DNA of 64,000 nt from Streptomyces sp. ALI-76-A (lineage in GTDB: Bacteria; Actinomycetota; Actinomycetes; Streptomycetales; Streptomycetaceae): assembly GCF_030287445.1 (NCBI RefSeq), contig NZ_JASVWB010000002.1:2356001-2420000 (forward strand), given 5' to 3'. Shown here in pieces: positions 1-64,000 of the stretch (positions are counted from its first letter, which is position 1; the number at the start of each line of letters is the position of its first letter). The notes beneath the pieces were generated by a model. That model did not search any database. It was not told the DNA's origin and saw only the letters and a list, made by a program, of their open reading frames with translations. The translations under genes and the position numbers were made by a program.

Positions 1-1380
<1,380 letters not shown>

Positions 1381-1911
1381 TGTTCTCCCGTAATCGGGAT
1401 GACACCACGAGAGCGGAACAGCCAGGCGGAATAAGCCCGGCCGTTCACAGCGTCCTCGCTGTGTTTTCTTCAAAGGAACCACGCCCCGACCGAAACCGGC
1501 CGGAGACGGGGTATCAACATATCTGGCGTTGACTTTTGGCACGCTGTTGAGTTCTCAAGGAACGGACGCTTCCTTTGTACTCACCCTCTCGGGCTTTCCT
1601 CCGGGCTTCCCTTCGGTCTTGCGTCTCCGACTCTATCAGATCCTTTTGGACCCGATTCCCTGTCGGCGGGATTTGCTTCAAGGCCTTTGGCTTTCGCTTG
1701 TCGGCCTTTCGACATTCACTACGTTAGCCGATTCCCGAGCCAGCTCATAATCGGGTTCCATGAGTTCCGAATTCAGACATGCGGACATGTCGGATCGGCC
1801 CTCGCTGGAGGGAGTCGTAGGTAGTGGTTTGGCCGCTTCCGGCTGCTGGCGAACGCCGTACCCGGGTCAAGCGGCTTGGACTACATTACGCACCTTCGCA
1901 AGGCGCGTCAA
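1381..1911 (-). promoter_or_regulatory. rRNA operon leader and promoter region
   Basis: This 530-base stretch without a gene is the upstream control region of the rRNA operon. On the minus strand a near-consensus promoter is visible: TTGACG at 1911-1906, a 17-base spacer, and TAATGT at 1888-1883. A second possible -10 (TAGAGT at 1635-1630) has no clear -35. Streptomyces rRNA operons usually have several tandem promoters, so more may exist. Nearer the 16S gene the leader holds the conserved GAGAACTCAACAGCGTG block (about 1556-1540) and a short hairpin at 1446-1463 (CACAGCG/CGCTGTG) in the antitermination and processing part. The outermost -35 contains the stop codon of the glycosylase gene upstream. 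Confidence 0.75.
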
Positions 1912-2549
1912 CTTCGGCGGCGCCTGGGCACGTGGGCCCTATACGGGCTCACCGTCGGGTCGTTGGCGATCCAGAAGCGCCAGGGATGGACGCCTCCGTC
2001 ACCGGCCACTCCGGTGCGGGGACCGTTGAGTACCTGGTCGGGGTCCGCAGGTGTGCCGGTCAGGACGCGCAGTGGTGTGTCCCCGGCAGCGCAGGCGTCC
2101 GTGCCGTTCAGCGCGCGGTCCACGTCCAGGGCCGTGGCCAGGCGGGCCGGTCCTTTGGCCAGTTCCTTGTCGTTTCGGGCCGAGAGCCGACGTTCGCGCG
2201 CCAGTTCGGCGCCCTCGACGATCTCGCCGGCGCGGAGCAGGACGGCGCTCGCCCTCCCCTCCGGGCCGCACACCAGGTTCATGCAGAACCACATGCCGTA
2301 GGTGAAGTAGACGTACACGTGTCCTGGACGGCCGAACATGACGTCGTTGCGGGCCGTGCGGCCTCGGTAGGCGTGGGAGCCGGGGTCGTTCGGGCCGTCG
2401 TAGGCCTCGACCTCGGTGAGGCGCAGAGTGATCGGGCCGTCCGGGGTGGTGCGTACGAGGAGGCGGCCCAAGAGGTCGGGGGCGACCTCCACCACGGGTC
2501 GGTCGAAGAAGTCGCGGCTGAGGGGCGTACGGTCGGGGGTCGCGATCAT
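1908..2549 (-). CDS. DNA-3-methyladenine glycosylase (AAG/MPG family)
   Basis: This 213-residue protein is a base-excision-repair enzyme that removes alkylated purines such as 3-methyladenine. It has the full AAG fold length of about 200 residues. The family block [20 protein letters not shown] (about residues 43-62) holds the catalytic glutamate. It is followed by [19 protein letters not shown], the DNA-intercalating and active-site tyrosine region. The gene reads away from the divergent Spo0M gene and toward the rRNA operon. Its TGA stop lies inside the -35 hexamer of the distal rRNA promoter, so the two are packed with no spacer. The assignment is by motif and length; substrate range is inferred from the family. 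Confidence 0.93.
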
Positions 2550-2730
2550 GCCGTCCGAGAGTAGTGCAGACGGGTGGTCGCCACGGGGTGGTGCGGCAAC
2601 GTTCGCCTTGCCAGGGTGAGGACGCGGAACCGGCCACGACCGGCACGCGTTTCATGGATCAAGGATCCACACGCAGAAGCAGGACGACGAATCGGGTGGG
2701 GCCGGACGGCCCGCCCGGAGAGGGAGAGAC

Positions 2731-3513
2731 ATGGCGTTCAAGAAGCTGCTCGCGAGCCTGGGGGCCGGCGGGGCTTCGGTGGAGACGGTGCTGACCGAGG
2801 TCAACGTCGTTCCCGGTGGTGTCGTCCAGGGTGAGGTGCGGATCCAGGGCGGGTCCGTCGACCAGCAGATCGAGGCGCTGTCGGTCGGCCTGCAGGCCAA
2901 GGTCGAGGTGGAGAGCGGCGACCAGGAGTACAAGCAGGACATCGAGTTCACGAAGCAGCGGCTCGGCGGTGCCTTCGAGCTGAAGGCGGGCGCGGTGCAC
3001 GCGGTGCCGTTCGGGCTGGAGATCCCGTGGGAGACGCCGATCACGACGATCGACGGCCGCGCGCTGCCGGGCATGCACATCGGGGTGTCCACGGAGCTGG
3101 AGATCGCCCGCGCGGTGGACTCCGGTGACCTGGACCCGGTCAACGTGCACCCGCTGCCCGCGCAGAAGGCGATCCTGGACGCCTTCATCCAGCTGGGCTT
3201 CCGCTTCAAGAACGCCGACATGGAGCGCGGTCTCATCCGGGGGACGCGGCAGAAGCTGCCGTTCTACCAGGAGATCGAGTTCCTGCCGCCGCAGCAGTAC
3301 CGGGGGCTGAACCAGGTCGAGCTGAGCTTCGTCGCCGACCAGAGCGCGATGGACGTCGTCCTGGAGATGGACAAGAGGCCTGGTCTGTTCAGCGAGGGCA
3401 GCGACACCTTCCGCTCCTTCCAGGTGGGTCTGAACGACTACCAGGGCACGGACTGGGTGGCGTACCTCAACCAGTGGCTGTCCGAGGTCGGCAGCAAGCG
3501 CAACTGGTTCTAG
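2731..3513 (+). CDS. Spo0M-family sporulation-associated protein
   Basis: This 260-residue protein starts MAFKKLLASLGAGGASVET, as Spo0M/SpoOM family members do, and has the arrestin-like beta-sandwich character of that family. The N-terminal half is rich in V-x-G-x-V strands, the middle holds FELKAG and PFGLEIPWETP, and the C-terminal third is acidic and family-specific. In Bacillus Spo0M influences the sporulation phosphorelay and cell division. Its role in Streptomyces is unknown, and a cytoplasmic scaffold is only an inference. A purine-rich site (GGAGAGGGAGAG, 2717-2728) precedes the ATG. It is probably co-transcribed with the YbhB-like gene 42 bases downstream. Confidence 0.88.
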   Translation: MAFKKLLASLGAGGASVETVLTEVNVVPGGVVQGEVRIQGGSVDQQIEALSVGLQAKVEVESGDQEYKQDIEFTKQRLGGAFELKAGAVHAVPFGLEIPWETPITTIDGRALPGMHIGVSTELEIARAVDSGDLDPVNVHPLPAQKAILDAFIQLGFRFKNADMERGLIRGTRQKLPFYQEIEFLPPQQYRGLNQVELSFVADQSAMDVVLEMDKRPGLFSEGSDTFRSFQVGLNDYQGTDWVAYLNQWLSEVGSKRNWF

Positions 3514-3555
3514 GCTCGGAATCACTGACTCCAGAACCGATCAGGAGGTACCGAG

Positions 3556-4095
3556 GTGACCGAGCTCAAGAGGCGGCCGCTCCCCCACGACTTCCATCCG
3601 CCCGTGCCGTCGTTCACGGTGACGAGCGAGGACGTCACCGAGGGTGCGACGCTCAAGGACGCTCAGGTCTACGCGGCCGGCAACACCTCGCCGCAGCTGC
3701 GGTGGGAGGGCTTTCCGCCTGAGACCAAGAGTTTCGCCGTGACCTGCTACGACCCCGACGCTCCGACGGGCAGCGGGTTCTGGCACTGGGTCGTGTTCGA
3801 CATCCCGGCCTCGGTGACCGAGCTGCCGGTGGGTGCGGGCAGCGGCACGTTCGAGGGGCTGCCCGAGGGTGCCGTGCAGGCGCGCAACGACTACGGGACG
3901 AGGGACTTCGGCGGTGCGGCGCCGCCGCCCGGGGACGGGCCGCACCGGTATGTGTTCACGGTGTACGCCGTGGACGAGGAGAAGCTGGGGCCGGACGCGG
4001 ACGCCTCTCCCGCGTTCGTGGGTTTCAACCTCCGGTTCCACACGCTCGCGCGTGCCCAGCTGATCGGTGAGTACGAGATCCCCGAACAGAGCTGA
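3556..4095 (+). CDS. YbhB/YbcL family (Raf-kinase-inhibitor-like, PEBP) protein
   Basis: This 179-residue protein belongs to the phosphatidylethanolamine-binding-protein superfamily. The family signature is clear: NTSPQLRW, the ligand-site [41 protein letters not shown], and [11 protein letters not shown]. No signal peptide is visible, so it is cytoplasmic. The GTG start at 3556 follows AGGAGG at 3543-3548. No specific ligand is known for bacterial members, so the function is best left as unknown small-molecule or protein binding. It lies 42 bases behind the Spo0M gene and ends before a good intrinsic terminator, which suggests a two-gene unit. Confidence 0.93.
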
Positions 4096-4121
4096 GTGAG
4101 TTCGGAGTTCACGGCGCGTTT

Positions 4122-4169
4122 TGCCCGTCCCTGGTCTTGGAAGTGATCAGGGGCGGGCACTTTTTATTT
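4122..4169 (+). terminator. intrinsic terminator after the YbhB-like gene
   Basis: TGCCCGTCCCTG (4122-4133) pairs with CAGGGGCGGGCA (4148-4159) with one G-U pair. It is followed by TTTTTATTT, a rare clear T tract for this G+C-rich DNA. It should end the Spo0M-YbhB transcript. Confidence 0.85.
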
Positions 4170-4252
4170 CGTTGTCCATCTCGGCGTGCCCGGCCAGAGT
4201 TGATCCCAGTCCGCCATGGGGTGGGCGGGTGCGCACGGGAGGTGGGCTGGTC

Positions 4253-4759
4253 ATGCGGGACACGTTGGTGCTGAACGCGAGCTTCGAGCCGCTGTCGACG
4301 GTGACGTTGAACCGAGCCGTCGTTCTGGTGCTTCAGGACAAGGCCGTCGTCGAGCAGTCGCACCCCGAACTGCGTATGCGCGGAGCCGCGGTCGACATAC
4401 CGGCGCCCCGGGTGATCAGGCTGTGCCGGTACGTGAGGGTGCCGTTCCGAAGACAAGCACCGTGGTCGAGGCGGGGTGTCCTGGTACGTGACCGGCACAG
4501 GTGCGCGTACTGCGGCAGGCGGGCGACGACCGTGGACCACGTGCTGCCGCGGTCGCAGGGTGGTCAGGACACCTGGCTGAACACGGTGGCCTCGTGCGCC
4601 GAGGACAACCACCGCAAGGCGAACCGGACTCCGCAGGAGGCGGGTATGCCCCTGCTGCGGGAGCCGTTCGAGCCGACTCCGGCGGGCGCGATGCTGTTGA
4701 CCCTGGCCCAGGACGACCTGGCCGCGCTGCCGGACTGGCTGGCTCAGCCCGCCGCCTAG
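4253..4759 (+). CDS. HNH endonuclease family protein
   Basis: This 168-residue protein has a C-terminal HNH nuclease domain. It carries a CxxC zinc knuckle (C84, C87), the DHVLPRSQGG catalytic block (D95, H96), N110, and a second Cys/Asn-His part (SCAEDNHRKAN). The N-terminal 80 residues (MRDTLVLNASFEPLSTVT) are typical of the actinobacterial group annotated as HNH endonuclease. ATG 4253 is chosen because GGAGGT (4238-4243) sits at the right distance; longer in-frame versions add only low-complexity residues. No restriction methylase or phage gene is nearby, so the substrate is unknown and it is probably a housekeeping member. Confidence 0.9.
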   Translation: MRDTLVLNASFEPLSTVTLNRAVVLVLQDKAVVEQSHPELRMRGAAVDIPAPRVIRLCRYVRVPFRRQAPWSRRGVLVRDRHRCAYCGRRATTVDHVLPRSQGGQDTWLNTVASCAEDNHRKANRTPQEAGMPLLREPFEPTPAGAMLLTLAQDDLAALPDWLAQPAA

Positions 4760-4820
4760 TCCGCGCAACGAGGCTGGGGCCCACCTCCGTCGGAGGTGGG
4801 CCCCAGCCTCGTTGCGCGGA
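4760..4820. terminator. perfect 30-bp inverted repeat, bidirectional terminator
   Basis: Bases 4760-4789 are an exact inverted copy of 4791-4820 around a single central base. The repeat begins directly at the HNH stop codon and lies between convergent genes. In RNA it would fold into a very long hairpin without a T tract. Its position fits a shared terminator for the HNH gene and the SPFH gene opposite. Confidence 0.9.
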
Positions 4821-4831
4821 TGAACGAGCCG

Positions 4832-5782
4832 TCAGTCGATCGACGGCTTCTCCCGGCGTTCCGTGCCCCCGCCGTTGTCGGAGGAGCCGCCGCCCGAACC
4901 TCCGCCCATGCCACCGAAGTTGCCCATGGCGCCGGACAGGCCCTTGAGGGCGTCGCCGATTTCGCTCGGGACGATCCAGAGCTTGTTGGCGTCGCCCTCG
5001 GCGATCTTCGGGAGCATCTGGAGGTACTGGTAGGAGAGGAGCTTCTGGTCCGCGTCGCCGGCGTGGATCGCCTCGAAGACCGTACGGACCGCCTGGGCTT
5101 CACCCTCGGCGCGCAGGGCGGCGGCCTTGGCCTCGCCCTCGGCACGCAGGATCTGGGACTGCTTCTCGCCCTCGGCGGTGAGGATGGCGGCCTGGCGCGT
5201 GCCTTCCGCGGTGAGGATCGCGGCGCGCTTGTCCCGGTCGGCGCGCATCTGCTTCTCCATCGAGTCCTGGATGGAGGTGGGCGGCTCGATCGCCTTGAGT
5301 TCCACGCGGTTGACGCGGATGCCCCACTTGCCGGTGGCCTCGTCGAGGACTCCGCGCAGGGCCGCGTTGATCTCCTCGCGGGAGGTCAGGGTCCGCTCCA
5401 GGTCCATGCCGCCGATGATGTTGCGGAGCGTGGTGACGGTGAGTTGCTCGATGGCCTGGATGTAGCTGGCGACCTCGTACGTCGCCGCCCGCGCGTCGGT
5501 CACCTGGTAGTAGATGACCGTGTCGATGTTGACGACCAGGTTGTCCTGGGTGATCACCGGCTGGGGCGGGAACGGCACGACCTGTTCGCGCAGGTCGATG
5601 CGGTTGCGGATGGTGTCGATGAACGGAACGACGATGTTGAGTCCCGCGTTGAGGGTCCGCGTGTAGCGGCCGAACCGCTCGACGATCGCGGCGCTTGCCT
5701 GCGGGATGACCTGGATCGTCTTGATCAGTGCGATGAAGACCAACACCACCAGAATGATCAAGACGATGATGACCGGTTCCAT
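4832..5782 (-). CDS. SPFH/Band 7 (stomatin-like, QmcA-type) membrane protein
   Basis: This 316-residue protein has one N-terminal membrane segment (about residues 4-22). It is followed by an SPFH domain (IERFGRYTRTLNAGLN, VVNIDTVIYYQVTD, LRNIIGGMDLERTLTSREEI) and an Ala/Glu-rich coiled coil with repeated AILTAEGxxQ units (about 190-245), then a Gly/Ser-rich tail. Such proteins oligomerise at the membrane and organise microdomains or quality-control complexes. The NfeD-type gene lies just upstream on the same strand. NfeD and stomatin partners are classically encoded together, so a joint membrane complex is likely. An A-rich RBS and ATG at 5782 fit the family start. Confidence 0.95.
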   Translation of the reverse strand: MEPVIIVLIILVVLVFIALIKTIQVIPQASAAIVERFGRYTRTLNAGLNIVVPFIDTIRNRIDLREQVVPFPPQPVITQDNLVVNIDTVIYYQVTDARAATYEVASYIQAIEQLTVTTLRNIIGGMDLERTLTSREEINAALRGVLDEATGKWGIRVNRVELKAIEPPTSIQDSMEKQMRADRDKRAAILTAEGTRQAAILTAEGEKQSQILRAEGEAKAAALRAEGEAQAVRTVFEAIHAGDADQKLLSYQYLQMLPKIAEGDANKLWIVPSEIGDALKGLSGAMGNFGGMGGGSGGGSSDNGGGTERREKPSID

Positions 5783-5921
5783 CGTGCTCCCCGTACCCTT
5801 CTCCGCCTCGGCGCTTTCGGAAGATCTTATGGTTGTTGAAGATCTTGCTGGTCGAGTGTGTCAGACCGTCGCGTACCTCGTGGGCGTTCCGTTCAGTTGC
5901 GTCATGTCCCCACTGACGTGG

Positions 5922-6353
5922 TCACATGACGATCGCGGTGGCGCCCTCGATCTCCACGACGTCCACTTCCTCGCCCACCTCGTAGGCGCGGCCGGTGTCG
6001 AGGGAGCGGGCCGACCAGATCTCGCCGGCGAGTTTGATCCGGCCGCCGGTGCCGTCGACGCGTTCCAGGACGAGGGCTTGTCTGCCCTTCAACGCGTCCA
6101 CGCCGGTGACGAGTTGGGGTCGCTGTGCGCGATGGCGGGTGGCGATGGGCCGTACGGCCGCGATGAGGGCGACCGAGACGACGGCGAAGACGACGACCTG
6201 GACGACCGCACCCCCGCCCAGGGAGGCCGCGACCGCGGCGGCCACGGCGCCCACGGCGAGCATGCCGAGTTCCGGCATCGCGGTCACCACGAGCGGGATT
6301 CCGAGCGCTGCCGCGCCGATGAGCCACCACACCCATGCGTCGATGTCGTTCAC
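5922..6353 (-). CDS. NfeD-like membrane protein
   Basis: This 143-residue protein has two to three membrane helices (about residues 8-70, Ala/Val-rich) and a C-terminal soluble OB-fold domain. That domain contains the NfeD features (LVTGVDALKGRQALVLERVD, GGRIKLAGEIWSARS, GEEVDVVEIEGATAIV). It is the short form of NfeD, without the ClpP-like protease domain. It is the first gene of a probable two-gene unit with the SPFH protein 139 bases downstream, where NfeD would act as the membrane partner of the stomatin-like oligomer. The function is inferred from that pairing. Confidence 0.93.
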   Translation of the reverse strand: MNDIDAWVWWLIGAAALGIPLVVTAMPELGMLAVGAVAAAVAASLGGGAVVQVVVFAVVSVALIAAVRPIATRHRAQRPQLVTGVDALKGRQALVLERVDGTGGRIKLAGEIWSARSLDTGRAYEVGEEVDVVEIEGATAIVM

Positions 6354-6447
6354 GTGGTCATGGTAGGTCCGCGGGTCCCGCCTCCGACAGGGCGCCGAGG
6401 CCTTGAACGGCCTTTTCCGTCCCGGAGTTTCAGACCGCGTCGCGGGT

Positions 6448-7245
6448 TCAGGACAGCGGAAGGCCGTGTGCGGTCCAGCGCTCGCCGACCTGTTCGACGA
6501 CGAGCGGGAGGCCGAAGCAGAGGGAGAGGTTGCGGGAGGTGAGTTCGAGCTCCAGCGGGCCGGCGGCGAGCACCTTGCCCTGCCGGATCATCAGGACGTG
6601 CGTGAAGCCGGGGGCGATCTCCTCGACGTGGTGGGTGACCATCAGCATCGAGGGGGCGATCGGGTCCCGGGCCAGGCGGCCGAGCCGGCGTACGAGGTCC
6701 TCGCGGCCGCCGAGGTCGAGGCCGGCGGCGGGCTCGTCGAGGAGCAGCAGCTCGGGGTCGGTCATCAGGGCGCGGGCGATGAGAGTGCGCTTGCGCTCGC
6801 CCTCGGAGAGCGTGCCGAACCGGCGCTCCAGGTAGTCGCTCATGCCGAGGCGGTCGAGGAAGGCTCGGGCGCGCCGCTCGTCGATGTCCTCGTACTCCTC
6901 CTGCCAGCCGGCGGTCATGCCGTACGCGGCGGTGAGCACGGTCTGCAGGACGGTCTGGCGCTTGGGCAGCTTGTCGGCCATGGCGATGCCGGCCATGCCG
7001 ATGCGGGGGCGCAGCTCGAAGACGTCGGTGCCGGGGGTGCCGAGGGTCTCGCCGAGGATGGTGGCGGTGCCCTTGCTGGGGTAGAGGTAACTGGACGCGA
7101 CGTTCAGGAGGGTGGTCTTGCCGGCGCCGTTCGGACCCAGGATGACCCAGCGCTCCCCCTCCTTCACCGACCAGGAGACCTGGTCCACCAGAGCCCGGCC
7201 CTCGCGGACCACGGATACGTCCTGAAGCTCCAGAACATCGCTCAT
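6448..7245 (-). CDS. ABC transporter ATP-binding protein
   Basis: This 265-residue ATPase has a Walker A (GPNGAGKTT, about residue 36), a variant signature (LSEGERKR in place of LSGGQ), Walker B (LLLLDEPAAGLDL) and an H-loop histidine (MVTHHVEE). The ATG at 7245 is preceded by GGGGAGA, and the upstream in-frame codons look non-coding. No permease gene is adjacent, so it is an orphan nucleotide-binding subunit. Close family members are called ModF/YlmA-like or general ABC ATP-binding proteins. Its substrate, and whether it transports at all, cannot be told. It is divergent from the hypothetical gene at 7397. Confidence 0.93.
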   Translation of the reverse strand: MSDVLELQDVSVVREGRALVDQVSWSVKEGERWVILGPNGAGKTTLLNVASSYLYPSKGTATILGETLGTPGTDVFELRPRIGMAGIAMADKLPKRQTVLQTVLTAAYGMTAGWQEEYEDIDERRARAFLDRLGMSDYLERRFGTLSEGERKRTLIARALMTDPELLLLDEPAAGLDLGGREDLVRRLGRLARDPIAPSMLMVTHHVEEIAPGFTHVLMIRQGKVLAAGPLELELTSRNLSLCFGLPLVVEQVGERWTAHGLPLS

Positions 7246-7396
7246 GAGCGCGTTGTCTCCCCTTGCAGTGTGGCCGGTCTCGGCTGTCGCGTTCGCCTGT
7301 GGCTCGGTCCGCCGCGCCGGTGGGCGCAGCCCTTCAGGAAATCTACGCCACCGGTCGGCCGCTCCCATCCATCGGTCCGGTCCTTAGGGTGGGGGG

Positions 7397-8185
7397 ATGC
7401 TTTCGGAACCACGCTCTGGACTTCTTGCCGCTTGGGGAAATGCCCTGTTGGCCGGACTTGTGTCGCCGGACGACGCCGTGCTCGCGATCGTCGGGGACGA
7501 CGCGGTGCACCGGGTCGAGGGGCTGCCGGACGAGTCGGCGCCGGTCGGTCTCACGCTCGCGCTGGGGCGGCTGCGGTCGCTCGGGGTGGTGGGGCTGCGC
7601 GTGGCGCTGCCCGCGCCCGGTCATCCGCTGGGGCTGAGCGGGCCGCCGGAGTTCAACGCGCGCGCGTTGGACGCCGCGGAGGCGGTGATCTGTCACGGGG
7701 CGGCGCTCGGGTTGGTGCCGGAGGTGTACGAGGCCGGTCCCGCGGGTGATGTGCATGTCGAGGTCGTGTGGCATGTGCTGCCCGTGCGGGAGGCGCCGCC
7801 CGCGGACGTGCCGTCGCTCGGGGAGGCCGAGCGGGAGCTGGCGGAGGCGCTGCGGGAGGCGACCGAGGTGCTCACCCGGTTGGACGTGGCGGGGTCGGGG
7901 CCGGTGGCGGAGGCCGCGGTCGGGGCGTACCGGGCGCGGGCCGAGCGGGGGCGGGAGGTGCTGGCGCCGGGTTATCCGCCGCGTGCGGTGCGGGTGCTGG
8001 AGTTGGCGCAGCGGGTGGGGCTGCTCGTTTCGCTGGCGTACGACCACGGGCACGGGGCCGCGGTGAGTTCCGCGGAGATGGCGGCTCGGGCTGAGGCGTT
8101 GCGGCCGGTGGAGCGGACGGCTCGGCGGGCGCAGGTGGCCGCGTACAACGCGTATGTGGAGGAGCGGGAGAGAGGGGCTCGGTGA
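7397..8185 (+). CDS. conserved actinobacterial hypothetical protein
   Basis: This 262-residue protein is not assigned to a named family here. The first 140 residues look like a folded alpha/beta domain (AVLAIVGDDAVHRVEGL, GVVGLRVALPAPGHPLGL, VHVEVVWHVLP). The last 120 are mostly helical and Ala/Glu/Arg-rich. No signal peptide, membrane segment or catalytic motif stands out. A G-rich run (7387-7396) lies immediately before the ATG. It diverges from the ABC ATPase gene and ends before a hairpin terminator. Its codon pattern and full open frame support a real gene. Confidence 0.85.
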   Translation: MLSEPRSGLLAAWGNALLAGLVSPDDAVLAIVGDDAVHRVEGLPDESAPVGLTLALGRLRSLGVVGLRVALPAPGHPLGLSGPPEFNARALDAAEAVICHGAALGLVPEVYEAGPAGDVHVEVVWHVLPVREAPPADVPSLGEAERELAEALREATEVLTRLDVAGSGPVAEAAVGAYRARAERGREVLAPGYPPRAVRVLELAQRVGLLVSLAYDHGHGAAVSSAEMAARAEALRPVERTARRAQVAAYNAYVEERERGAR

Positions 8186-8302
8186 GCGCGGGTCCGGGAG
8201 GTGCCCGGCGGTGCTCCTCGGTGGCCGTCGGCGCGGCCGGTACCGACCCGTAGCGCCCGCCCGGGCCGCTCCGGGCGCCGCGAGGGCCCGTCATGACGCG
8301 GA

Positions 8303-8343
8303 GAAGGGCTCCCCGGAGTCGTCCTTGACTATGGGAGCCCTTC
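8303..8343. terminator. hairpin terminator between convergent genes
   Basis: GAAGGGCTCCC (8303-8313) pairs exactly with GGGAGCCCTTC (8333-8343) across a 19-base loop. It lies between the hypothetical gene and the convergent chaplin gene, so it can serve both. Confidence 0.7.
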
Positions 8344-8358
8344 TTCGGCCGACTGGTG

Positions 8359-8597
8359 TCAGTCGTCCACGCACGCGTTGCCGAAGGCGGGGTTGAGCAG
8401 GGCGATGATGTCGACGGCGTTGCCGCAGAGGTTCACCGGGATGTGGATCGGGACCTGGACGACGTTGCCCGACAGGACGCCCGGCGACTTCACGGTCGCG
8501 GCGTCGGCACGCGCGTCGGCGACCGCGGCACCGGCGGAGGCCCCGTGGCGATACCGGCGACGGTGAGGGCCACGGCGGCCTTCTTGGCGATGTTCAT
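8359..8597 (-). pseudogene. short chaplin gene with a one-base frameshift
   Basis: Read with one frame change, this encodes a complete short chaplin of about 80 residues. It has a signal peptide MNIAKKAAVALTVAGIATG, then an Ala-rich link, then a chaplin domain (SPGVLSGNVVQVPIHIPVNL, CGNAVDIIALLNPAFGNACV) with the two cysteines of the ordinary short chaplins. As written the frame breaks after GIATG: the run CCCC at 8541-8544 (GGGG in the gene) needs a fifth G. The broken product stops after about 35 residues. Chaplins are secreted amyloid-forming proteins that coat aerial hyphae. The intact second half argues for a recent mutation or an assembly error. The ATG at 8597 follows GGAGGAGC. Confidence 0.85.
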
Positions 8598-8784
8598 GAG
8601 AAGTGCTCCTCCTGCGTGTACGTGTCCGACCCGGCCACGGGTCGTGCGCTGATCAACGCGGGAGGCGTCGGCGACGGCACGGGCATTCGAGCACTCCTGC
8701 CCGTTCGGATCATGGGACGACAAGCGGACCGGCCTCCCGGGTGGGGCCGGGAGGCCGGAAGTCGCTGCCGTTCGGCGGCCGGTG

Positions 8785-9030
8785 TCAGTGGTTGACGCCG
8801 AGGTTGCCGAAGGCGGGGTTCAGCACGCCGATGACGTTCACGCTGTTGCCGACCGCGTTCACCGGGACGTGCACCGGGGCCTGGACGAGGTTGCCCGAGA
8901 CGACGCCCGGGGAGCCCACGGCCTTGCCGTCGGCCACCGCACCGTCGGTGGCGGAGGCCATACCGGCGCCGGCGGCGATCAGTCCGCCGGCCATCATCGT
9001 CACGGCCGCCGCCTTCTTCAGGTTCTTCAC
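8785..9030 (-). CDS. chpE: chaplin ChpE, cysteine-free short chaplin
   Basis: This 81-residue precursor has a Sec signal peptide (VKNLKKAAAVTMMAGGLIAA, cleavage near GMASA) and one chaplin domain (SPGVVSGNLVQAPVHVPVNA, VGNSVNVIGVLNPAFGNLGV). It lacks the two cysteines found in the other short chaplins, which is the hallmark of ChpE in S. coelicolor. Mature chaplins assemble into amyloid fibrils that lower surface tension for aerial growth. The start is GTG 9030 with GGAGGG about 8 bases upstream; longer versions add non-signal residues. It lies upstream, on the same strand, of the frameshifted two-cysteine chaplin gene. Confidence 0.92.
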   Translation of the reverse strand: MKNLKKAAAVTMMAGGLIAAGAGMASATDGAVADGKAVGSPGVVSGNLVQAPVHVPVNAVGNSVNVIGVLNPAFGNLGVNH

Positions 9031-9187
9031 TTCTGAGCCCTCCCTAGTGGTCGCCGCGACACTCGCCGCGGCACGCACTGGAGAACGGCCGAGGACCGTG
9101 AAGGATGCGCCATCCGGGGGACATTCCCACGACGGTATGAATCTCAGTCCGGAACGGGACGCTCCGTGTTGCCGTACGGAGAGCCTT

Positions 9188-9829
9188 TCAGCCGGTCACG
9201 CCATGGCGTACGGCCCACAGGGCGGCCTGGGTGCGGTCGGCCAGGTCGAGTTTCATCAGGATGTTCGAGACGTGCGTCTTGACCGTCTTCTCGGAGAGGA
9301 CCAGGGCGCGGGCGATCTCGCGGTTGGAGCGGCCGTCCGCTATCAGGGCGAGCACCTCGCGCTCCCGCTCGGTGAGTGAACCGCTCCTTCCCTGGCCCGA
9401 ATTGGTCTCCTCCTGGGACAACAGGGCACCCGCTACCTCGGGTTGCAGAAGGATGTGGCCCGCGTGCACGGAGCGGATGGCGCCGGCCAGGGCGTCCGGG
9501 TCGACGTCCTTGTAGACGTAACCGGCGGCACCCGCGCGCAGGGCCGGGACGACCGTGCGCTGCTCGGTGAAGCTGGTGACGACGAGGACGCGCGCGGGGT
9601 TGTTCAGTTCGCGGAGTCTGCGCAGGGCGTCGACGCCGTCCATGCCCGGCATCTTCACGTCCATGAGGACGACGTCGGGCTGGAGCTCCTCCGCGCGGGC
9701 GACGCCCTCGGCGCCGTCGGCCGCCTCGCCGACGACCTCGATGTCGTCCTGCACTTCGAGGAACGTGCGCAGTCCCCGGCGGACCACCTGGTGGTCGTCC
9801 ACGAGCAGCACCTTGATGGGGTCAGCCAC
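9188..9829 (-). CDS. NarL/LuxR-family response regulator
   Basis: This 213-residue two-domain regulator has an N-terminal receiver with the acidic pair D11/D12, phospho-acceptor D57 (VLMDVKMPGMDG), T86 and K107. A C-terminal GerE/LuxR helix-turn-helix follows (LTEREREVLALIADGRSNRE, IARALVLSEKTVKTHVSNIL). It overlaps the end of the kinase gene upstream by 8 bases, so the pair is translationally coupled. The targets are unknown. The neighbouring chaplin genes are on the same strand 150 bases further on, but nothing in the sequence shows that this system controls them. Confidence 0.96.
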   Translation of the reverse strand: MADPIKVLLVDDHQVVRRGLRTFLEVQDDIEVVGEAADGAEGVARAEELQPDVVLMDVKMPGMDGVDALRRLRELNNPARVLVVTSFTEQRTVVPALRAGAAGYVYKDVDPDALAGAIRSVHAGHILLQPEVAGALLSQEETNSGQGRSGSLTEREREVLALIADGRSNREIARALVLSEKTVKTHVSNILMKLDLADRTQAALWAVRHGVTG

Positions 9830-10967
9830 CGGGCACCTCCATCTCGATCGTGGTGCCCTTGCCGGGCGCCGATTCCACGGTCAGCGTGCCACCGACGCCG
9901 CTCGCGCGGTCCCGCATGGAGACCAGGCCGAGGTGGCGTCCCGCGCGGCGGGTCCCCTGGGGGTCGAAGCCGCTGCCGTCGTCCGTCACCCGCAGGACGG
10001 CTCCCTTGCCCCGCCGGTCCAGGGTCACGTCGACGTGCTCGGCGCCCGAGTGCCGCAGGGCGTTGTGCAGGGCCTCCTGGGCGACGCGGAGCACCGCCTC
10101 CTCCTGGGCGGCGGGCAGGGCGCGCACGCCGTGGCTCGCGAAGGTCACGCGCGCGATGTGGGCGCGGTCGAGCACGTGGATCTGGGTGCGCAGGGTCGCG
10201 ACCAGGCCGTCCTCGTCCAGCTCTGCGGGGCGCAGCTCGACGACCGCGGCGCGCAGTTCGTCGGCGGCCTCGGCGGCGAGCGTGGCCACCTGCTGGAGCT
10301 CGCCCTTGGCCCGGGACGGGTCGCGGTCGACGAGGGCGGCGGCGGCCTGGGCCGTCAGGCGCAGGGAGAACAGTTTCTGGCTGACCGCGTCGTGCAGTTC
10401 GTGGGCGAGGCGGGACCGCTCCTCGGCGATGGTCAGCTCACGGCTGCGCTCGTAGAGGCGGGCGTTGGTGAGGGCGATCGCGGCGTGCTGGGCGAGGATG
10501 CCGAGGAGCTCCTCGTCCTCGGCGGTGAAACCGCAGCTGCCCTCCGGTTTGGGGCAGTTCTTGTTGGCCAGGAACAGGGCGCCGATGACCTCGTCGTCGT
10601 CCCGGATCGGCAGGCCCAGGAAGTCCGACATCTCGGGGTGGGCGGCGGGCCAGCCCTCGAAGCGGGGATCCTTGCGCACGTCGGACAGACGCTCGGGCCG
10701 GGCCTCGTGCAGCATCGCGGCGAGGATGCCGTGCTGGCGCGGGAGCGGGCCGATGGCCTTCCACTGCGCGTCGCTGACGCCGTCGACCACGAACTGGGCG
10801 AAGCCGCCGTGGTCGTCGGGGACGCCGAGGGCGGCGTACCGGGCGTCGAGCAGCTCGCGGGCGGAGGCCACGATCGTCTTGAGGACGTCGCGCACCTCCA
10901 GGTGCCTGCTCATGGCCAGCAGCGCGGAGCTGACCGCGGCGAGGCCGGACCGGGGGCCTTGACTCAT
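9822..10967 (-). CDS. GAF-domain sensor histidine kinase (HisKA_3/NarL type)
   Basis: This kinase of about 381 residues has an N-terminal GAF domain (about residues 20-170) and no membrane segment, so it is cytosolic. Next comes a HisKA_3 dimerisation domain with the phospho-acceptor in AEERSRLAHELHDAVSQ (about residue 192). It ends in an HATPase with the N box (EEAVLRVAQEALHNALRHS), DDGSGFDP and GLVSMRDRA. The GAF part has several Cys/Asp/Glu positions (KNCPKPEGSCGF), and a small-molecule or redox signal is possible but not shown. ATG 10967 (MSQGPRSG) is preferred; GTG 10976 is three codons longer. It is the partner of the overlapping response regulator. Confidence 0.95.
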   Translation of the reverse strand: MSQGPRSGLAAVSSALLAMSRHLEVRDVLKTIVASARELLDARYAALGVPDDHGGFAQFVVDGVSDAQWKAIGPLPRQHGILAAMLHEARPERLSDVRKDPRFEGWPAAHPEMSDFLGLPIRDDDEVIGALFLANKNCPKPEGSCGFTAEDEELLGILAQHAAIALTNARLYERSRELTIAEERSRLAHELHDAVSQKLFSLRLTAQAAAALVDRDPSRAKGELQQVATLAAEAADELRAAVVELRPAELDEDGLVATLRTQIHVLDRAHIARVTFASHGVRALPAAQEEAVLRVAQEALHNALRHSGAEHVDVTLDRRGKGAVLRVTDDGSGFDPQGTRRAGRHLGLVSMRDRASGVGGTLTVESAPGKGTTIEMEVPGG

Positions 10968-11153
10968 GCCCCTCACCGTACCGGCGGGGTGTGACAGTCC
11001 GTATCGGACCTGTGGCGGCCGTCCCCTGGTCCGGTGGGCCTAGGCCGAAGGGCCTCGCTGGTTACGGCCCGCGTCGGAGGCGGGGCGGCCGGCCCGGTTC
11101 CTACGGTGAGGGCACGCCGATCAGGAGGCGTCGAGGACGAGGGGACGTGCGTC

Positions 11154-11849
11154 ATGCCGGTAGCGATCATCACGGGGGCCTCGAAGGGGCTGGGGCGGGC
11201 GCTGGCCGAGGCGCTGGCCGGCAGGGGCTGGGATCTGGTGCTCGACGCCAGGGGCACCGAGGCCCTCGCGGAAGCGGCCCGGGCCGTGTCCGTCCATGGA
11301 ACGCGCGTGACGGCGATGCCGGGGGACGTCACGGACGCCGGGCACCGCGCCGGGCTGGTGGCGGCGGCCTGGCAGCTCGGCGGGGTCGACCTGCTGGTGA
11401 ACAACGCGAGCGCGTTGGGCGCCGAGCCGCTGGTCCGGCTGGCGGAGCTGCCCCTGGAGGGGCTGCGGCGGGCGCTGGAGGTGAACCTGGTGGCCGCGCT
11501 GGGCCTGGTGCGGGAGGCGCTGCCGCTGCTGCGGGCGTCCGAGGCGGGCACGGTGATCGCGGTCAGCTCGGACGCGGCCGTCGAGGCGTACGAGACGTGG
11601 GGCGGCTACGGGGCGTCGAAGGCGGCCCTGGACCAGCTCACGGCGGTGCTGGGCCGGGAGGAACCAGAGTTGCGGGTCTGGGCGGTGGACCCCGGGGACA
11701 TGGCGACGGACCTGTACGCGGCGGCCGTACCGGACGACGAGGGTCCGCGGCCGGAGCCGGCGGAGGTGGTCCCGGCGTTCCTCCGGCTGCTGGACGAGCG
11801 TCCCGCGAGCGGGCGCTACGGGGCTCCCGCGCTGCTGGAGTCGCGATGA
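11154..11849 (+). CDS. short-chain dehydrogenase/reductase (SDR)
   Basis: This 231-residue Rossmann protein has the cofactor motif TGASKGLG (residues 7-14), NNAS, the catalytic serine region VIAVSSDAA, and the YGASK active site. An acidic residue (LVLDARG) at the end of strand 2 suggests NAD(H) preference. The ATG at 11154 follows a GAGGACGAGGGG stretch; upstream in-frame residues are non-coding in character. Its stop overlaps the start of the QueA gene (ATGA), so the two are coupled. That is unusual, because no tRNA-modification step needs an SDR; the substrate is unknown. Confidence 0.93.
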   Translation: MPVAIITGASKGLGRALAEALAGRGWDLVLDARGTEALAEAARAVSVHGTRVTAMPGDVTDAGHRAGLVAAAWQLGGVDLLVNNASALGAEPLVRLAELPLEGLRRALEVNLVAALGLVREALPLLRASEAGTVIAVSSDAAVEAYETWGGYGASKAALDQLTAVLGREEPELRVWAVDPGDMATDLYAAAVPDDEGPRPEPAEVVPAFLRLLDERPASGRYGAPALLESR

Positions 11850-12976
11850 CCCTGTCGATGGGGGTTCCCCCGGCCGGGCCCCTGCGGACGTGGGGGAGGG
11901 TTCCGCGGGAGCTGTCGGCGCGGGTGCCGGCCGAGCAGCGCGGGGCGGGGCGGGACCGGGACGCCGTCCGGCTGCTGGTGTCGCGGGGCACCGAGGTGGC
12001 GCACCACGCGTTCGGGGAGCTGCCGCGGCTGCTGCGGGCGGGGGACCTGTTGGTCGTCAACACGTCTCCCACCCTGGCCGCCGCCGTCGACGGGCGGATC
12101 GGGCACGCGCGCGTGGTGGTGCACTTCTCGACGCGCGGGGACGACGGGCGGTGGGCGGTCGAGCTGCGGGATCCCGACGGGAAGGGCACCACGCGCGCGC
12201 GGGCGGGCGGGCCGGCGGGGACGGAGGTGCGGCTGCCTGCGGGGGCCCGGCTGGTTCTGGAGGAGCCGGTGGCGAGGGGGAGCGAGCGGCTGTGGTGGGT
12301 CCGGGTGCCCACCGCGGGGGATTCGGGGGTCCTGGGGCTGCTGCGGGAGTACGGGCGGCCCGTCCGCTACTCCTACACGGAGCGGGACCAGCCGTTGTCC
12401 GTCTACCAGACGGTGTTCGCGCTGCCGTCGCCGGACGGGTCGGGCAGCGCGGAGATGCCGAGTGCGGCGCGGCCGTTCACCGCGCGGCTGGTGGCGGAGC
12501 TGGTGAGCCGGGGGGTGCAGTTCGCGCCGGTCTCGCTGCACACAGGAGTGGCCTCGGCGGAGGCGCACGAGCCGCCGTACCCGGAGCGGTTCGCGGTGCC
12601 GGAGGCCTCGGCGCGGCTGATCAACGCGGCGAGGGCGGGCGGCGGGCGGGTGGTGGCGGTCGGTACGACCGCTGTACGGGCGGTGGAGTCGGCCGCCGGG
12701 CCGGACGGGATCGTCCGGGCGCGTGCGGGGTGGACGGACCTCGTGGTGACCCCGGAGCGCGGGGTGCGGGTGGTGGACGGTCTGCTGACCGGGCTGCACG
12801 AGCCGGAGGCCTCGCATCTGCTGATGCTGGAGGCGGTCGCCGGACGGGCCGCGGTCGTCCGCGGGTACGAGGAGGCGCTGCGCGCGCGGTACCTGTGGCA
12901 CGAGTTCGGGGACGTGCACCTCCTCCTGCCTGCGCAGGAGCCTCACACACAGCATTGCGTGCGCAACTCACGGTGA
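11846..12976 (+). CDS. queA: QueA-like S-adenosylmethionine:tRNA ribosyltransferase-isomerase
   Basis: This 376-residue protein has the QueA family signatures: the N-terminal DLLVVNTSPTLAA block, VYQTVFA, GSAEMPSAARPFTARLVAEL, the VSLHTGVAS loop, VVAVGTTAVRAVES, and DGLLTGLHEPEASHLLMLEA. QueA transfers and isomerises the ribosyl part of SAM onto 7-aminomethyl-deazaguanine in tRNA to give epoxyqueuosine. The ATG at 11846 overlaps the SDR stop. Later queuosine genes (tgt, queG) are not in this window, so pathway completeness cannot be judged here. A hairpin terminator follows. Confidence 0.93.
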   Translation: MTLSMGVPPAGPLRTWGRVPRELSARVPAEQRGAGRDRDAVRLLVSRGTEVAHHAFGELPRLLRAGDLLVVNTSPTLAAAVDGRIGHARVVVHFSTRGDDGRWAVELRDPDGKGTTRARAGGPAGTEVRLPAGARLVLEEPVARGSERLWWVRVPTAGDSGVLGLLREYGRPVRYSYTERDQPLSVYQTVFALPSPDGSGSAEMPSAARPFTARLVAELVSRGVQFAPVSLHTGVASAEAHEPPYPERFAVPEASARLINAARAGGGRVVAVGTTAVRAVESAAGPDGIVRARAGWTDLVVTPERGVRVVDGLLTGLHEPEASHLLMLEAVAGRAAVVRGYEEALRARYLWHEFGDVHLLLPAQEPHTQHCVRNSR

Positions 12977-13060
12977 GACGACCGAGGGGCCGGTGTGACC
13001 CCGCACATAGGGCGCAGATCACCTACGAGGCGAAATAGGAGACAAAGAGGTACGCCCTGA

Positions 13061-13091
13061 ACGGGACAGACGTCTTGGTCTGTCCCGTTTT
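13061..13091 (+). terminator. intrinsic terminator after queA
   Basis: ACGGGACAGAC (13061-13071) pairs exactly with GTCTGTCCCGT (13078-13088) around the loop GTCTTG, followed by four T. It ends the SDR-queA transcript and separates it from the SLT gene. Confidence 0.85.
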
Positions 13092-13274
13092 GCCCCGGCT
13101 GATCCACTACCTGACTTCGTAGGTCACACCTTTGCCTGGGCATTTTGCGGCCGCTAAGAATTGCTCTCGTCGCTCAGCGCCGCGGGTTCCGCCCGCGGCG
13201 TTTGTGCCGGAAGCACCCGTGTCCCCCACCGGACGAAGAGCGACCTCCGCGCTACTCGAAGAGGTCCATTCCCC
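13092..13274 (+). promoter_or_regulatory. upstream region of the SLT gene, with a GC-rich hairpin
   Basis: This is a gene-free stretch between the queA terminator and the SLT start. It contains one strong hairpin, CGCCGCGGG (13178-13186) with CCCGCGGCG (13192-13200). A second weaker dyad surrounds CTACCTGACTTCGTAGG (13106-13122). Cell-wall hydrolase genes in Streptomyces often have long regulated leaders, including c-di-AMP riboswitches, but I could not match the conserved bases of that riboswitch here. A promoter must lie in this segment; I cannot place its elements firmly. Confidence 0.4.
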
Positions 13275-14060
13275 ATGCCCAAGAACATCAAGACTCGAAG
13301 TCGTGCCCTGACCCGGACGCACAAGATCGCGATCGCCGGTGTCGCCACGCTCGGCGCCGCCGCCGTCGCGTTCACCGCCGTGCCGGGCGGACAGACGACC
13401 ACCTCCGAGGCGTCCTCCGCGCCGGCGCGGGTGGCCTACAGCTCCGAGCAGCTCAAGGGCCTGCAGTCGGGTGTCACCGAACAGCTCGCGGGTGCCGGCC
13501 TTCAGGGCAGGGCCACCGAGGCCAAGGAGAAGGCTGAGGCGGCGGCCAAGGAGAAGGCCGAGGCGGCGGCGAAGGCGAAGGCGAAGGCGAAGGCGAAAGC
13601 CGACGCGGAAGCCGCGGCGAAGAAGAAGGCCGCCGAGGCCGCCGCCAAGAAGAAGGCCGAGCAGGAGCGCCGGGCCAAGGAGGCCGCGAGCCGGTCCGCC
13701 GAGCGCCCCTCGGTCAAGGCCGTCGCCGCGAAGACCTACGGCAACAACCTCGACGGCTGGATTAAGGAAGCCCTGGACATCATGAAGGCCAAGGGCATCC
13801 CGGGCTCGTACGACGGCCTGCACCGCAACATCCTGCGGGAGTCCTCGGGCAACCCGAACGCCATCAACAACTGGGACATCAACGCCATCAACGGCATCCC
13901 GTCGAAGGGACTGCTCCAGGTCATCCCGCCGACGTTCAAGGCGTACCACGTCTCCGGCACCTCGACGGACATCTACGACCCGGTCGCCAACATCACCGCC
14001 GCCGCGAACTACGCGGCCGACAAGTACGGCTCGATCGACAACGTCAACGGCGCGTACTGA
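13275..14060 (+). CDS. secreted SLT-type lytic transglycosylase-like protein
   Basis: This 261-residue protein has a basic N-terminus and signal-type hydrophobic segment (HKIAIAGVATLGAAAVAFTA). A long Ala/Lys/Glu coiled coil follows (about residues 80-145; repeats of AKEKAEAAAK and KAKAKAKA), then a C-terminal SLT domain of about 110 residues. The SLT core is visible as ILRESSGNPNAINNWD (catalytic Glu in RESSG) and SKGLLQVIPPTFKAY, with later ANITAAANYA. It should cleave glycan strands outside the membrane. The ATG at 13275 gives the signal peptide; the longer frame upstream has none. The highly charged linker is probably a wall-spanning stalk. Confidence 0.92.
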   Translation: MPKNIKTRSRALTRTHKIAIAGVATLGAAAVAFTAVPGGQTTTSEASSAPARVAYSSEQLKGLQSGVTEQLAGAGLQGRATEAKEKAEAAAKEKAEAAAKAKAKAKAKADAEAAAKKKAAEAAAKKKAEQERRAKEAASRSAERPSVKAVAAKTYGNNLDGWIKEALDIMKAKGIPGSYDGLHRNILRESSGNPNAINNWDINAINGIPSKGLLQVIPPTFKAYHVSGTSTDIYDPVANITAAANYAADKYGSIDNVNGAY

Positions 14061-14083
14061 GGCCGCGCGGACCTCTCCTGCGC

Positions 14084-14118
14084 CGAAGGGCGGCACCCCA
14101 CCGGGGTGCCGCCCTTCG
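14084..14118. terminator. perfect hairpin terminator between convergent genes
   Basis: CGAAGGGCGGCACCCC (14084-14099) and its exact inverse (14103-14118) flank a three-base loop. It lies between the SLT gene and the convergent FHA-ABC transporter gene and can stop both transcripts. Confidence 0.85.
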
Positions 14119-14153
14119 CCGTCCCGCCCGCGCCGCACGCGACGCGGCGGCGC

Positions 14154-16715
14154 TCACTTGCGCATGACCTCCGGCTCGTGGCGGCGCAGGAAGCGGGCCA
14201 CGAAGAAGCCGCAGATCACGCCGAGGACGAGCAGGGCGGCCATGTCCATGCTCCAGGCGCCGACGGTGTGCTCCCACAGCGGGTCGGTGTCACCGCCGTC
14301 CTTGGGCGGGCTGATCTTGTTGAAGTCCAGCGTGGCGCCCGCGGCGGCGACCGCCCAGCGCGACGGCATCAGGTACGAGAACTCGTTGACGCCTACCGCG
14401 CCGTTCAGGGTGAACAGGCAGCCGGTGAACACGACCTGGATGATCGCGAACATGACCAGCAGCGGCATGGTCTTCTCGGCCGTCTTCACCAGCGACGAGA
14501 TGACCAGGCCGAACATCATCGAGGCGAAGCCCAGCGCCATGATCGGGATGGAGAGCTCGATCATGGTGGAGCTGCCGAGGATCAGGCCCTGCTCGGGGAT
14601 CTCCCGGCCGGCGAACCCGATGACGCCGACCAGCAGGCCCTGGAACACGGTGATCACGCCGAGCACGAACACCTTGGACATCAGGTACGCCGAGCGGGAC
14701 AGGCCGGTGGCGCGCTCCCGCTCGTAGATGACCCGTTCCTTGATCAGCTCGCGGACCGAGTTGGCGGCACCGGCGAAGCAGGCGCCGACCGCGAGGATCA
14801 GCAGGACCGTGGTGGCCGTGCCGTTCGGGATGATCCGCCCGGTCTTCGGGTTGGCCGGGTTGGGCAGCAGGCTGTTGCCCGAGTCGATGAGCAGGCTCAC
14901 CGCGCCCAGGACCGCCGGCAGGATCACCATCAGCGCCAGGAAGCCCTTGTCGGAGGCGATCACCGACGTGTAGCGGCGCACCAGGGTGATGAACTGGGAC
15001 ATCCAGCCCTGCGGCTTCGGCGGCCTCATCGCCTGCATCGGCGGCATCTGTACGGACTGTGGTGCGACGGCGTCGATGTCCGCGGCGTACATCTGGTAGT
15101 GCTGCGAGCCCTTCCAGCGGCTCGCCCAGTCGTAGTCGCGGTAGTTCTCGAAGGCGGAGAAGACGTCCGCCCAGGTGTCGTAACCGAAGAAGTTGAGCGC
15201 CTCCTCGGGCGGGCCGAAGTAGGCCACCGACCCGCCGGGCGCCATGACCAGGAGCTTGTCGCAGATGGCCAGCTCGGCCACGGAGTGGGTGACCACGAGG
15301 ACCGTACGGCCGTCGTCGGCGAGGCCGCGCAGCAGCTGCATGACGTCACGGTCCATGCCCGGGTCGAGGCCGGAGGTCGGCTCGTCCAGGAAGATCAGCG
15401 ACGGCTTGGTGAGCAGCTCCAGGGCAACGGAGACGCGCTTGCGCTGGCCGCCGGAGAGGGAGGTGACCTTCTTCTCCTTGTGGATGTCCAGCTTCAGCTC
15501 GCGCAGCACCTCGCCTATCCGGGCGTCCCGCTCGGCGCCCGTGGTGTCGGCCGGGAAGCGCAGCTTGGCCGCGTACTTCAGGGCCTTCTTGACGGTCAGC
15601 TCCTTGTGCAGGATGTCGTCCTGCGGGACCAGACCGATGCGCTGACGCAGCTCGGCGAACTGCTTGTACAGGTTCCGGTTGTCGTAGAGGACGTCGCCCT
15701 GGTTGGCGGGCCGGTAGCCGGTGAGCGCCTTCAGGAGCGTCGACTTGCCGGAGCCGGAGGGGCCGATGACCGCGATCAGCGACTTCTCCGGAACACCGAA
15801 GGAGACATCCCGCAGGATCTGCTTGCCGCCGTCCACCGTGACGGTCAGGTGGCGGGCCGAGAAGGAGATGTCACCGGTGTCGACGAACTCCTCGAGGCGG
15901 TCGCCGACCAGGCGGAACGTGGAGTGGCCGACGCCGACGATGTCGTTCGGGCCCAGCACCTGGACGCCGCCCTTGGCGATCGGCTGGCCGTTGACGTAGG
16001 TGCCGTTGTGCGAACCCAGGTCGCGGATCTCGTAGCGGCCGTCGGGCGTGGCGTGGAACTCCGCGTGGTGACGGGAGACCTGGAGGTCGGAGACGACCAG
16101 GTCGTTCTCCAGGGCACGGCCGATGCGCATGACGCGACCGAGCGAGAACTGGTGGAACGTGGTCGGGCTGCGGTCGCCGTAGACCGGCGGCGCCCCCGCG
16201 CCACCACCGGGAACGTCCTGCGCGTACTGCTCACCCGGCCCCTGCTGGTGCGGGACGTGCGGCTCGGCCTGCTGCGGCTGCTGCCAGGCGGGCGGCTGGG
16301 CCTGCTGCGGCGTCTGCGGCGGCGCCTGCTGGGCGGCCCAGCCCGGGTTCGCGCCCTGCGCCGCGTACGGCTGCTGGTGGGGCTGCGCCTGCGGCGAGGC
16401 GACGGCGTCCGCGGCGCCGGAGAGGTCCAGACGCGGTCCGTCGGTCGCGTTGCCGAGGTGCACGGACGAGCCGGGGCCGATCTCCACCTGATGGATCCGC
16501 TGCCCCTGCACGAACGTGCCGTTGGTGCTGCCGTGGTCCTCGATCACCCAACCCCGGCCGCTCCAGCTGATCGTGGCATGCCGCCAGGACACCCTGGCGT
16601 CGTCGAGCACCACGTCCCCCTGCGGATCACGTCCGAGGGTGTATGGCCTGGACGCGTCGAGCGTCCAGGTCCGTCCATTCAATTCCAGTACGAGTTCCGG
16701 CACTCCATGCCCCAC
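14154..16715 (-). CDS. FHA-FHA-ABC transporter fusion (Rv1747-like)
   Basis: This is a single 853-residue polypeptide. FHA domain 1 spans about residues 5-100 (LGRDPQGDVVLDD, WRHATI, HGSTNGTF), then comes a Gln/Pro-rich linker (about 105-185) and FHA domain 2, about 190-275 (IGRALENDLVVSD, SRHHAEF, GSHNGTYVN). The ABC ATPase (about 285-520) has Walker A GPSGSGKST near 317, LSGGQRKR near 417 and LIFLDEPTSGLDPG near 438. A six-helix ABC2 membrane domain starts near 585. FHA domains bind phosphothreonine, so a Ser/Thr kinase should control it. M. tuberculosis Rv1747, with the same order, is linked to cell-envelope glycolipid export. The GTG at 16715 starts it. The cargo is unknown. Confidence 0.96.
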   Translation of the reverse strand: MGHGVPELVLELNGRTWTLDASRPYTLGRDPQGDVVLDDARVSWRHATISWSGRGWVIEDHGSTNGTFVQGQRIHQVEIGPGSSVHLGNATDGPRLDLSGAADAVASPQAQPHQQPYAAQGANPGWAAQQAPPQTPQQAQPPAWQQPQQAEPHVPHQQGPGEQYAQDVPGGGAGAPPVYGDRSPTTFHQFSLGRVMRIGRALENDLVVSDLQVSRHHAEFHATPDGRYEIRDLGSHNGTYVNGQPIAKGGVQVLGPNDIVGVGHSTFRLVGDRLEEFVDTGDISFSARHLTVTVDGGKQILRDVSFGVPEKSLIAVIGPSGSGKSTLLKALTGYRPANQGDVLYDNRNLYKQFAELRQRIGLVPQDDILHKELTVKKALKYAAKLRFPADTTGAERDARIGEVLRELKLDIHKEKKVTSLSGGQRKRVSVALELLTKPSLIFLDEPTSGLDPGMDRDVMQLLRGLADDGRTVLVVTHSVAELAICDKLLVMAPGGSVAYFGPPEEALNFFGYDTWADVFSAFENYRDYDWASRWKGSQHYQMYAADIDAVAPQSVQMPPMQAMRPPKPQGWMSQFITLVRRYTSVIASDKGFLALMVILPAVLGAVSLLIDSGNSLLPNPANPKTGRIIPNGTATTVLLILAVGACFAGAANSVRELIKERVIYERERATGLSRSAYLMSKVFVLGVITVFQGLLVGVIGFAGREIPEQGLILGSSTMIELSIPIMALGFASMMFGLVISSLVKTAEKTMPLLVMFAIIQVVFTGCLFTLNGAVGVNEFSYLMPSRWAVAAAGATLDFNKISPPKDGGDTDPLWEHTVGAWSMDMAALLVLGVICGFFVARFLRRHEPEVMRK

Positions 16716-16901
16716 TGAGTAGTCCCCCGAGTTACCCCCATCGCAGGGAGTCTAGGGATGTCGAACATCGTCGGGAACTATTTCAGGCTCGGCCCCCTGA
16801 CCGAAAGTCGGGCCTTGTGAAGAAGGCGTCCTCCCGCTTCGGCCGTTTCCGTTGACGGGGTTGAAACCGGACCGGAGAGTGGTAATCCACGCGAGGGGGA
16901 C

Positions 16902-19900
16902 ATGCGCGGCCGCTCGGCCGCGCCGCGGATCGGGGGGTCTGCCATGAGTGCGTCCATGGACGGCGGGACCACACAGCACGGCACGAGGCTGCCCTGGGGC
17001 GACATCCTGCTGTCCGCGATCGCCGCGGTGAGCTGGGCGTTGATCGGGATGGCGGGAACCGCGGCGCTGGGCCTGCATCTGCTGGAGGCGGACACGGCGG
17101 CCTCTCTGGGGCCGATGACCGCGGCGGTGGTGGCCCTTGGGGCGGGTGGTTCCGTCACCCCGTCCGGCGATGTGTCCGCGTTCGGACTGACCGGCGCCGA
17201 GGCGACGACCGCCGTCGAGATCACGCCACTCGGGGTCAGCCTGGTGGGCGGGCTGCTGCTGTCGTGGTTCTTCCTGCGCTCCCTGCGTGCGGCCGGAGCG
17301 GTGATCGCGCCGTCCGAACTCCTCGCGCGCGCGGGCGCGGTGGTCGCGTTGTTCGTGGCGATGCTGGGCGGACTGGCCTGGGCGGGCCACGACGTCATCA
17401 CCATCGACGGGAGCGCGCTGGGACTCGACGACCTGCCGGGCGGGAGCGGTGGCGTCGAGATCCCCGGGCTGGGTGACATCGGGGACGTCGGGGACATCGG
17501 AGGGCTGCTGCCGGACCAGATCGGCGGGCTGATCGACGCGCAGGCGGCGGTCGGCTTCACCGTCGACACCGCGCCGACGCTGCTCGGCGGGCTCGGCTGG
17601 TCGGCCGGCATCCTGCTGATCGCGCTGCTGGCCTCGCGCCGGAGTCCGCTGCCGCGTGGCTGGGAGGCCGTGCACCGAGTGGTCCGGCCGGCCGCGTCCG
17701 CCCTGGTCACGGTGGCGCTGACCGCGGTGGCCGCGGGGTTGGCGGCGGCGGTGTACGCGGCGATCGGCGACGACCATCCCCGGCGGGTCGCGGGAGCGGC
17801 GCTGCTGGGCGCGCCGAACGGGGTCTGGCTGGGCGTGCCGATCGGCCTGTTCGTGCCGTGGGACGGCCGGGCGACCGGCGAACTGACCCGGCTCCTCCCG
17901 GACCCCCTCGACGACCTCCTGGCGGGCGGCTCCGACCAGAACGTCACACTGGGCCGCCTGGCCGAGTTGGACGGCCGGGTGTGGCTGCTCGGGGTCTCGG
18001 CGGGACTGATGATGCTGCTGGCGGGGGTGCTGACGGCTGTGCGGACGCCTGTGGCGATGCCTGTGGCCGGGGTGGGCGGGGGTGCGGTGGGGGGTGCCGA
18101 CGCGGGGGCCGGTTCTGGGGCCGGTTCCTGGGCGGGTTCGGGCTCGGGGGCGGCGGGTGCCGGTTCCGGGTCGGGGGCCGGTACTGGTGGGGGCCGGGCG
18201 GCGAGGATCTCCGCGGGAGCGGGGGTCGCTTCGGGTACGGCGTCGGCGCCGGCCGGGGGGTACGCGGGCGGGGCGCTCGGTGGTGCACGGGATCCCGGGG
18301 CACTCCGGTTCGCGGGGCGATGTGCGGTGCGGTTGGGCATGGCGACCGCGTTGGCACTGCCGCTGCTCGCGTGGCTGACGGAGGTGTCGGTGGACGCCTC
18401 GCTGTCCGTCCTGGGTTTCGACGCCTTCGGCGCCGGCATCGACCTGCACGGGCACCTCGGTGGGGCCCTGCTCCTCGGCGCCCTGTGGGGCGCGGGCGCC
18501 GGAGCCACCGGCGCACTGCTCGCGCGCGCCACGGGAGCGGCGGGGCGGCTGGCGGCGCCGCTGGCCCTGGGTGACGTGGCGGGAGCGGGGGGTGCCGGGG
18601 CGCCGGGGGCCGGGGGTGGTTGGCACGGGAGTGAGGCTGGGCTGCCGCACGGGGGTGAGGCCGGGCGGTCCTACGACGGTGCGCCGGCGGATCCGTACGG
18701 GAGCGGACGCGGGCAGTCGCAGGAGGGTGCGCCGGGCAGTGGGGGCGTGGCTGCGGCTTGGCCCGGGGCGGGAGGGCCGTACGCCGGGGGGCCTGGGCGG
18801 CGGCCGTACGGGGGTGGGCCTGAGAGCCGGCACTCGGCCGGGGCCGGGGAACCGTATGCCGGGGAGCCCGAGCGACCGTACGGGAGTGGGACTGGGCGCT
18901 CGTACGGGAGTGGGACTGGGCGCTCGTACGAGGGTGAGGCTGGGCGGTCGTACGAGGGTGAGGCTGGGCGGTCCTACGAGGGTGAGGCCGGGCGGTCCTA
19001 CGACGGTGCGCCCGGAGATCCGTACCCGGGCGGACGTGGAGATCCGTACCCGGGTGGGGGTGGGCGGCTCCACTCAGGGGAGTCCGGCGGGGTGTACGAG
19101 GGAACCGGGAGGGCCGAGGGCGTAGGCGAGGCCGGCGAAGGCTCCTCGTACTCGGGAGATCCCGGTGACGCCTGCCCGGGTGACTCCGGTGGCGCGTACC
19201 CGGGTGACTCCGGGCCGTACTCCCCCGGTTCGCCGTACCGGCCGCCGAACCCGGCCACCAATCCGTATCTGCGGATGCCTGAGAGCACCCGGGAACCGGA
19301 GGACGCCCGTCCGCCGGAGGCAGGGCCAGAGCCCCGGGCCGGGCGGACACCCGCAGACGGGCCGCCGGCCGGAGAGCGGCCCCCCGGCTGCGAGGCCCCG
19401 GGCCCGGGCTGGGACTCCGGTGACAACAGGTCGGCGCGGGACCCTGGGTGGGGCGGTGGCCACGGAACAGGCCCAGGTCCCCGCTCGGCCGACGGTGCCG
19501 GCGCCGGCCTCGGCACCAGGGCGGCCGGAGGCTCCCGTGCCCCTGATGACCCCGCTGCCGCCCATGGCGGCGGCGCGAGCCGTGGGCCCGGCCCGGCGGT
19601 CGGTCCCGGTCAGCCGTACGGCCGGCCCCGGTCGGTCGGCAGCCGGCCCGGAGCGCCCCACAGTGGCGCCGGACCTGGCAGTGACGCGGCGGACGACTCC
19701 GCGGCGGCCCGTGACGACCGGCCATCCGGCGGGGCGCCGTGGTCCGACGGCCCGGCACCACCCGGTGACGACATGTACGGCGCGCCCACCGTGGCCCGGC
19801 CGCTCGATCCCCCTCCCCGGTCACCCCGACGGCCTCCCCCACCCACGTCCGGCGACCGCCCGACATCCGGACCGGACGACGAGCCACCACCACCTCCGCC

Positions 19901-19937
19901 TCCCCCGCCACCTGGAAGGCCGAGGGGACGACGGTGA
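16902..19937 (+). CDS. streptophobe family membrane protein with repetitive C-terminus
   Basis: This 1011-residue protein begins with about ten hydrophobic segments spread through residues 20-560 (ILLSAIAAVSWALIGMAG, LVGGLLLSWFFL, VVALFVAMLGGLAWAG). An extracytoplasmic-looking loop is rich in Gly/Asp (GLGDIGDVGDIGG). The second half is a hydrophilic Gly/Pro/Tyr/Arg tail of about 400 residues. I recognise the N-terminal part as the Streptomyces streptophobe family, whose function is unknown. The tail contains direct repeats. ATG 16902 has GAGGGGG five bases upstream; ATG 16944 (MSASMDGG) is an equally possible start. It diverges from the FHA-ABC gene. The open frame stays intact through the repeats. 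Confidence 0.85.
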   Translation: MRGRSAAPRIGGSAMSASMDGGTTQHGTRLPWGDILLSAIAAVSWALIGMAGTAALGLHLLEADTAASLGPMTAAVVALGAGGSVTPSGDVSAFGLTGAEATTAVEITPLGVSLVGGLLLSWFFLRSLRAAGAVIAPSELLARAGAVVALFVAMLGGLAWAGHDVITIDGSALGLDDLPGGSGGVEIPGLGDIGDVGDIGGLLPDQIGGLIDAQAAVGFTVDTAPTLLGGLGWSAGILLIALLASRRSPLPRGWEAVHRVVRPAASALVTVALTAVAAGLAAAVYAAIGDDHPRRVAGAALLGAPNGVWLGVPIGLFVPWDGRATGELTRLLPDPLDDLLAGGSDQNVTLGRLAELDGRVWLLGVSAGLMMLLAGVLTAVRTPVAMPVAGVGGGAVGGADAGAGSGAGSWAGSGSGAAGAGSGSGAGTGGGRAARISAGAGVASGTASAPAGGYAGGALGGARDPGALRFAGRCAVRLGMATALALPLLAWLTEVSVDASLSVLGFDAFGAGIDLHGHLGGALLLGALWGAGAGATGALLARATGAAGRLAAPLALGDVAGAGGAGAPGAGGGWHGSEAGLPHGGEAGRSYDGAPADPYGSGRGQSQEGAPGSGGVAAAWPGAGGPYAGGPGRRPYGGGPESRHSAGAGEPYAGEPERPYGSGTGRSYGSGTGRSYEGEAGRSYEGEAGRSYEGEAGRSYDGAPGDPYPGGRGDPYPGGGGRLHSGESGGVYEGTGRAEGVGEAGEGSSYSGDPGDACPGDSGGAYPGDSGPYSPGSPYRPPNPATNPYLRMPESTREPEDARPPEAGPEPRAGRTPADGPPAGERPPGCEAPGPGWDSGDNRSARDPGWGGGHGTGPGPRSADGAGAGLGTRAAGGSRAPDDPAAAHGGGASRGPGPAVGPGQPYGRPRSVGSRPGAPHSGAGPGSDAADDSAAARDDRPSGGAPWSDGPAPPGDDMYGAPTVARPLDPPPRSPRRPPPPTSGDRPTSGPDDEPPPPPPPPPPGRPRGRR
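18879..19060 (+). repeat. in-frame 24-bp tandem repeats in the streptophobe tail
   Basis: Five consecutive 24-base units run from 18879 to 18998 and encode Y-[GE]-[SG]-[GE]-[TA]-G-R-S octapeptides. The first two units are nearly identical to each other, and the next three form a second sub-type. Two further 24-base units (19013-19060) encode GDPYPGGR-like octapeptides. Being a multiple of three, copy change would keep the reading frame. The unit is coding and has no spacers, so it is not a CRISPR. Confidence 0.85.
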
Positions 19938-20279
19938 CGGTCCTCCCTCGGCCCGCCGCGGACCTGGCCTGATCCGGGCATGGTGACCAGGCCGGGCCGG
20001 CCCCCCAGCAGCCACCGCCGCACCCCCTGCGCCTCTCCCGGGCCCCCGCCACCGAACCGCGTCCGAACCCCCGCCCCCGCCCAGTCGCCCCACACCCGAC
20101 CCCCGGTCGCGCGGACTCCGGCGGCCCAGTCGGTCCGTCCCCGACACCTCGGTGGCCGCACCCCGCATTCGTGGTCAAGACGTAAGGTCAGGGCCACCGA
20201 CCCGCCATCCAGTGTTCCGTGTCCGTCAGCCGGACCTCGGAGGCGGCAGGCACTGCGTGCCGGATACGGTGGGAGCACC
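19938..20279. other. gene-free stretch upstream of serB
   Basis: These 342 bases lie between the streptophobe stop and the serB start. They are C-rich on the plus strand. Frames that run through them have arginine/proline composition typical of non-coding DNA. The serB promoter must be in the right half, but no convincing -35/-10 pair or operator is visible. No hairpin terminator for the streptophobe gene was found either. Confidence 0.5.
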
Positions 20280-21494
20280 ATGAGCGCTTCGCAGACTTTG
20301 TCCTCTGACGCCCCCACCCTTCTCGTCAAGATATTCGGGAAGGACAGGCCGGGCATCACGGCCGGACTCTTCGACACCCTTGCCGCCTACTCCGTCGACG
20401 TGGTCGACATCGAGCAGGTCGTCACCCGTGGCCGGATGGTGCTGTGCGCGCTCGTGACCGCGCCGCCCCGCGGGCTGGACGGCGATCTGCGGGCCACCGT
20501 CCACAGCTGGGCGGAGTCGATGAGGATGCAGGCGGAGATCATCTCCGGGCTCGGTGACAACCGGCCGCGCGGTCTGGGGCGTTCCCTGGTGACCGTGCTC
20601 GGGCATCCGCTGACCGCGGAGGCGACGGCGGCGGTCGCCGCCCGGATCACCCGGACCGGCGGCAACATCGACCGTATCTTCCGGCTGGCCAAGTACCCGG
20701 TGACCGCGGTGGAGTTCGCGGTGTCGGGCGTGGAGACGGAGCCCCTGCGCACCGCTCTGGTGACGGACGCGGCGGCGCTCGGCGTGGATGTCGCCGTCGT
20801 CTCGGCCGGTCTGCACCGGCGGGCCCAGCGGCTGGTGGTCATGGACGTCGACTCGACGCTCATCCAGGACGAGGTGATCGAGCTCTTCGCCGCGCACGCC
20901 GGCTGCGAGGAGGAGGTCGCCGAGGTGACGGCGTCCGCGATGCGCGGGGAGCTGGACTTCGAGCAGTCGCTGCACGCGCGCGTGGCGCTGCTCAAGGGGC
21001 TGGACGTCTCGGTGGTGGACAAGGTGCGGGCCGAGGTGCGGCTGACGCCGGGGGCGCGCACGCTGATCCGCACGCTGAAGCGGCTGGGCTTCGAAGTCGG
21101 TGTGGTGTCCGGTGGGTTCACCCAGGTCACCGACGACCTCAAGGAACGGCTGGGGCTCGACTTCGCCCAGGCCAACACGCTGGAGATCGTCGACGGGAAG
21201 CTGACCGGCAGGGTCACCGGGGAGATCGTGGACCGCGCGGGCAAGGCCCGGCTGCTGCGCCGGTTCGCCGCGGAGGCGGGCGTACCGCTGTCCCAGACGG
21301 TGGCGATCGGTGACGGCGCCAACGACCTGGACATGCTCAACGCGGCCGGACTCGGGGTCGCCTTCAACGCCAAGCCGGTGGTGCGGGAGGCCGCGCACAC
21401 CGCGGTGAACTTCCCGTTCCTCGACACGGTCCTGTATCTGCTGGGCGTCACCCGCGAAGAGGTCGAGGCGGCGGACGCGCACGAGGAGGCCTGA
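20280..21494 (+). CDS. serB: phosphoserine phosphatase with N-terminal ACT domains
   Basis: This 404-residue enzyme makes L-serine from phosphoserine in the last step of serine synthesis. The N-terminal part holds two ACT-like regulatory regions (about residues 12-90, with GKDRPGITAGLFDTLA, and about 100-175). The C-terminal HAD phosphatase starts at VVMDVDSTLIQ (nucleophile D189 and D191). It continues with GVVSGGFTQVTDDL and the metal-binding AIGDGANDLDML. Length and order match actinobacterial SerB, whose ACT part senses serine. The ATG at 20280 follows GGTGGGAG. No other serine gene is adjacent. Confidence 0.97.
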   Translation: MSASQTLSSDAPTLLVKIFGKDRPGITAGLFDTLAAYSVDVVDIEQVVTRGRMVLCALVTAPPRGLDGDLRATVHSWAESMRMQAEIISGLGDNRPRGLGRSLVTVLGHPLTAEATAAVAARITRTGGNIDRIFRLAKYPVTAVEFAVSGVETEPLRTALVTDAAALGVDVAVVSAGLHRRAQRLVVMDVDSTLIQDEVIELFAAHAGCEEEVAEVTASAMRGELDFEQSLHARVALLKGLDVSVVDKVRAEVRLTPGARTLIRTLKRLGFEVGVVSGGFTQVTDDLKERLGLDFAQANTLEIVDGKLTGRVTGEIVDRAGKARLLRRFAAEAGVPLSQTVAIGDGANDLDMLNAAGLGVAFNAKPVVREAAHTAVNFPFLDTVLYLLGVTREEVEAADAHEEA

Positions 21495-21513
21495 GCGGTC
21501 CCGGATCTCGTAC

Positions 21514-21556
21514 GCGGAAGGGGCCCGGCGCCGTCGCGCCGCCGGGCCCCTTCCGC
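21514..21556. terminator. hairpin terminator between serB and the SixA gene
   Basis: Sixteen-base arms GCGGAAGGGGCCCGGC (21514-21529) and 21541-21556 pair perfectly over an 11-base loop. It lies between convergent genes and can act in both directions. Confidence 0.85.
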
Positions 21557-21573
21557 CTGGAGCGGGGGTCGCG

Positions 21574-22092
21574 TCAGTCGGACGGCGCCCAGTAGTCGAG
21601 GAGGGTCGCCGCGCCCGGCTCCAGGGCCTTCCAGGGGCCGCTGAACGACAGGACGGCGAAGGCGGCGGCCGGGAAGCCGCGGCGGCTCATCCGGTCCCGG
21701 GCGTCGCCCTCGGCCGAGCCGGCCAGGACGTCGGCGAGACCCTGGATGCCCGGGTTGTGGCCGACCAGGAGGATGTTCTGCGCGTCGTCGGGGGTCTCGT
21801 TGAGCACGGCGATCAGTTCGCCGGGCGAGGCCTCGTAGATCCGCTCTTCATAGACCGTCTTCGGCCGGTGCGGGAATTCATGGACGGCGAGCTTCCAGGT
21901 CTCGCGGGTCCGGACCGCGGTGGAGCACAGGGCCAGGTCGAAGGAGAGACCGGTCTCGGTCAGCCTGCGTCCGGCGACTGCGGCGTCCATGCGGCCCCGC
22001 TCAGCGAGCGGCCGCTCGTGGTCGGTCACCTGTGGCCAGTCGGCTTTCGCATGCCGGAAGAGGACGATCCTGCGGGGTTCTGCGTCGCTCAT
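21574..22092 (-). CDS. SixA-type histidine phosphatase
   Basis: This 172-residue member of the RHG histidine phosphatase branch carries the RHAKADW motif (R13, catalytic H14), the CSTAVRTRET arginine region and the second histidine in LLVGHNPGI (H112). These are the features of the short SixA group, which removes phosphate from phosphohistidine in phosphorelay and PTS proteins in other bacteria. The actual substrate here is unknown. No signal peptide is visible, so it is cytoplasmic. The gene is convergent with serB across a strong hairpin. Confidence 0.95.
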   Translation of the reverse strand: MSDAEPRRIVLFRHAKADWPQVTDHERPLAERGRMDAAVAGRRLTETGLSFDLALCSTAVRTRETWKLAVHEFPHRPKTVYEERIYEASPGELIAVLNETPDDAQNILLVGHNPGIQGLADVLAGSAEGDARDRMSRRGFPAAAFAVLSFSGPWKALEPGAATLLDYWAPSD

Positions 22093-22157
22093 GGGATCCA
22101 GCTTCGCATGAAACAGGCCATGAGGCGCAGGGAGTTGGCGGGTCGCTCCGGCGGTGT

Positions 22158-22364
22158 TCAGCGCGATATCAGCTGCTGGAGGCGCTCGAAAAGCAGGGTG
22201 AGCGTGGGGTCGCCGGTCGCCGCCCGGGCATCCGCCGGATCAAGGATCAGCGTCAGGAGCACGACGAACGCGAGCGTCGGCAGGGCGAGGGCCCACCAGG
22301 GCAACCGGATGTCGACGCCGCCCCGGGAGGCCGGGTGGGGCCGGGTGTGCGTAGGGGCCGACAT
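22158..22364 (-). CDS. small single-pass membrane protein, Streptomyces-type hypothetical
   Basis: This 68-residue protein starts MSAPTHTRPHPASRGG. It has one strong membrane helix (about residues 25-44, WWALALPTLAFVVLLTLIL) and ends with a short amphipathic stretch (LTLLFERLQQLISR). ATG 22364 is chosen over an upstream ATG because GGAGG precedes it at normal distance and the extra residues look non-coding. No family is recognised. Gene context (between SixA and the MFS partner gene) gives no functional hint. Confidence 0.72.
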   Translation of the reverse strand: MSAPTHTRPHPASRGGVDIRLPWWALALPTLAFVVLLTLILDPADARAATGDPTLTLLFERLQQLISR

Positions 22365-22551
22365 GGGTGCCTCCGCTGGTCTTCGAGTGGTCCGTGGCCC
22401 GCCTCGGGCGGCCACATCTCGAAGTTACGGAATCCGCGCCCCTCAACCCATCCGGTGATCCACCCAGTTGACCCTGACACTCACCCCCTAGGGGATGGTG
22501 GTGCCAGCCCCACCATGGGTCCGCGGACGCGCACACCGGGCACGCGCGCGG

Positions 22552-22668
22552 TCAGGGTGAGGCGATCGTCGCGATGATGGCGATGATCACGAAGATGGCG
22601 AAGAACGAGCCGAAGACCAGCAGCATCTTCTTCTGGCCGTTCTGGGGGTTCGGATCGAGCACAGGCAT
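22552..22668 (-). CDS. SGM_5486-type transporter-associated micropeptide (38 aa)
   Basis: This gene encodes only 38 residues: MPVLDPNPQNGQKKM, then a single hydrophobic helix (LLVFGSFFAIFVIIAIIATI) and ASP. I recognise it as the tiny Streptomyces peptide called SGM_5486 family transporter-associated protein, which is encoded next to CynX/NimT-type MFS transporters. It lies 141 bases downstream of such a transporter on the same strand. A regulatory or stabilising subunit of the transporter is an inference from this pairing. It is one membrane span with the N-terminus probably inside. Confidence 0.88.
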   Translation of the reverse strand: MPVLDPNPQNGQKKMLLVFGSFFAIFVIIAIIATIASP

Positions 22669-22809
22669 ACGGCAAGTCTCGCATCCGCTGCCGACCGGAT
22701 GCGCGCCGGGGCGGGGTCAGCCCGCCTTCGGGGGCGGCCCGGGGCCCGCCCCCGGGGTCAGGGCCGCGGGGGGGGCGTCCTGCCCCGCCGGGACGCGCGC
22801 CGGGCCGGG

Positions 22810-24219
22810 TCAGCGCGCCGCCTCGTCCTCCACCGTACGGTCGCGCCCCGCGAGGACGCCCACGACCATCTGCGGGATCATCAGGGCGGTCATCAGCGCG
22901 ATCGGCAGCCCCCAGCCGCCGCTGCTCTCGTAGAGCACCCCCACCAGGAGCGGCCCCGGGATGGAGATCAGATAGCCGGTGCTCTGCGCGAAGGCCGACA
23001 GCTGGGCCACGCCGGCGCCGGTCCTGGCCCGCATGCCGACCATGGTGAGGGCGAGCGGGAAGGCGCAGTTGGAGACGCCGAGCAGCACGGCCCAGGCCCA
23101 GGCGCCGCCGGCCGGCGCGAGGTACAGGCCGGTGTAGCCCGCCAGACCGCAGACGCCGAGCGCGAGCACGATCGGCCCCTGGTGCGGCAGCCGGGTGGCG
23201 ACGCGCGGGATGACGAAGGCGAGCGGCACGCCCATCACCATCGTGACGGCGAGCAGCAGTCCGGCCGTGCCCGCGGGGACGCCCGCGTCCCGGAAGATCT
23301 GCGCCATCCAGCCCATGGTGATGTAGGCGGCGGTGGCCTGGAGCCCGAAGAAGACGGCGAGCGCCCACGCGGTACGGCTCCTGGTGATCCGCAGCGCGGC
23401 CGACGGCTGTTCGCCCGTGGGTGCCCGCTCCGCCGACGGCCGCCCGCGCGCGGGTGTCCGCTCGGCCGGCGCCGGCCCCCGTTCCCGTACGAGCGGGATC
23501 CACGGCAGCACGGCCGCCGCCGCCAAGGCGGCCCACACGGAGAGTCCCGACTGCCAGCTTCCGCCCAGTGCCCGGGTCATCGGGACGGTCACGGCGGCCG
23601 CGGCGGAGGTGCCGAGGGCGAGGGCCATCGAGTACAGGCCGGTCATGGAGCCGACCCGGTCGGGGAACCAGCGCTTGACGATGACCGGCATCAGGACGTT
23701 GCTGACGGCGATGCCCATGAGGGCCAGGGCGCTGGCGGCCAGGAACCCGGCCGTACCGCCCGCGTAGGGCCGGATCAGCAGGCCCGCGGCGATGGCGGTC
23801 ATGCCCGCGCACACCACCGCGCCCGCTCCGAAGCGGCGGGCCAGCCGCGGGGCGGTCATGCCGAAGAGGGCGAAGCAGAGCGGGGGGACGGAGGTGAGGA
23901 GTCCGGCCGTGCCGCCGCTCATGCCGAGCCCGTCGCGGACCTCTTCGAGGAGGGCGCCGAGGCTGGTGATGGCGGGGCGCAGGTTGAGGGCGGACAGCAC
24001 GATGCCGACGACCACCAGGCGGGTCGTCCACGCGCGCGTGCCCGGGCCCGGCCCCTTGGTGATGCCGTCCCCCCGGGAGTCACCGGCGGCCGATCCGCGT
24101 CCGCCGGTCGCCGAACCGCTCGGCTCGGCGGCCGAACCGCCCGCGCCGACGGCCGGACCCCGTACGACCGCATCGCGTACGTCCGTGTGCTTCGTCGTCC
24201 GGGTGCCCTCACGTGCCAT
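22810..24219 (-). CDS. MFS transporter, CynX/NimT family
   Basis: This protein of about 469 residues has a disordered Gly/Ala/Arg N-terminus of about 65 residues and twelve predicted membrane helices. The family features include LNLRPAITSLGALLEEVRDG, which resembles cyanate and nitroimidazole transporters, and MPVIVKRWFPDRVGSMTGLY between helices 4 and 5. The central loop is long and charged (ERGPAPAERTPARGR). The start is uncertain: ATG 24219 (MAREGTR) or ATG 24228/24231. A palindrome lies just upstream, and the FadR-type regulator is divergent, so expression is probably controlled by that regulator. The substrate is unknown. Confidence 0.93.
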   Translation of the reverse strand: MAREGTRTTKHTDVRDAVVRGPAVGAGGSAAEPSGSATGGRGSAAGDSRGDGITKGPGPGTRAWTTRLVVVGIVLSALNLRPAITSLGALLEEVRDGLGMSGGTAGLLTSVPPLCFALFGMTAPRLARRFGAGAVVCAGMTAIAAGLLIRPYAGGTAGFLAASALALMGIAVSNVLMPVIVKRWFPDRVGSMTGLYSMALALGTSAAAAVTVPMTRALGGSWQSGLSVWAALAAAAVLPWIPLVRERGPAPAERTPARGRPSAERAPTGEQPSAALRITRSRTAWALAVFFGLQATAAYITMGWMAQIFRDAGVPAGTAGLLLAVTMVMGVPLAFVIPRVATRLPHQGPIVLALGVCGLAGYTGLYLAPAGGAWAWAVLLGVSNCAFPLALTMVGMRARTGAGVAQLSAFAQSTGYLISIPGPLLVGVLYESSGGWGLPIALMTALMIPQMVVGVLAGRDRTVEDEAAR

Positions 24220-24233
24220 GCCGCCCATCATAG

Positions 24234-24248
24234 AATCATGGGATGATT
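24234..24248. promoter_or_regulatory. palindromic operator between MFS and FadR-type genes
   Basis: AATCATGGGATGATT is a perfect dyad (6-base arms, 3-base centre). It is located 3-15 bases before the possible MFS starts and 53 bases before the regulator start. GntR/FadR proteins bind such short dyads. This makes it the best candidate site for autoregulation and for repression of the transporter. Confidence 0.65.
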
Positions 24249-24301
24249 ACGGGTCCATTCCCGGGTCGCCCGCTCCGGCCCCGCCTGTGCGAAGGTGTGC
24301 C

Positions 24302-24988
24302 ATGCCTCTGAGCCATCCCCGCCGGTCGGCACTGTCCGAGCAGGTCATCGCCGCGCTGCGGCACCAGATCACCTCGGGCGAGTGGCCGGTGGGGGCCCGG
24401 ATCCCGACGGAGCCCGAGCTGGTCGAGCAGCTCGGTGTCGCCCGCAACACCGTCCGCGAGGCCGTCCGCGCGCTGGCGCACAACGGCCTGCTGGACATCC
24501 GTCAGGGCTCGGGCACGTACGTCGTGGCGACCAGCGAGCTGGCGGGGGTGATGCACCGCCGCTTCGCGGACGCTGATCCCCGGCACATCGCCGAGCTGCG
24601 GTCCACGCTGGAGTCGTCCGCCGCCCGGCTCGCCGCCGCGCGGCGCACCGAGAAGGACCTCAAACAGCTCGACGCGCTCCTGGCGCGGCGCGAGGAGGCC
24701 TGGGAGTCGGGCGACGCGGAGGCGTTCGTGACGGCGGACGCGACCTTCCACCTGGCGGTGGTGGCCGCCTCCCACAACGACGTGATGTCGGCGATGTACG
24801 CCGATCTGGGCGAGGTACTGCGCGACTGGCTGCGCGAGGACATCGGCGAGGAGCTGACGCCGGAGACGCACATGGACCACGCGCGGCTCGTCGACGCGAT
24901 CCGCGCGGGCGACGCCACGACGGCCGCCACGGAGGCCGCCGGCTACCCGTTCCTGTGCCGTCCGGGCCGGTTCAGCGCTCCTGCCTGA
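24302..24988 (+). CDS. FadR-subfamily GntR transcriptional regulator
   Basis: This 228-residue protein has an N-terminal winged helix (about residues 5-75; QVIAALRHQITSGEWPVGAR, IPTEPELVEQLGVARNTVRE, then NGLLDIRQGSGTYV). A C-terminal all-helical FCD ligand domain follows (about 80-215). The FCD metal or ligand positions are partly seen in DATFHLAVVAASHN and THMDHARLVDAIRAGD. It diverges from the CynX-type MFS gene with a perfect palindrome between them, so it probably regulates that transporter and itself in response to a small carboxylate-like ligand. The 3' end overlaps the convergent secreted-protein gene by 17 bases. Confidence 0.94.
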   Translation: MPLSHPRRSALSEQVIAALRHQITSGEWPVGARIPTEPELVEQLGVARNTVREAVRALAHNGLLDIRQGSGTYVVATSELAGVMHRRFADADPRHIAELRSTLESSAARLAAARRTEKDLKQLDALLARREEAWESGDAEAFVTADATFHLAVVAASHNDVMSAMYADLGEVLRDWLREDIGEELTPETHMDHARLVDAIRAGDATTAATEAAGYPFLCRPGRFSAPA

Positions 24989-25349
24989 AGTGGGCCTGCC
25001 TGCTGTGGCTGACCCACACCGAGCGGACCTCCTTCCAGCAGCGGCCGGTCAGCCGCACGGTCTGCGCGGGACCGGCCACCACCGGGGCCCCGTCACTGTC
25101 GACGTCCCACCAGCGCTCGCACTCGATGTGCAGGCGGACGCGGTCGGCCTGCGGATAGGGGTTGTGGCAGTACGCGGTCACCTGGGAGCCGGTGACCCGG
25201 CTGCGGCACGTGGCCCCGAACGGCTCCGGCGCCGCGGCCCGGTGCGCCTCCACGCGCGCGTGCGGCATCGCCTCGTAGGACTCGCAGGACAGGGACAGCA
25301 GCAGACAGACGCCGACGGTCACTGAGGCCAGGCTGCGGGACAGGTGCAC
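24972..25349 (-). CDS. small secreted hypothetical protein
   Basis: This 125-residue protein has an N-terminal signal peptide (LSRSLASVTVGVCLLLSLSC) and a mature part with five to six cysteines. These include CRSRVTGSQVTAYCHNPYPQ, HIECERWWDVD and LTGRCWKEVRS, which could form disulfides in a beta-rich domain. The cysteine at the end of the signal region is not in a standard lipobox, so lipid attachment is doubtful. The GTG start at 25349 has AGGAGG about 7 bases ahead. No family is recognised. Its end overlaps the FadR-type gene tail to tail. Confidence 0.78.
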   Translation of the reverse strand: MHLSRSLASVTVGVCLLLSLSCESYEAMPHARVEAHRAAAPEPFGATCRSRVTGSQVTAYCHNPYPQADRVRLHIECERWWDVDSDGAPVVAGPAQTVRLTGRCWKEVRSVWVSHSRQAHFRQER

Positions 25350-25455
25350 AAGGGGACCTCCTCGGCCGGGCTGGGGAGGAAGGCGCGTGGTGAACGCCTA
25401 CTCCAGGGTGCCCGGTCGCGGTCCTCACCCGCCCGGCCGGGTGATCCGAACGAGT

Positions 25456-25494
25456 GACGCCCCGCTCCCCGCGCGCTGCGGAGGACGGGGCGTC
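25456..25494. terminator. probable hairpin terminator downstream of fabI
   Basis: GACGCCCCG (25456-25464) pairs with CGGGGCGTC (25486-25494) across a 21-base loop that is itself GC-rich. No T tract follows. It lies in the 246-base gap after fabI. Confidence 0.5.
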
Positions 25495-25595
25495 GACGAC
25501 CTGCCGGGGAGGCGTACGCGGAAGGCGTGCGGAGAGGTCGCGCGAGGACGTCGTACGGCCAGGTCAGGCGTCGTACGGGGGTCCCGCGGGAGCGG

Positions 25596-26363
25596 TCACG
25601 CGCCGATGGCGTGCAGACCGCCGTCCACGTGGACGATCTCTCCCGTGGTCTTCGGGAACCAGTCGCTCAGCAGGGCGACGACGCCCTTGCCGGCCGGCTC
25701 GGGGTCCTTGAGGTCCCACTCCAGGGGGGCACGGTCGTCCCACACGGAGGCGAGCTCCGCGAAGCCCGGGATGGACTTGGCGGCCATCGAGCCGATGGGG
25801 CCCGCGGAGACGAGGTTGCAGCGGATGTTCTGCTTGCCCAGGTCGCGCGCCATGTAGCGGCTGGTGGCCTCCAGGGCGGCCTTGGCCGGACCCATCCAGT
25901 CGTACTGCGGCCAGGCGTACTGGGCGTCGAAGGTGAGGCCGACGACGGAGCCGCCGTTCTGCATCAGCGGCAGGCAGGCCATGGTCAGCGACTTCAGGGA
26001 GTACGCCGAGACGTGCATGGCGGTGGCGACGGACTCGAACGGGGTGTTGAGGAAGTTGCCGCCGAGCGCGTCCTGCGGCGCGAAGCCGATGGAGTGCACG
26101 ACGCCGTCGAGGCCGCCGAGCTCCTCGCCCACGATGTCGGCCAGGCGCCCGAGGTGCTCGTCGTTCGTCACGTCGAGCTCGATGACCTTGGTGGGCTTCG
26201 GCAGCTTCCGGGCGATGCGCTCGGTCAGGGTGGGCCGCGGGAACGCGGTCAGGATGATCTCGGCGCCCTGCTCCTGGGCCAGCTTCGCGGTGTGGAAGGC
26301 GATGGAGGACTCCATCAGCACACCGGTGATCAGGACGCGCTTGCCCTCGAGAATTCCGCTCAT
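25596..26363 (-). CDS. fabI: enoyl-[acyl-carrier-protein] reductase (NADH), InhA-like
   Basis: This 255-residue enzyme carries out the last reductive step of each fatty-acid elongation cycle. The Rossmann start LEGKRVLITGVLMESSIAFH is characteristic of FabI/InhA. The active site reads F145, Y154 and K161 (TFDAQYAWPQYDWMGPAK). The Phe at the first position follows the mycobacterial InhA pattern rather than the Tyr of E. coli FabI. It lies 5 bases after fabG and is probably co-transcribed and coupled with it. The remaining fatty-acid-synthase genes are not here, as is usual in Streptomyces. Confidence 0.97.
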   Translation of the reverse strand: MSGILEGKRVLITGVLMESSIAFHTAKLAQEQGAEIILTAFPRPTLTERIARKLPKPTKVIELDVTNDEHLGRLADIVGEELGGLDGVVHSIGFAPQDALGGNFLNTPFESVATAMHVSAYSLKSLTMACLPLMQNGGSVVGLTFDAQYAWPQYDWMGPAKAALEATSRYMARDLGKQNIRCNLVSAGPIGSMAAKSIPGFAELASVWDDRAPLEWDLKDPEPAGKGVVALLSDWFPKTTGEIVHVDGGLHAIGA

Positions 26364-26368
26364 GGTGA

Positions 26369-27073
26369 TCAGTGACCCATTCCCAGTCCGCCGTCAACGG
26401 GGATGACGGCTCCAGTGATGTACGAGGCGTCGTCCGAGGCGAGGAACCGCACCGTCGCGGCGACTTCCTCCGGCCGCGCGTACCGGCCGAGCGGCACCTG
26501 CGCCACGATGCCGGCGCGCTGCTCGTCGGTGAGGACCTTCGTCATGTCGGTGTCGACGAAGCCGGGGGCGACGACGTTGAAGGTGATGTTGCGGGATCCC
26601 AGCTCACGGGCGAGGGAGCGGGCGAAGCCGACGAGGGCGGCCTTGGAGGCGGCGTAGTTCGCCTGCCCCGGGGAGCCGTACAGCCCGACCACCGAGGAGA
26701 TCAGGACGACGCGGCCCTTCTTGGCGCGCAGCATGCCGCGGTTGGCGCGCTTGACGACCCGGAAGGTGCCGGTGAGGTTGGTGTCGACGACCGAGGTGAA
26801 GTCCTCCTCGGACATCCGCATCAGCAGCTGGTCCTTGGTCACGCCGGCGTTGGCGATCAGCACCTCGACCGGGCCGTGCTCGGCCTCGATCTCCTTGTAG
26901 GCCTGCTCCACCTGCTCGGAGTCGGTGATGTCGCACTTGACGGCGAGGAAGCCGGCCGGCGGCTCACCCGAGCGGTACGTGATGGCGACCTTGTCGCCGG
27001 CGTCGGCGAACGCGCGGGCGATGGCGAGGCCGATGCCCCGGTTGCCTCCGGTGACGAGAACCGAGCGGCTCAA
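26369..27073 (-). CDS. fabG: 3-oxoacyl-[acyl-carrier-protein] reductase
   Basis: This 234-residue SDR reduces beta-ketoacyl-ACP with NADPH. Visible motifs are TGGNRGIG (residues 8-15), NAG (75-77), the catalytic serine in VVLISSVVG, and Y140/K144 in ANYAASK. The C-terminal NVVAPGFVDTDMTK and ITGAVIPVDGGLGMGH are typical FabG/MabA blocks. The start codon is TTG at 27073, preceded by AAAGGGTG about 6 bases upstream. No ATG or GTG start keeps the conserved N-terminus. The gap to fabI is 5 bases, the same arrangement as mabA-inhA of mycobacteria. Confidence 0.95.
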   Translation of the reverse strand: MSRSVLVTGGNRGIGLAIARAFADAGDKVAITYRSGEPPAGFLAVKCDITDSEQVEQAYKEIEAEHGPVEVLIANAGVTKDQLLMRMSEEDFTSVVDTNLTGTFRVVKRANRGMLRAKKGRVVLISSVVGLYGSPGQANYAASKAALVGFARSLARELGSRNITFNVVAPGFVDTDMTKVLTDEQRAGIVAQVPLGRYARPEEVAATVRFLASDDASYITGAVIPVDGGLGMGH

Positions 27074-27317
27074 CGGATCACCCTTTCGATAGCGGTCTGG
27101 TACACCCGCCCGGACACCTGGATGACAGGCGGCTTCCCAGAAAACCTATCGGTCCCGGCCCGGACTCGGACAATCGGGCGCCCACAGTGGCGCAGGGGCC
27201 GCACTGTCGGGTCCCTACAGAAAGATGCGGAGGCCGGTCGCAAACGTGTGGTCCGCGAGCGGGACGGCACGACATGATCGGAGCAACCACGGGTCACGAC
27301 AACAAGGAGAGACCTCG

Positions 27318-28837
<1,520 letters not shown>

Positions 28838-28841
<4 letters not shown>

Positions 28842-30232
28842 GCCCGCGTACGAACAAGCCGCACGAGATCGTCGAGCGGGCCCTCGAACTGTCCCGCGCC
28901 GACGGCTGTGTGGTGATCGCCGACGAGCAGTCGACCGCGAACCTGCGCTGGGCGGGCAACGCGCTGACCACGAACGGTGTCACCCGCGGGCGCACGCTCA
29001 CCGTCATCGCGACCGTCGACGGCAAGGAGGGCACAGCCTCCGGAGTCGTGTCGCGGTCCGCCGTGAGCCCGGAGGAGCTGGAGCCCCTGGTCCGCGCCGC
29101 CGAGACCGCCGCGCGCGGATCCGGGCCGGCCGAGGACGCGCGGCCGCTGGTCACGGGCGTACCGGAGTCGCCGGACTTCCTGGACGCGCCCGCCGAGACC
29201 TCCTCCGCCGTCTTCGCCGACTTCGCGCCGGCGCTCGGCGAGGCGTTCGCCCGCGCCCGTGCGGGCGGCCGTGAGCTGTACGGCTTCGCCAACCACGAGC
29301 TGGTCTCCAGTTACCTGGGCACGTCGACGGGGCTGCGGCTGCGGCACGACCAGCCCAACGGGACGCTGGAGCTGAACGCCAAGTCGCCGGACCGTGCGCG
29401 TTCGGCGTGGGCGGGCCGCTCGACCCGGGACTTCAAGGACGTCGACCCGGCGGCGCTCGACGCCGAGCTGGCCGTACGCCTCGGCTGGGCGGAGCGGCGG
29501 ATCGAGCTGCCCGCCGGACGGTACGAGACGCTGCTGCCGCCGACGGCCGTGGCGGACCTGCTGATCTACCAGATGTGGTCGGCGTCGGGCCGGGACGCGG
29601 TCGAGGGCCGCACGGTGTTCTCCAAGCCGGGTGGCGGCACGCGCGTCGGCGAGAAGCTCACCGACCTGCCGCTGACGCTGCGCAGCGACCCGAACGAGCC
29701 GGGCCTGGAGTCCGCGCCCTTCGTGCTCGCGCACTCCTCCGGGGGCGACCAGTCGGTGTTCGACAACGGGCTGCCGCTGACCGCCACCGAGTGGGTGCGC
29801 CAGGGCGAGCTGGGCAACCTGTTGACCAGCCGCCACAGCGCGGAGCTGACCGGACTGCCGGTCGCGCCGGCGATCGACAACCTGATCCTGGACGGCGGCG
29901 AGGACACCTCCCTGGAGGAGATGGTCGCGAACACCGGGCGGGGGCTGCTGCTGACCTGCCTGTGGTACATCCGCGAGGTCGACCCGGCGACGCTGCTGCT
30001 GACCGGGCTGACCCGGGACGGCGTCTACCTCGTCGAGAACGGCGAGGTGGCCGGCGAGGTCAACAACTTCCGGTTCAACGAGTCGCCGGTGGACCTGCTG
30101 GGCCGGGCCGCCGAGGCCGGGCGCACGGAGAAGACGCTGCCGAGGGAGTGGAGCGACTGGTTCACCCGGGCCGCGATGCCGGCCCTGCGCATCCCCGATT
30201 TCAACATGAGCTCTGTCAGTCAGGGCGTATAA
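28838..30232 (+). CDS. TldE/PmbA-family protein, partner of TldD
   Basis: This 464-residue protein matches PmbA/TldE. It has N-terminal DGCVVIADEQSTANLRWAGN, central ELYGFANHELVSSYLGTSTG and C-terminal TGLPVAPAIDNLILDGGEDT. It lacks an HExxxH zinc motif, as expected for the non-catalytic subunit. The ATG overlaps the TldD stop by one base, giving strict coupling and equal dosage. Together the two genes form a self-contained cytoplasmic peptidase unit, followed 57 bases later by tyrS. Confidence 0.94.
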
Positions 30233-30289
30233 CCTCGTAGTCGGCTGTCACTCGACCGCCCGAGCATGATCCAAGGAGATACGAGAACC

Positions 30290-31558
30290 GTGACGGACAT
30301 CGTCGACGAGCTGAAGTGGCGCGGCCTGTGGGCCCTGTCCACCGACGAGGACGCTTTGCGCAAGGCGCTCGCGGACGGTCCCGTCACGTTCTATTGCGGT
30401 TTCGACCCGACCGCGGCCAGCCTGCACGTCGGCCACCTGGTGCAGGTCCTCACCATGCGCCGCCTCCAGCAGGCGGGCCTGCGTCCGCTGGCGCTGGTGG
30501 GCGGGGCGACCGGTCAGATCGGTGACCCCCGTCCCACGGCGGAGCGCACGCTGAACGACCCGGAGACGGTCGCGAACTGGGTGACCCGGCTGCGCGCGCA
30601 GATCGAGCCGTTCCTGTCCTTCGAGGGCGAGAACGCCGCGGTGATGGTCAACAACCTGGACTGGACCGCCGGCCTGTCGGCCATCGAGTTCCTGCGGGAC
30701 ATCGGCAAGCACTTCCGCGTCAACAAGATGCTGACGAAGGACTCCGTCGCCCGGCGCCTGGAGTCCCAGGAGGGCATCAGCTACACGGAGTTCAGCTACC
30801 AACTGCTCCAGGGCATGGACTTCCTGGAGCTGTACCGGCGGTACGGCTGCACGCTCCAGCAGGGCGGCAGCGACCAGTGGGGCAACCTCACGGCGGGTCT
30901 CGACCTGATCCACCGGCTGGAGCCCGACGCCGAGGTGCACTGCATGGCGACGCCGCTGATGGTCAAGGCGGACGGCACCAAGTTCGGCAAGACCGAGGGC
31001 GGCGCCGTCTGGCTCGACCCGGAGATGACGACGCCGTACGCGTTCTACCAGTTCTGGCTGAACGTGGACGACCGGGACATCTCCACCTACCTGCGCATCC
31101 TGTCCTTCCGGTCCCGTGCGGAGCTCGAGGAACTGGAGAAGCAGACCGAGGAGCGTCCGCAGGCCCGGGCCGCCCAGCGGGCGCTGGCCGAGGAGCTGAC
31201 GACCCTGGTGCACGGCGCCGACCAGACGGCCGCCGTGATCGCCGCGTCGAAGGCGCTCTTCGGCCAGGGCGAGCTGGCGGAGCTGGACGAGCGGACGCTG
31301 ACCGCGGCCCTGTCCGAGGTGCCGCACATCCAGGTCGCCGAGCTGCCTCCGGTGGTCGACCTGTTCGCCGAGGTCGGCCTGGTCGCCAGCAAGTCGGCCG
31401 CGCGCCGCACGGTCAAGGAGGGCGGTGCCTACGTGAACAACGTCAAGGTCACCGCCGAGGACGCCGTCCCGGCCGCGGAGGATCTGCTGCACGGACGCTG
31501 GCTGGTGCTGCGCCGGGGCAAGAAGAGCCTGGCGGCGGTGGCGGTCACACCCTCCTGA
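30290..31558 (+). CDS. tyrS: tyrosyl-tRNA synthetase
   Basis: This 422-residue class I synthetase has the HIGH motif as HVGH (H46-H49), the KMSKS loop as KFGKT (231-235), the tyrosine and tRNA recognition part [20 protein letters not shown], and a C-terminal S4-type RNA-binding domain ([15 protein letters not shown]). GTG 30290 is chosen: AAGGAG at 30273-30278 precedes it and the family N-terminus ([12 protein letters not shown]) follows directly. An in-frame ATG at 30266 would place the RBS inside the gene. A very strong hairpin follows the stop. Confidence 0.98.
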
Positions 31559-31592
31559 GCGGAGCGCACTCCTGATCAGGACTCTCTCCGGA

Positions 31593-31644
31593 ACAGGGGG
31601 AAGGGGGTGGTCTCCCGGCCGGGAGACCACCCCCTTCCCCCTGT
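31593..31644. terminator. perfect 26-bp inverted repeat, bidirectional terminator
   Basis: Arms 31593-31618 and 31619-31644 are exact inverse copies with no spacer, purine-rich on one arm. It lies between tyrS and the convergent GlsB-type gene, whose stop is only 7 bases away. Confidence 0.9.
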
Positions 31645-31650
31645 GGGCCC

Positions 31651-31929
31651 TCAGGTTCTCCGCTTGTCGCGGCCGAGCGTCGCCATGTACGCCATGTCCC
31701 CCAGGAAGACGATGACGACCGCGGCGATCAGCTGGAACAGGTGCCGCATCCAGTCGATGCCGGACGTGGCCTCCACCCCGGCCGCCCGGGCGATCGCGTT
31801 GCCGACGATCGCGCCGAGAATGCCGAAGATGGTGGTCAGCCAGAGAGGGCTGTGCTGCTTGCCGGGGATGATCGCCTTCGCGATCAGACCCAGCACGAAT
31901 CCCACAATGATCGCCCACAACCAGCCCAT
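31651..31929 (-). CDS. GlsB/YeaQ/YmgE family stress-response membrane protein
   Basis: This 92-residue integral membrane protein has three hydrophobic segments and the transglycosylase-associated-protein pattern. The pattern is GWLWAIIVGFVLGLIAKAII, PGKQHSPLWLTTIFGILGAI and VGNAIARAAGV, followed by LIAAVVIVFLGDM. Homologues respond to envelope or salt stress, but the molecular role is unknown. The ATG at 31929 follows AGGAGG. It is convergent with tyrS. Confidence 0.92.
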   Translation of the reverse strand: MGWLWAIIVGFVLGLIAKAIIPGKQHSPLWLTTIFGILGAIVGNAIARAAGVEATSGIDWMRHLFQLIAAVVIVFLGDMAYMATLGRDKRRT

Positions 31930-32173
31930 GGATGCCTCCTCGTACGGCGCTACGTGAGCATTACGCCCAGTGTCGGCCCGCCCGCTCTACGCCGCATGCC
32001 GGGTACCGCCGTACGCGGTATGCCCGAGGATGTCCGTGCGGGGTGGAGGTGCCCCGGTCTCGTAGGCGACGCAGCCGGAGCGTACCGTGGAAGCTGTCCG
32101 GGTCCCGTCCTCCGACCGGGGGCGGTCCCGGTACGGGTGGCGAGGGTCCGATGCGGGCGGATGGTGGAATGTG

Positions 32174-32572
32174 ATGCGGAAGCAGCATGCCGGTGGCGGC
32201 ACCGAGGTGTTCCGGATCACCGGCGCCCGGACGGGCCTCCAGGAGGACGTACGGGGACGGCAGCGCCGGTACGTCATCTCGATGACGGTCCGCACGCTCT
32301 CGGTGATCCTCGCGCTCTCGCTGTGGAACGTGGAACGGCACGTCGCGATCGTCGCCCTGGTGCTCGGCGCGATCCTGCCCTATGTCGCCGTGGTGATCGC
32401 CAACGCCGGACGGGAGAACGCGCCGTCGCTCCCGTCGACGTTCGTCACCGCTCCGCTGCCGCCGATGATCATGCCTGCGCGGGAGGACGACGACTCGACG
32501 CAACCCGCCCCGGAGGACAGGGCGAGCGAACCGGCAGCGGGCGCGGAGCGCGAGCCACACGGCCGGGCGTGA
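32174..32572 (+). CDS. DUF3099 membrane protein
   Basis: This protein of about 132 residues belongs to actinobacterial DUF3099. It has an N-terminal FRITGARTGLQEDVRGRQRR block and two adjacent membrane helices (SMTVRTLSVILALSL and VAIVALVLGAILPYVAVVIA), then an acidic, disordered tail (REDDDSTQPAPEDRAS). The start ATG 32174 (MRKQHAGG) is chosen by the position of the conserved block; a GTG one codon upstream is also possible. Its function is unknown. Confidence 0.88.
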   Translation: MRKQHAGGGTEVFRITGARTGLQEDVRGRQRRYVISMTVRTLSVILALSLWNVERHVAIVALVLGAILPYVAVVIANAGRENAPSLPSTFVTAPLPPMIMPAREDDDSTQPAPEDRASEPAAGAEREPHGRA

Positions 32573-32729
32573 TCATGACGCGCCCCCGGTGGGCGCCTCG
32601 CAACCGGAAGTCAGGCCCCCGCCAAGCTCAAGAAAAGCTCAGATCAATCATGTTGTTCCAGTGCCGGGCGGCGGGTGACCCGTGACATACTTCGTAGGCG
32701 CTCCGCATCCCCCGTCGGAGCGACGGACC

Positions 32730-32768
32730 GACGCCGGGCAGCTCCCCCCGTGGCTGCTCGGCGTCGCC
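32730..32768 (+). terminator. hairpin upstream of the 69-aa gene, terminator or attenuator
   Basis: GACGCCGGGCAGC (32730-32742) pairs with GCTGCTCGGCGTC (32753-32765) with one G-U pair, followed by GCCTTT. It lies 158 bases after the DUF3099 stop and 63 before the next start, so it could end the first transcript or attenuate the second. Confidence 0.55.
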
Positions 32769-32830
32769 TTTGTACGGACCTTTTCCGCCGCGCTCAGCGC
32801 GCGTGTGCACCGTTCCTGTGAGACGAACCT

Positions 32831-33040
32831 GTGAGTGACGAGATCCCGATCTGCTCCGCCAAGGGCTGCCGCGCCGACGCCGTGTGGGTCCTCGCCTGGA
32901 ACAACCCGAAGATCCACACGCCTGAGCGGCGCAAGACCTGGCTGGCCTGCGAGGAGCACCGGGAACACCTGTCACAGTTCCTCGGTGTCCGGGGCTTCCT
33001 GAAGGACGTCGTCCTGCTGGCGGAGTGGACGGCGCCCTAG
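32831..33040 (+). CDS. small Cys/His-containing actinobacterial hypothetical protein
   Basis: This 69-residue protein starts MSDEIPICSAKGCRADAVWV. The pattern C8, C13, C40, H43 and H46 (TWLACEEHREHLSQFL) could bind a zinc ion. The rest contains WNNPKIHTPERRKTW and a hydrophobic C-terminus (KDVVLLAEW). I recognise it only as a conserved actinobacterial small protein. GTG 32831 is the start. Its TAG stop shares the palindrome CTAG with the stop of the convergent moaA gene (4-base overlap). Confidence 0.82.
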   Translation: MSDEIPICSAKGCRADAVWVLAWNNPKIHTPERRKTWLACEEHREHLSQFLGVRGFLKDVVLLAEWTAP

Positions 33041-34026
33041 CCGCCGATCGCCGACATCGGCCGGTCCGGCTGGACGAACGCCGGGTCGTCCAGGCCGGCA
33101 CCCGCTTTCTTGCCCCACATGGCCAGGCGCCAGATCCGGGCGATCTCCTCGTCGGGTGCGCCGGAGCGCAGGGCCGCGCGCAGGTCGGTCTCCTCGCGGG
33201 CGAACAGGCAGGTGCGTACCTGGCCGTCGGCCGTCAGGCGGGTGCGGTCGCAGGCCGCGCAGAACGGGCGGGTGACGGAGGCGATGACCCCGACGCGGTG
33301 CGGGCCGCCGTCCACGAGCCAGCGCTCGGCGGGGGCCGAGCCGCGCTCCTCGGAGCCTTCCTCGGTGAGCTCGAAGCGGGTGCGCAGGGAGGCGAGGATG
33401 TCGCCCGCGGTGATCATGCCGTCGCGCTTCCAGCCGTGCTGGGCGTCCAGGGGCATCTGCTCGATGAAGCGCAGCTCGTAGTCGTGTTCCACGGCCCAGG
33501 CCAGCAGGTCCGGGGCCTCGTCCTCGTTCAGGCCCGGCATCAGGACCGAGTTGACCTTGACCGGGGTCAGGCCGGCGTCACGGGCGGCGTGCAGGCCGGC
33601 GATGACGTCCTGGTGGCGGTCGCGGCGGGTGAGGGTCTTGAAGACGTCCGGGCGCAGGGTGTCCAGGGAGACGTTGACCCGGTCCAGGCCGGCCGCCTTC
33701 AGGGCCGCCGCGGTGCGCTGGAGACCGATGCCGTTGGTGGTGAGGGACATCTGGGGGCGCGGCTCGAGAGCGGCGACCCGCTCGACGATGCCGACCAGGC
33801 CGGGGCGCAGCAGCGGCTCGCCGCCGGTGAAGCGGACCTCCTCGATGCCCAGGGAGGTGACGGCGATGTCGATCAGGCGGACGATCTCGTCGTCCGTGAG
33901 CAGGTCCGGCTTGGCCAGCCACTGCAGGCCCTCCTCGGGCATGCAGTACGTGCACCGCAGGTTGCACCGGTCGGTCAGCGAGACCCTCAGGTCGGTGGCC
34001 ACCCGGCCGTAGGTGTCGATGAGCAT
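33037..34026 (-). CDS. moaA: GTP 3',8-cyclase, molybdenum cofactor biosynthesis
   Basis: This 329-residue radical SAM enzyme starts molybdopterin synthesis by cyclising GTP. The N-terminal 4Fe-4S site is C21-x3-C25-x2-C28 (RCNLRCTYCMP). The MoaA-specific second cluster is in FCAACDRTRLTADGQVRTCL. The essential C-terminal Gly-Gly is present (AIGG). FTGGEPLLRPGL is the SAM-binding block. ATG 34026 (MLIDTYGRVATDLRVS) has GGAGGG at normal spacing; a start 13 codons upstream is less likely. No other mo-cofactor gene is adjacent. Confidence 0.97.
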   Translation of the reverse strand: MLIDTYGRVATDLRVSLTDRCNLRCTYCMPEEGLQWLAKPDLLTDDEIVRLIDIAVTSLGIEEVRFTGGEPLLRPGLVGIVERVAALEPRPQMSLTTNGIGLQRTAAALKAAGLDRVNVSLDTLRPDVFKTLTRRDRHQDVIAGLHAARDAGLTPVKVNSVLMPGLNEDEAPDLLAWAVEHDYELRFIEQMPLDAQHGWKRDGMITAGDILASLRTRFELTEEGSEERGSAPAERWLVDGGPHRVGVIASVTRPFCAACDRTRLTADGQVRTCLFAREETDLRAALRSGAPDEEIARIWRLAMWGKKAGAGLDDPAFVQPDRPMSAIGG

Positions 34027-34180
34027 GCGGCCCCCTCCCTCGTGAATCACAGGTTTTTCCGACACCTGCGAGCCTACGCGACCCCACCGACAACGACAGG
34101 GCCCGATCCGACGGGACAGGGCGCGGCCGCGCCGTAGGGATCCACGACGCGGCCGCGGGGACGGACCGGGGGCGGCGGGC

Positions 34181-35806
34181 TCAGTGCGCGCCGGTGCCGG
34201 TCAGCGACCGCACCTCGAGTTCCGCGAACTTGGCGGTGTCGGGCTCCTCCTTGGACAGGACCGTGCCGAGCCAGCCCATCAGGAAGCCGAACGGGATGGA
34301 GATGATGCCCGGGTTCTTCAGCGGGAACCAGGCGAAGTCGACGTCGGGGAACATCGCCTTGGGGTCGCCGGAGACCACGGGTGAGAACAGCACCAGGCCG
34401 ACGGCGACGATCAGGCCGCCGTAGATCGACCACAGGGCGCCCTGGGTGGTGAACCGCTTCCAGAACAGGCTGTAGAGGATCGTCGGCAGGTTGGCGGAGG
34501 CCGCGACCGCGAAGGCGAGGGCGACCAGGCCGGCCACGTTCAGGTCGCGGGCGAGGGCGCCCAGGAGGATGGACGCGGCGCCGATGCCGATGGTCGCCAG
34601 CCGGGCCGCCCTCATCTCCTGCTTCTCGGTGGCCTTGCCCTTCTTTATGACGTTGGCGTAGATGTCGTGCGCGAAGGACGACGACGAGGCCAGGGTGAGG
34701 CCGGCGACCACGGCGAGGATCGTCGCGAAGGCCACCGCCGAGATCACGGCGAGCAGGATGGCGCCCCAGGCCGAGTCGACGCCGCCGAGGTGGAGGGCGA
34801 GCAGGGGCGCCGCCGTGTTGCCGGACGGGTTGGACTCGATGATCTCTTCCTGGGAGATCAGCGCCGCGGCGCCGAAGCCGAGGGCGATGGTCATCAGGTA
34901 GAAGCCGCCGATGATGCCGATGGCCCAGTTCACGGACTTCCGGGCGGCCTTGGCGTTGGGCACCGTGTAGAAGCGGATCAGGATGTGCGGCAGGCCGGCG
35001 GTACCGAGCACCAGGGCGATGCCGAGGGAGATGAAGTCCAGCTTGGTGGTGCCGGTCGCGCCGTACTGGAGACCGGGCTCCAGGAAGGCGGTGCCCTTGC
35101 CGCTGTTCTCGGCGGCCGTGCCGAGCAGGTCGGAGATGTTGAAGTTGAACTTCAGCAGCACCAGGAAGGTGATCAGGATGGTGCCGCTGATGAGCAGCAC
35201 GGCCTTGACCATCTGGACCCAGGTGGTGCCCTTCATGCCGCCGATGGACACGTACACGATCATCAGGACGCCGACCAGGGCGACGATGAGGACCTTGCCG
35301 GCGTCGGAGGTGATGCCGAGCAGCAGGGAGACCAGGACGCCCGCGCCCGCCATCTGGGCCAGCAGGTAGAAGATGGACACGACGATCGTGGAGGTGCCCG
35401 CCGCCGTGCGGACCGGGCGCTGGCGCATGCGGTACGCCAGGACGTCACCCATGGTGTAGCGGCCGGAGTTGCGCAGCGGCTCCGCCACCAGGAGCAGCGC
35501 CACCAGCCAGGCGACCAGGAAGCCGATGGAGTAGAGGAAGCCGTCGTACCCGAAGAGGGCGATGGCTCCGGCGATGCCGAGGAAGGACGCGGCCGACATG
35601 TAGTCGCCGGAGACCGCGAGGCCGTTCTGGAAGGCGCTGAACTGGCGCCCGCCCGCGTAGAAGTCGGCGGCGTCCTTGGTCTGGCGGCCGGCCCAGACGG
35701 TGATGACGAGCGTCGCGACGACGAAGGCCGCGAACAGGGAGATGATCAGCGGCCGGTGCTCGCCGGCCTCCCCCGCGGCGAGGAAGGTCTGCTGTACGGG
35801 GCTCAT
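34181..35806 (-). CDS. sodium:solute symporter, acetate/monocarboxylate type (ActP/MctC-like)
   Basis: This 541-residue, 13-helix SSS-family permease carries the ActP-like sequence GGRQFSAFQNGLAVSGDYMS and AASFLGIAGAIALFGYDGFL. It also has GDVLAYRMRQRPVRT and GTAGLPHILIRFYTVPNAKA. These features fit uptake of acetate, pyruvate or propionate with Na+ or H+. ATG 35806 overlaps the stop of the DUF485 gene (ATGA). The DUF485-symporter pair is the same as yjcH-actP in E. coli, which supports the substrate guess. Confidence 0.93.
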   Translation of the reverse strand: MSPVQQTFLAAGEAGEHRPLIISLFAAFVVATLVITVWAGRQTKDAADFYAGGRQFSAFQNGLAVSGDYMSAASFLGIAGAIALFGYDGFLYSIGFLVAWLVALLLVAEPLRNSGRYTMGDVLAYRMRQRPVRTAAGTSTIVVSIFYLLAQMAGAGVLVSLLLGITSDAGKVLIVALVGVLMIVYVSIGGMKGTTWVQMVKAVLLISGTILITFLVLLKFNFNISDLLGTAAENSGKGTAFLEPGLQYGATGTTKLDFISLGIALVLGTAGLPHILIRFYTVPNAKAARKSVNWAIGIIGGFYLMTIALGFGAAALISQEEIIESNPSGNTAAPLLALHLGGVDSAWGAILLAVISAVAFATILAVVAGLTLASSSSFAHDIYANVIKKGKATEKQEMRAARLATIGIGAASILLGALARDLNVAGLVALAFAVAASANLPTILYSLFWKRFTTQGALWSIYGGLIVAVGLVLFSPVVSGDPKAMFPDVDFAWFPLKNPGIISIPFGFLMGWLGTVLSKEEPDTAKFAELEVRSLTGTGAH

Positions 35807-36159
35807 GCGCCGCCCTCCATTCGGGACTTGATGGCCTCGGCCTTGGGGTCGAGCTTGGCGGCGGCGTGCCGCGAGTACCACCAGGCGATGAGGAACGTGG
35901 TGACGAACTGGGCGATGCCGAGGACGAAGGCGACGTTGATGTTGCCGAAGAGCTTGGTGCCCATGAAGCCGCCCGCGTAGTTGGACAGCAGGACGTAGAG
36001 CAGGTACCAGGCGATGAAGCCGACGGTCAGCGGGAAGGCGAACGAGCGGTAGGAGCGGCGCAGTTCACCGAACTCCGCGCTCTCGTGCACCGCTGTGAAC
36101 TCCTCGGGTGAGGGGAGCCGGTGCTGCTCTTTCGAGGGTGGCGGTGCGTCGGTGGCCAC
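35803..36159 (-). CDS. DUF485 membrane protein (YjcH-like symporter partner)
   Basis: This 118-residue protein has a hydrophilic N-terminus (VHESAEFGELRRSYRSFAFP) and two membrane helices (LTVGFIAWYLLYVLLSNYAG and NVAFVLGIAQFVTTFLIAWW), ending in a charged tail. It is the DUF485 protein usually encoded just before acetate-type SSS permeases. The two genes overlap by four bases, so they are coupled. Its role (assembly or regulation of the permease) is not known. The upstream 256 bases to the divergent protease gene must hold both promoters. Confidence 0.93.
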   Translation of the reverse strand: MATDAPPPSKEQHRLPSPEEFTAVHESAEFGELRRSYRSFAFPLTVGFIAWYLLYVLLSNYAGGFMGTKLFGNINVAFVLGIAQFVTTFLIAWWYSRHAAAKLDPKAEAIKSRMEGGA

Positions 36160-36415
36160 GGAGTCTCCTCGCGTTGCGGATGCGGTTGTGACGGGGATCG
36201 GGGGCGAGTGTCCTCGCGCTCCCTGCTCAAGGTCACGGCGGCGCGCGAGGGCCGGTTCAACAACGAGGGCGTCTTTCCGAAGTCACCTCGGGTAAGTCAT
36301 TGCTGGCCAGCGACTTCGGCAGATAGCTTCGGGCCTGCACCACCCGTCATGTACCTGCCCGGGCGATCACCTGTGCCTCGGGCCGGTTTCGTTTTCCGGA
36401 TGATGTGGAGACCCC

Positions 36416-37945
36416 ATGGCTCATCTGCGTTCCAGACGCCGACTGGCCCTCGCCGTACCCGTCGTGCTGTCGCTGACGGCCTCACTCGGCTTCCTGCCGG
36501 CGGTGGCCTCGGCCGCCCCGAGCGCGCCGAGCGCGGCGCCGGCGGCCGACGCGCCCAGCCTGGCCTACGTGGTCAACACCAAGGTGGACCGCCGCACGAT
36601 CGCGGCGGTGAAGAAGGCCGTCCCGGCGGCCGGCGGCACGGTCGTGACCACGTACGAGAAGATCGGCGTGATCGTCGTCCACTCCGCGAACCCCGACTTC
36701 GCCCGGCAGATGCGGGCGTTCCGCGGGGTGCAGTCGGCGGGCGCCACGCGCACCACGCCGCTGACCGCCGCGGGGACGACCGACGAGGGCGCGGCGCAGT
36801 TCCTGTCGAAGGAGCAGGCCGCGAAGGCCGCGAGCGCCTCCGCCGCCACGCCGGACAGTGAGCCCCTGGAAGCCGACCAGTGGGACCTGCGCGCGATCGG
36901 CGCCGACAAGGCGGCGAAGATCAACCCGGGCAGCCGCAAGGTGACCGTCGCCGTGATCGACACGGGCGTCGACGACACCCACCCGGACCTCGCCCCGAAC
37001 TTCTCCGCCTCCCAGTCGGCCAACTGCGTCGGCGGTGTGGCGGACACCAGCGCGGGTGCCTGGCGCCCGTACACCGCGGAGGACTACCACGGCACGCACG
37101 TGGCCGGTGAGATCGCCGCGGCCCGCAACGGCATCGGCGTCGCCGGGGTGGCCCCCGGCGTCAAGGTGTCCGGCATCAAGGTGAGCGACCCGGACAACGG
37201 CCTCTTCTACCCCGAGAGCGTCGTGTGTGCCTTCGTGTTCGCCGCCGACCACGGTGTGGAGATCACGAACAACAGCTACTACGTGGATCCGTGGCTGTAC
37301 AACTGCATGGACGACCCCGATCAGAAGGCGATCGTCGACGCGGTCAACAGGGCCCAGCTGTACGCCCAGAAGAAGGGCACGCTCAACGTGGCGTCGGCGG
37401 GCAACTCCAACCACGACCTGGACTCCGACGCGATCGTCGACGACTCCAGCCCCGACGACTCCACGCCGGTGACGCGGACGATCGACCCGCACGAGTGCTT
37501 CGACGTGCCGACGCAGCTGCCGGGTGTCGTCACGGTCAGCGCGACGGGCGTCAAGAACCTCAAGTCGTACTACTCGACCTACGGCAAGGGCGTCGTCGAC
37601 GTCGCGGCGCCGGGCGGCGACCGGCTCTACCAGATACCGGACACGCCGTCGAAGAACGGCCGCATCCTGTCCACCATGCCGAACGGCGAGTACGCCTTCC
37701 TACAGGGCACGTCGATGGCCTCGCCGCACGCCGCCGGTGTCGCCGCGCTGCTCAAGTCCAGGCACCCGTACGCCACCCCGGCCCAGCTCCAGGCGCTGCT
37801 GAAGGTCCAGGCGGACAACCCGGGCTGCCCCGAGTCGTACGACCAGAACGGTGACGGCACGCCGGACGCGGTGTGCGAGGGCGGCAAGCGCGTCAACGGC
37901 TTCTACGGGTACGGCGTCGTCAACGCGCTGCGCGCGGTGAAGTAG
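36416..37945 (+). CDS. secreted S8 subtilisin-like serine protease
   Basis: This 509-residue protein has a signal peptide (about residues 1-34, twin-Arg rich start, ends ASAAP). A propeptide of about 110 residues with an I9-like pattern (AYVVNTKVDRRTIAAVKKAV) follows, then a subtilase domain with D182 (VAVIDTGVDDTHPD), H225 (YHGTHVAGE), oxyanion N330 and S433 (GTSMASPHAAG). A calcium-like stretch (DQNGDGTPDAVC) lies near the C-terminus. It is an extracellular protease; its substrate is unknown. It is followed after 86 bases by a close paralogue. Confidence 0.95.
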   Translation: MAHLRSRRRLALAVPVVLSLTASLGFLPAVASAAPSAPSAAPAADAPSLAYVVNTKVDRRTIAAVKKAVPAAGGTVVTTYEKIGVIVVHSANPDFARQMRAFRGVQSAGATRTTPLTAAGTTDEGAAQFLSKEQAAKAASASAATPDSEPLEADQWDLRAIGADKAAKINPGSRKVTVAVIDTGVDDTHPDLAPNFSASQSANCVGGVADTSAGAWRPYTAEDYHGTHVAGEIAAARNGIGVAGVAPGVKVSGIKVSDPDNGLFYPESVVCAFVFAADHGVEITNNSYYVDPWLYNCMDDPDQKAIVDAVNRAQLYAQKKGTLNVASAGNSNHDLDSDAIVDDSSPDDSTPVTRTIDPHECFDVPTQLPGVVTVSATGVKNLKSYYSTYGKGVVDVAAPGGDRLYQIPDTPSKNGRILSTMPNGEYAFLQGTSMASPHAAGVAALLKSRHPYATPAQLQALLKVQADNPGCPESYDQNGDGTPDAVCEGGKRVNGFYGYGVVNALRAVK

Positions 37946-38031
37946 CCCGGCGCCCGCGCCTCGCCCCGCGGAACGTCCCGACCCCCCGCACGGTCCGCTC
38001 GTATCCCGAACGAACTGGAGACAGACACACC

Positions 38032-39597
38032 ATGACAGGGCCTCACCCGCGCCACCGGCGCGCGCTCACCGTTCCGCTCGGCATGGCCATGGCCACGGCT
38101 GTGGCGTTCCTGCCCAACACGGCCACCGCGGCCGACGTGCCCGGTACCGTGGCCGGCGTCACCGGCGCCGTGAACGACGTCCTCGCCCCGGCCGCGGGGG
38201 CGGACGCGACCGCGCTCAGCTACGTCGTCAACGTCCGCCCCGGGCACGGGCCTTCCGCGCAGGTGAAGAAGGCCATCGCCGCCGCGGGCGGCACGATCGT
38301 GACGTCGTACGACCAGATCGGCGTGATCGTCGTCCACTCGTCCGACCCGGACTTCGCCAAGACGATCCGCACGGTCCGCGGGGTCGACTCGGCCGGCAAC
38401 ACCCGCAACGCGCCGCTGCCCGCCCAGTCGACGACCGACCTGGGCGCGCCGAAGGTGCTCAGCGCGGCGGAGGCCGCCGACGCCCGGGCCGACGCCACCG
38501 CCGCGCAGGACCCGCTGGAGTCCCTCCAGTGGGACCTGCCCGCGATCAAGGCGGACAAGGCGCACGAGAAGTCGCTCGGCAGCAGCAAGGTGACGGTCGC
38601 CGTGATCGACACCGGTGTCGACGACACCCACCCCGACATCGCGCCGAACTTCGACCGGGCCGCGTCCGTCAACTGCGTGACGGGCAAACCGGACACGACC
38701 GACGGGGCGTGGCGGCCGAGCGCCTCCGAGAGCCCGCACGGCACGCATGTGGCGGGCGAGATCGCCGCCGCCAAGAACGGCGTCGGCATGACGGGTGTCG
38801 CGCCCGGCGTGAAGGTCTCCGGCATCAAGGTGTCCACGACCGCCGGCTACTTCTACACGGAGGCGGTGGTCTGCGGCTTCATGTGGGCGGCCACGCACGA
38901 CGTCGAGGTCACCAACAACAGCTATTACACCGACCCCTGGTACTTCAACTGCAAGAACGACCCGGACCAGAAGGCGCTCGTGGACGCCGTCTCCCGGGCC
39001 TCGAAGTACGCGGAGAAGAAGGGCGCGGTCAACGTCGCCGCGGCCGGCAACGAGAACTACGACCTCGCGGCCGACGAGATCACCGACCCGGTCTCGCCGA
39101 ACGACGCGACGCCCTCGGACCGGGTGATCGACCCGTCGGAGTGCCTGGACATACCGACCCAGCTTCCGGGTGTCGTGACGGTCGCGTCGACCGGCGCCAA
39201 GGGCATCAAGTCGTCCTTCTCCAACCACGGCCTCGGGGTCGTCGACATCGCCGCGCCCGGCGGCGACTCGACGGCCTACCAGACGCCGGCGCCGCCCGCG
39301 ACCAGCGGTCTGATCCTCGGCACTCTGCCGGGCGGCAAGTGGGGTTACATGGCCGGCACGTCGATGGCGAGCCCGCACGTCGCGGCCGTCGCCGCGCTGA
39401 TCAAGTCGACGCACCCGTACGCCTCGCCGGCCCTGGTGAAGGCCCTGCTGTACGCCGAGGCCGACGCCACGCCGTGCACGGACCCGTACGACATCAACAG
39501 CGACGGCAAGATCGACGCGGTGTGCGAGGGGTCGAAGAACCGCAACGGCTTCTACGGCTGGGGCATCACGGACGCGCTGGACGCGGTGACGAAGTAG
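38032..39597 (+). CDS. secreted S8 subtilisin-like serine protease, tandem paralogue
   Basis: This 521-residue protein is clearly homologous to the preceding protease over its whole length. It has a signal peptide (to about residue 34, TATAAD), a propeptide (LSYVVNVRPGHGPSAQVKKA), and the catalytic D193, H236 and S445 (GTSMASPHVAA). It also has the same four-cysteine pattern and C-terminal DINSDGKIDAVCEGS loop. ATG 38032 follows GGAGACAG. Tandem duplication is the simplest origin. The two propeptides share motifs but differ enough to suggest an old duplication with possible change of specificity. Confidence 0.95.
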   Translation: MTGPHPRHRRALTVPLGMAMATAVAFLPNTATAADVPGTVAGVTGAVNDVLAPAAGADATALSYVVNVRPGHGPSAQVKKAIAAAGGTIVTSYDQIGVIVVHSSDPDFAKTIRTVRGVDSAGNTRNAPLPAQSTTDLGAPKVLSAAEAADARADATAAQDPLESLQWDLPAIKADKAHEKSLGSSKVTVAVIDTGVDDTHPDIAPNFDRAASVNCVTGKPDTTDGAWRPSASESPHGTHVAGEIAAAKNGVGMTGVAPGVKVSGIKVSTTAGYFYTEAVVCGFMWAATHDVEVTNNSYYTDPWYFNCKNDPDQKALVDAVSRASKYAEKKGAVNVAAAGNENYDLAADEITDPVSPNDATPSDRVIDPSECLDIPTQLPGVVTVASTGAKGIKSSFSNHGLGVVDIAAPGGDSTAYQTPAPPATSGLILGTLPGGKWGYMAGTSMASPHVAAVAALIKSTHPYASPALVKALLYAEADATPCTDPYDINSDGKIDAVCEGSKNRNGFYGWGITDALDAVTK

Positions 39598-39675
39598 ACC
39601 GACGCCGACGAACGCGGTGATGACGGGTGAGCCCGGGCTCATCCGTTGATCCGGTCACTACCGCACAGTGCGGTC

Positions 39676-40467
39676 ATGACTGGAATCGCGTCCGCCCGGT
39701 CCGCCGTGGGCGGTGATCCCGCCCTGCTCTCCCGCGTGTCCGCCGTGGTGCGGGAGGGCGCTCTTGAGGGGCGCCTTCCCGTACGGGAGTCGGCGCGCGC
39801 CTGTGTGGGCGCGTGCGCGCTGGCCGCCGCCGAGCTCGCGGCGCGGCGGGCCGGGCCGGCCGTCGTGCCCGCGGTGCGGGTGGACGACGGGGCCGTGGCG
39901 ACCGCGTTCGTCAGTGAGCGGCACCTGCGGGTCGACCGGCGGGCGCCGGTCGCCTTCGCGCCGCTGTCCCGGTTCTGGCGGACGGCGGACGGCTGGGTGC
40001 GCACCCACGCGAACCATCCGCATCACCGGGCCCGGCTGCTGGGCGCGTCGGGCGTCCCGGCGGGCGAGGGCGCCGTGGGGCCGTGGAGTCGGCGCTCGCC
40101 GAACGGTCCGCCCCGGAGGTCGAGGAGACCGTGTACACGGCCGGCGGTCTCGCCGTCGCGCTGCGCACACCCGGGGTATCTGCTGGCCGCCGCCGTGCTG
40201 CGGGCGCTGACCGAGCCGTCCTACGAAGGCGGCAGCCGGTGGGTGCGGCTGGCGCTGGCCCGGACGGCGCACTGGCTGACGAGCGGCGTCGAGGGCGGCG
40301 GCACACCGGCCGCGGCGTACGACGGGGCAGGGCGCTGGCCGGCCGGGACGGACAGCGCGCTCGGGCGGCTGCGGTACGCCCGTTCGCCCGTCTCCTTCGC
40401 GGGCGGGCCACCCGACTGGACACGCCCGCCGGTGCCCTGGGGGACGGACGCGCCGCGCTGGAGCTGA
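39676..40467 (+). pseudogene. CoA-transferase family III gene, frameshifted and internally deleted
   Basis: The first 130 codons from ATG 39676 match the N-terminal part of Streptomyces CaiB/BaiF-like proteins (VAFAPLSRFWRTADGWVRTH). The frame then shifts near GGGG 40077-40080, and about 30 residues of the same protein continue in another frame (ESALAERSAPEVEETVYTAG). At about 40166-40178 the sequence jumps to the C-terminal part (GYLLAAAVLRALTEPSYEGG, SRWVRLALARTAHWLT). The middle of the family domain, about 200 residues including the CoA-binding and Asp nucleophile region, is missing. A product without these parts cannot be an active transferase. The open frame of 263 codons is therefore misleading. 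Confidence 0.75.
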
Positions 40468-40546
40468 GTCACGGCCGGACCTGAACCGTACGAAGGGGCA
40501 CATTGGTGTTCCGCCAGTTGTTTTCCAGGACTTGCCCGGTTCTGTC

Positions 40547-41575
40547 GTGACTGGTGAAGATCGTGAGGTGACGTTGATACGACCGACCACCGAGGTGGCC
40601 GACGCGAGCGGTCCCGGACGGCCTCCCGGCGCGGGCCGGGCCGTCGCCCTCCTCGTCCTGGTGGCCCTGGGCGCGCTGATCCCGCTGCTCGGGCCCTCCG
40701 CCGCGCTGCAGGACACCGGGGAGGCCGCCGCGCCCGGTGCCGGCGGCATCGCGTTGCTGCGCACGGTCCTGTTCGCGGCGCTCAGCGTCGCGGTGGGCGA
40801 GCTGTTCGTGCGCCGGCTGGTCCGCGCGGTGCCCGGCGCTCCCCCGGCCGCGCCCCGCGACTGGGCTCCGTACGCGGCCGGCGCCGGTTTCCTCGCCGCG
40901 CTCGGACTCGCGTCGGTGGTGGCCACCGGCAACCTCGTGCCGGACAGCGTGGCCCAGGTCGACGTCGGCGGTCTGTACGAGTCCCGCGAGGGCAAGCTCG
41001 CGCTGGTGGAGGTCAACGCGTTCCTCGCGGCCGGCCTGTGCGCCCTCTCGCGCCGTCCGGCCACCCAGGTCTGGCCGCTGACCGCGGTGGTCGTGGCGGA
41101 GGCCCTGCGGGCGCACCCCGCGACCGAGGACGGCGCGCTGCTCGGGTCCGGTCTGACGCTGGTGCACCTGACGTGCGCGGCCCTGTGGACGGGCGGCCTG
41201 CTGTACGCGCTGCGGATCCTGCGGCACTGGCGGTCCCCGGCGGCGGGCGCGGCGCTGCTCGGGCTCTACGCGCGCGTGGCGGCCGTGCTGCTCGCCGCCA
41301 TCACCGCGACCGGGGTGTGGAGTTCGCTGCGCCGCATGCCGTCGGACACGATCCTGGACCAGCTGACGACCACGGCGTACGGGCGCGCCCTGCTCGCCAA
41401 GGTGCTGCTGGTGGTCGCCGTCGCCGTGCTGGCGCTGTGGGCACGGATACGGCTCGGGCGGGCGGCCGAACCGCTGACCGCCTGCTCCCCCGCGCGCGCG
41501 GAGGTCGTCGCCCTGGGACTGGTGGTGGCGGTGTCCGGCGCGCTGACGGCGCTGCCGCTGCCGATCAGGTGGTGA
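40547..41575 (+). CDS. CopD-domain membrane protein
   Basis: This protein of about 342 residues has about eight membrane helices. The C-terminal half matches the CopD copper-resistance domain (LTLVHLTCAALWTGGLLYAL with its conserved His and Trp, YARVAAVLLAAITATGVWSS, AYGRALLAKVLLVV). The N-terminal half is also hydrophobic. CopD-type proteins are implicated in copper movement across the membrane; no CopC domain is fused or adjacent. The start is uncertain between GTG 40547 and GTG 40568 (VTLIRPTTEVADAS). Confidence 0.87.
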   Translation: MTGEDREVTLIRPTTEVADASGPGRPPGAGRAVALLVLVALGALIPLLGPSAALQDTGEAAAPGAGGIALLRTVLFAALSVAVGELFVRRLVRAVPGAPPAAPRDWAPYAAGAGFLAALGLASVVATGNLVPDSVAQVDVGGLYESREGKLALVEVNAFLAAGLCALSRRPATQVWPLTAVVVAEALRAHPATEDGALLGSGLTLVHLTCAALWTGGLLYALRILRHWRSPAAGAALLGLYARVAAVLLAAITATGVWSSLRRMPSDTILDQLTTTAYGRALLAKVLLVVAVAVLALWARIRLGRAAEPLTACSPARAEVVALGLVVAVSGALTALPLPIRW

Positions 41576-42105
41576 CCTGCGCACGCTGCCTCCGTCGGTG
41601 ACGAACGCGTCGGTGTGGTGTGCCCGCCGTGCGGGTCGTCGCCGGGCTCCACGCGCCCGTACGCCGCGTGCGGCCCGTAGCGCGTCACGTTCCGTCAACT
41701 GGACGGCGGCTTCCCGGGCCACCGCCCGGGTGAGTCGCCGTTCCTCCGGCAGCCCGGCCGGTTTCGCGGGTTCGGCTCCGGCCGCTCGCACAACTGCCGT
41801 CTCCCGGAGCCGAGGACGACCCATTCCGAATCGCACCGGGCGAACTCAGACAAGACGGGCACACGCTCGGCGCGGGCTCCGGCCGTCGCGTACCGGAACA
41901 GGCCGGTGGCGAGGGGCGGAGCGGTCCACCACGGGGGAGCGAACGATCCACCGGGCAAAGCGACTTCGCACGCGACCGCCCTCCGCGCGCGAACAGGAAC
42001 GCGAACAGGAACGCGAACAGCCGGGCGAACTCGCGGGCGCCGCCCGGTAGCTGACGGACGGGTACGGGACGGCACTGTCAGTCGCGGCCCGTATCCTCAG
42101 GAACC
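41576..42105. other. 530-base stretch without a supported gene; short tandem repeat
   Basis: Frames on both strands are open but arginine/proline/serine-rich, and no family motif or RBS-start pair is visible. Patches on the minus strand (for example codons for VLSEFARCDSEWVVLGSG near 41810-41860) look somewhat protein-like, but they change frame every 40-50 codons. An old multi-frameshift remnant is possible and not provable here. At 41989-42020 a 12-base unit, GCGAACAGGAAC, is repeated almost three times. The promoter of the exonuclease gene must lie at the right end. Confidence 0.45.
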
Positions 42106-43098
42106 ATGCTCGAAGACCTCACCGCAGCGTCCCCCGCCACCGGGTGGCCGACCGCCTATCCGCAGGGATACGCGGTCGTCGACGTGGAGACCACCGGCCT
42201 GGCCCGCAACGACCGGATAGTCTCCGCGGCCGTCTACCGCCTGGACGCGCGCGGCGAGGTGGAGGACCACTGGTACACGCTGGTCAACCCGCAGCGCGAC
42301 CCGGGCCCGGTGTGGATCCACGGGCTGACGAGCGACGTGCTGGAGGGCGCGCCCCTCTTCGGTGACATCGCCGAGGAGTTCTCGGCCCGCCTCGACGGCC
42401 GGGTGCTCGTCGCGCACAACGCGGTCTTCGACTGGCAGATGATCGCCCGGGAGTACGCGCGCGCGGAGCGCGAGGCACCGGTGCGGCAGCGGCTGTGCAC
42501 CATCGCGCTGTCCAAGGAACTGGGCCTGCCGCTGACCAATCACAAGCTGGAGACCCTGGCGGCGCACTTCGGTGTCGTGCAGCAGCGGGCGCACCACGCG
42601 CTGGACGACGCGCGCGTGCTGGCCGAGGCGTTCCGGCCGAGCCTGCGGGCCGCGGCCGCCGGCGGCGTACGGCTGCCACTGCACGAGTGCCGGCCGCTGA
42701 CCGAGTGGTCGGACCGGCCGGCGCCCCGGATCGGACAGCAGGCGGGGTCCGGGTACGGCGGCCACCGGGCGGGCGGGTGGCGCCCCGCCCGCAAGCGGCC
42801 GGCCTGCCCCTACCCCAATCCGGGCCGCTACGAAGAGGGCGAACGCCTCAAACAGGGCATGCGGATCGCGTTCTCCGGGGACACCTCGGTGGAGCGCGAG
42901 CTGCTGGAGGACCGCGCGGTCGAGGCCGGTCTGCACGTCGCCACCAGCATCTCCCGGCTGACCAGCCTGCTCGTCACCAACGACCCCGACTCGGGCACGT
43001 CGAAGGTGGTCAAGGCCCGGCAGTTCGGCACGCCGGTGGTCGACGAGGCGGCGTTCGGGCAGTTGCTCGGGGATGTCGAACCGGCGTCCGGGCAGTGA
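42106..43098 (+). CDS. DEDDh 3'-5' exonuclease with C-terminal BRCT domain
   Basis: This 330-residue protein has an exonuclease domain (about residues 20-180) related to the DNA polymerase III epsilon subunit. The catalytic residues are D26 and E28 (VVDVETTGL), D109 (AHNAVFDW), and H163/D168 (HHALDDAR). A BRCT domain at about 245-325 starts MRIAFSGDTSVERELLEDRA. The BRCT part is usually a phospho-peptide or DNA-end recognition module, so a DNA-repair role is inferred. ATG 42106 is preceded by a weak AGGAACC site. Confidence 0.93.
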   Translation: MLEDLTAASPATGWPTAYPQGYAVVDVETTGLARNDRIVSAAVYRLDARGEVEDHWYTLVNPQRDPGPVWIHGLTSDVLEGAPLFGDIAEEFSARLDGRVLVAHNAVFDWQMIAREYARAEREAPVRQRLCTIALSKELGLPLTNHKLETLAAHFGVVQQRAHHALDDARVLAEAFRPSLRAAAAGGVRLPLHECRPLTEWSDRPAPRIGQQAGSGYGGHRAGGWRPARKRPACPYPNPGRYEEGERLKQGMRIAFSGDTSVERELLEDRAVEAGLHVATSISRLTSLLVTNDPDSGTSKVVKARQFGTPVVDEAAFGQLLGDVEPASGQ

Positions 43099-43177
43099 CC
43101 GTACGGACGGGTGATTGCGGGGCGACTCGCCCGGCGCCGGCTCGCCCGCACCGCGCCGACGGCTCACCCTGTGGCCC

Positions 43178-43411
43178 ATGGCGACCTGCGAAGTATGTGG
43201 CAACAACTACGGCATGACCTTCGAGGTGCACGCGCAGGGCGCGGTGCACGTCTTCGACTGCTTCTCCTGCGCGATCCACCGCATGGCACCCATCTGCGAG
43301 CACTGCCGGGTGCAGATCATCGGTCAGGGCGTCGAGGTCGAGGGCCACTGGTACTGCGGCGCCCATTGCGCCCGCGCGGAGGGAAGGGCGGGCATCGTCG
43401 ACAAGGTCTGA
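43178..43411 (+). CDS. small zinc-ribbon protein, prokaryotic metallothionein-like
   Basis: This 77-residue protein contains two linked Cys-rich knots: MATCEVCGNNYGMTF (C4, C7) with FDCFSCAIHRMAPICEHC, then HWYCGAHCARAEG. The pattern of CxxC, CxxCxxH and CxxxC pairs fits binding of two zinc ions. It resembles proteins annotated as prokaryotic metallothionein, though a structural zinc-ribbon role is just as likely. The ATG at 43178 is about 80 bases after the exonuclease gene. A hairpin follows before the SURF1 gene. Confidence 0.87.
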   Translation: MATCEVCGNNYGMTFEVHAQGAVHVFDCFSCAIHRMAPICEHCRVQIIGQGVEVEGHWYCGAHCARAEGRAGIVDKV

Positions 43412-43432
43412 AGCGGCCCCCACCTCCGGACA

Positions 43433-43461
43433 CCCCACGACCGAGTTGTACCGTCGTGGGG
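43433..43461 (+). terminator. hairpin whose right arm holds the SURF1 start codon
   Basis: CCCCACGA (43433-43440) pairs with TCGTGGGG (43454-43461) across 13 bases. The last base of the stem is the first base of the GTG start of the SURF1 gene. It may end the zinc-ribbon transcript or lower SURF1 initiation. Confidence 0.45.
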
Positions 43462-44252
43462 TGTACCGCTTCCTGTTGTCCCGGCAGTGGGTGATCCTCA
43501 CGCTGGTCGCCCTCCTCCTCATCCCCACGATGATCAGGCTGGGTATCTGGCAGATGCACCGCTACGAGGAGCGCACCGCCCGCAACCAGCTGGTGTCCGA
43601 CGCGCTGTCCGCCGAGCCGGTGCCGGTGGAGACGCTGACCACTCCCGGTCACACCATCACCACGAACGAGCGGTACCGCACGGTGACCGCGCAGGGCCGC
43701 TTCGACACCGGCGACGAGGTCGTCGTCCGCCGCCGCACCAACTCCGACGACGAGGTCGGCTACCACGTCCTGACCCCGTTCGTCCTCGCCGACGGCAAGG
43801 TGCTGCTCGTCAACCGGGGCTGGATCCCCGCGAACGGCCGGAGCCAGACCGCGTTCCCGGAGATCCCCGCCCCGCCGCGCGGTGAGCTGACCGTCACCGG
43901 GCGGCTGATGCCCGACGAGACGACCGCCGCGAGCGGCATCAAGAACCTCAAGGGGCTCCCGGACCGGCAGATCATGCTGATCAACAGCGCGCAGCAGGCG
44001 GACCGCCTCGGCGCCGACGTGCTCGGCGGCTATGTCGTGCAGACGGCGCCCGAGCCGAAGGGCGACCTGCCGGAGCTGATCGGCGCGCCCGGCAACGAGG
44101 ACGCCGCGCTGAACTACGCGTACGCCGTCCAGTGGTGGCTGTTCGCGGCCGGCGTCCCGGTCGGCTGGGTGGTCCTGGTCCGGCGCGAGCTGCGCGACCG
44201 CCGTCAGGCGGGGGCCGAGCAGACCGCGGAGGCGGAACCGGCGGCGGTGTAG
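43461..44252 (+). CDS. SURF1-family cytochrome oxidase assembly protein
   Basis: This 263-residue protein has two membrane helices, one at each end (VILTLVALLLIPTMIRLGIW and WWLFAAGVPVGWVVLVRREL), with a soluble extracytoplasmic domain between. Family motifs are GIWQMHRYEER, VLLVNRGWIPA and LNYAYAVQWW. SURF1 proteins help insert heme a/a3 into cytochrome c oxidase. GTG 43461 (VYRFLLSRQWV) matches the family start; no RBS precedes it, and it may be leaderless or use the hairpin region. No oxidase genes are adjacent. Confidence 0.94.
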   Translation: MYRFLLSRQWVILTLVALLLIPTMIRLGIWQMHRYEERTARNQLVSDALSAEPVPVETLTTPGHTITTNERYRTVTAQGRFDTGDEVVVRRRTNSDDEVGYHVLTPFVLADGKVLLVNRGWIPANGRSQTAFPEIPAPPRGELTVTGRLMPDETTAASGIKNLKGLPDRQIMLINSAQQADRLGADVLGGYVVQTAPEPKGDLPELIGAPGNEDAALNYAYAVQWWLFAAGVPVGWVVLVRRELRDRRQAGAEQTAEAEPAAV

Positions 44253-44307
44253 CGGCCCCGGCCCAGGCCCCCTGGACCGACCGGACCATCGCCGGACCCC
44301 GCCCGGA

Positions 44308-46125
44308 TTGGTCATCGGGTCCGCCGGGAACCCGCACTGGGTGCACCCCCGTATCGAGGACTACGCTCTCATCGGCGACGAACAGACCGCTGCCCTGATC
44401 GGCCGGGACGGCTCCGTCGACTGGCTCTGCCTGCCCCGCTTCGACTCGGCCGCCTGCTTCGCCAGGCTCCTCGGCGACGAGGACAACGGGCACTGGCGGA
44501 TCGCCCCCGTGGGCGCGGACCGGTGCGCGAGACGCGCCTACCGCCCCGACACCCTGGTCCTCGACACCGAGTGGGACACCGACGAGGGCAGCGTGCGCGT
44601 CACCGACCTGATGCCGCAGCGCGACCGCTCCCCCGACGTCGTGCGCATCGTGGAGGGCCTCAGCGGCGAGGTCACCCTGCGCAGCTCCCTGCGGCTGCGG
44701 TTCGACTACGGCTCGGTCGTGCCCTGGGTGCGCCGGTCCGACGGCCACCGGGTGGCCGTCGCGGGACCCGACTCGACCTGGCTGCGCAGCGAGCCCGAGG
44801 TGCCGACCTGGGGCGAGGACTTCGGCACGCACTCGCAGTTCACCGTCGCCGCGGGCGAGAAGGTCGCCTTCGTGCTCACCTGGCACCCCTCGCACGAGCC
44901 GCGCCCGCCGCTCGTCGACCCGTACGAGGCACTGGAGCACAGCGTCGCCGACTGGCGCGCCTGGGCGTCCCGGTGCCGCTACGACGGTCCGCACCGGGAC
45001 GCCGTCGTGCGGTCCCTGATCACCCTGAAGGCCCTCACCTACGCGCCGACCGGCGGCATCGTGGCCGCCGCGACCACCTCGCTGCCCGAGGAGATCGGCG
45101 GGGTGCGCAACTGGGACTACCGCTTCTGCTGGCTGCGCGACTCCACCCTCACCCTGGGCGCCCTGCTGGCGTGCGGCTACCTGGAGGAGGCCGAGGCCTG
45201 GCGGAACTGGCTGCTGCGCGCGGTGGCCGGCGACCCGGCCGACCTGCAGATCATGTACGGCCTGGCGGGCGAGCGGCGGCTGCCCGAGTTCGAGCTGCCG
45301 TGGCTGTCCGGCTTCGCCGGCTCGGCCCCCGTACGGATCGGCAACGGAGCGGTGAAACAGCTCCAGCTGGACGTGTACGGCGAGGTCATGGACTCGCTGT
45401 CGCTGGCGCGGGAGGCGGGCCTGTCCACCAAGGCGGACATGTGGGCGTTGCAGAGCGCCCTGATGGCGTTCCTGCGGTCGGCCTGGCGGCAGCCGGACGA
45501 GGGGCTGTGGGAGGTACGCGGGCCCCGCCGCCAGTTCGTCCACTCCAAGGTGATGGTGTGGGTGGCCGCCGACCGTGCCGTCCGCACCCTGGAGGCCCAC
45601 CCCGAGCTGCACGGCGACCTGGACGGCTGGCGGGCGATGCGCGACGAGGTGCACCGGGAGGTGTGCGAGAAGGGCTACGACCCCGAGCGGAACACCTTCA
45701 CCCAGTACTACGGCTCCCACGAGCTCGACGCCGCGCTGCTGCTCATCCCGCGTGTCGGCTTCCTCCCGCCCGACGACCCCCGGGTGATCGGCACCATCGA
45801 CGCGGTCCGCGACGAACTCGGCCACGGCGGCCTCCTGCACCGCTACAGCGCCGGAGAGAGCGACGTCGACGGGCTGCCGGGCGGCGAGGGCACGTTCCTC
45901 GCCTGCTCGTTCTGGCTCGCGGACGCCCTGCACATGACGGGCCGCACCAAGGAGGCGCGGGAACTGTTCGAACGGCTGGTCGAGCTCGGCAACGACGTGG
46001 GCCTGCTGTCCGAGGAGTACGACCCCGTGGCGGGCGCCCAGCTCGGCAACGTCCCGCAGGCGTTCAGCCACATCGGCCTGGTGAACACGGCCCTCGCCCT
46101 GTTCGGGGCGGACGAGGCAGGATAG
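44308..46125 (+). CDS. glycoside hydrolase family 15 protein (glucoamylase/trehalase-like)
   Basis: This protein of about 605 residues starts with the family block HPRIEDYALIGDEQTAALIG and RDGSVDWLCLPRFDSAACFA, which is a GH15-linked N-terminal beta domain. It ends in an alpha/alpha barrel with GGVRNWDYRFCWLRDSTLTL (catalytic acid region) and DPVAGAQLGNVPQAFSHIGL. Related mycobacterial proteins are trehalases and others are glucoamylases, so the exact sugar cannot be told. No signal peptide is seen, so it is intracellular. The start is TTG 44308 or GTG 44341, the second being close to the family norm. Confidence 0.93.
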   Translation: MVIGSAGNPHWVHPRIEDYALIGDEQTAALIGRDGSVDWLCLPRFDSAACFARLLGDEDNGHWRIAPVGADRCARRAYRPDTLVLDTEWDTDEGSVRVTDLMPQRDRSPDVVRIVEGLSGEVTLRSSLRLRFDYGSVVPWVRRSDGHRVAVAGPDSTWLRSEPEVPTWGEDFGTHSQFTVAAGEKVAFVLTWHPSHEPRPPLVDPYEALEHSVADWRAWASRCRYDGPHRDAVVRSLITLKALTYAPTGGIVAAATTSLPEEIGGVRNWDYRFCWLRDSTLTLGALLACGYLEEAEAWRNWLLRAVAGDPADLQIMYGLAGERRLPEFELPWLSGFAGSAPVRIGNGAVKQLQLDVYGEVMDSLSLAREAGLSTKADMWALQSALMAFLRSAWRQPDEGLWEVRGPRRQFVHSKVMVWVAADRAVRTLEAHPELHGDLDGWRAMRDEVHREVCEKGYDPERNTFTQYYGSHELDAALLLIPRVGFLPPDDPRVIGTIDAVRDELGHGGLLHRYSAGESDVDGLPGGEGTFLACSFWLADALHMTGRTKEARELFERLVELGNDVGLLSEEYDPVAGAQLGNVPQAFSHIGLVNTALALFGADEAG

Positions 46126-46130
46126 GGGCC

Positions 46131-46886
46131 ATGGATCTTGGACTGAAGGACCGGGTGTACGTCGTCACCGGGGCCACGCGCGGCCTCGGCAACGCCACCG
46201 CGCGCGAGCTCGTCGCGGACGGCGCGAAGGTGGTCGTCACGGGGCGGGAGGAGGAGAGCGCCGCCGGGGCGGCCACCGCGCTGGGGCCGAACGCGGTCGG
46301 GGTCGCCGCGGACAACGCCGACCCGGAGGCGGCGGCACGGCTGATCGCGACCGCGCGCGAGCACTTCGGCCGCTTCGACGGCGTGCTGATCAGCGTCGGG
46401 GGGCCGGCGCCGGGGTTCGTCGCCGACACCACGGACGAGCAGTGGCAGACGGCGTTCGAGTCGGTGTTCCTGGGCGCGGTCCGGCTCGCGCGGGCGGCCG
46501 CGGCGGAGCTGGCGCCGGGGGGCGTCATCGGGTTCGTGCTGTCCGGGTCGGTGCACGAGCCCATCCCGGGGCTGACGATCTCCAACGGGCTGCGGCCGGG
46601 GCTCGCCGGGTTCGCCAAGTCGCTGGCCGACGAGCTGGGCCCGCGGGGGATCCGGGTGGTGGGCCTGCTGCCGGGACGCATCGACACGGACCGTGTACGC
46701 CAGCTGGACGCGCTGTCCGCGGACCCGGAGGCCACCCGGGCCGCGAACGAGTCCCGCATCCCGTTGCGGCGGTACGGCAGGCCGGAGGAGTTCGGGCGGA
46801 CGGCCGCTTTCCTGCTGTCCCCGGCCGCGTCCTTCCTGACCGGGGTCATGCTGTCGGTCGACGGAGGCATGCGGCACGGATTCTGA
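46131..46886 (+). CDS. SDR family oxidoreductase
   Basis: This 251-residue Rossmann enzyme has TGATRGLG at residues 13-20, VGGPAPG in place of the usual NAG motif, and VLSGSVHE for the serine. The usual catalytic Tyr-x3-Lys is replaced or displaced: SNGLRPGLAGFAKSLADELG has Asn/Arg-Pro at the place of YxxxK. The missing tyrosine suggests an atypical or non-catalytic SDR. ATG 46131 lies 5 bases after the GH15 stop, so the two are probably co-transcribed. A role in carbohydrate handling would be only a guess. Confidence 0.9.
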   Translation: MDLGLKDRVYVVTGATRGLGNATARELVADGAKVVVTGREEESAAGAATALGPNAVGVAADNADPEAAARLIATAREHFGRFDGVLISVGGPAPGFVADTTDEQWQTAFESVFLGAVRLARAAAAELAPGGVIGFVLSGSVHEPIPGLTISNGLRPGLAGFAKSLADELGPRGIRVVGLLPGRIDTDRVRQLDALSADPEATRAANESRIPLRRYGRPEEFGRTAAFLLSPAASFLTGVMLSVDGGMRHGF

Positions 46887-47050
46887 CGGCGGCCGTCCGG
46901 ATGGACTGGCGGACGACGGGACGACAGGCGGACGACGAGCGGGCGAGCGGGCGAGCGGGACATACGGGATACGACCCCGCGCCCTGGGTTCGTCAACCGC
47001 CCCGTACCGCCGCCGGGTTCCTCAACTGACCCGTTGTCCCCCCGGCTTCC

Positions 47051-47638
47051 TCAACTGACCCGTTCCGCGCGGTGCTTGACCCCGGTCAGGCGGACCTCCG
47101 CCGGGAGCGCGGCGAGGCCCGCGGAGTCGCGGGCGTGGGCCAGGGCCCCCGTGGTGAGGTCGTGCAGGACGGTGCCCGGGTCCACGTGGGGTTCCAGCTG
47201 GAGGCGTACGCGGGTCTCGGGGGCGGTCGGGCGGCCCTTGAGGTGGGCCTGGGCATGGGCCACGCCGTCCAGCTCGCCCGCCTGGCCCGCCAGGACGCCC
47301 TCCAGGGCGCGGCCCCGCAGCAGCGCGCCCTGGCCGTCGCCGGTGTCGACGAGCACCTCGGTCAGGTGGTGCCGGCGCAGGACCGCGGTCAGCCACCACA
47401 GGGCCAGCAGGACCAGGATGGCGAGTGCGGCGAGGACGACCGGCCACCACCAGCCGGCGTCCCGCCAGCGCGTGCGCTCGGCGTCGCCGAGCAGCACGTC
47501 GCGCCGGCCGTCGTGGATCCACCAGGAGGGCGCCGGGGCGCCCAGCCCCACGGCGAGCACCGAGCCGCCGAGAAGCACCAGGACGAGGCCGATCACGGCG
47601 AGCAGTACGCGGTTGAGAGTCCTGGGCACCGTCCTCAT
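47051..47638 (-). CDS. AmaP-like Asp23 membrane-anchor protein
   Basis: This 195-residue protein has two membrane helices (LNRVLLAVIGLVLVLLGGSV and WWWPVVLAALAILVLLALWW) followed by a soluble domain with VRLQLEPHVDPGTVL and VRLTGVKHRAERVS. It resembles the alkaline-shock-response membrane anchor AmaP, which tethers Asp23/Gls24 proteins to the membrane in Firmicutes. It is the last gene of the five-gene Asp23 operon and overlaps the preceding gene by four bases. The stop region is followed by a second copy of its last 18 bases. Confidence 0.85.
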   Translation of the reverse strand: MRTVPRTLNRVLLAVIGLVLVLLGGSVLAVGLGAPAPSWWIHDGRRDVLLGDAERTRWRDAGWWWPVVLAALAILVLLALWWLTAVLRRHHLTEVLVDTGDGQGALLRGRALEGVLAGQAGELDGVAHAQAHLKGRPTAPETRVRLQLEPHVDPGTVLHDLTTGALAHARDSAGLAALPAEVRLTGVKHRAERVS

Positions 47639-48300
47639 CCCTTTCGTCCGGGTCGTGCCACCCGCACCGCCAGCGCGAGCGGCCGGTCCAGGCCCAGCCC
47701 GCCGACCGCGTGGGCGAGTGTGGCGTCCAGGTCGGCGCGGACGTCGTCGAGTTCACGGAAGTGGGAGACCGCCCGGACGTCGGCCCGGGCACGGCCCACC
47801 CGCACCCGGACGGACTGCACACCGGCGATCTCCATGGCCCGGTCGCGCAGGACCGTGGCCGCGGCGGCCCGGTGCAGCCCGGCGCGGACGTCGGGACGGG
47901 GCCGCCGCATCGGCAGGACGGCGCGCAGGCCGGGGGTGACGGCCAGCACGATCAGCCACAGGCCGAGGGCGGCGGCGACGCCCGCGCCGACGAGCACCCA
48001 GATGTCGTCCAGGGGCCGCTCGGCGAGCTGCCGGGCCAGCTCCCGGCGCCAGGACAGGGCGTCCCGGTTCGCCCGTACGGCGGCGACGTCGTACAGGAAG
48101 GCGCCCGCGACGACCAGGAGGAGCAGCGCCACGATCCCCGCGGGGACGCGGCGCGCCGACCAGAAGCGGCCACTGGCGCCGGGCTCGCCCGGCTCGTCGT
48201 CGAGCACCGGTGGAGCCTCGTACTGCCCGCCGGTGTCGGCCGGTTTCTCCATGACCGGCAGTCGTCGTGTGGTGCCCTCGGAGCCGTGGGGCTCGCTCAT
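47635..48300 (-). CDS. DUF6286-type membrane protein in the Asp23 operon
   Basis: This 221-residue protein has a disordered N-terminus of about 50 residues and two membrane helices (IVALLLLVVAGAFLYDVAAV and WVLVGAGVAAALGLWLIVLA). An Asp23-like soluble domain follows (LRDRAMEIAGVQSVRVRVGR and ADLDATLAHAVGGLGLDR). DUF6286 is an actinobacterial family of unknown function found with Asp23 genes. Both ends overlap neighbouring genes by four bases, so translation is coupled. It probably serves as a second membrane anchor or scaffold for the Asp23 proteins. Confidence 0.85.
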   Translation of the reverse strand: MSEPHGSEGTTRRLPVMEKPADTGGQYEAPPVLDDEPGEPGASGRFWSARRVPAGIVALLLLVVAGAFLYDVAAVRANRDALSWRRELARQLAERPLDDIWVLVGAGVAAALGLWLIVLAVTPGLRAVLPMRRPRPDVRAGLHRAAAATVLRDRAMEIAGVQSVRVRVGRARADVRAVSHFRELDDVRADLDATLAHAVGGLGLDRPLALAVRVARPGRKG

Positions 48301-48692
48301 CGCGTCCTCCCCTGTGCCACGCCGTGCGCCTGTGCCGGATGCAGCCGCTCCACCTGGACGGCGACCTCCAACACCTCGATGCCCACCAACGCGCCTACCC
48401 GCTCGACGACATGTCGACGCACCCGGGCGCAGCGGGCGCCGATGTCGCCCGGGTAGTCCAGTTCGAGGTGCACGCGCAGCCGGGCGGTCCCGTGGTGCAC
48501 GACGACGGTGGCGTGCGGGGGTCCGGCGTCCGGGGGCAGCTCGCCGAGCGCCTCGCGTGCCGCCTGTCCGGCGATCTTCGCCACGACCCGGTCGGCGATC
48601 CGGGTCGCGCCGCGCTCGGCCGGCGGGACGACGGCCAGGGGGCCGCGGAGCTCACCGGCCCCACCGCTCACGGACGCCGTCACCGCCGTCAC
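48297..48692 (-). CDS. Asp23/Gls24 family envelope-stress protein
   Basis: This 131-residue protein has the Asp23 core: RIADRVVAKIAGQAAREALG, then HATVVVHHGTARLRVHLELD and VERVGALVGIEVLEVAVQVE. These proteins form abundant membrane-associated assemblies under cell-wall or alkaline stress in Gram-positives. The start is GTG 48692, overlapping the stop of the small membrane gene (GTGA). It is the second Asp23 paralogue in this operon and is more diverged than the first. Confidence 0.88.
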   Translation of the reverse strand: MTAVTASVSGGAGELRGPLAVVPPAERGATRIADRVVAKIAGQAAREALGELPPDAGPPHATVVVHHGTARLRVHLELDYPGDIGARCARVRRHVVERVGALVGIEVLEVAVQVERLHPAQAHGVAQGRTR

Positions 48693-48880
48693 CGCCGGTC
48701 GCGTCGCTCGTCACGGGTGCGGAACAGATCGCCGAGCTCCAGATCGCCGTCCAGGAACCGGCCGACGACGAACCCGACGGCACCCAGGGCGGCGACCAGC
48801 AGGAAGGCGCCGAAGCCGCCGAAGTATCCGGCGAAGCCCAGCGCCATGCCGGCGATCATGCCGACCACGGCCATGCTCAT
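48689..48880 (-). CDS. small glycine-rich membrane protein of the Asp23 operon
   Basis: This 63-residue protein has two closely spaced hydrophobic segments with Gly/Ala repeats (AVVGMIAGMALGFAGYFGGF and GAFLLVAALGAVGFVVGRFL) and a charged tail (DGDLELGDLFRTRDERRDRR). It resembles the DUF2273 type of small protein seen in Gls24 operons. The Gly pattern could allow helix packing or oligomerisation. It overlaps the second Asp23 gene by four bases. Its function is unknown. Confidence 0.83.
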   Translation of the reverse strand: MSMAVVGMIAGMALGFAGYFGGFGAFLLVAALGAVGFVVGRFLDGDLELGDLFRTRDERRDRR

Positions 48881-48914
48881 GTGCGCTCCTCAGCTCGTCA
48901 GTGGTTCGGTCGCG

Positions 48915-49397
48915 TCACTGGAGCCGGGACTCCGGCTCCTCGTCCTCTTCGTCCGGCAGCTTCACGTCGCTCACCGCGATGTTGACCTCGACGACCTCCA
49001 GGCCGGTCATCCGTTCCACCGCCGCGATGACGTTCTCCCGCACGGCCTGGGCCACCTCGGCGATCGCCACGCCGTAGTCGACGACGATCTCCAGGTCGAG
49101 CGCGGTCTGCACCTCGCCCACCTCGACCTTGACCCCGCGCGTGACCGACTTCGCCCCGCCCGGGACCCGGTCCCGGACGGCGCCGAAGGTGCGGCTCAGC
49201 CCGCTGCCCATCGCGTGCACCCCGACGACGTCCCTGGCGGCCATCCCGGCGATCTTCTCCACCACGCCGTCCGCGATGGTGGTCCGTCCCCGGCTCGCCG
49301 GGTCCCCGCCGCCGCGCTTGACGGCCCTGCGGGCCTGCACCGGCGGCTCGATCTCGTTCTCGTTCTGCGTCCGGTTCCGCTCCGTCATGTCACTCAT
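48915..49397 (-). CDS. Asp23/Gls24 family envelope-stress protein, first gene of operon
   Basis: This 160-residue protein has a charged N-terminus of about 40 residues (MSDMTERNRTQNENEIEPPV) and then an Asp23 domain: GRTTIADGVVEKIAGMAARD, VKVEVGEVQTALDLEIVVDY and VERMTGLEVVEVNIAVSDVK. ATG 49397 has GGAAGGGAC upstream. It heads an operon of five genes (Asp23 - small membrane - Asp23 - DUF6286 - AmaP). The divergent gene 86 bases away also carries Asp23-like features, so the intergenic segment is a bidirectional control region. Confidence 0.92.
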   Translation of the reverse strand: MSDMTERNRTQNENEIEPPVQARRAVKRGGGDPASRGRTTIADGVVEKIAGMAARDVVGVHAMGSGLSRTFGAVRDRVPGGAKSVTRGVKVEVGEVQTALDLEIVVDYGVAIAEVAQAVRENVIAAVERMTGLEVVEVNIAVSDVKLPDEEDEEPESRLQ

Positions 49398-49483
49398 CGC
49401 CGTACGTCCCTTCCGCTCATCCCCTTCGACCACCGTAAGCGGGGTTGCGCGATGGCGCGCCGGAGATGCGGCAGGCTGGAGTA

Positions 49484-50194
49484 ATGACGGCGCACCAGTG
49501 GACGCAGACGGTACGGCAGCAGATGCGGCTCGGCAGGTTCCTGCCCCTGGGAGACGCGCGCGACGGCGCGTGGATCTCCGAGACGGCGGCCGGCGCGGTG
49601 CTGCGGCGCGCGGCGGAGAGCGTGCGCGAGGTACGGCTGGACGCGGTGCGGATCGGGCTCGCCGATCCGCAGGACGCGTACGAGCCCGCCGTACCGCCGC
49701 CGCCGAGCGCCCTGCCGCCCGGCCCGCTGCTCGTGACGGCGGAGTTCGCCGCCACGGCGTCCGAGCCGCTGCCGGCGACGGCGGCGCGCCTGCGCGCGCT
49801 GCTGGCGGCCGCGGCGGAGGGCCTCGGCCTGGTGGTGGCGGAGGTGGACCTGCGGGTGACGGGACTGCTGGACGAGGAGCCGGAGCCCCTTCCGGCGCGA
49901 GCGCCGGAACCGGCCTCGGCCACGGCGGGCGGGGACGCCGACGAGGAGCACGCGGCCGACGCGGCCCTGGCCGTGCCGGGTGTGCGTCGGCTGACGGGCA
50001 CGCTGGGCCGCCCGGTGCACATCGGGGAAGGGCAGCACGGACCGACCGCCCTGCCCCGCCGCCACGTCCGCCTGGAACTGGCGGTGGGCGCGGACCACCG
50101 GGCACTGGAGGTGGTCCGGGAGGTCCGCGCGACGGTGGGACGGGCGCTGCCGGATCAGCCGACGGTGGCGGTACTGGTGACCGCCGTCGGGTGA
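49484..50194 (+). CDS. P10-family (Asp23-associated) hypothetical protein
   Basis: This 236-residue protein starts MTAHQWTQTVRQQMRLGRFL. I recognise it as the Streptomyces protein labelled nucleopolyhedrovirus P10 family, a label that says little about function. The N- and C-terminal parts look like two Asp23-like halves (LVTAEFAATASEPLPATAAR and VRLELAVGADHRALEVVREV) joined by an acidic Ala/Glu/Pro linker. It is divergent from the Asp23 operon and probably belongs to the same envelope-stress module. It ends 5 bases before the convergent enoyl-CoA hydratase gene. Confidence 0.82.
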   Translation: MTAHQWTQTVRQQMRLGRFLPLGDARDGAWISETAAGAVLRRAAESVREVRLDAVRIGLADPQDAYEPAVPPPPSALPPGPLLVTAEFAATASEPLPATAARLRALLAAAAEGLGLVVAEVDLRVTGLLDEEPEPLPARAPEPASATAGGDADEEHAADAALAVPGVRRLTGTLGRPVHIGEGQHGPTALPRRHVRLELAVGADHRALEVVREVRATVGRALPDQPTVAVLVTAVG

Positions 50195-50198
50195 GGTC

Positions 50199-51011
50199 CT
50201 ACTCGCCGACGCCGGCCAGGTCCCGCAGCCGTCGGGCCTGCGCGGCCCGCTCGGCGGCCCGCTGGTCCTCGTAGGTACGGTCCTGTGCTCCGCGCAGCAG
50301 TGCCTTCGTCTCGATCACCGCGTCCCGGGGCGCGGCCAGGAGCGCCGAGGCGAGGTCCCGTACCGCGCCGTCGAGCTGGTCCGGCGGCACCGCCACGTTC
50401 GCCAGGCCGGTCTGCACGGCTTCCTCGGCGTGCACGAACCGGCCGGTCGCGCAGATCTCCAGCGCCCGGGCGTATCCGACCAGTCCCACCAGTGGGTGGG
50501 TACCGGTCAGGTCCGGGACGAGTCCGAGGCTGGTCTCGCGCATGGCGAACTGCACGTCGTCGGCGACGACGCGCAGATCACAGGCGAGCGCGAGCTGGAA
50601 GCCCGCCCCGATGGCATGTCCCCGCACCGCGGCGATGGACACGAGGTCGCTCCGTCGCCACCAGGTGAAGCCCTCCTGGTACCCGGCGATGGTCGCGTCC
50701 AGCTCGGCGTCCGTACCCCGCGCGAGGTCTATGAACGACGGCTCACCGTCGAAGCCCTCGGGTGTGAACGCCTGCCGGTCGAGTCCGGCGGAGAAGGACC
50801 TGCCCTCGGCACGCAGCACGACGACACGGACGGAGCCCGGCAGGACCCGCCCGGCTTCGGCCAACGCCCGCCACAGAGCGGGACTCTGGGCGTTGCGCTT
50901 GGCCGGGTTGGTCAGCGTCACCGTGGCGATCGCGTCGTCGACGGTGAGCCGTACGCCGTCCTTGTCCAGTGCTGGAGTTTCGGAAACAACGTCCTGGTCG
51001 GGCGAAGCCAT
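50199..51011 (-). CDS. enoyl-CoA hydratase/isomerase family protein
   Basis: This 270-residue crotonase-fold protein shows TLTNPAKRNAQSPALWRALA, VVVLRAEGRSFSAGLD (first oxyanion-hole residue), and AAVRGHAIGAGFQLALACDL (second oxyanion glycine). The usual first catalytic Glu region is replaced by RETSLGLVPDLTGTHPLVGL. It is probably a fatty-acid or amino-acid degradation enzyme; the substrate cannot be predicted. The ATG at 51011 follows GGAGG. It lies downstream of gbn on the same strand. Confidence 0.94.
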   Translation of the reverse strand: MASPDQDVVSETPALDKDGVRLTVDDAIATVTLTNPAKRNAQSPALWRALAEAGRVLPGSVRVVVLRAEGRSFSAGLDRQAFTPEGFDGEPSFIDLARGTDAELDATIAGYQEGFTWWRRSDLVSIAAVRGHAIGAGFQLALACDLRVVADDVQFAMRETSLGLVPDLTGTHPLVGLVGYARALEICATGRFVHAEEAVQTGLANVAVPPDQLDGAVRDLASALLAAPRDAVIETKALLRGAQDRTYEDQRAAERAAQARRLRDLAGVGE

Positions 51012-51128
51012 GGGGAGCCTCCGATGTGTGCGGTCAACAGAGCGATGCTAAGTGACTGCACAGTAACCACCCGGCCGATCACAGGACCGACCGGGTGGCC
51101 ACCATCGAAGCCGATGGGCCGCCCGGGT

Positions 51129-51350
51129 TCAGGACGAAGCGGCTTTCTTGCCCCGCGTCGCCCCGCCACGCCCACGCAGCGTGACACCCGATTCGCTGAG
51201 CATCCGGTGTACGAAGCCATACGAGCGGCCGGTTTCCTCGGCCAGCGCCCGAATGCTCGCACCGGAGTCGTACTTCTTCTTCAGGTCTGCCGCGAGCTTG
51301 TCGCGCGCGGCGCCGGTTACCCGGCTGCCCTTCTTCAGAGTCTCGGCCAC
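51129..51350 (-). CDS. gbn: Gbn-type GATC-binding nucleoid-associated protein
   Basis: This 73-residue basic protein has a helix-turn-helix at its centre (ASIRALAEETGRSYGFVHRM), an N-terminal basic helix region (AARDKLAADLKKKYDSG) and a C-terminal basic tail (RGRGGATRGKKAASS). Length, sequence and context match Gbn (SCO1839) of S. coelicolor, described as an abundant nucleoid protein that recognises GATC-containing sites and affects development. GTG 51350 with AGGAGG just upstream is the start; a longer frame adds a non-matching N-terminus. A dense run of GATC sites starts 268 bases upstream. Confidence 0.88.
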   Translation of the reverse strand: MAETLKKGSRVTGAARDKLAADLKKKYDSGASIRALAEETGRSYGFVHRMLSESGVTLRGRGGATRGKKAASS

Positions 51351-51556
51351 CCGGTCCTCCTCATGGGAAGTGCACTCTGGTCTCCTCATGATCACCCCTC
51401 CGGGGCTTCATGGCCACCCATTCGGCAAGGTCCGTGCGACCTGCTTGTGACGACAGGAGCACGTCCCCACATGCGGAACCGAGGATTCCAAGACCTGTCG
51501 TTCGTACCGCCGAACGGGTTCATTCGTGAAAGACCAGGTCAGGGACGTGCGACGGC

Positions 51557-51580
51557 CGAGTCCTTGCGATAAAGGACTCG
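51557..51580. terminator. hairpin upstream of gbn
   Basis: CGAGTCCTT (51557-51565) pairs with AAGGACTCG (51572-51580) around a six-base loop. It lies between the ABC-F gene end and gbn, on whose strand it could terminate read-through from the ABC-F gene. No T tract is present. Confidence 0.5.
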
Positions 51581-51617
51581 CCGGAAAATCGGTGTAGGAC
51601 ACACCTCGGTACGAGGA

Positions 51618-51697
51618 GATCTCACACAGATGATGGATCACGGATCGGCCGAATGATCCAGACGCAGTGGATCACCCCTTCGATCGCCTCTTCGATC
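51618..51697. promoter_or_regulatory. cluster of seven GATC sites (candidate Gbn-binding region)
   Basis: GATC occurs at 51618, 51636, 51643, 51655, 51670, 51682 and 51694, seven times in 80 bases, with the last four spaced 12-15 bases apart. Chance expectation is about one per 256 bases. The stretch lies between gbn and the ABC-F gene and has no reading frame. It is a good candidate for binding by the neighbouring GATC-recognising nucleoid protein. Confidence 0.6.
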
Positions 51698-51723
51698 ACG
51701 CGGCCGACCGGCGGCACGGGCTT

Positions 51724-53322
51724 TCAGGCGAGGGCGACGAGGTCCGCGTAGTCGGCGCCCCACAGGTCCTCGACGCCGTCGGGCAGCAGGATGATCCGCT
51801 CCGGCTGGAGCGCCTCGACGGCGCCCTCGTCGTGGGTGACCAGGACGACCGCGCCCTTGTAGGTGCGCAGCGCGCCGAGAATCTCCTCGCGGCTGGCCGG
51901 GTCGAGGTTGTTCGTCGGCTCGTCCAGGAGCAGCACGTTCGCCGACGACACCACCAGGGTCGCCAGCGCCAGCCGGGTCTTCTCGCCGCCGGACAGGACA
52001 CCGGCCGGCTTGTCGACGTCGTCGCCGGAGAACAGGAACGAGCCGAGCGTCTTGCGGACCTCGACCAGGTCCAGGTCGGGGTTGGCGGAGCGCATGTTCT
52101 CCAGGACCGTGCGCTCGGGATCCAGGGTCTCGTGCTCCTGGGCGTAGTAGCCGAGCTTGAGGCCGTGGCCCTCGATGATCTGCCCGGTGTCGGGCTTCTC
52201 GGCGCCGCCGAGCAGCCGCAGCAGGGTCGTCTTGCCGGCGCCGTTGAGACCGAGGATGACGACGCGGGAGCCCTTGTCGATGGCCAGGTCGACGTCGGTG
52301 AAGATCTCCAGCGATCCGTACGACTTGGACAGGCCCTCGGCCATCAGCGGGGTCTTGCCGCAGGGCGCGGGTTCCGGGAAGCGGAGCTTGGCGACCTTGT
52401 CGGACTTCCGCTCGGCCTCCAGTCCGGCGAGCAGTTTGTCGGCGCGGCGGGCCATGTTCTGCGCGGCGACGGTCTTGGTGGCCTTGGCGCGCATCTTGTC
52501 GGCCTGCGAGTGGAGCGCGGAGGCCTTCTTCTCCGCGTTCTGCCGCTCGCGCTTGCGGCGCTTCTCGTCGGCCTCGCGCTGCTGCTGGTAGAGCCGCCAG
52601 CCCATGTTGTAGACGTCGATCTGGGCCCGGTTGGCGTCCAGGTAGAAGACCTTGTTGACGACCGTCTCGACCAGGTCGACGTCGTGGGAGATCACGATGA
52701 AGCCGCCGCGGTAGGTCTTGAGGTAGTCGCGCAGCCAGACGATCGAGTCCGCGTCGAGGTGGTTCGTCGGCTCGTCGAGCAGCAGGGTGTCCGCGTCGGA
52801 GAACAGGATGCGCGCCAGCTCGATCCGGCGGCGCTGACCGCCGGAGAGCGTATGGAGCGGCTGGCCGAGCACCCGGTCGGGCAGGTTGAGCGCCGCGGCG
52901 ATGGTGGCGGCCTCGGCCTCGGCGGAGTAGCCGCCCTTGGTGAGGAACTCCGTCTCCTGGCGCTCGTACTGCCGCATGGCCTTCTCGCGGGTGGCGCCCG
53001 AGCCGTTCGCGATGCGCTGTTCGTTGTCGCGCATCTTGCGGATCAGCACGTCGAGGCCGCGCGCGGAGAGGATGCGGTCGCGGGCGAGGACGTCGAGGTC
53101 GCCGGTGCGGGGGTCCTGCGGGAGATAGCCGACCTCGCCGGAGCGGGTGATGGTGCCCCCGGCGGGGACGCCCTCGCCCGCCAGGCACTTGGTGAGAGTG
53201 GTCTTGCCGGCGCCGTTGCGGCCGACCAGACCGATGCGGTCACCCTTGGCGACACGGAAGGTGGCGGACTCGATGAGGACGCGCGCACCGGCGCGCAGCT
53301 CGATACCGGAGGCGGAAATCAC
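51724..53322 (-). CDS. ABC-F family ATPase
   Basis: This 532-residue protein has two ABC domains and no membrane segment. Domain 1 has GRNGAGKTTLTKC, LSGGQRRRIELAR and LLLDEPTNHLD. Domain 2 has GLNGAGKTTLLRL, LSGGEKTRLALAT and LLLDEPTNNLD. Between them lies a charged linker with READEKRRKRERQ and an alpha-helical arm. ABC-F proteins act on ribosomes, either as translation factors (EttA type) or, less often, in antibiotic protection. The absence of any resistance context favours the first. GTG 53322 with TGGAG upstream gives the family start (VISASGIELRAGARVL). Confidence 0.95.
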   Translation of the reverse strand: MISASGIELRAGARVLIESATFRVAKGDRIGLVGRNGAGKTTLTKCLAGEGVPAGGTITRSGEVGYLPQDPRTGDLDVLARDRILSARGLDVLIRKMRDNEQRIANGSGATREKAMRQYERQETEFLTKGGYSAEAEAATIAAALNLPDRVLGQPLHTLSGGQRRRIELARILFSDADTLLLDEPTNHLDADSIVWLRDYLKTYRGGFIVISHDVDLVETVVNKVFYLDANRAQIDVYNMGWRLYQQQREADEKRRKRERQNAEKKASALHSQADKMRAKATKTVAAQNMARRADKLLAGLEAERKSDKVAKLRFPEPAPCGKTPLMAEGLSKSYGSLEIFTDVDLAIDKGSRVVILGLNGAGKTTLLRLLGGAEKPDTGQIIEGHGLKLGYYAQEHETLDPERTVLENMRSANPDLDLVEVRKTLGSFLFSGDDVDKPAGVLSGGEKTRLALATLVVSSANVLLLDEPTNNLDPASREEILGALRTYKGAVVLVTHDEGAVEALQPERIILLPDGVEDLWGADYADLVALA

Positions 53323-53607
53323 GGACAGACTCCAGGGCGGACGGGGGCGGGTGGACGGCTGAGGACGTTCCCGCCGTCTAATGCGCGAGGAGAATGGCCA
53401 TGGGGCCAGTCTAACGGGGCCGTGCAACCACTTTTTCTGCGCTCAGGTGTTCGGACCGCGCGGCGAGGGCCGGTTCCGGGGCCGGTGACGCCGGGGACGG
53501 GGGCGTACCGGCCGCCGCCGCGGCGCTCGGCGGGGCGTTGTCAGTCGTCGCTGCGAGACTGGACGACGGATGGATTTCCGGTGACGAGTCACAAAGGAGT
53601 GATCGGC

Positions 53608-54021
53608 ATGACAGGAACGAGCGGCGGGCGTCCGAGCATCTACCCGACCCTGCTGTACGCGGACGCGAAGGCGGCGATCCGGCAGCTCACGGAGGTTTTC
53701 GGCTTCATGGAGCTGTCGGTCTACGAGGGCGAGGACGGCTCGGTGGTGCACGCCGAGCTGGTGCAGGGCAACGGCGCGGTCATGGTCGGTTCCAAGGGCA
53801 GCGGCGGCGTCTTCGACGTGGCGATGAAGGACGCCGGCACGACCGGGGTCTACGTCGTGGTGGACGACGTCGACGCACATCACCGGCGTGCCGTGGATCA
53901 CGGCGCGGAGATCCTGATGCCCCCTACGGACCAGGACTACGGCTCACGGGACTACATGGCCCGGGACGTCGAGGGCAATGTGTGGAGCTTCGGCACCTAC
54001 GCGCCCGAGATCGGGGGCTGA
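53608..54021 (+). CDS. VOC (glyoxalase/bleomycin-resistance) family protein
   Basis: This 137-residue protein has two beta-alpha-beta-beta-beta halves of the VOC fold (YPTLLYADAKAAIRQLTEVF, HAELVQGNGAVMVGS, GVYVVVDDVDAHHRRAVDHG, YMARDVEGNVWSFGTY). The metal-ligand positions are only partly clear, so an enzyme activity cannot be assumed. ATG 53608 with AAGGAG eight bases upstream is preferred over a GTG ten codons earlier. Related Streptomyces proteins are annotated as glyoxalases of unknown substrate. Confidence 0.92.
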   Translation: MTGTSGGRPSIYPTLLYADAKAAIRQLTEVFGFMELSVYEGEDGSVVHAELVQGNGAVMVGSKGSGGVFDVAMKDAGTTGVYVVVDDVDAHHRRAVDHGAEILMPPTDQDYGSRDYMARDVEGNVWSFGTYAPEIGG

Positions 54022-54033
54022 CGGCCGGGCGGT

Positions 54034-55449
54034 TCAGCTCCCCCCGGTGTGCACCTGGAAGGCGGCCCGGCGCACGGCCTTGGCCAGGGCCGGGTCGGGG
54101 TGTGCGGCGGCGAGCGCGACCAGGACCTGCACGGTGCGGGGGTGACCGACGGCCCGCACCTCGTCGAGGAGCGCGGGGACGGTCGGCTGAAGCGCGGACT
54201 CCAGGTGCCGGACGAGCATCGGGGCCTCGCCGTGGTCGGCGACGGCGGCGGCGGTGTCGACCCACAGCCAGGTGGCCTCCTCGCGGGTGAGCACCTCGTG
54301 GGCGTCCTCCGGGTCGATCCCGTCGTGCTCAGCCAGCCACAGCAGGGCGTAGGGCCGCAGTGTCGGCTCCTCGGCCACGGCGCGGACGTCGGGCTCGGCG
54401 GGGGCGCCGACGACCCGCAGGGCCTCGAAGGCGAGGCCGCGCAGCAGGGCGTCCTCGCCGCGGGCGGCGCCGAGCAGTTCACCGACCGCGCTGCCGACGG
54501 GGCGGGCGGCGAGCCAGGCCCGGTACTCGGCGCGGGCCGCGTTCGGGCGCAGCTGGGCGCAGCCGCGGAGCATGTCCTCGGCGGCCTGCTCGATGTTGCC
54601 GGCGGGGCTCTGCGCGGCCACGCAGATCTGCTCCAGCTTGACCCACACCGCCCAGTTGCCGAGCGGGGTGAGCGTGGCCTGCCCGTCGCCGTAGGTGAGG
54701 GCGCCGACGGAGGCGAGGGCACGCAGGGCCCAGTCGAGCAGGGGGGCGAGGGGAGCGTCGGCGGCGGGCTCCGGCGGCGCGGGGACGGTCTCGGCCGGCG
54801 TGGACCGGGGGCCGTAGGGGACTTCGCAGCGCTCGGTGCGCAGTTCGGTGACCCGCTGTCCCAGGAGGTCGAGGAGCTGCTCCACGGGGACGGGGCCGGC
54901 GGACAGCTGGAGGAAGGAGAGCACCTGGGGCATCGCCGAGACGACCTCGGCGACGGCGGCCGGCTCGTGGTCGGAGGGTTCCGGGTGGGCGAGCGACCAG
55001 GCGTCGAAGAGGGCGACCCAGCCGCGCAGGACGGCGCTGTCGTCACGGTTCCAGGCGCGCAGCCGCCAGCCGGGGCGGGCGCTGTCGCCGTGCACCTCGA
55101 CGAGTCCGGCGAGGCGGGCGGTGTCCCAGGCGGCGCGGACCTGAGCCGGGGTCAGCCCCAGGTCGGCGGCGGCCCGTTCGGCGGTCGCGTCGGAGAGTGC
55201 GCCCTTGTCGTCGGGGCTCGCGCCGTCGCGCCCGGGGCGCAACGCGGCGTCGGCCCAGCGGGCGACGCGGGCCGCGGCGGCGAGACCGGAGCGCGCCATT
55301 CTGGCCAGTTCCGCGGGGGCCGGTGTGCCCTCCGGCGGCCGGGGCGCGGCGCGGCGCGGACGCCGCTGGTTCACTGCTGTGGGGGCGGCGGCCAGGGGTC
55401 GCGGGCGGACGAGTCGGAGCCTGGAGTCGCGCGGGATACGGGACGTCAC
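54034..55449 (-). CDS. large hypothetical protein with a putative winged-helix region
   Basis: This 471-residue soluble protein starts GTG 55449 (VTSRIPRDSRLRLVRPRPLA). A stretch near residues 85-140 (TAERAAADLGLTPAQVRAAW and ARLAGLVEVHGDSARPGWRL) looks like a winged helix. The rest is all-alpha, rich in Ala/Leu, with HEAT-like spacing near the C-terminus (TVPALLDEVRAVGHPRTVQV and LVALAAAHPDPALAKAVRRA). It may be a regulator or scaffold; I do not recognise a named family. It is convergent with the VOC gene, 12 bases apart. Confidence 0.78.
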   Translation of the reverse strand: MTSRIPRDSRLRLVRPRPLAAAPTAVNQRRPRRAAPRPPEGTPAPAELARMARSGLAAAARVARWADAALRPGRDGASPDDKGALSDATAERAAADLGLTPAQVRAAWDTARLAGLVEVHGDSARPGWRLRAWNRDDSAVLRGWVALFDAWSLAHPEPSDHEPAAVAEVVSAMPQVLSFLQLSAGPVPVEQLLDLLGQRVTELRTERCEVPYGPRSTPAETVPAPPEPAADAPLAPLLDWALRALASVGALTYGDGQATLTPLGNWAVWVKLEQICVAAQSPAGNIEQAAEDMLRGCAQLRPNAARAEYRAWLAARPVGSAVGELLGAARGEDALLRGLAFEALRVVGAPAEPDVRAVAEEPTLRPYALLWLAEHDGIDPEDAHEVLTREEATWLWVDTAAAVADHGEAPMLVRHLESALQPTVPALLDEVRAVGHPRTVQVLVALAAAHPDPALAKAVRRAAFQVHTGGS

Positions 55450-55663
55450 GGGTGCAGTCTTCCGGTTGACGGTCCGAAAACCCAAACGGAATGTCACGGC
55501 GGGCGGCGGGGAGGGCCGATGGCGGGCCCGCGCGGGTGGCCGGAAGCCGAGATCAGGCCACTGGTACGGCGTTAAACGGAACCTGTGGGGCGGAGCGTGG
55601 ACGCGACGCCTCGGGCGAGGGGGAGCGCGTGCCCGAGCGGGCACGCGACCGGTTTCGGCGCGG

Positions 55664-56797
55664 TCACATCAACGGGGTCAGGAAGCGGCGCAGCGTCTCC
55701 TCGTACACCGCCGGGTCGGCGTTCCACATCGCCGCGTGGGTCGCGTGCCGGACCGGGTGGAGGGTGACGCGGCTGGGATGGGCGGCGGCGAGGCGGCGGG
55801 AGCGGTCCCAGGGGGCCACCCGGTCGTCCGGGCCGTGGAAGACCAGCGTCGGTGCCAGGGGCCGGCCCGGGGGGACCACGTCGGCGCCGGCGAGGCGGTC
55901 GGCGGACATGCCGGTACGGCCCTGGGCGGCGCGCACCGCGAGCGGCAGCAGGGCGCCCGGGGTGCGACGGGCCGTGGCGAGGGCGCGCAGGGTCGCCTGC
56001 CAGTCGAGGACCGGGGAGTCCAGGACGAGCCCCGCGATCCGGTCGTACGCCGTGGAGTGCGCGGCGGCGCGCAGCGCCATGGTGGCGCCGGTGGACCAGC
56101 CGTACAGGACGACCTGGCGGGCGCCGTTGCGCAGGGCGTACCGGATGGCGGCGTCCAGGTCGCGCCACTCGGTCTCGCCGAAGTGGTTCAGCCCGTCCGG
56201 CGGGCGGGGCGCGCCGAGGTCGCCGCGGTAGGCGAGGGTGAGCACCGGGAAGCGCAGGCGGTGCAGGAAGTCCAGGACGTTCAGGGGGTGTTCGCGGCTG
56301 GCTCCGAGGCCGTGCACCGCGATCACCCAGATGTCCCGCACGCCGGGCGTCAACCAGGCGGGCAGCGGGCCCAGTTCGCCGGGCACCTCGACGTCCGAGT
56401 GGTCCAGGCCGAGGGCGGTGCCCGGGTCGCCGACGTGCACGTTCGGGGTGAACCGGACCTTGTCCCCGGGCCTCAGGGCGCCGTGCGTGACGCGTTCCAG
56501 GCGGCGTACGACGGTGTCGGCGGAGTGGGTCTCCGTGCCGAGGACGGGGCCGACGACCGCGTGCGCACCGTCGCCGGCGAGGCCGTACGTGCCGGGGCGC
56601 AGGGCGGCCAGGTCGCGGGTGACGGCGATGCGGCCGGCCGCGGTCGCGTGCACGGTGAGCTGGGGCTCGGTGGGCAGGGGGCGGCCGGGCGGCGCCTTGA
56701 GGGCGGCGTCGCCCGCGAGTCGTCCGGCGACGACCGCGGCGGCGCCGACGCCCATCACGGCGGTGACGGCAGCGGCCGTCGCTCTGACAGTGCGCAC
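55664..56797 (-). CDS. alpha/beta-hydrolase (lysophospholipase-like)
   Basis: This 377-residue protein has an N-terminal hydrophobic segment (AAAVTAVMGVGAAAVVAGRL) which may be a membrane anchor or signal, then an alpha/beta hydrolase fold. It shows the oxyanion HGLGASREH, the nucleophile elbow GWSTGATMAL, a D in VFHGPDDRVAPWDRS and the catalytic H in VRHATHAAMW. The substrate is unknown; the fold suggests an esterase or lipase. GTG 56797 is used because the upstream frame is non-coding; no clear RBS is visible. Confidence 0.9.
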   Translation of the reverse strand: MRTVRATAAAVTAVMGVGAAAVVAGRLAGDAALKAPPGRPLPTEPQLTVHATAAGRIAVTRDLAALRPGTYGLAGDGAHAVVGPVLGTETHSADTVVRRLERVTHGALRPGDKVRFTPNVHVGDPGTALGLDHSDVEVPGELGPLPAWLTPGVRDIWVIAVHGLGASREHPLNVLDFLHRLRFPVLTLAYRGDLGAPRPPDGLNHFGETEWRDLDAAIRYALRNGARQVVLYGWSTGATMALRAAAHSTAYDRIAGLVLDSPVLDWQATLRALATARRTPGALLPLAVRAAQGRTGMSADRLAGADVVPPGRPLAPTLVFHGPDDRVAPWDRSRRLAAAHPSRVTLHPVRHATHAAMWNADPAVYEETLRRFLTPLM

Positions 56798-56883
56798 GCA
56801 CCCAGTGTCCTGGCGCACCCGTCCCGCGGCCAGCGGGAGGACGGCCCGGAGTGACATTTCCACGCGGTTTTCACCGCGGCCCC

Positions 56884-57615
56884 TCAGTCCCGCTGCCCGT
56901 AGCCCCGCAGCCGCTCCCCCGTCTCCGCCAGCTGTGCCTCGGTCAGCAGCGTCGGGGAGAGGCCCGGCACCGAGGACGCCGTGAGCCACAGACGGCACAT
57001 CCATTCCAGCTGGGCGGTGCGGTCGTAGGCCTGGTCGAGGGTGGCGCCGTAGGTGAGGGTGCCGTGGTTGCGCAGGAGGCAGCCGGCGCGGCCGGCGAGG
57101 GCCCGGAGCGCGTGCTCGGCCAACTCGTCGGTGCCGTACGGGGCGTACGGGGCGACCCGGACGGGGCCGCCGAGCGCGGCGGCCATGTAGTGGATCGCCG
57201 GGAGCTCGGTGACGAGTGTGGAGACGGCCGTGGCGTGCACCGCGTGGGTGTGGACGACGGCGCGGGCGTCGGTGGTGCGGTGGACGGCCAGGTGCAGGGG
57301 CAGTTCGCTGGTGGGGACGAGCGTGCCGAGCACCTGCCGGCCGTCGAGGTCGACCCCGGTGACGTCCGTGGGCGTGAGCCGGTCGTAGGGCACGCCCGAC
57401 GGTGTGACCAGCACGGTGTCCTCGACCCGCACCGAGACGTTGCCGGAGGTGCCGACGACCAGCCCGTCGGACACGGTGCGGCGGGCCGTCGCGACGAGTG
57501 CCTCCCAGGCGTGCGCCTCCTCGGGGCGCACGCTCCTCCCCCGCGGCTCCGGCACGTCCCGCACGCCCGCTCGCGCGCCTCGTTCACCTCGCGGGTCCCG
57601 CTGCTCCTCGGCCAT
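56884..57615 (-). CDS. class II aldolase/adducin family protein
   Basis: This 243-residue protein starts MAEEQRDPRG, with the family domain from about residue 45. The substrate loop GTSGNVSVR, the zinc-binding HTHAVHATAVS (two His of the triad), and the third His in LLRNHGTLTYG are visible. Related enzymes are fuculose- or ribulose-phosphate aldolases and epimerases. No sugar kinase or isomerase is near, so the sugar is unknown. The upstream 197 bases to the divergent lysozyme gene hold both promoters. Confidence 0.92.
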   Translation of the reverse strand: MAEEQRDPRGERGARAGVRDVPEPRGRSVRPEEAHAWEALVATARRTVSDGLVVGTSGNVSVRVEDTVLVTPSGVPYDRLTPTDVTGVDLDGRQVLGTLVPTSELPLHLAVHRTTDARAVVHTHAVHATAVSTLVTELPAIHYMAAALGGPVRVAPYAPYGTDELAEHALRALAGRAGCLLRNHGTLTYGATLDQAYDRTAQLEWMCRLWLTASSVPGLSPTLLTEAQLAETGERLRGYGQRD

Positions 57616-57736
57616 GGGGCGATCCTGCCAGGGCCGGCGCCGACTCGCTGCCGGGCGGCGGCGCTTCAGGGCCGGAATCCGAACCTCCGAAAGATCACAT
57701 ATGGGCATCGACGACCCTCTTCGGCCGTTCGGCCGG

Positions 57737-57760
57737 AGATCACCAGGATCGTGGTGATCT
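57737..57760. promoter_or_regulatory. dyad with three evenly spaced GATC sites
   Basis: AGATCACCA (57737-57745) and TGGTGATCT (57752-57760) form an exact inverted repeat around GGATCG. GATC occurs at 57738, 57747 and 57756, each 9 bases apart. The element is 53 bases upstream of the GH25 start and could be an operator or a short terminator-like hairpin. Confidence 0.5.
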
Positions 57761-57812
57761 TCCCGTAGCCTCTGGGGGCTTCGTCGTCCGCGTCGCCGTT
57801 CCGGGGGGACAG

Positions 57813-58562
57813 ATGGCCCGTGATCGCACACCGCTCCGCCGCCACCGCCGCGTCCTGGCGGTCTGTCTGGCGGCGCTCACCGTGGGGGGAATCGCGGCGG
57901 CCGGGACGCCGGTCTCGGCCGCGAGCCCGCCGAAGGGGCACGACGTCTCCTCCCACCAGAAGAGCGTCGACTGGCCGCGGGCCAGGTCCAGGGGCGCCGC
58001 GTTCGTCTACGTCAAGGCGACCGAGTCGCACACCTACCGCAATCCCTACTTCCGCGGGCAGTACGACGGGGCGCGCGAGGCGGGCATCGTCCGCGGGGCG
58101 TACCACTTCGCGCTGCCGGACCGGTCGTCGGGCACGGCGCAGGCGGCCCACTTCCTGCGCAACGGCGGCAGCTGGAGCGCCGACGGCTGGACACTGCCGC
58201 CCGCGCTCGACATCGAGTACAACCCGTACGACAGGAGGCGCATGTGCTACGGGCTGAGCGCCACCCGGATGACCGGCTGGATCACGGCGTTCAGCGACGA
58301 GGTGGAGCGGCACACCGGCCGCCGTCCGGTGATCTACACCACCACGCACTGGTGGAACACCTGTACCGGCGGCAGTCGCGCCCTCGCCGCCCGGCACCCG
58401 CTGTGGGTGGCCCGTTACGGCGCGGCGGACCCGGGTCCACTGCCGGCCGGGTGGTCGTCCTGGACGATCTGGCAGTACGACGACGGCGGCAGCCTGCCAG
58501 GTGACCAGAATCTCTTTAACGGATCCCTGAGCCGGCTGAGGAGGTTCGCCGACGGCGAATAG
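57813..58562 (+). CDS. secreted GH25 lysozyme
   Basis: This 249-residue protein has a signal peptide (about residues 1-36; RRVLAVCLAALTVGGIAAAG, cleaved after VSAAS) and one GH25 domain. The catalytic residues are visible as D44 (GHDVSSHQ) and D133/E135 (ALDIEYNP). FVYVKATESHTYRNPYF and SSWTIWQYDDGGSLPGDQNL complete the family pattern. It should hydrolyse the peptidoglycan glycan backbone outside the cell. ATG 57813 follows GGGGGGAC. Confidence 0.94.
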   Translation: MARDRTPLRRHRRVLAVCLAALTVGGIAAAGTPVSAASPPKGHDVSSHQKSVDWPRARSRGAAFVYVKATESHTYRNPYFRGQYDGAREAGIVRGAYHFALPDRSSGTAQAAHFLRNGGSWSADGWTLPPALDIEYNPYDRRRMCYGLSATRMTGWITAFSDEVERHTGRRPVIYTTTHWWNTCTGGSRALAARHPLWVARYGAADPGPLPAGWSSWTIWQYDDGGSLPGDQNLFNGSLSRLRRFADGE

Positions 58563-58656
58563 CCAAGGGGCGCCCGGGACGAACCGGCCCCGGAGAGCCG
58601 GCCGAGGCGCGGCGATGCGAGAACCGCAGCTTCCGGACACCGTGCGGCCTGCCCCA

Positions 58657-58689
58657 GTTCACCTTCCGTTCACTCAGGTTACTTACATT
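58657..58689 (+). promoter_or_regulatory. PHO box upstream of the phosphate transporter
   Basis: Three 11-base direct repeats are seen: GTTCACCTTCC (58657-58667), GTTCACTCAGG (58668-58678) and a weaker TTACTTACATT (58679-58689). The GTTCA core at 11-base spacing is the known Streptomyces PhoP binding pattern. It ends 36 bases before the pit start, so PhoP control is likely. Confidence 0.85.
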
Positions 58690-58725
58690 CGTCCGGCCAA
58701 CGACCTCGAACGATTGCCTGGGTAA

Positions 58726-59976
58726 ATGGAAAACTTCTCGCTGATCCTCGCGATTGTGGTGGTAACCGCACTCGCGTTCGATTTCACGAACGGTTTCCAC
58801 GACACCGCCAACGCGATGGCCACGACCATCTCGACCGGCGCGCTCAAGCCCAAGGTCGCGGTGGCCATGTCCGCCGTGCTCAACCTTGTGGGCGCTTTCC
58901 TCTCCGTGGAGGTCGCCAACACGATCTCCAAGGGTCTCGTGGACGAGAGCGGCATCCGTCCCGAGGTCATCTTCGCCGCCCTGGTCGGCGCGATCCTCTG
59001 GAACCTGCTGACCTGGCTGGTCGGACTTCCCTCCAGTTCCTCGCACGCCCTCATGGGCGGCCTGATCGGCGCCACCGTCGCCTCGGCGGGCTTCGGCGGG
59101 GTGCACGGCGACGTGCTCGTCACCAAGGTCCTGATCCCGGCGATCGCGGCTCCGCTCGTGGCGGGCCTGGCCGCGATGCTCGCGACCCGTCTGTCGTACA
59201 AGCTCGGCAAGAGGGCCGACGGCAAGGCGGCGGAGAAGGGCTACCGGGCGGGTCAGATCGCCTCGGCGGGCCTGGTCTCGCTGGCCCACGGCACCAACGA
59301 CGCGCAGAAGACGATGGGCATCATCACTCTGGCGCTGGTCGCCGGCGGCGCCGTCGCCCCCGACTCGGACCCGCCCACCTGGGTCATCCTCTCCGCGGGC
59401 GTGGCCATCGCGCTCGGCACCTACCTCGGCGGCTGGCGCATCATCCGCACCATGGGCAAGGGCCTGACCGACCTCCAGCCGCAGCAGGGCTTCGCCGCCC
59501 AGACCAGCGCGGCCACGGTCATCCTGGCCTCCTCCCACCTGGGCTTCTCCCTCTCCACCACGCACTCCGTCTCCGGCGCGGTGATGGGCGCGGGCCTCGG
59601 CCGCAAGGGCGGCGTGGTCCGCTGGTCGACGGCGACCCGGATGTTCGTGGCGTGGGGTCTGACCCTGCCCGCCGCGGCCCTGGTCGGCGCGATCGCGGAG
59701 TACGTGACCGGCTTCGGCGCCTGGGGCACGGCGCTCGTGGCGGTCTTCCTCGTCGGCTCCAGCGCCGCGATCTGGAAGATCTCCCGTCGCGAGGTCGTCG
59801 ACCACACGAACGTCAACGAGGTCGAGGAACCGGCCGGAGTGGTGACCACGGCGATGGCCGCGGTGGCCCCGCCGCCGACGAGCGCGATGGCCGAGGACCT
59901 GACGGCCATGATCCCGGCTCCGGCCGGCGCGTCGGCCGCCGACCCTTCGGCCCCGTCGGCCACGACCACCGTCTGA
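58726..59976 (+). CDS. low-affinity inorganic phosphate transporter (Pit family)
   Basis: This 416-residue permease has about ten membrane helices. The two duplicated PiT signatures are DFTNGFHDTANAMATTISTG near residue 20 and LAHGTNDAQKTMGIITLALV near residue 190. GLPSSSSHALMGGLIGA and STTHSVSGAVMGAGLGRKGG are also typical. It takes up metal-phosphate using the proton gradient. S. coelicolor pitH2 lies at the corresponding place and is reported as phosphate-regulated; the PHO box here agrees. The C-terminal 60 residues are a Pro/Ala-rich tail. The gene is followed by a small membrane protein. Confidence 0.95.
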   Translation: MENFSLILAIVVVTALAFDFTNGFHDTANAMATTISTGALKPKVAVAMSAVLNLVGAFLSVEVANTISKGLVDESGIRPEVIFAALVGAILWNLLTWLVGLPSSSSHALMGGLIGATVASAGFGGVHGDVLVTKVLIPAIAAPLVAGLAAMLATRLSYKLGKRADGKAAEKGYRAGQIASAGLVSLAHGTNDAQKTMGIITLALVAGGAVAPDSDPPTWVILSAGVAIALGTYLGGWRIIRTMGKGLTDLQPQQGFAAQTSAATVILASSHLGFSLSTTHSVSGAVMGAGLGRKGGVVRWSTATRMFVAWGLTLPAAALVGAIAEYVTGFGAWGTALVAVFLVGSSAAIWKISRREVVDHTNVNEVEEPAGVVTTAMAAVAPPPTSAMAEDLTAMIPAPAGASAADPSAPSATTTV

Positions 59977-60019
59977 GCCCCGCCCCCCAGGCACGAACCG
60001 GTACGAAGGAAGAAGCAGC

Positions 60020-60241
60020 ATGAAGATCGACTATGCGGCCCTCGGCTCCGTCTTCGGCGTCAGCCTCGTGGTCACCGTGGCCCTCGTGGGCCTGTTCACC
60101 CTCGGCATCATGGGCCTGTCGCGCCAGGAACGGGCCACGCAGCAGGGCGGCTCGGCCGCGTTCGCGGTCACGGGCGCCTACGCCTGCTTCGTGGCCTGCA
60201 CCGCGGCGGTCGCGTACGGGATCTACCTGATCGTGGCCTGA
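60020..60241 (+). CDS. small membrane protein encoded after pit
   Basis: This 73-residue protein has two hydrophobic helices (SVFGVSLVVTVALVGLFTLG and AYACFVACTAAVAYGIYLIV) joined by a polar loop (SRQERATQQGGSAAF). It is conserved directly after Pit transporters in Streptomyces, 43 bases behind the stop here with an AAGGAAGAAG RBS. A role as accessory subunit of the transporter is inferred from position only. A strong hairpin terminator follows. Confidence 0.86.
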   Translation: MKIDYAALGSVFGVSLVVTVALVGLFTLGIMGLSRQERATQQGGSAAFAVTGAYACFVACTAAVAYGIYLIVA

Positions 60242-60254
60242 GACCGGGGCCTGA

Positions 60255-60298
60255 CCGCCGGGCGGGTACGGAACATCGGTTCCGTACCCGCCCGGCGG
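60255..60298. terminator. perfect 20-bp hairpin terminator
   Basis: Arms 60255-60274 and 60279-60298 are exact inverse copies around a four-base loop. It ends the pit operon before the cobalamin riboswitch. Confidence 0.88.
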
Positions 60299-60399
60299 CG
60301 TTCCGGGGCCGTCGTCCGGCACGGCGCCTGCCCGTCGGGCCGGTGCCCACGCGCCCGTGGTCACGTCGGCGATGTGGGGTTCTGCACAGTCCCCCCGCG

Positions 60400-60560
60400 C
60401 AGGTCAACGGCAGGTTGACGGCCCTTCCAACCCCGTGGTGGACTGCCGGAGCCATGTACGGCGGCAGAAGAGGAAGCCGGTGCGAGTCCGGCGCGGTCCC
60501 GCCACTGTCACCGGGGCAGAAAGCCCCGGGAGCCAGGAACTCTCGTCGCCGGTCTCGTCG
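60400..60560 (+). promoter_or_regulatory. cobalamin riboswitch
   Basis: The conserved core is plain: GGAAGCCGGTGCGAGTCCGG (60472-60491) followed by CGCGGTCCCGCCACTGTCAC, and after a GC stem (GGGGC/GCCCC) the B12 box GAGCCAGGAACTC (60530-60542). The outer bounds are estimated. Coenzyme B12 binding should lower expression of the downstream cobD-cobQ-cobN operon. The expression platform is probably in 60545-60600. Confidence 0.93.
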
Positions 60561-60598
60561 AACCAGGGCGTGGACACCCTGAGTGAGGACATATCGCC

Positions 60599-60658
60599 AT
60601 GCTCGGCTGCCGTTCGAGGTCCAGAGTCAGCTCCCCGTCCGTGACGGCGGTCGGCTGA
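60599..60658 (+). CDS. possible 19-codon leader ORF before cobD
   Basis: ATG 60599 opens a 19-codon frame (MLGCRSRSRVSSPSVTAVG) that stops at 60656-60658, only four bases before the cobD start. GTGAGGA 10-16 bases upstream could serve as a weak RBS. Such a frame would allow translational coupling with cobD. It may equally be chance, as no conservation can be checked here. Confidence 0.3.
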   Translation: MLGCRSRSRVSSPSVTAVG

Positions 60659-60662
60659 CTCC

Positions 60663-61604
60663 ATGCGTGCCGATCGCGTCTACGCGTACGGCGCCGCCGC
60701 CGGGCTCCTCGGTGACCTGCTCCTCGGTGATCCTCACCGCGGGCACCCGGTCGCCGTGTTCGGGCGGGCCGCGGGCGCCGTGGAACGGGTGCTGTGGCGG
60801 GACCACCGGGGGTGGGGCGCGCTGCACGCCGTGGTGTGCGCCGGCGGCGCAGTCGCCCTCGGGGCCGTCGCCGCCCGTGCCGTACGTCCCTCCCCCACCG
60901 CCTCCCTCGCGCTGACCGGTGCCGCCACCTGGGCCGTCGTCGGGGGCACCTCGCTGGCGCGGGAGGCCCGGGCCGTCGGGCGGGCGCTGGAGGCGGGGGA
61001 CGTCGAGGCCGCGCGGGCGCGGCTGCCGCATCTGTGCGGGCGGGATCCACAGGCCCTGGACGCCGACGGGATCGCGCGGGCAGTCGTGGAGTCGGTCGCC
61101 GAGAACACCTCCGACGCCGTGGTGGGGGCGCTCGTGTGGGGGGCCGTGGGCGGTGTGCCGGGGCTGGTCGGGTTCCGGGCGGTCAACACCCTCGACGCCA
61201 TGGTCGGGCACCGGTCACCCAGGTACCGGCGCTACGGGTGGGCCTGCGCACGGCTCGACGACGTCGCCGGGTGGCCCGGCGCGCGGCTGACCGCCGTCCT
61301 CGCGGCGCTGGCCGGACCGGATCCGCGCGGTGCCGTGCGCGCCTGGCGGACGGACGCGGCACAGCATCCGAGCCCCAACGCCGGACCCGTCGAGGCCTCG
61401 TTCGCGGGGGCGCTCGGGGTGCGGCTGGGCGGCACGCTGTCGTACGGCGGCCGGGTCGAGCACCGGCCGGTGCTGAACACGGAGGGGCGGGCCGTGGTGA
61501 CCGAGGACGTCGAGCGGGCCGTACGGCTCTCGCGGCGCGTGGGCCTGCTCGCGCTCGGGCTCACGGTCGCCGCACGACACGTGATGAAGGGGCGTGCCTC
61601 GTGA
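60663..61604 (+). CDS. cobD: adenosylcobinamide-phosphate synthase (CbiB/CobD)
   Basis: This 313-residue membrane-associated enzyme attaches aminopropanol to the corrin ring in cobalamin synthesis. The family shows GLLGDLLLGDPHRGHPVAVF near the N-terminus, VVESVAENTSDAVVGALVWG, FRAVNTLDAMVGH and HPSPNAGPVEASFAGALGVR. Several hydrophobic helices are present. The gene is led by a B12 riboswitch. Its stop overlaps the GTG start of cobQ (GTGA), so the enzymes are coupled. Confidence 0.97.
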   Translation: MRADRVYAYGAAAGLLGDLLLGDPHRGHPVAVFGRAAGAVERVLWRDHRGWGALHAVVCAGGAVALGAVAARAVRPSPTASLALTGAATWAVVGGTSLAREARAVGRALEAGDVEAARARLPHLCGRDPQALDADGIARAVVESVAENTSDAVVGALVWGAVGGVPGLVGFRAVNTLDAMVGHRSPRYRRYGWACARLDDVAGWPGARLTAVLAALAGPDPRGAVRAWRTDAAQHPSPNAGPVEASFAGALGVRLGGTLSYGGRVEHRPVLNTEGRAVVTEDVERAVRLSRRVGLLALGLTVAARHVMKGRAS

Positions 61605-63109
61605 ACGGTGGTCTCCTGGTCGCCGGTACCACCTCCGACGCCGGCAAGAGCGTCGTCACCGCCGGGATCTGCCGGTGGCTGCTGCGGCAGGGTGTCAAGG
61701 TCGCGCCCTTCAAGGCGCAGAACATGTCCCTCAACTCGTTCGTCACCCGGGAGGGCGCCGAGATCGGGCGGGCGCAGGCCATGCAGGCGCAGGCCTGCCG
61801 GGTCGAGCCGACCGCGCTGATGAATCCGGTGCTGCTCAAGCCGGGCGGCGAGCAGAGCAGCCAGGTGGTGCTCATGGGGAAGCCCGTGGGCGAGATGAGT
61901 GCGCGCGGCTATCACGGCGGGCGGCAGCAGCGGCTGCTCGGGACGGTGCTCGACTGTCTGGCCGAGTTGCGGGGCACGTATGACGCGGTGATCTGTGAGG
62001 GGGCGGGCAGTCCCGCCGAGATCAACCTGCGGCGGACGGACATCGTCAACATGGGGATCGCGCGCAACGCGCGGCTGCCGGTGCTGGTGGTGGGCGACAT
62101 CGACCGCGGCGGGGTCTTCGCCTCCTTCTTCGGCACCGTCGCCCTGCTGTCCCCCGAGGACCAGGAACTCGTCGCCGGGTTCCTCGTCAACAAGTTCCGC
62201 GGGGACGTCTCCCTGCTGGAACCCGGGCTGGACATGCTGCACGGGCTCACCGGGCGGCACACCTACGGCGTCCTGCCCTTCCGGCACGGGCTCGGGATCG
62301 ACGAGGAGGACGGGCTGCGGGTCTCCCTGCGCGGGACGGTCCGGGAGTCGAACGTCGCGCCGCCCGTCGGCGAGGACGTGCTGCGGGTCGCCGTCTGCGC
62401 GGTCCCGCTGATGTCCAACTTCACGGACGTGGACGCGCTGGCCGCCGAGCCGGGCGTCGTCGTGCGGTTCGTGGACCGGCCGGAGGAACTGGCCGACGCC
62501 GACCTCGTGGTGATCCCCGGAACCCGGGGCACCGTACGGGCGCTGGAGTGGCTGCGGGAGCGGGGGCTCGCGGCGGCTCTGCGGCGCAGGGCCGCGGAGG
62601 GGCGGCCGGTCCTCGGGCTCTGCGGCGGTTTCCAGCTGCTCGGCGAGCACATCGAGGACGAGGTCGAGAGCCGGCGCGGACACGTGTCCGGACTCGGCGT
62701 CCTGCCCGTGCGGGTCCGGTTCGCCCGCGAGAAGACCCTCACCCGGCCGGTCGGCGAGGCCCTCGGCGAACACGTCGAGGGGTACGAGATCCACCACGGA
62801 GTCGCCGAGGTCATGGGCGGGGAACCCTTCCTGGACGGCTGCCGGGTCGGGCAGACCTGGGGCACCCACTGGCACGGCTCGCTGGAGTCGGACGGTTTCC
62901 GGCGGGCGTTCCTGCGCGAGGTGGCGGCCGCCGCGGGCCGCCGTTTCGTGCCGGCCGCCGACACCTCGTTCGCCGCGCTGCGCGAGGAGCAGCTCGACCG
63001 GCTCGGCGACCTGATCGAACAGCACGCGGACACCGACGCGCTGTGGCGGCTCATCGAGTCCGGCGCGCCGCAAGGACTGCCTTTCATCCCACCGGGAGCG
63101 CCCGCATGA
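61601..63109 (+). CDS. cobQ: cobyric acid synthase (CobQ/CbiP)
   Basis: This 502-residue enzyme makes four amidations on the corrin ring using glutamine and ATP. The N-terminal dethiobiotin-synthetase-like domain has GTTSDAGKSVVTAGICRWLL and PFKAQNMSLNSFVT. The C-terminal glutaminase domain has LGLCGGFQLLGEHIED (nucleophile Cys) and a late catalytic His (GTHWHGSLE). The start is GTG 61601. The stop overlaps the ATG of the next gene, which keeps the operon coupled. Confidence 0.97.
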   Translation: MNGGLLVAGTTSDAGKSVVTAGICRWLLRQGVKVAPFKAQNMSLNSFVTREGAEIGRAQAMQAQACRVEPTALMNPVLLKPGGEQSSQVVLMGKPVGEMSARGYHGGRQQRLLGTVLDCLAELRGTYDAVICEGAGSPAEINLRRTDIVNMGIARNARLPVLVVGDIDRGGVFASFFGTVALLSPEDQELVAGFLVNKFRGDVSLLEPGLDMLHGLTGRHTYGVLPFRHGLGIDEEDGLRVSLRGTVRESNVAPPVGEDVLRVAVCAVPLMSNFTDVDALAAEPGVVVRFVDRPEELADADLVVIPGTRGTVRALEWLRERGLAAALRRRAAEGRPVLGLCGGFQLLGEHIEDEVESRRGHVSGLGVLPVRVRFAREKTLTRPVGEALGEHVEGYEIHHGVAEVMGGEPFLDGCRVGQTWGTHWHGSLESDGFRRAFLREVAAAAGRRFVPAADTSFAALREEQLDRLGDLIEQHADTDALWRLIESGAPQGLPFIPPGAPA

Positions 63110-64000
63110 GCACAGTGTTGTTGTTGTCCACCGCCGACACGGACCTGCTGGCGGCCCGGGCCGCCTCCGGCGCCTCCTACCGGATCGGCAACCCGACCCG
63201 GGTGGACGTGGCGGAGGAACTTCCGGGGCTGGTCGACGGCGCGGACATCGCCGTCGTACGGCTGCTCGGCGGCAAGCGGGCCTGGGAGGACGGGCTCGCC
63301 GCCCTGCGGGCCTCGGGCGTCCCCACCGTCCTCCTCGGCGGGGAGACCGTGCCCGACGCGGAGCTGATGGCCGAGTCGTCGGTGCCCGCCGGTGTGGTGG
63401 CCGAGGCGCTGCGGTATCTCGTCGAGGGCGGCCCCGCCAACCTCACCGAGCTGGCGCGCTTCCTCTCCGACACCGTGCTGCTGACCGGTGAGGGGTTCGA
63501 CGAGCCGCGGAAGATGCCCGAGTACGGCGTCCACGGGGAGCGTGTGCTCCAGGACGGCCGTCCGACCGTCGGCGTGCTCTTCTACCGCGCCCACCACCTC
63601 AGCGGCAACACCGCCTTCGTGGACACGCTGTGCGACGCGATCGAGGCCCGGGGCGCCAACGCGCTGCCCGTGTACTGCGGTTCGCTGCGCGGTGCCGATC
63701 CCGGGCTGTACGAGATCCTCGGCAAGGCCGACACCCTCATCGCCACCGTCCTCGCCGCCGGCGGCGCCCACGCCTCGCAGGCCTCGGCCGGCGGTGACGA
63801 GGAGGCCTGGGACATCGGGGCCCTCGCCGATCTCGACGTCCCCGTGCTGCAGGGCCTGTGCCTGACCTCGTCCCGGCAGGCCTGGGAGGAGTCCGACGCC
63901 GCCCTGTCCCCCATGGACGCGGCGATGCAGGTCGCCATCCCGGAGTTCGACGGGCGGCTGATCACCGTGCCGTTCTCCTTCAAGGAGGAGGGCCCGGACG
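63106..64000 (+). CDS. cobN: cobaltochelatase subunit CobN (5' part; gene continues beyond window)
   Basis: The first 298 codons are present. The start ATG 63106 overlaps the cobQ stop (ATGA). The N-terminal domain contains VVRLLGGKRAWEDGLAALRA, the CobN-like GPANLTELARFLSDTVLLTG, and VGVLFYRAHHLSGNTAFVDT. CobN is the large (about 1200-residue) ATP-dependent cobalt-insertion subunit of the aerobic pathway. Frame and length fit; nothing is broken in the visible part. Confidence 0.95.
   Translation, partial: MSTVLLLSTADTDLLAARAASGASYRIGNPTRVDVAEELPGLVDGADIAVVRLLGGKRAWEDGLAALRASGVPTVLLGGETVPDAELMAESSVPAGVVAEALRYLVEGGPANLTELARFLSDTVLLTGEGFDEPRKMPEYGVHGERVLQDGRPTVGVLFYRAHHLSGNTAFVDTLCDAIEARGANALPVYCGSLRGADPGLYEILGKADTLIATVLAAGGAHASQASAGGDEEAWDIGALADLDVPVLQGLCLTSSRQAWEESDAALSPMDAAMQVAIPEFDGRLITVPFSFKEEGPD

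Follow-up and report, generated by a model that had tools for sequence, protein, structure and literature searches.

A distal GATC array and a widely conserved proximal box upstream of gbn in Streptomyces

Gbn and its binding upstream of its own gene

Autoregulation is known for genes of nucleoid-associated proteins in enteric bacteria (fis and hns, for example). As at gbn, the nucleoid protein there has several binding sites in front of the gene that encodes it. However, the Gbn protein is unrelated, its sites are of the GATC type, and in its case autoregulation is something that we infer.

The closest described system is gbn (SCO1839) of Streptomyces coelicolor, upstream of which Gbn gives a strong peak in ChIP-seq (Du et al., 2022, PMC9239103). 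Gbn, which has 73 amino acids in that organism, binds GATC, and GATCWT best. Enrichment at gbn was 67.75-fold (25 h) and 58.18-fold, with the summit at -326/-324, and the fold value is the highest in Table 1 of that paper, a table limited to the genes discussed in its text. Gbn also bound an EMSA substrate that spans -561 to -239 and includes eight GATC motifs. Promoter binding by Gbn is mildly suppressive on average, and strong binding with little change in expression is the rule (9.5% vs 6.9% of genes changed). Published enrichment at gbn stays similar while gbn transcription rises (PMC9239103), which in our reading speaks against simple repression. This paper, the work on gbn's sites among the literature matches listed, does not use "autoregul", "feedback" or "own promoter". 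We found no joint treatment of gbn, nucleoid association and autoregulation in the open-licence PMC literature.

The window (the whole 64,000-nucleotide stretch of DNA from Streptomyces sp. ALI-76-A analysed here) has the features of the S. coelicolor locus: a gbn ortholog downstream, a GATC cluster around -326, and GATCWT at 51655 and 51390 (Table 1). Gene and place are the same, and the published summit and the bound EMSA fragment agree with the position of the array in the window (-347 to -268). This likeness was judged from the published coordinates and GATC counts. Gbn binding at the array is strongly supported. It had been proposed in a sequence-only reading of the window and is borne out by prior work, as both the ChIP-seq peak and the EMSA are at the orthologous place in S. 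coelicolor; binding at this place is already known from that ortholog. The same reading offered nucleation of a nucleoid complex as a role for the array. Compaction or looping is disfavoured because, in tethered-particle data, Gbn only slightly stiffens a 685-bp fragment of the gbn promoter that has 10 sites (PMC9239103). New here are the single-copy core of the array and the widely conserved proximal box, which are not described for S. coelicolor in the portions of PMC9239103 available to us.

Table 1. Features of the gbn region, in positions of the window.
Feature	Position	Strand	Remarks
gbn	51129..51350	-	73 aa from GTG; HTH_58 E 3.5e-33
proximal module GGTGGC-N19-GATCATG	51387..51418	-	GATC 51390-51393 (-43); proximal Gbn-type box
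GGAATCCTCGGTTCC inverted repeat	51475..51489	-	perhaps AtrA site
stem-loop	51553..51584	-	between array and gbn promoter; possibly ABC-F transcript end
distal GATC array	51618..51697	.	7 GATC, -347 to -268 from gbn GTG; orthologous region Gbn-bound in S. coelicolor
conserved core GATCATTCGGCYNANNNNTGATC	51636..51658	-	one copy in 111/121 Streptomyces genomes; 141/149 gbn loci including the window's own
inverted repeat TGATCCA-N7-TGGATCA	51654..51674	-	GATC sites 51670 and 51655, 15 bp apart
ABC-F ATPase gene	51724..53322	-	start inferred; NF000355 (given as 51724-53328) and ABC_tran

Gbn is the only match of its kind in this genome at E <= 0.001. Gbn would instead have 86 aa if translated from the in-frame ATG at 51389, which has a GGAGG-like ribosome site of its own. 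The recognition-helix region is nearly invariant among 59 aligned Gbn proteins, which fits a shared DNA target. A search for a solved structure of a relative gave no significant match. The helix-turn-helix of Gbn also matches the NCBIfam model HTH_Cbp1 (NF040595; E 1.8e-8), named for the CRISPR-repeat-binding protein Cbp1 of Sulfolobales, which likewise binds spaced repeats (PMC10883916). However, the Gbn score is 34.4 bits, where the Cbp1 model requires 140, and Cbp1 has three HTH domains (PMC10883916) where Gbn has one. The Gbn family has been called Actinobacteria-specific (PMC9239103); HTH_58, its Pfam family, was found over the cut-off in Sulfolobus acidocaldarius and Haloferax volcanii.

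The distal array and its conserved core

We identified GATC at 51618, 51636, 51643, 51655, 51670, 51682 and 51694 (n = 7, counted on the window sequence), the positions given by the sequence-only reading. This is the highest GATC density per 80 bp in the window; the best separate 80 bp holds four. None of 200 Markov-simulated 64-kb sequences contained seven GATCs in 80 bp (the maximum was 5 for 100 of order 1 and 6 for 100 of order 3), and the density is far above chance. We also looked for equally dense places elsewhere. Grid sampling of this genome (59 stretches of 20 kb; 1.18 Mb, or 12% of the 9.69 Mb) covered 6,505 GATCs, and no 80 bp held more than 5, a density reached at 2 sites. The genome-wide density comparison is made up of these grid samples and of 494 whole-genome GATC triples, only some of them listed. 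Among the triples listed is a GATCCG tandem repeat at C2:534581 (L340, about 4581) with 6 GATCs in 46 bp, and because of it we claim no genome record for the array, which is among the densest GATC places of the genome.

The array stretch is non-coding, as had been noted, and is located between the ABC-F stop codon (51724-51726) and the gbn GTG (51350). It had been described as just upstream of gbn; it is upstream, but 268-347 bp before the GTG, with a stem-loop between. The 12-bp spacing at one end had been read as near-helical, such that proteins bound along the same side of the DNA could cooperate. We rejected one-face phasing of the array: at 10.5 bp per turn R is only 0.175, and 81% of random placements phase equally well or better. 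One-face cooperative Gbn binding is thus unsupported.

Only one of the seven array sites, 51655 (GATCAT, - strand), has the published best motif GATCWT, and this site is part of the core GATCATTCGGCYNANNNNTGATC. The core is present in 78/80 named and 62/68 genus gbn loci of Streptomyces. The named loci are those closest by protein identity and are biased to near relatives, and the genus loci are the fairer sample; together with the window's own locus they make up the 149 Streptomyces loci. At the scale of whole genomes, 111 of 121 Streptomyces genomes have the pattern once and none has it twice, in a scan that shares genomes with the 68 genus loci. In one set it occurs in 56/61 genomes, and the gbn loci from these carry it upstream of gbn. 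Five of the 10 genomes without the signature have gbn loci that we examined, of which L097, L110 and L166 keep a pair of GATCs 19 bp apart and L190 and L191 do not. Outside Streptomyces, the core is found in 10/36 loci of other Streptomycetaceae genera and in 0/93 loci of other families.

Spacing is largely kept within and next to the core. The 19-bp GATC pair is present in 80/80 named and 66/68 genus loci, and the exact 15/19-bp triad in 71/80 and 55/68. The nearest GATC upstream of the core is exactly 15 bp away in 121 of the 141 loci with a core and 13-16 bp away in 138, and the distance from core to gbn is 310 bp in 91 of them. Among 127 exact-triad loci, the site that is GATCAT here is GATCWT in all, the first site in 18 and the third in none.

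The remaining sites are less constant. Many relatives have no fixed counterpart of the outermost sites (51682 and 51694) or of 51643. Counts at this place are usually 3 to 6 per 80 bp: at least five were counted in 28/68 genus and 60/80 named loci, and seven in 0/68 and 1/80. GATCs do gather around the core (mean 4.44 per 150 bp vs 2.34 in shuffles, 68 genus loci). Thus, where the sequence-only reading looked to relatives for conserved spacing, the 15- and 19-bp intervals of the core are kept, but the terminal 12-bp spacings recur only in some. The core is fixed and single-copy across Streptomyces while the GATC sites around it turn over.

Conservation of the block extends beyond GATC (TTCGGC, TCATCTG, GTGAG and CTCGTAC), with an extended motif around the core in 111/149 loci; a second protein may therefore be the reason why the array is conserved. 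The bare triad GATC-N11-GATC-N15-GATC was rejected as a marker: it occurs in 377/392 genomes, usually in more than one copy, and is therefore not specific, so the longer core signature was used instead. Also rejected was a small peptide encoded in the conserved block, in which, by eye, changes occur at first and second codon positions.

The proximal box at the start of gbn

The most widely conserved candidate Gbn-type site is the GATCAT at 51390, which the sequence-only reading overlooked. It reads TGATCATGA or TGATCATGG (TGATCATGR) in 149/149 Streptomyces loci (own included) and in 36/36 loci of other Streptomycetaceae. Beyond this family, GATCWT is found within 100 bp of gbn in 71/93 loci, representing 27/29 families. 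Of the 94 matching genomes outside Streptomycetaceae, all but G482, for which upstream sequence was lacking, are included; among the 148 genomes searched, 43 gave no gbn match.

The proximal location is distinctive. In the 58 better-scoring loci, 54 have the proximal GATCWT, compared with 0-14 in each of six other upstream 100-bp bins; in the remaining 35 the figures are 17 and 0-8. The better-scoring loci alone would make conservation look too high (54/58 vs 71/93 in full). Binomial values were calculated for these 58 loci, with the weaker 35 left out: at a background rate of 0.10 the probability is 4e-49, or 2e-19 if each of their 21 families is counted once. As control, the upstream sequence elsewhere in the same loci, much of it coding, gives a rate of about 10% per 100 bp. 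The box is absent or not GATCWT in 22/93 loci, including 6/6 of family f4 and 6/9 of f14; it is missing in both f29 loci and patchy in f14, f24 and f28.

A second element accompanies the box. T[AG]GC (TRGC) ends exactly 19 bp before the proximal GATC in 80/80 named, 68/68 genus and 35/36 sister-genus loci, and in 34/93 loci outside Streptomycetaceae (27/58 and 7/35). By comparison, TRGC is exactly 19 bp before only 70 of 8,900 control GATCs. The strict module GGTRGC-N19-GATCATG has three matches in this genome, one of them at gbn.

Some genomes encode a second gbn. Of 17 such copies, 8 are preceded by GATCWT within 160 bp, 5 of them by GATCATGG; the latter are about 57-78% identical. In these five (L286, L288, L293, L294 and L295) GATCATGG is 34-45 bp before the mapped start, as in the main copy.

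A start codon does not account for GATCATG: of 30 occurrences upstream of gbn among the 58 class loci, 21 have an ATG that is in another frame than gbn or meets a stop before reaching it. The sequence before the box does not fit a SigB-type promoter: the window has GGGTGG, and the stated consensus -10 has GGG and A at position 5 (PMC8346170). No sigma-70 consensus promoter was found ahead of gbn. The GATCAT at -43 is treated as a conserved candidate site for the gene's own protein at a putative gbn promoter. The GATC of the box lies between the GGAGG-like ribosome site and the in-frame ATG at 51389, and the choice of Gbn start thus overlaps the box. The published ChIP summit is on the array and not on the proximal box (PMC9239103).

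A possible autoregulatory region and its neighbourhood

We lean slightly towards a two-part Gbn region upstream of gbn, a proximal operator and a distal array, that probably tunes the gene's own expression. For the array, the evidence is the agreement with published binding; for a proximal operator, it is the separate GATCAT at the start of the gene, often 19 bp behind TRGC, across much of the class. The proximal box would be an operator at or just behind the promoter, and Gbn bound there would hinder initiation or early elongation (negative autoregulation, a sign that we infer). The distal array, beyond the stem-loop, would be a Streptomyces addition that holds Gbn near gbn and sharpens or buffers the response. 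Gbn autoregulation, which the sequence-only reading had raised for the array, is plausible, and conservation adds support. Whether TRGC-N19-GATCAT is an ancient autoregulatory operator is an even call; in this view its spacing has been kept to the base in many families and, in part, in paralogs, and Streptomyces added to it a distal array whose core is invariant and single-copy. In this way a strong peak that was known but lacked an explanation becomes a testable circuit, as the base-exact proximal box and the distal array can each be removed separately. The wide distribution of the box suggests that GATC recognition by Gbn is common to much of the class Actinomycetes rather than a Streptomyces trait.

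The array could instead merely store Gbn, binding it strongly with no effect on gbn or the ABC-F gene, in which case any autoregulation would act via the proximal box alone. We consider this rather unlikely. Strong binding with little change in expression is indeed usual for Gbn, the array is ~225 bp and a stem-loop away from the proximal box, and loci of other families have the box without the array. However, a single-copy fixed core at a near-fixed distance from gbn exceeds the needs of such a store.

It is quite unlikely that the conserved block chiefly binds a different regulator, or acts as a promoter element, with GATC as part of the motif and Gbn secondary. The conserved bases beyond GATC and the inverted repeat TGATCCA-N7-TGGATCA are consistent with another regulator, and TRGC-N19-GATCAT can be read as a promoter that includes GATCAT. 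Against another regulator, the two most conserved GATCs have the Gbn consensus GATCAT and are located at gbn, with a published peak (PMC9239103), and accessory GATCs gather around the core. A general promoter class is not supported either, as the three strict modules of this genome are too few.

On the - strand the order of elements is ABC-F ATPase gene, array, stem-loop, gbn and an enoyl-CoA hydratase/isomerase gene. The ABC-F protein matches the ribosomal protection-like model NF000355 (392.6 bits, cut-off 380). Within the stretches examined, gbn is preceded by an ABC-F match in the same orientation in 69/93 other-family loci and 36/36 sister-genus loci, and this gene order is old. The array begins 27 bp past the ABC-F stop codon, and a strong stem-loop comes next in 61/68 genus loci. 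Both would suit an array that serves as a Gbn roadblock or insulator at the end of the ABC-F transcript, between ABC-F and gbn. We regard this as improbable, since none of the other-family loci with ABC-F before gbn has the core. In addition, the evidence for the stem-loop is weak: in the window its fold has z -1.64 (10/200 shuffles equally stable or more), and the opening 90 bp of the coding sequence give a strong hairpin in 68/68 genus loci. Because the coding region folds equally strongly, a terminator reading of the stem-loop is only a guess. No U-tract terminator was found, and Rfam gave no match.

A chance cluster without function is scarcely credible, for although three array sites have no fixed counterpart in many relatives, counts of 3 to 6 per 80 bp are usual there and a tandem repeat elsewhere is also dense, chance is contradicted by the simulations, the genome sample and the published occupancy of the ortholog, and for the core by its conservation across Streptomyces loci and its single copy.

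Two further elements are present between the array and the proximal box. The GGAATCCTCGGTTCC inverted repeat is perhaps the AtrA site whose presence upstream of gbn has been predicted (PMC9239103). The block TGACCTGG..TTC (51535-51560, - strand), ~185 bp upstream of gbn, is, judged by eye, kept in most genus loci (n = 68).
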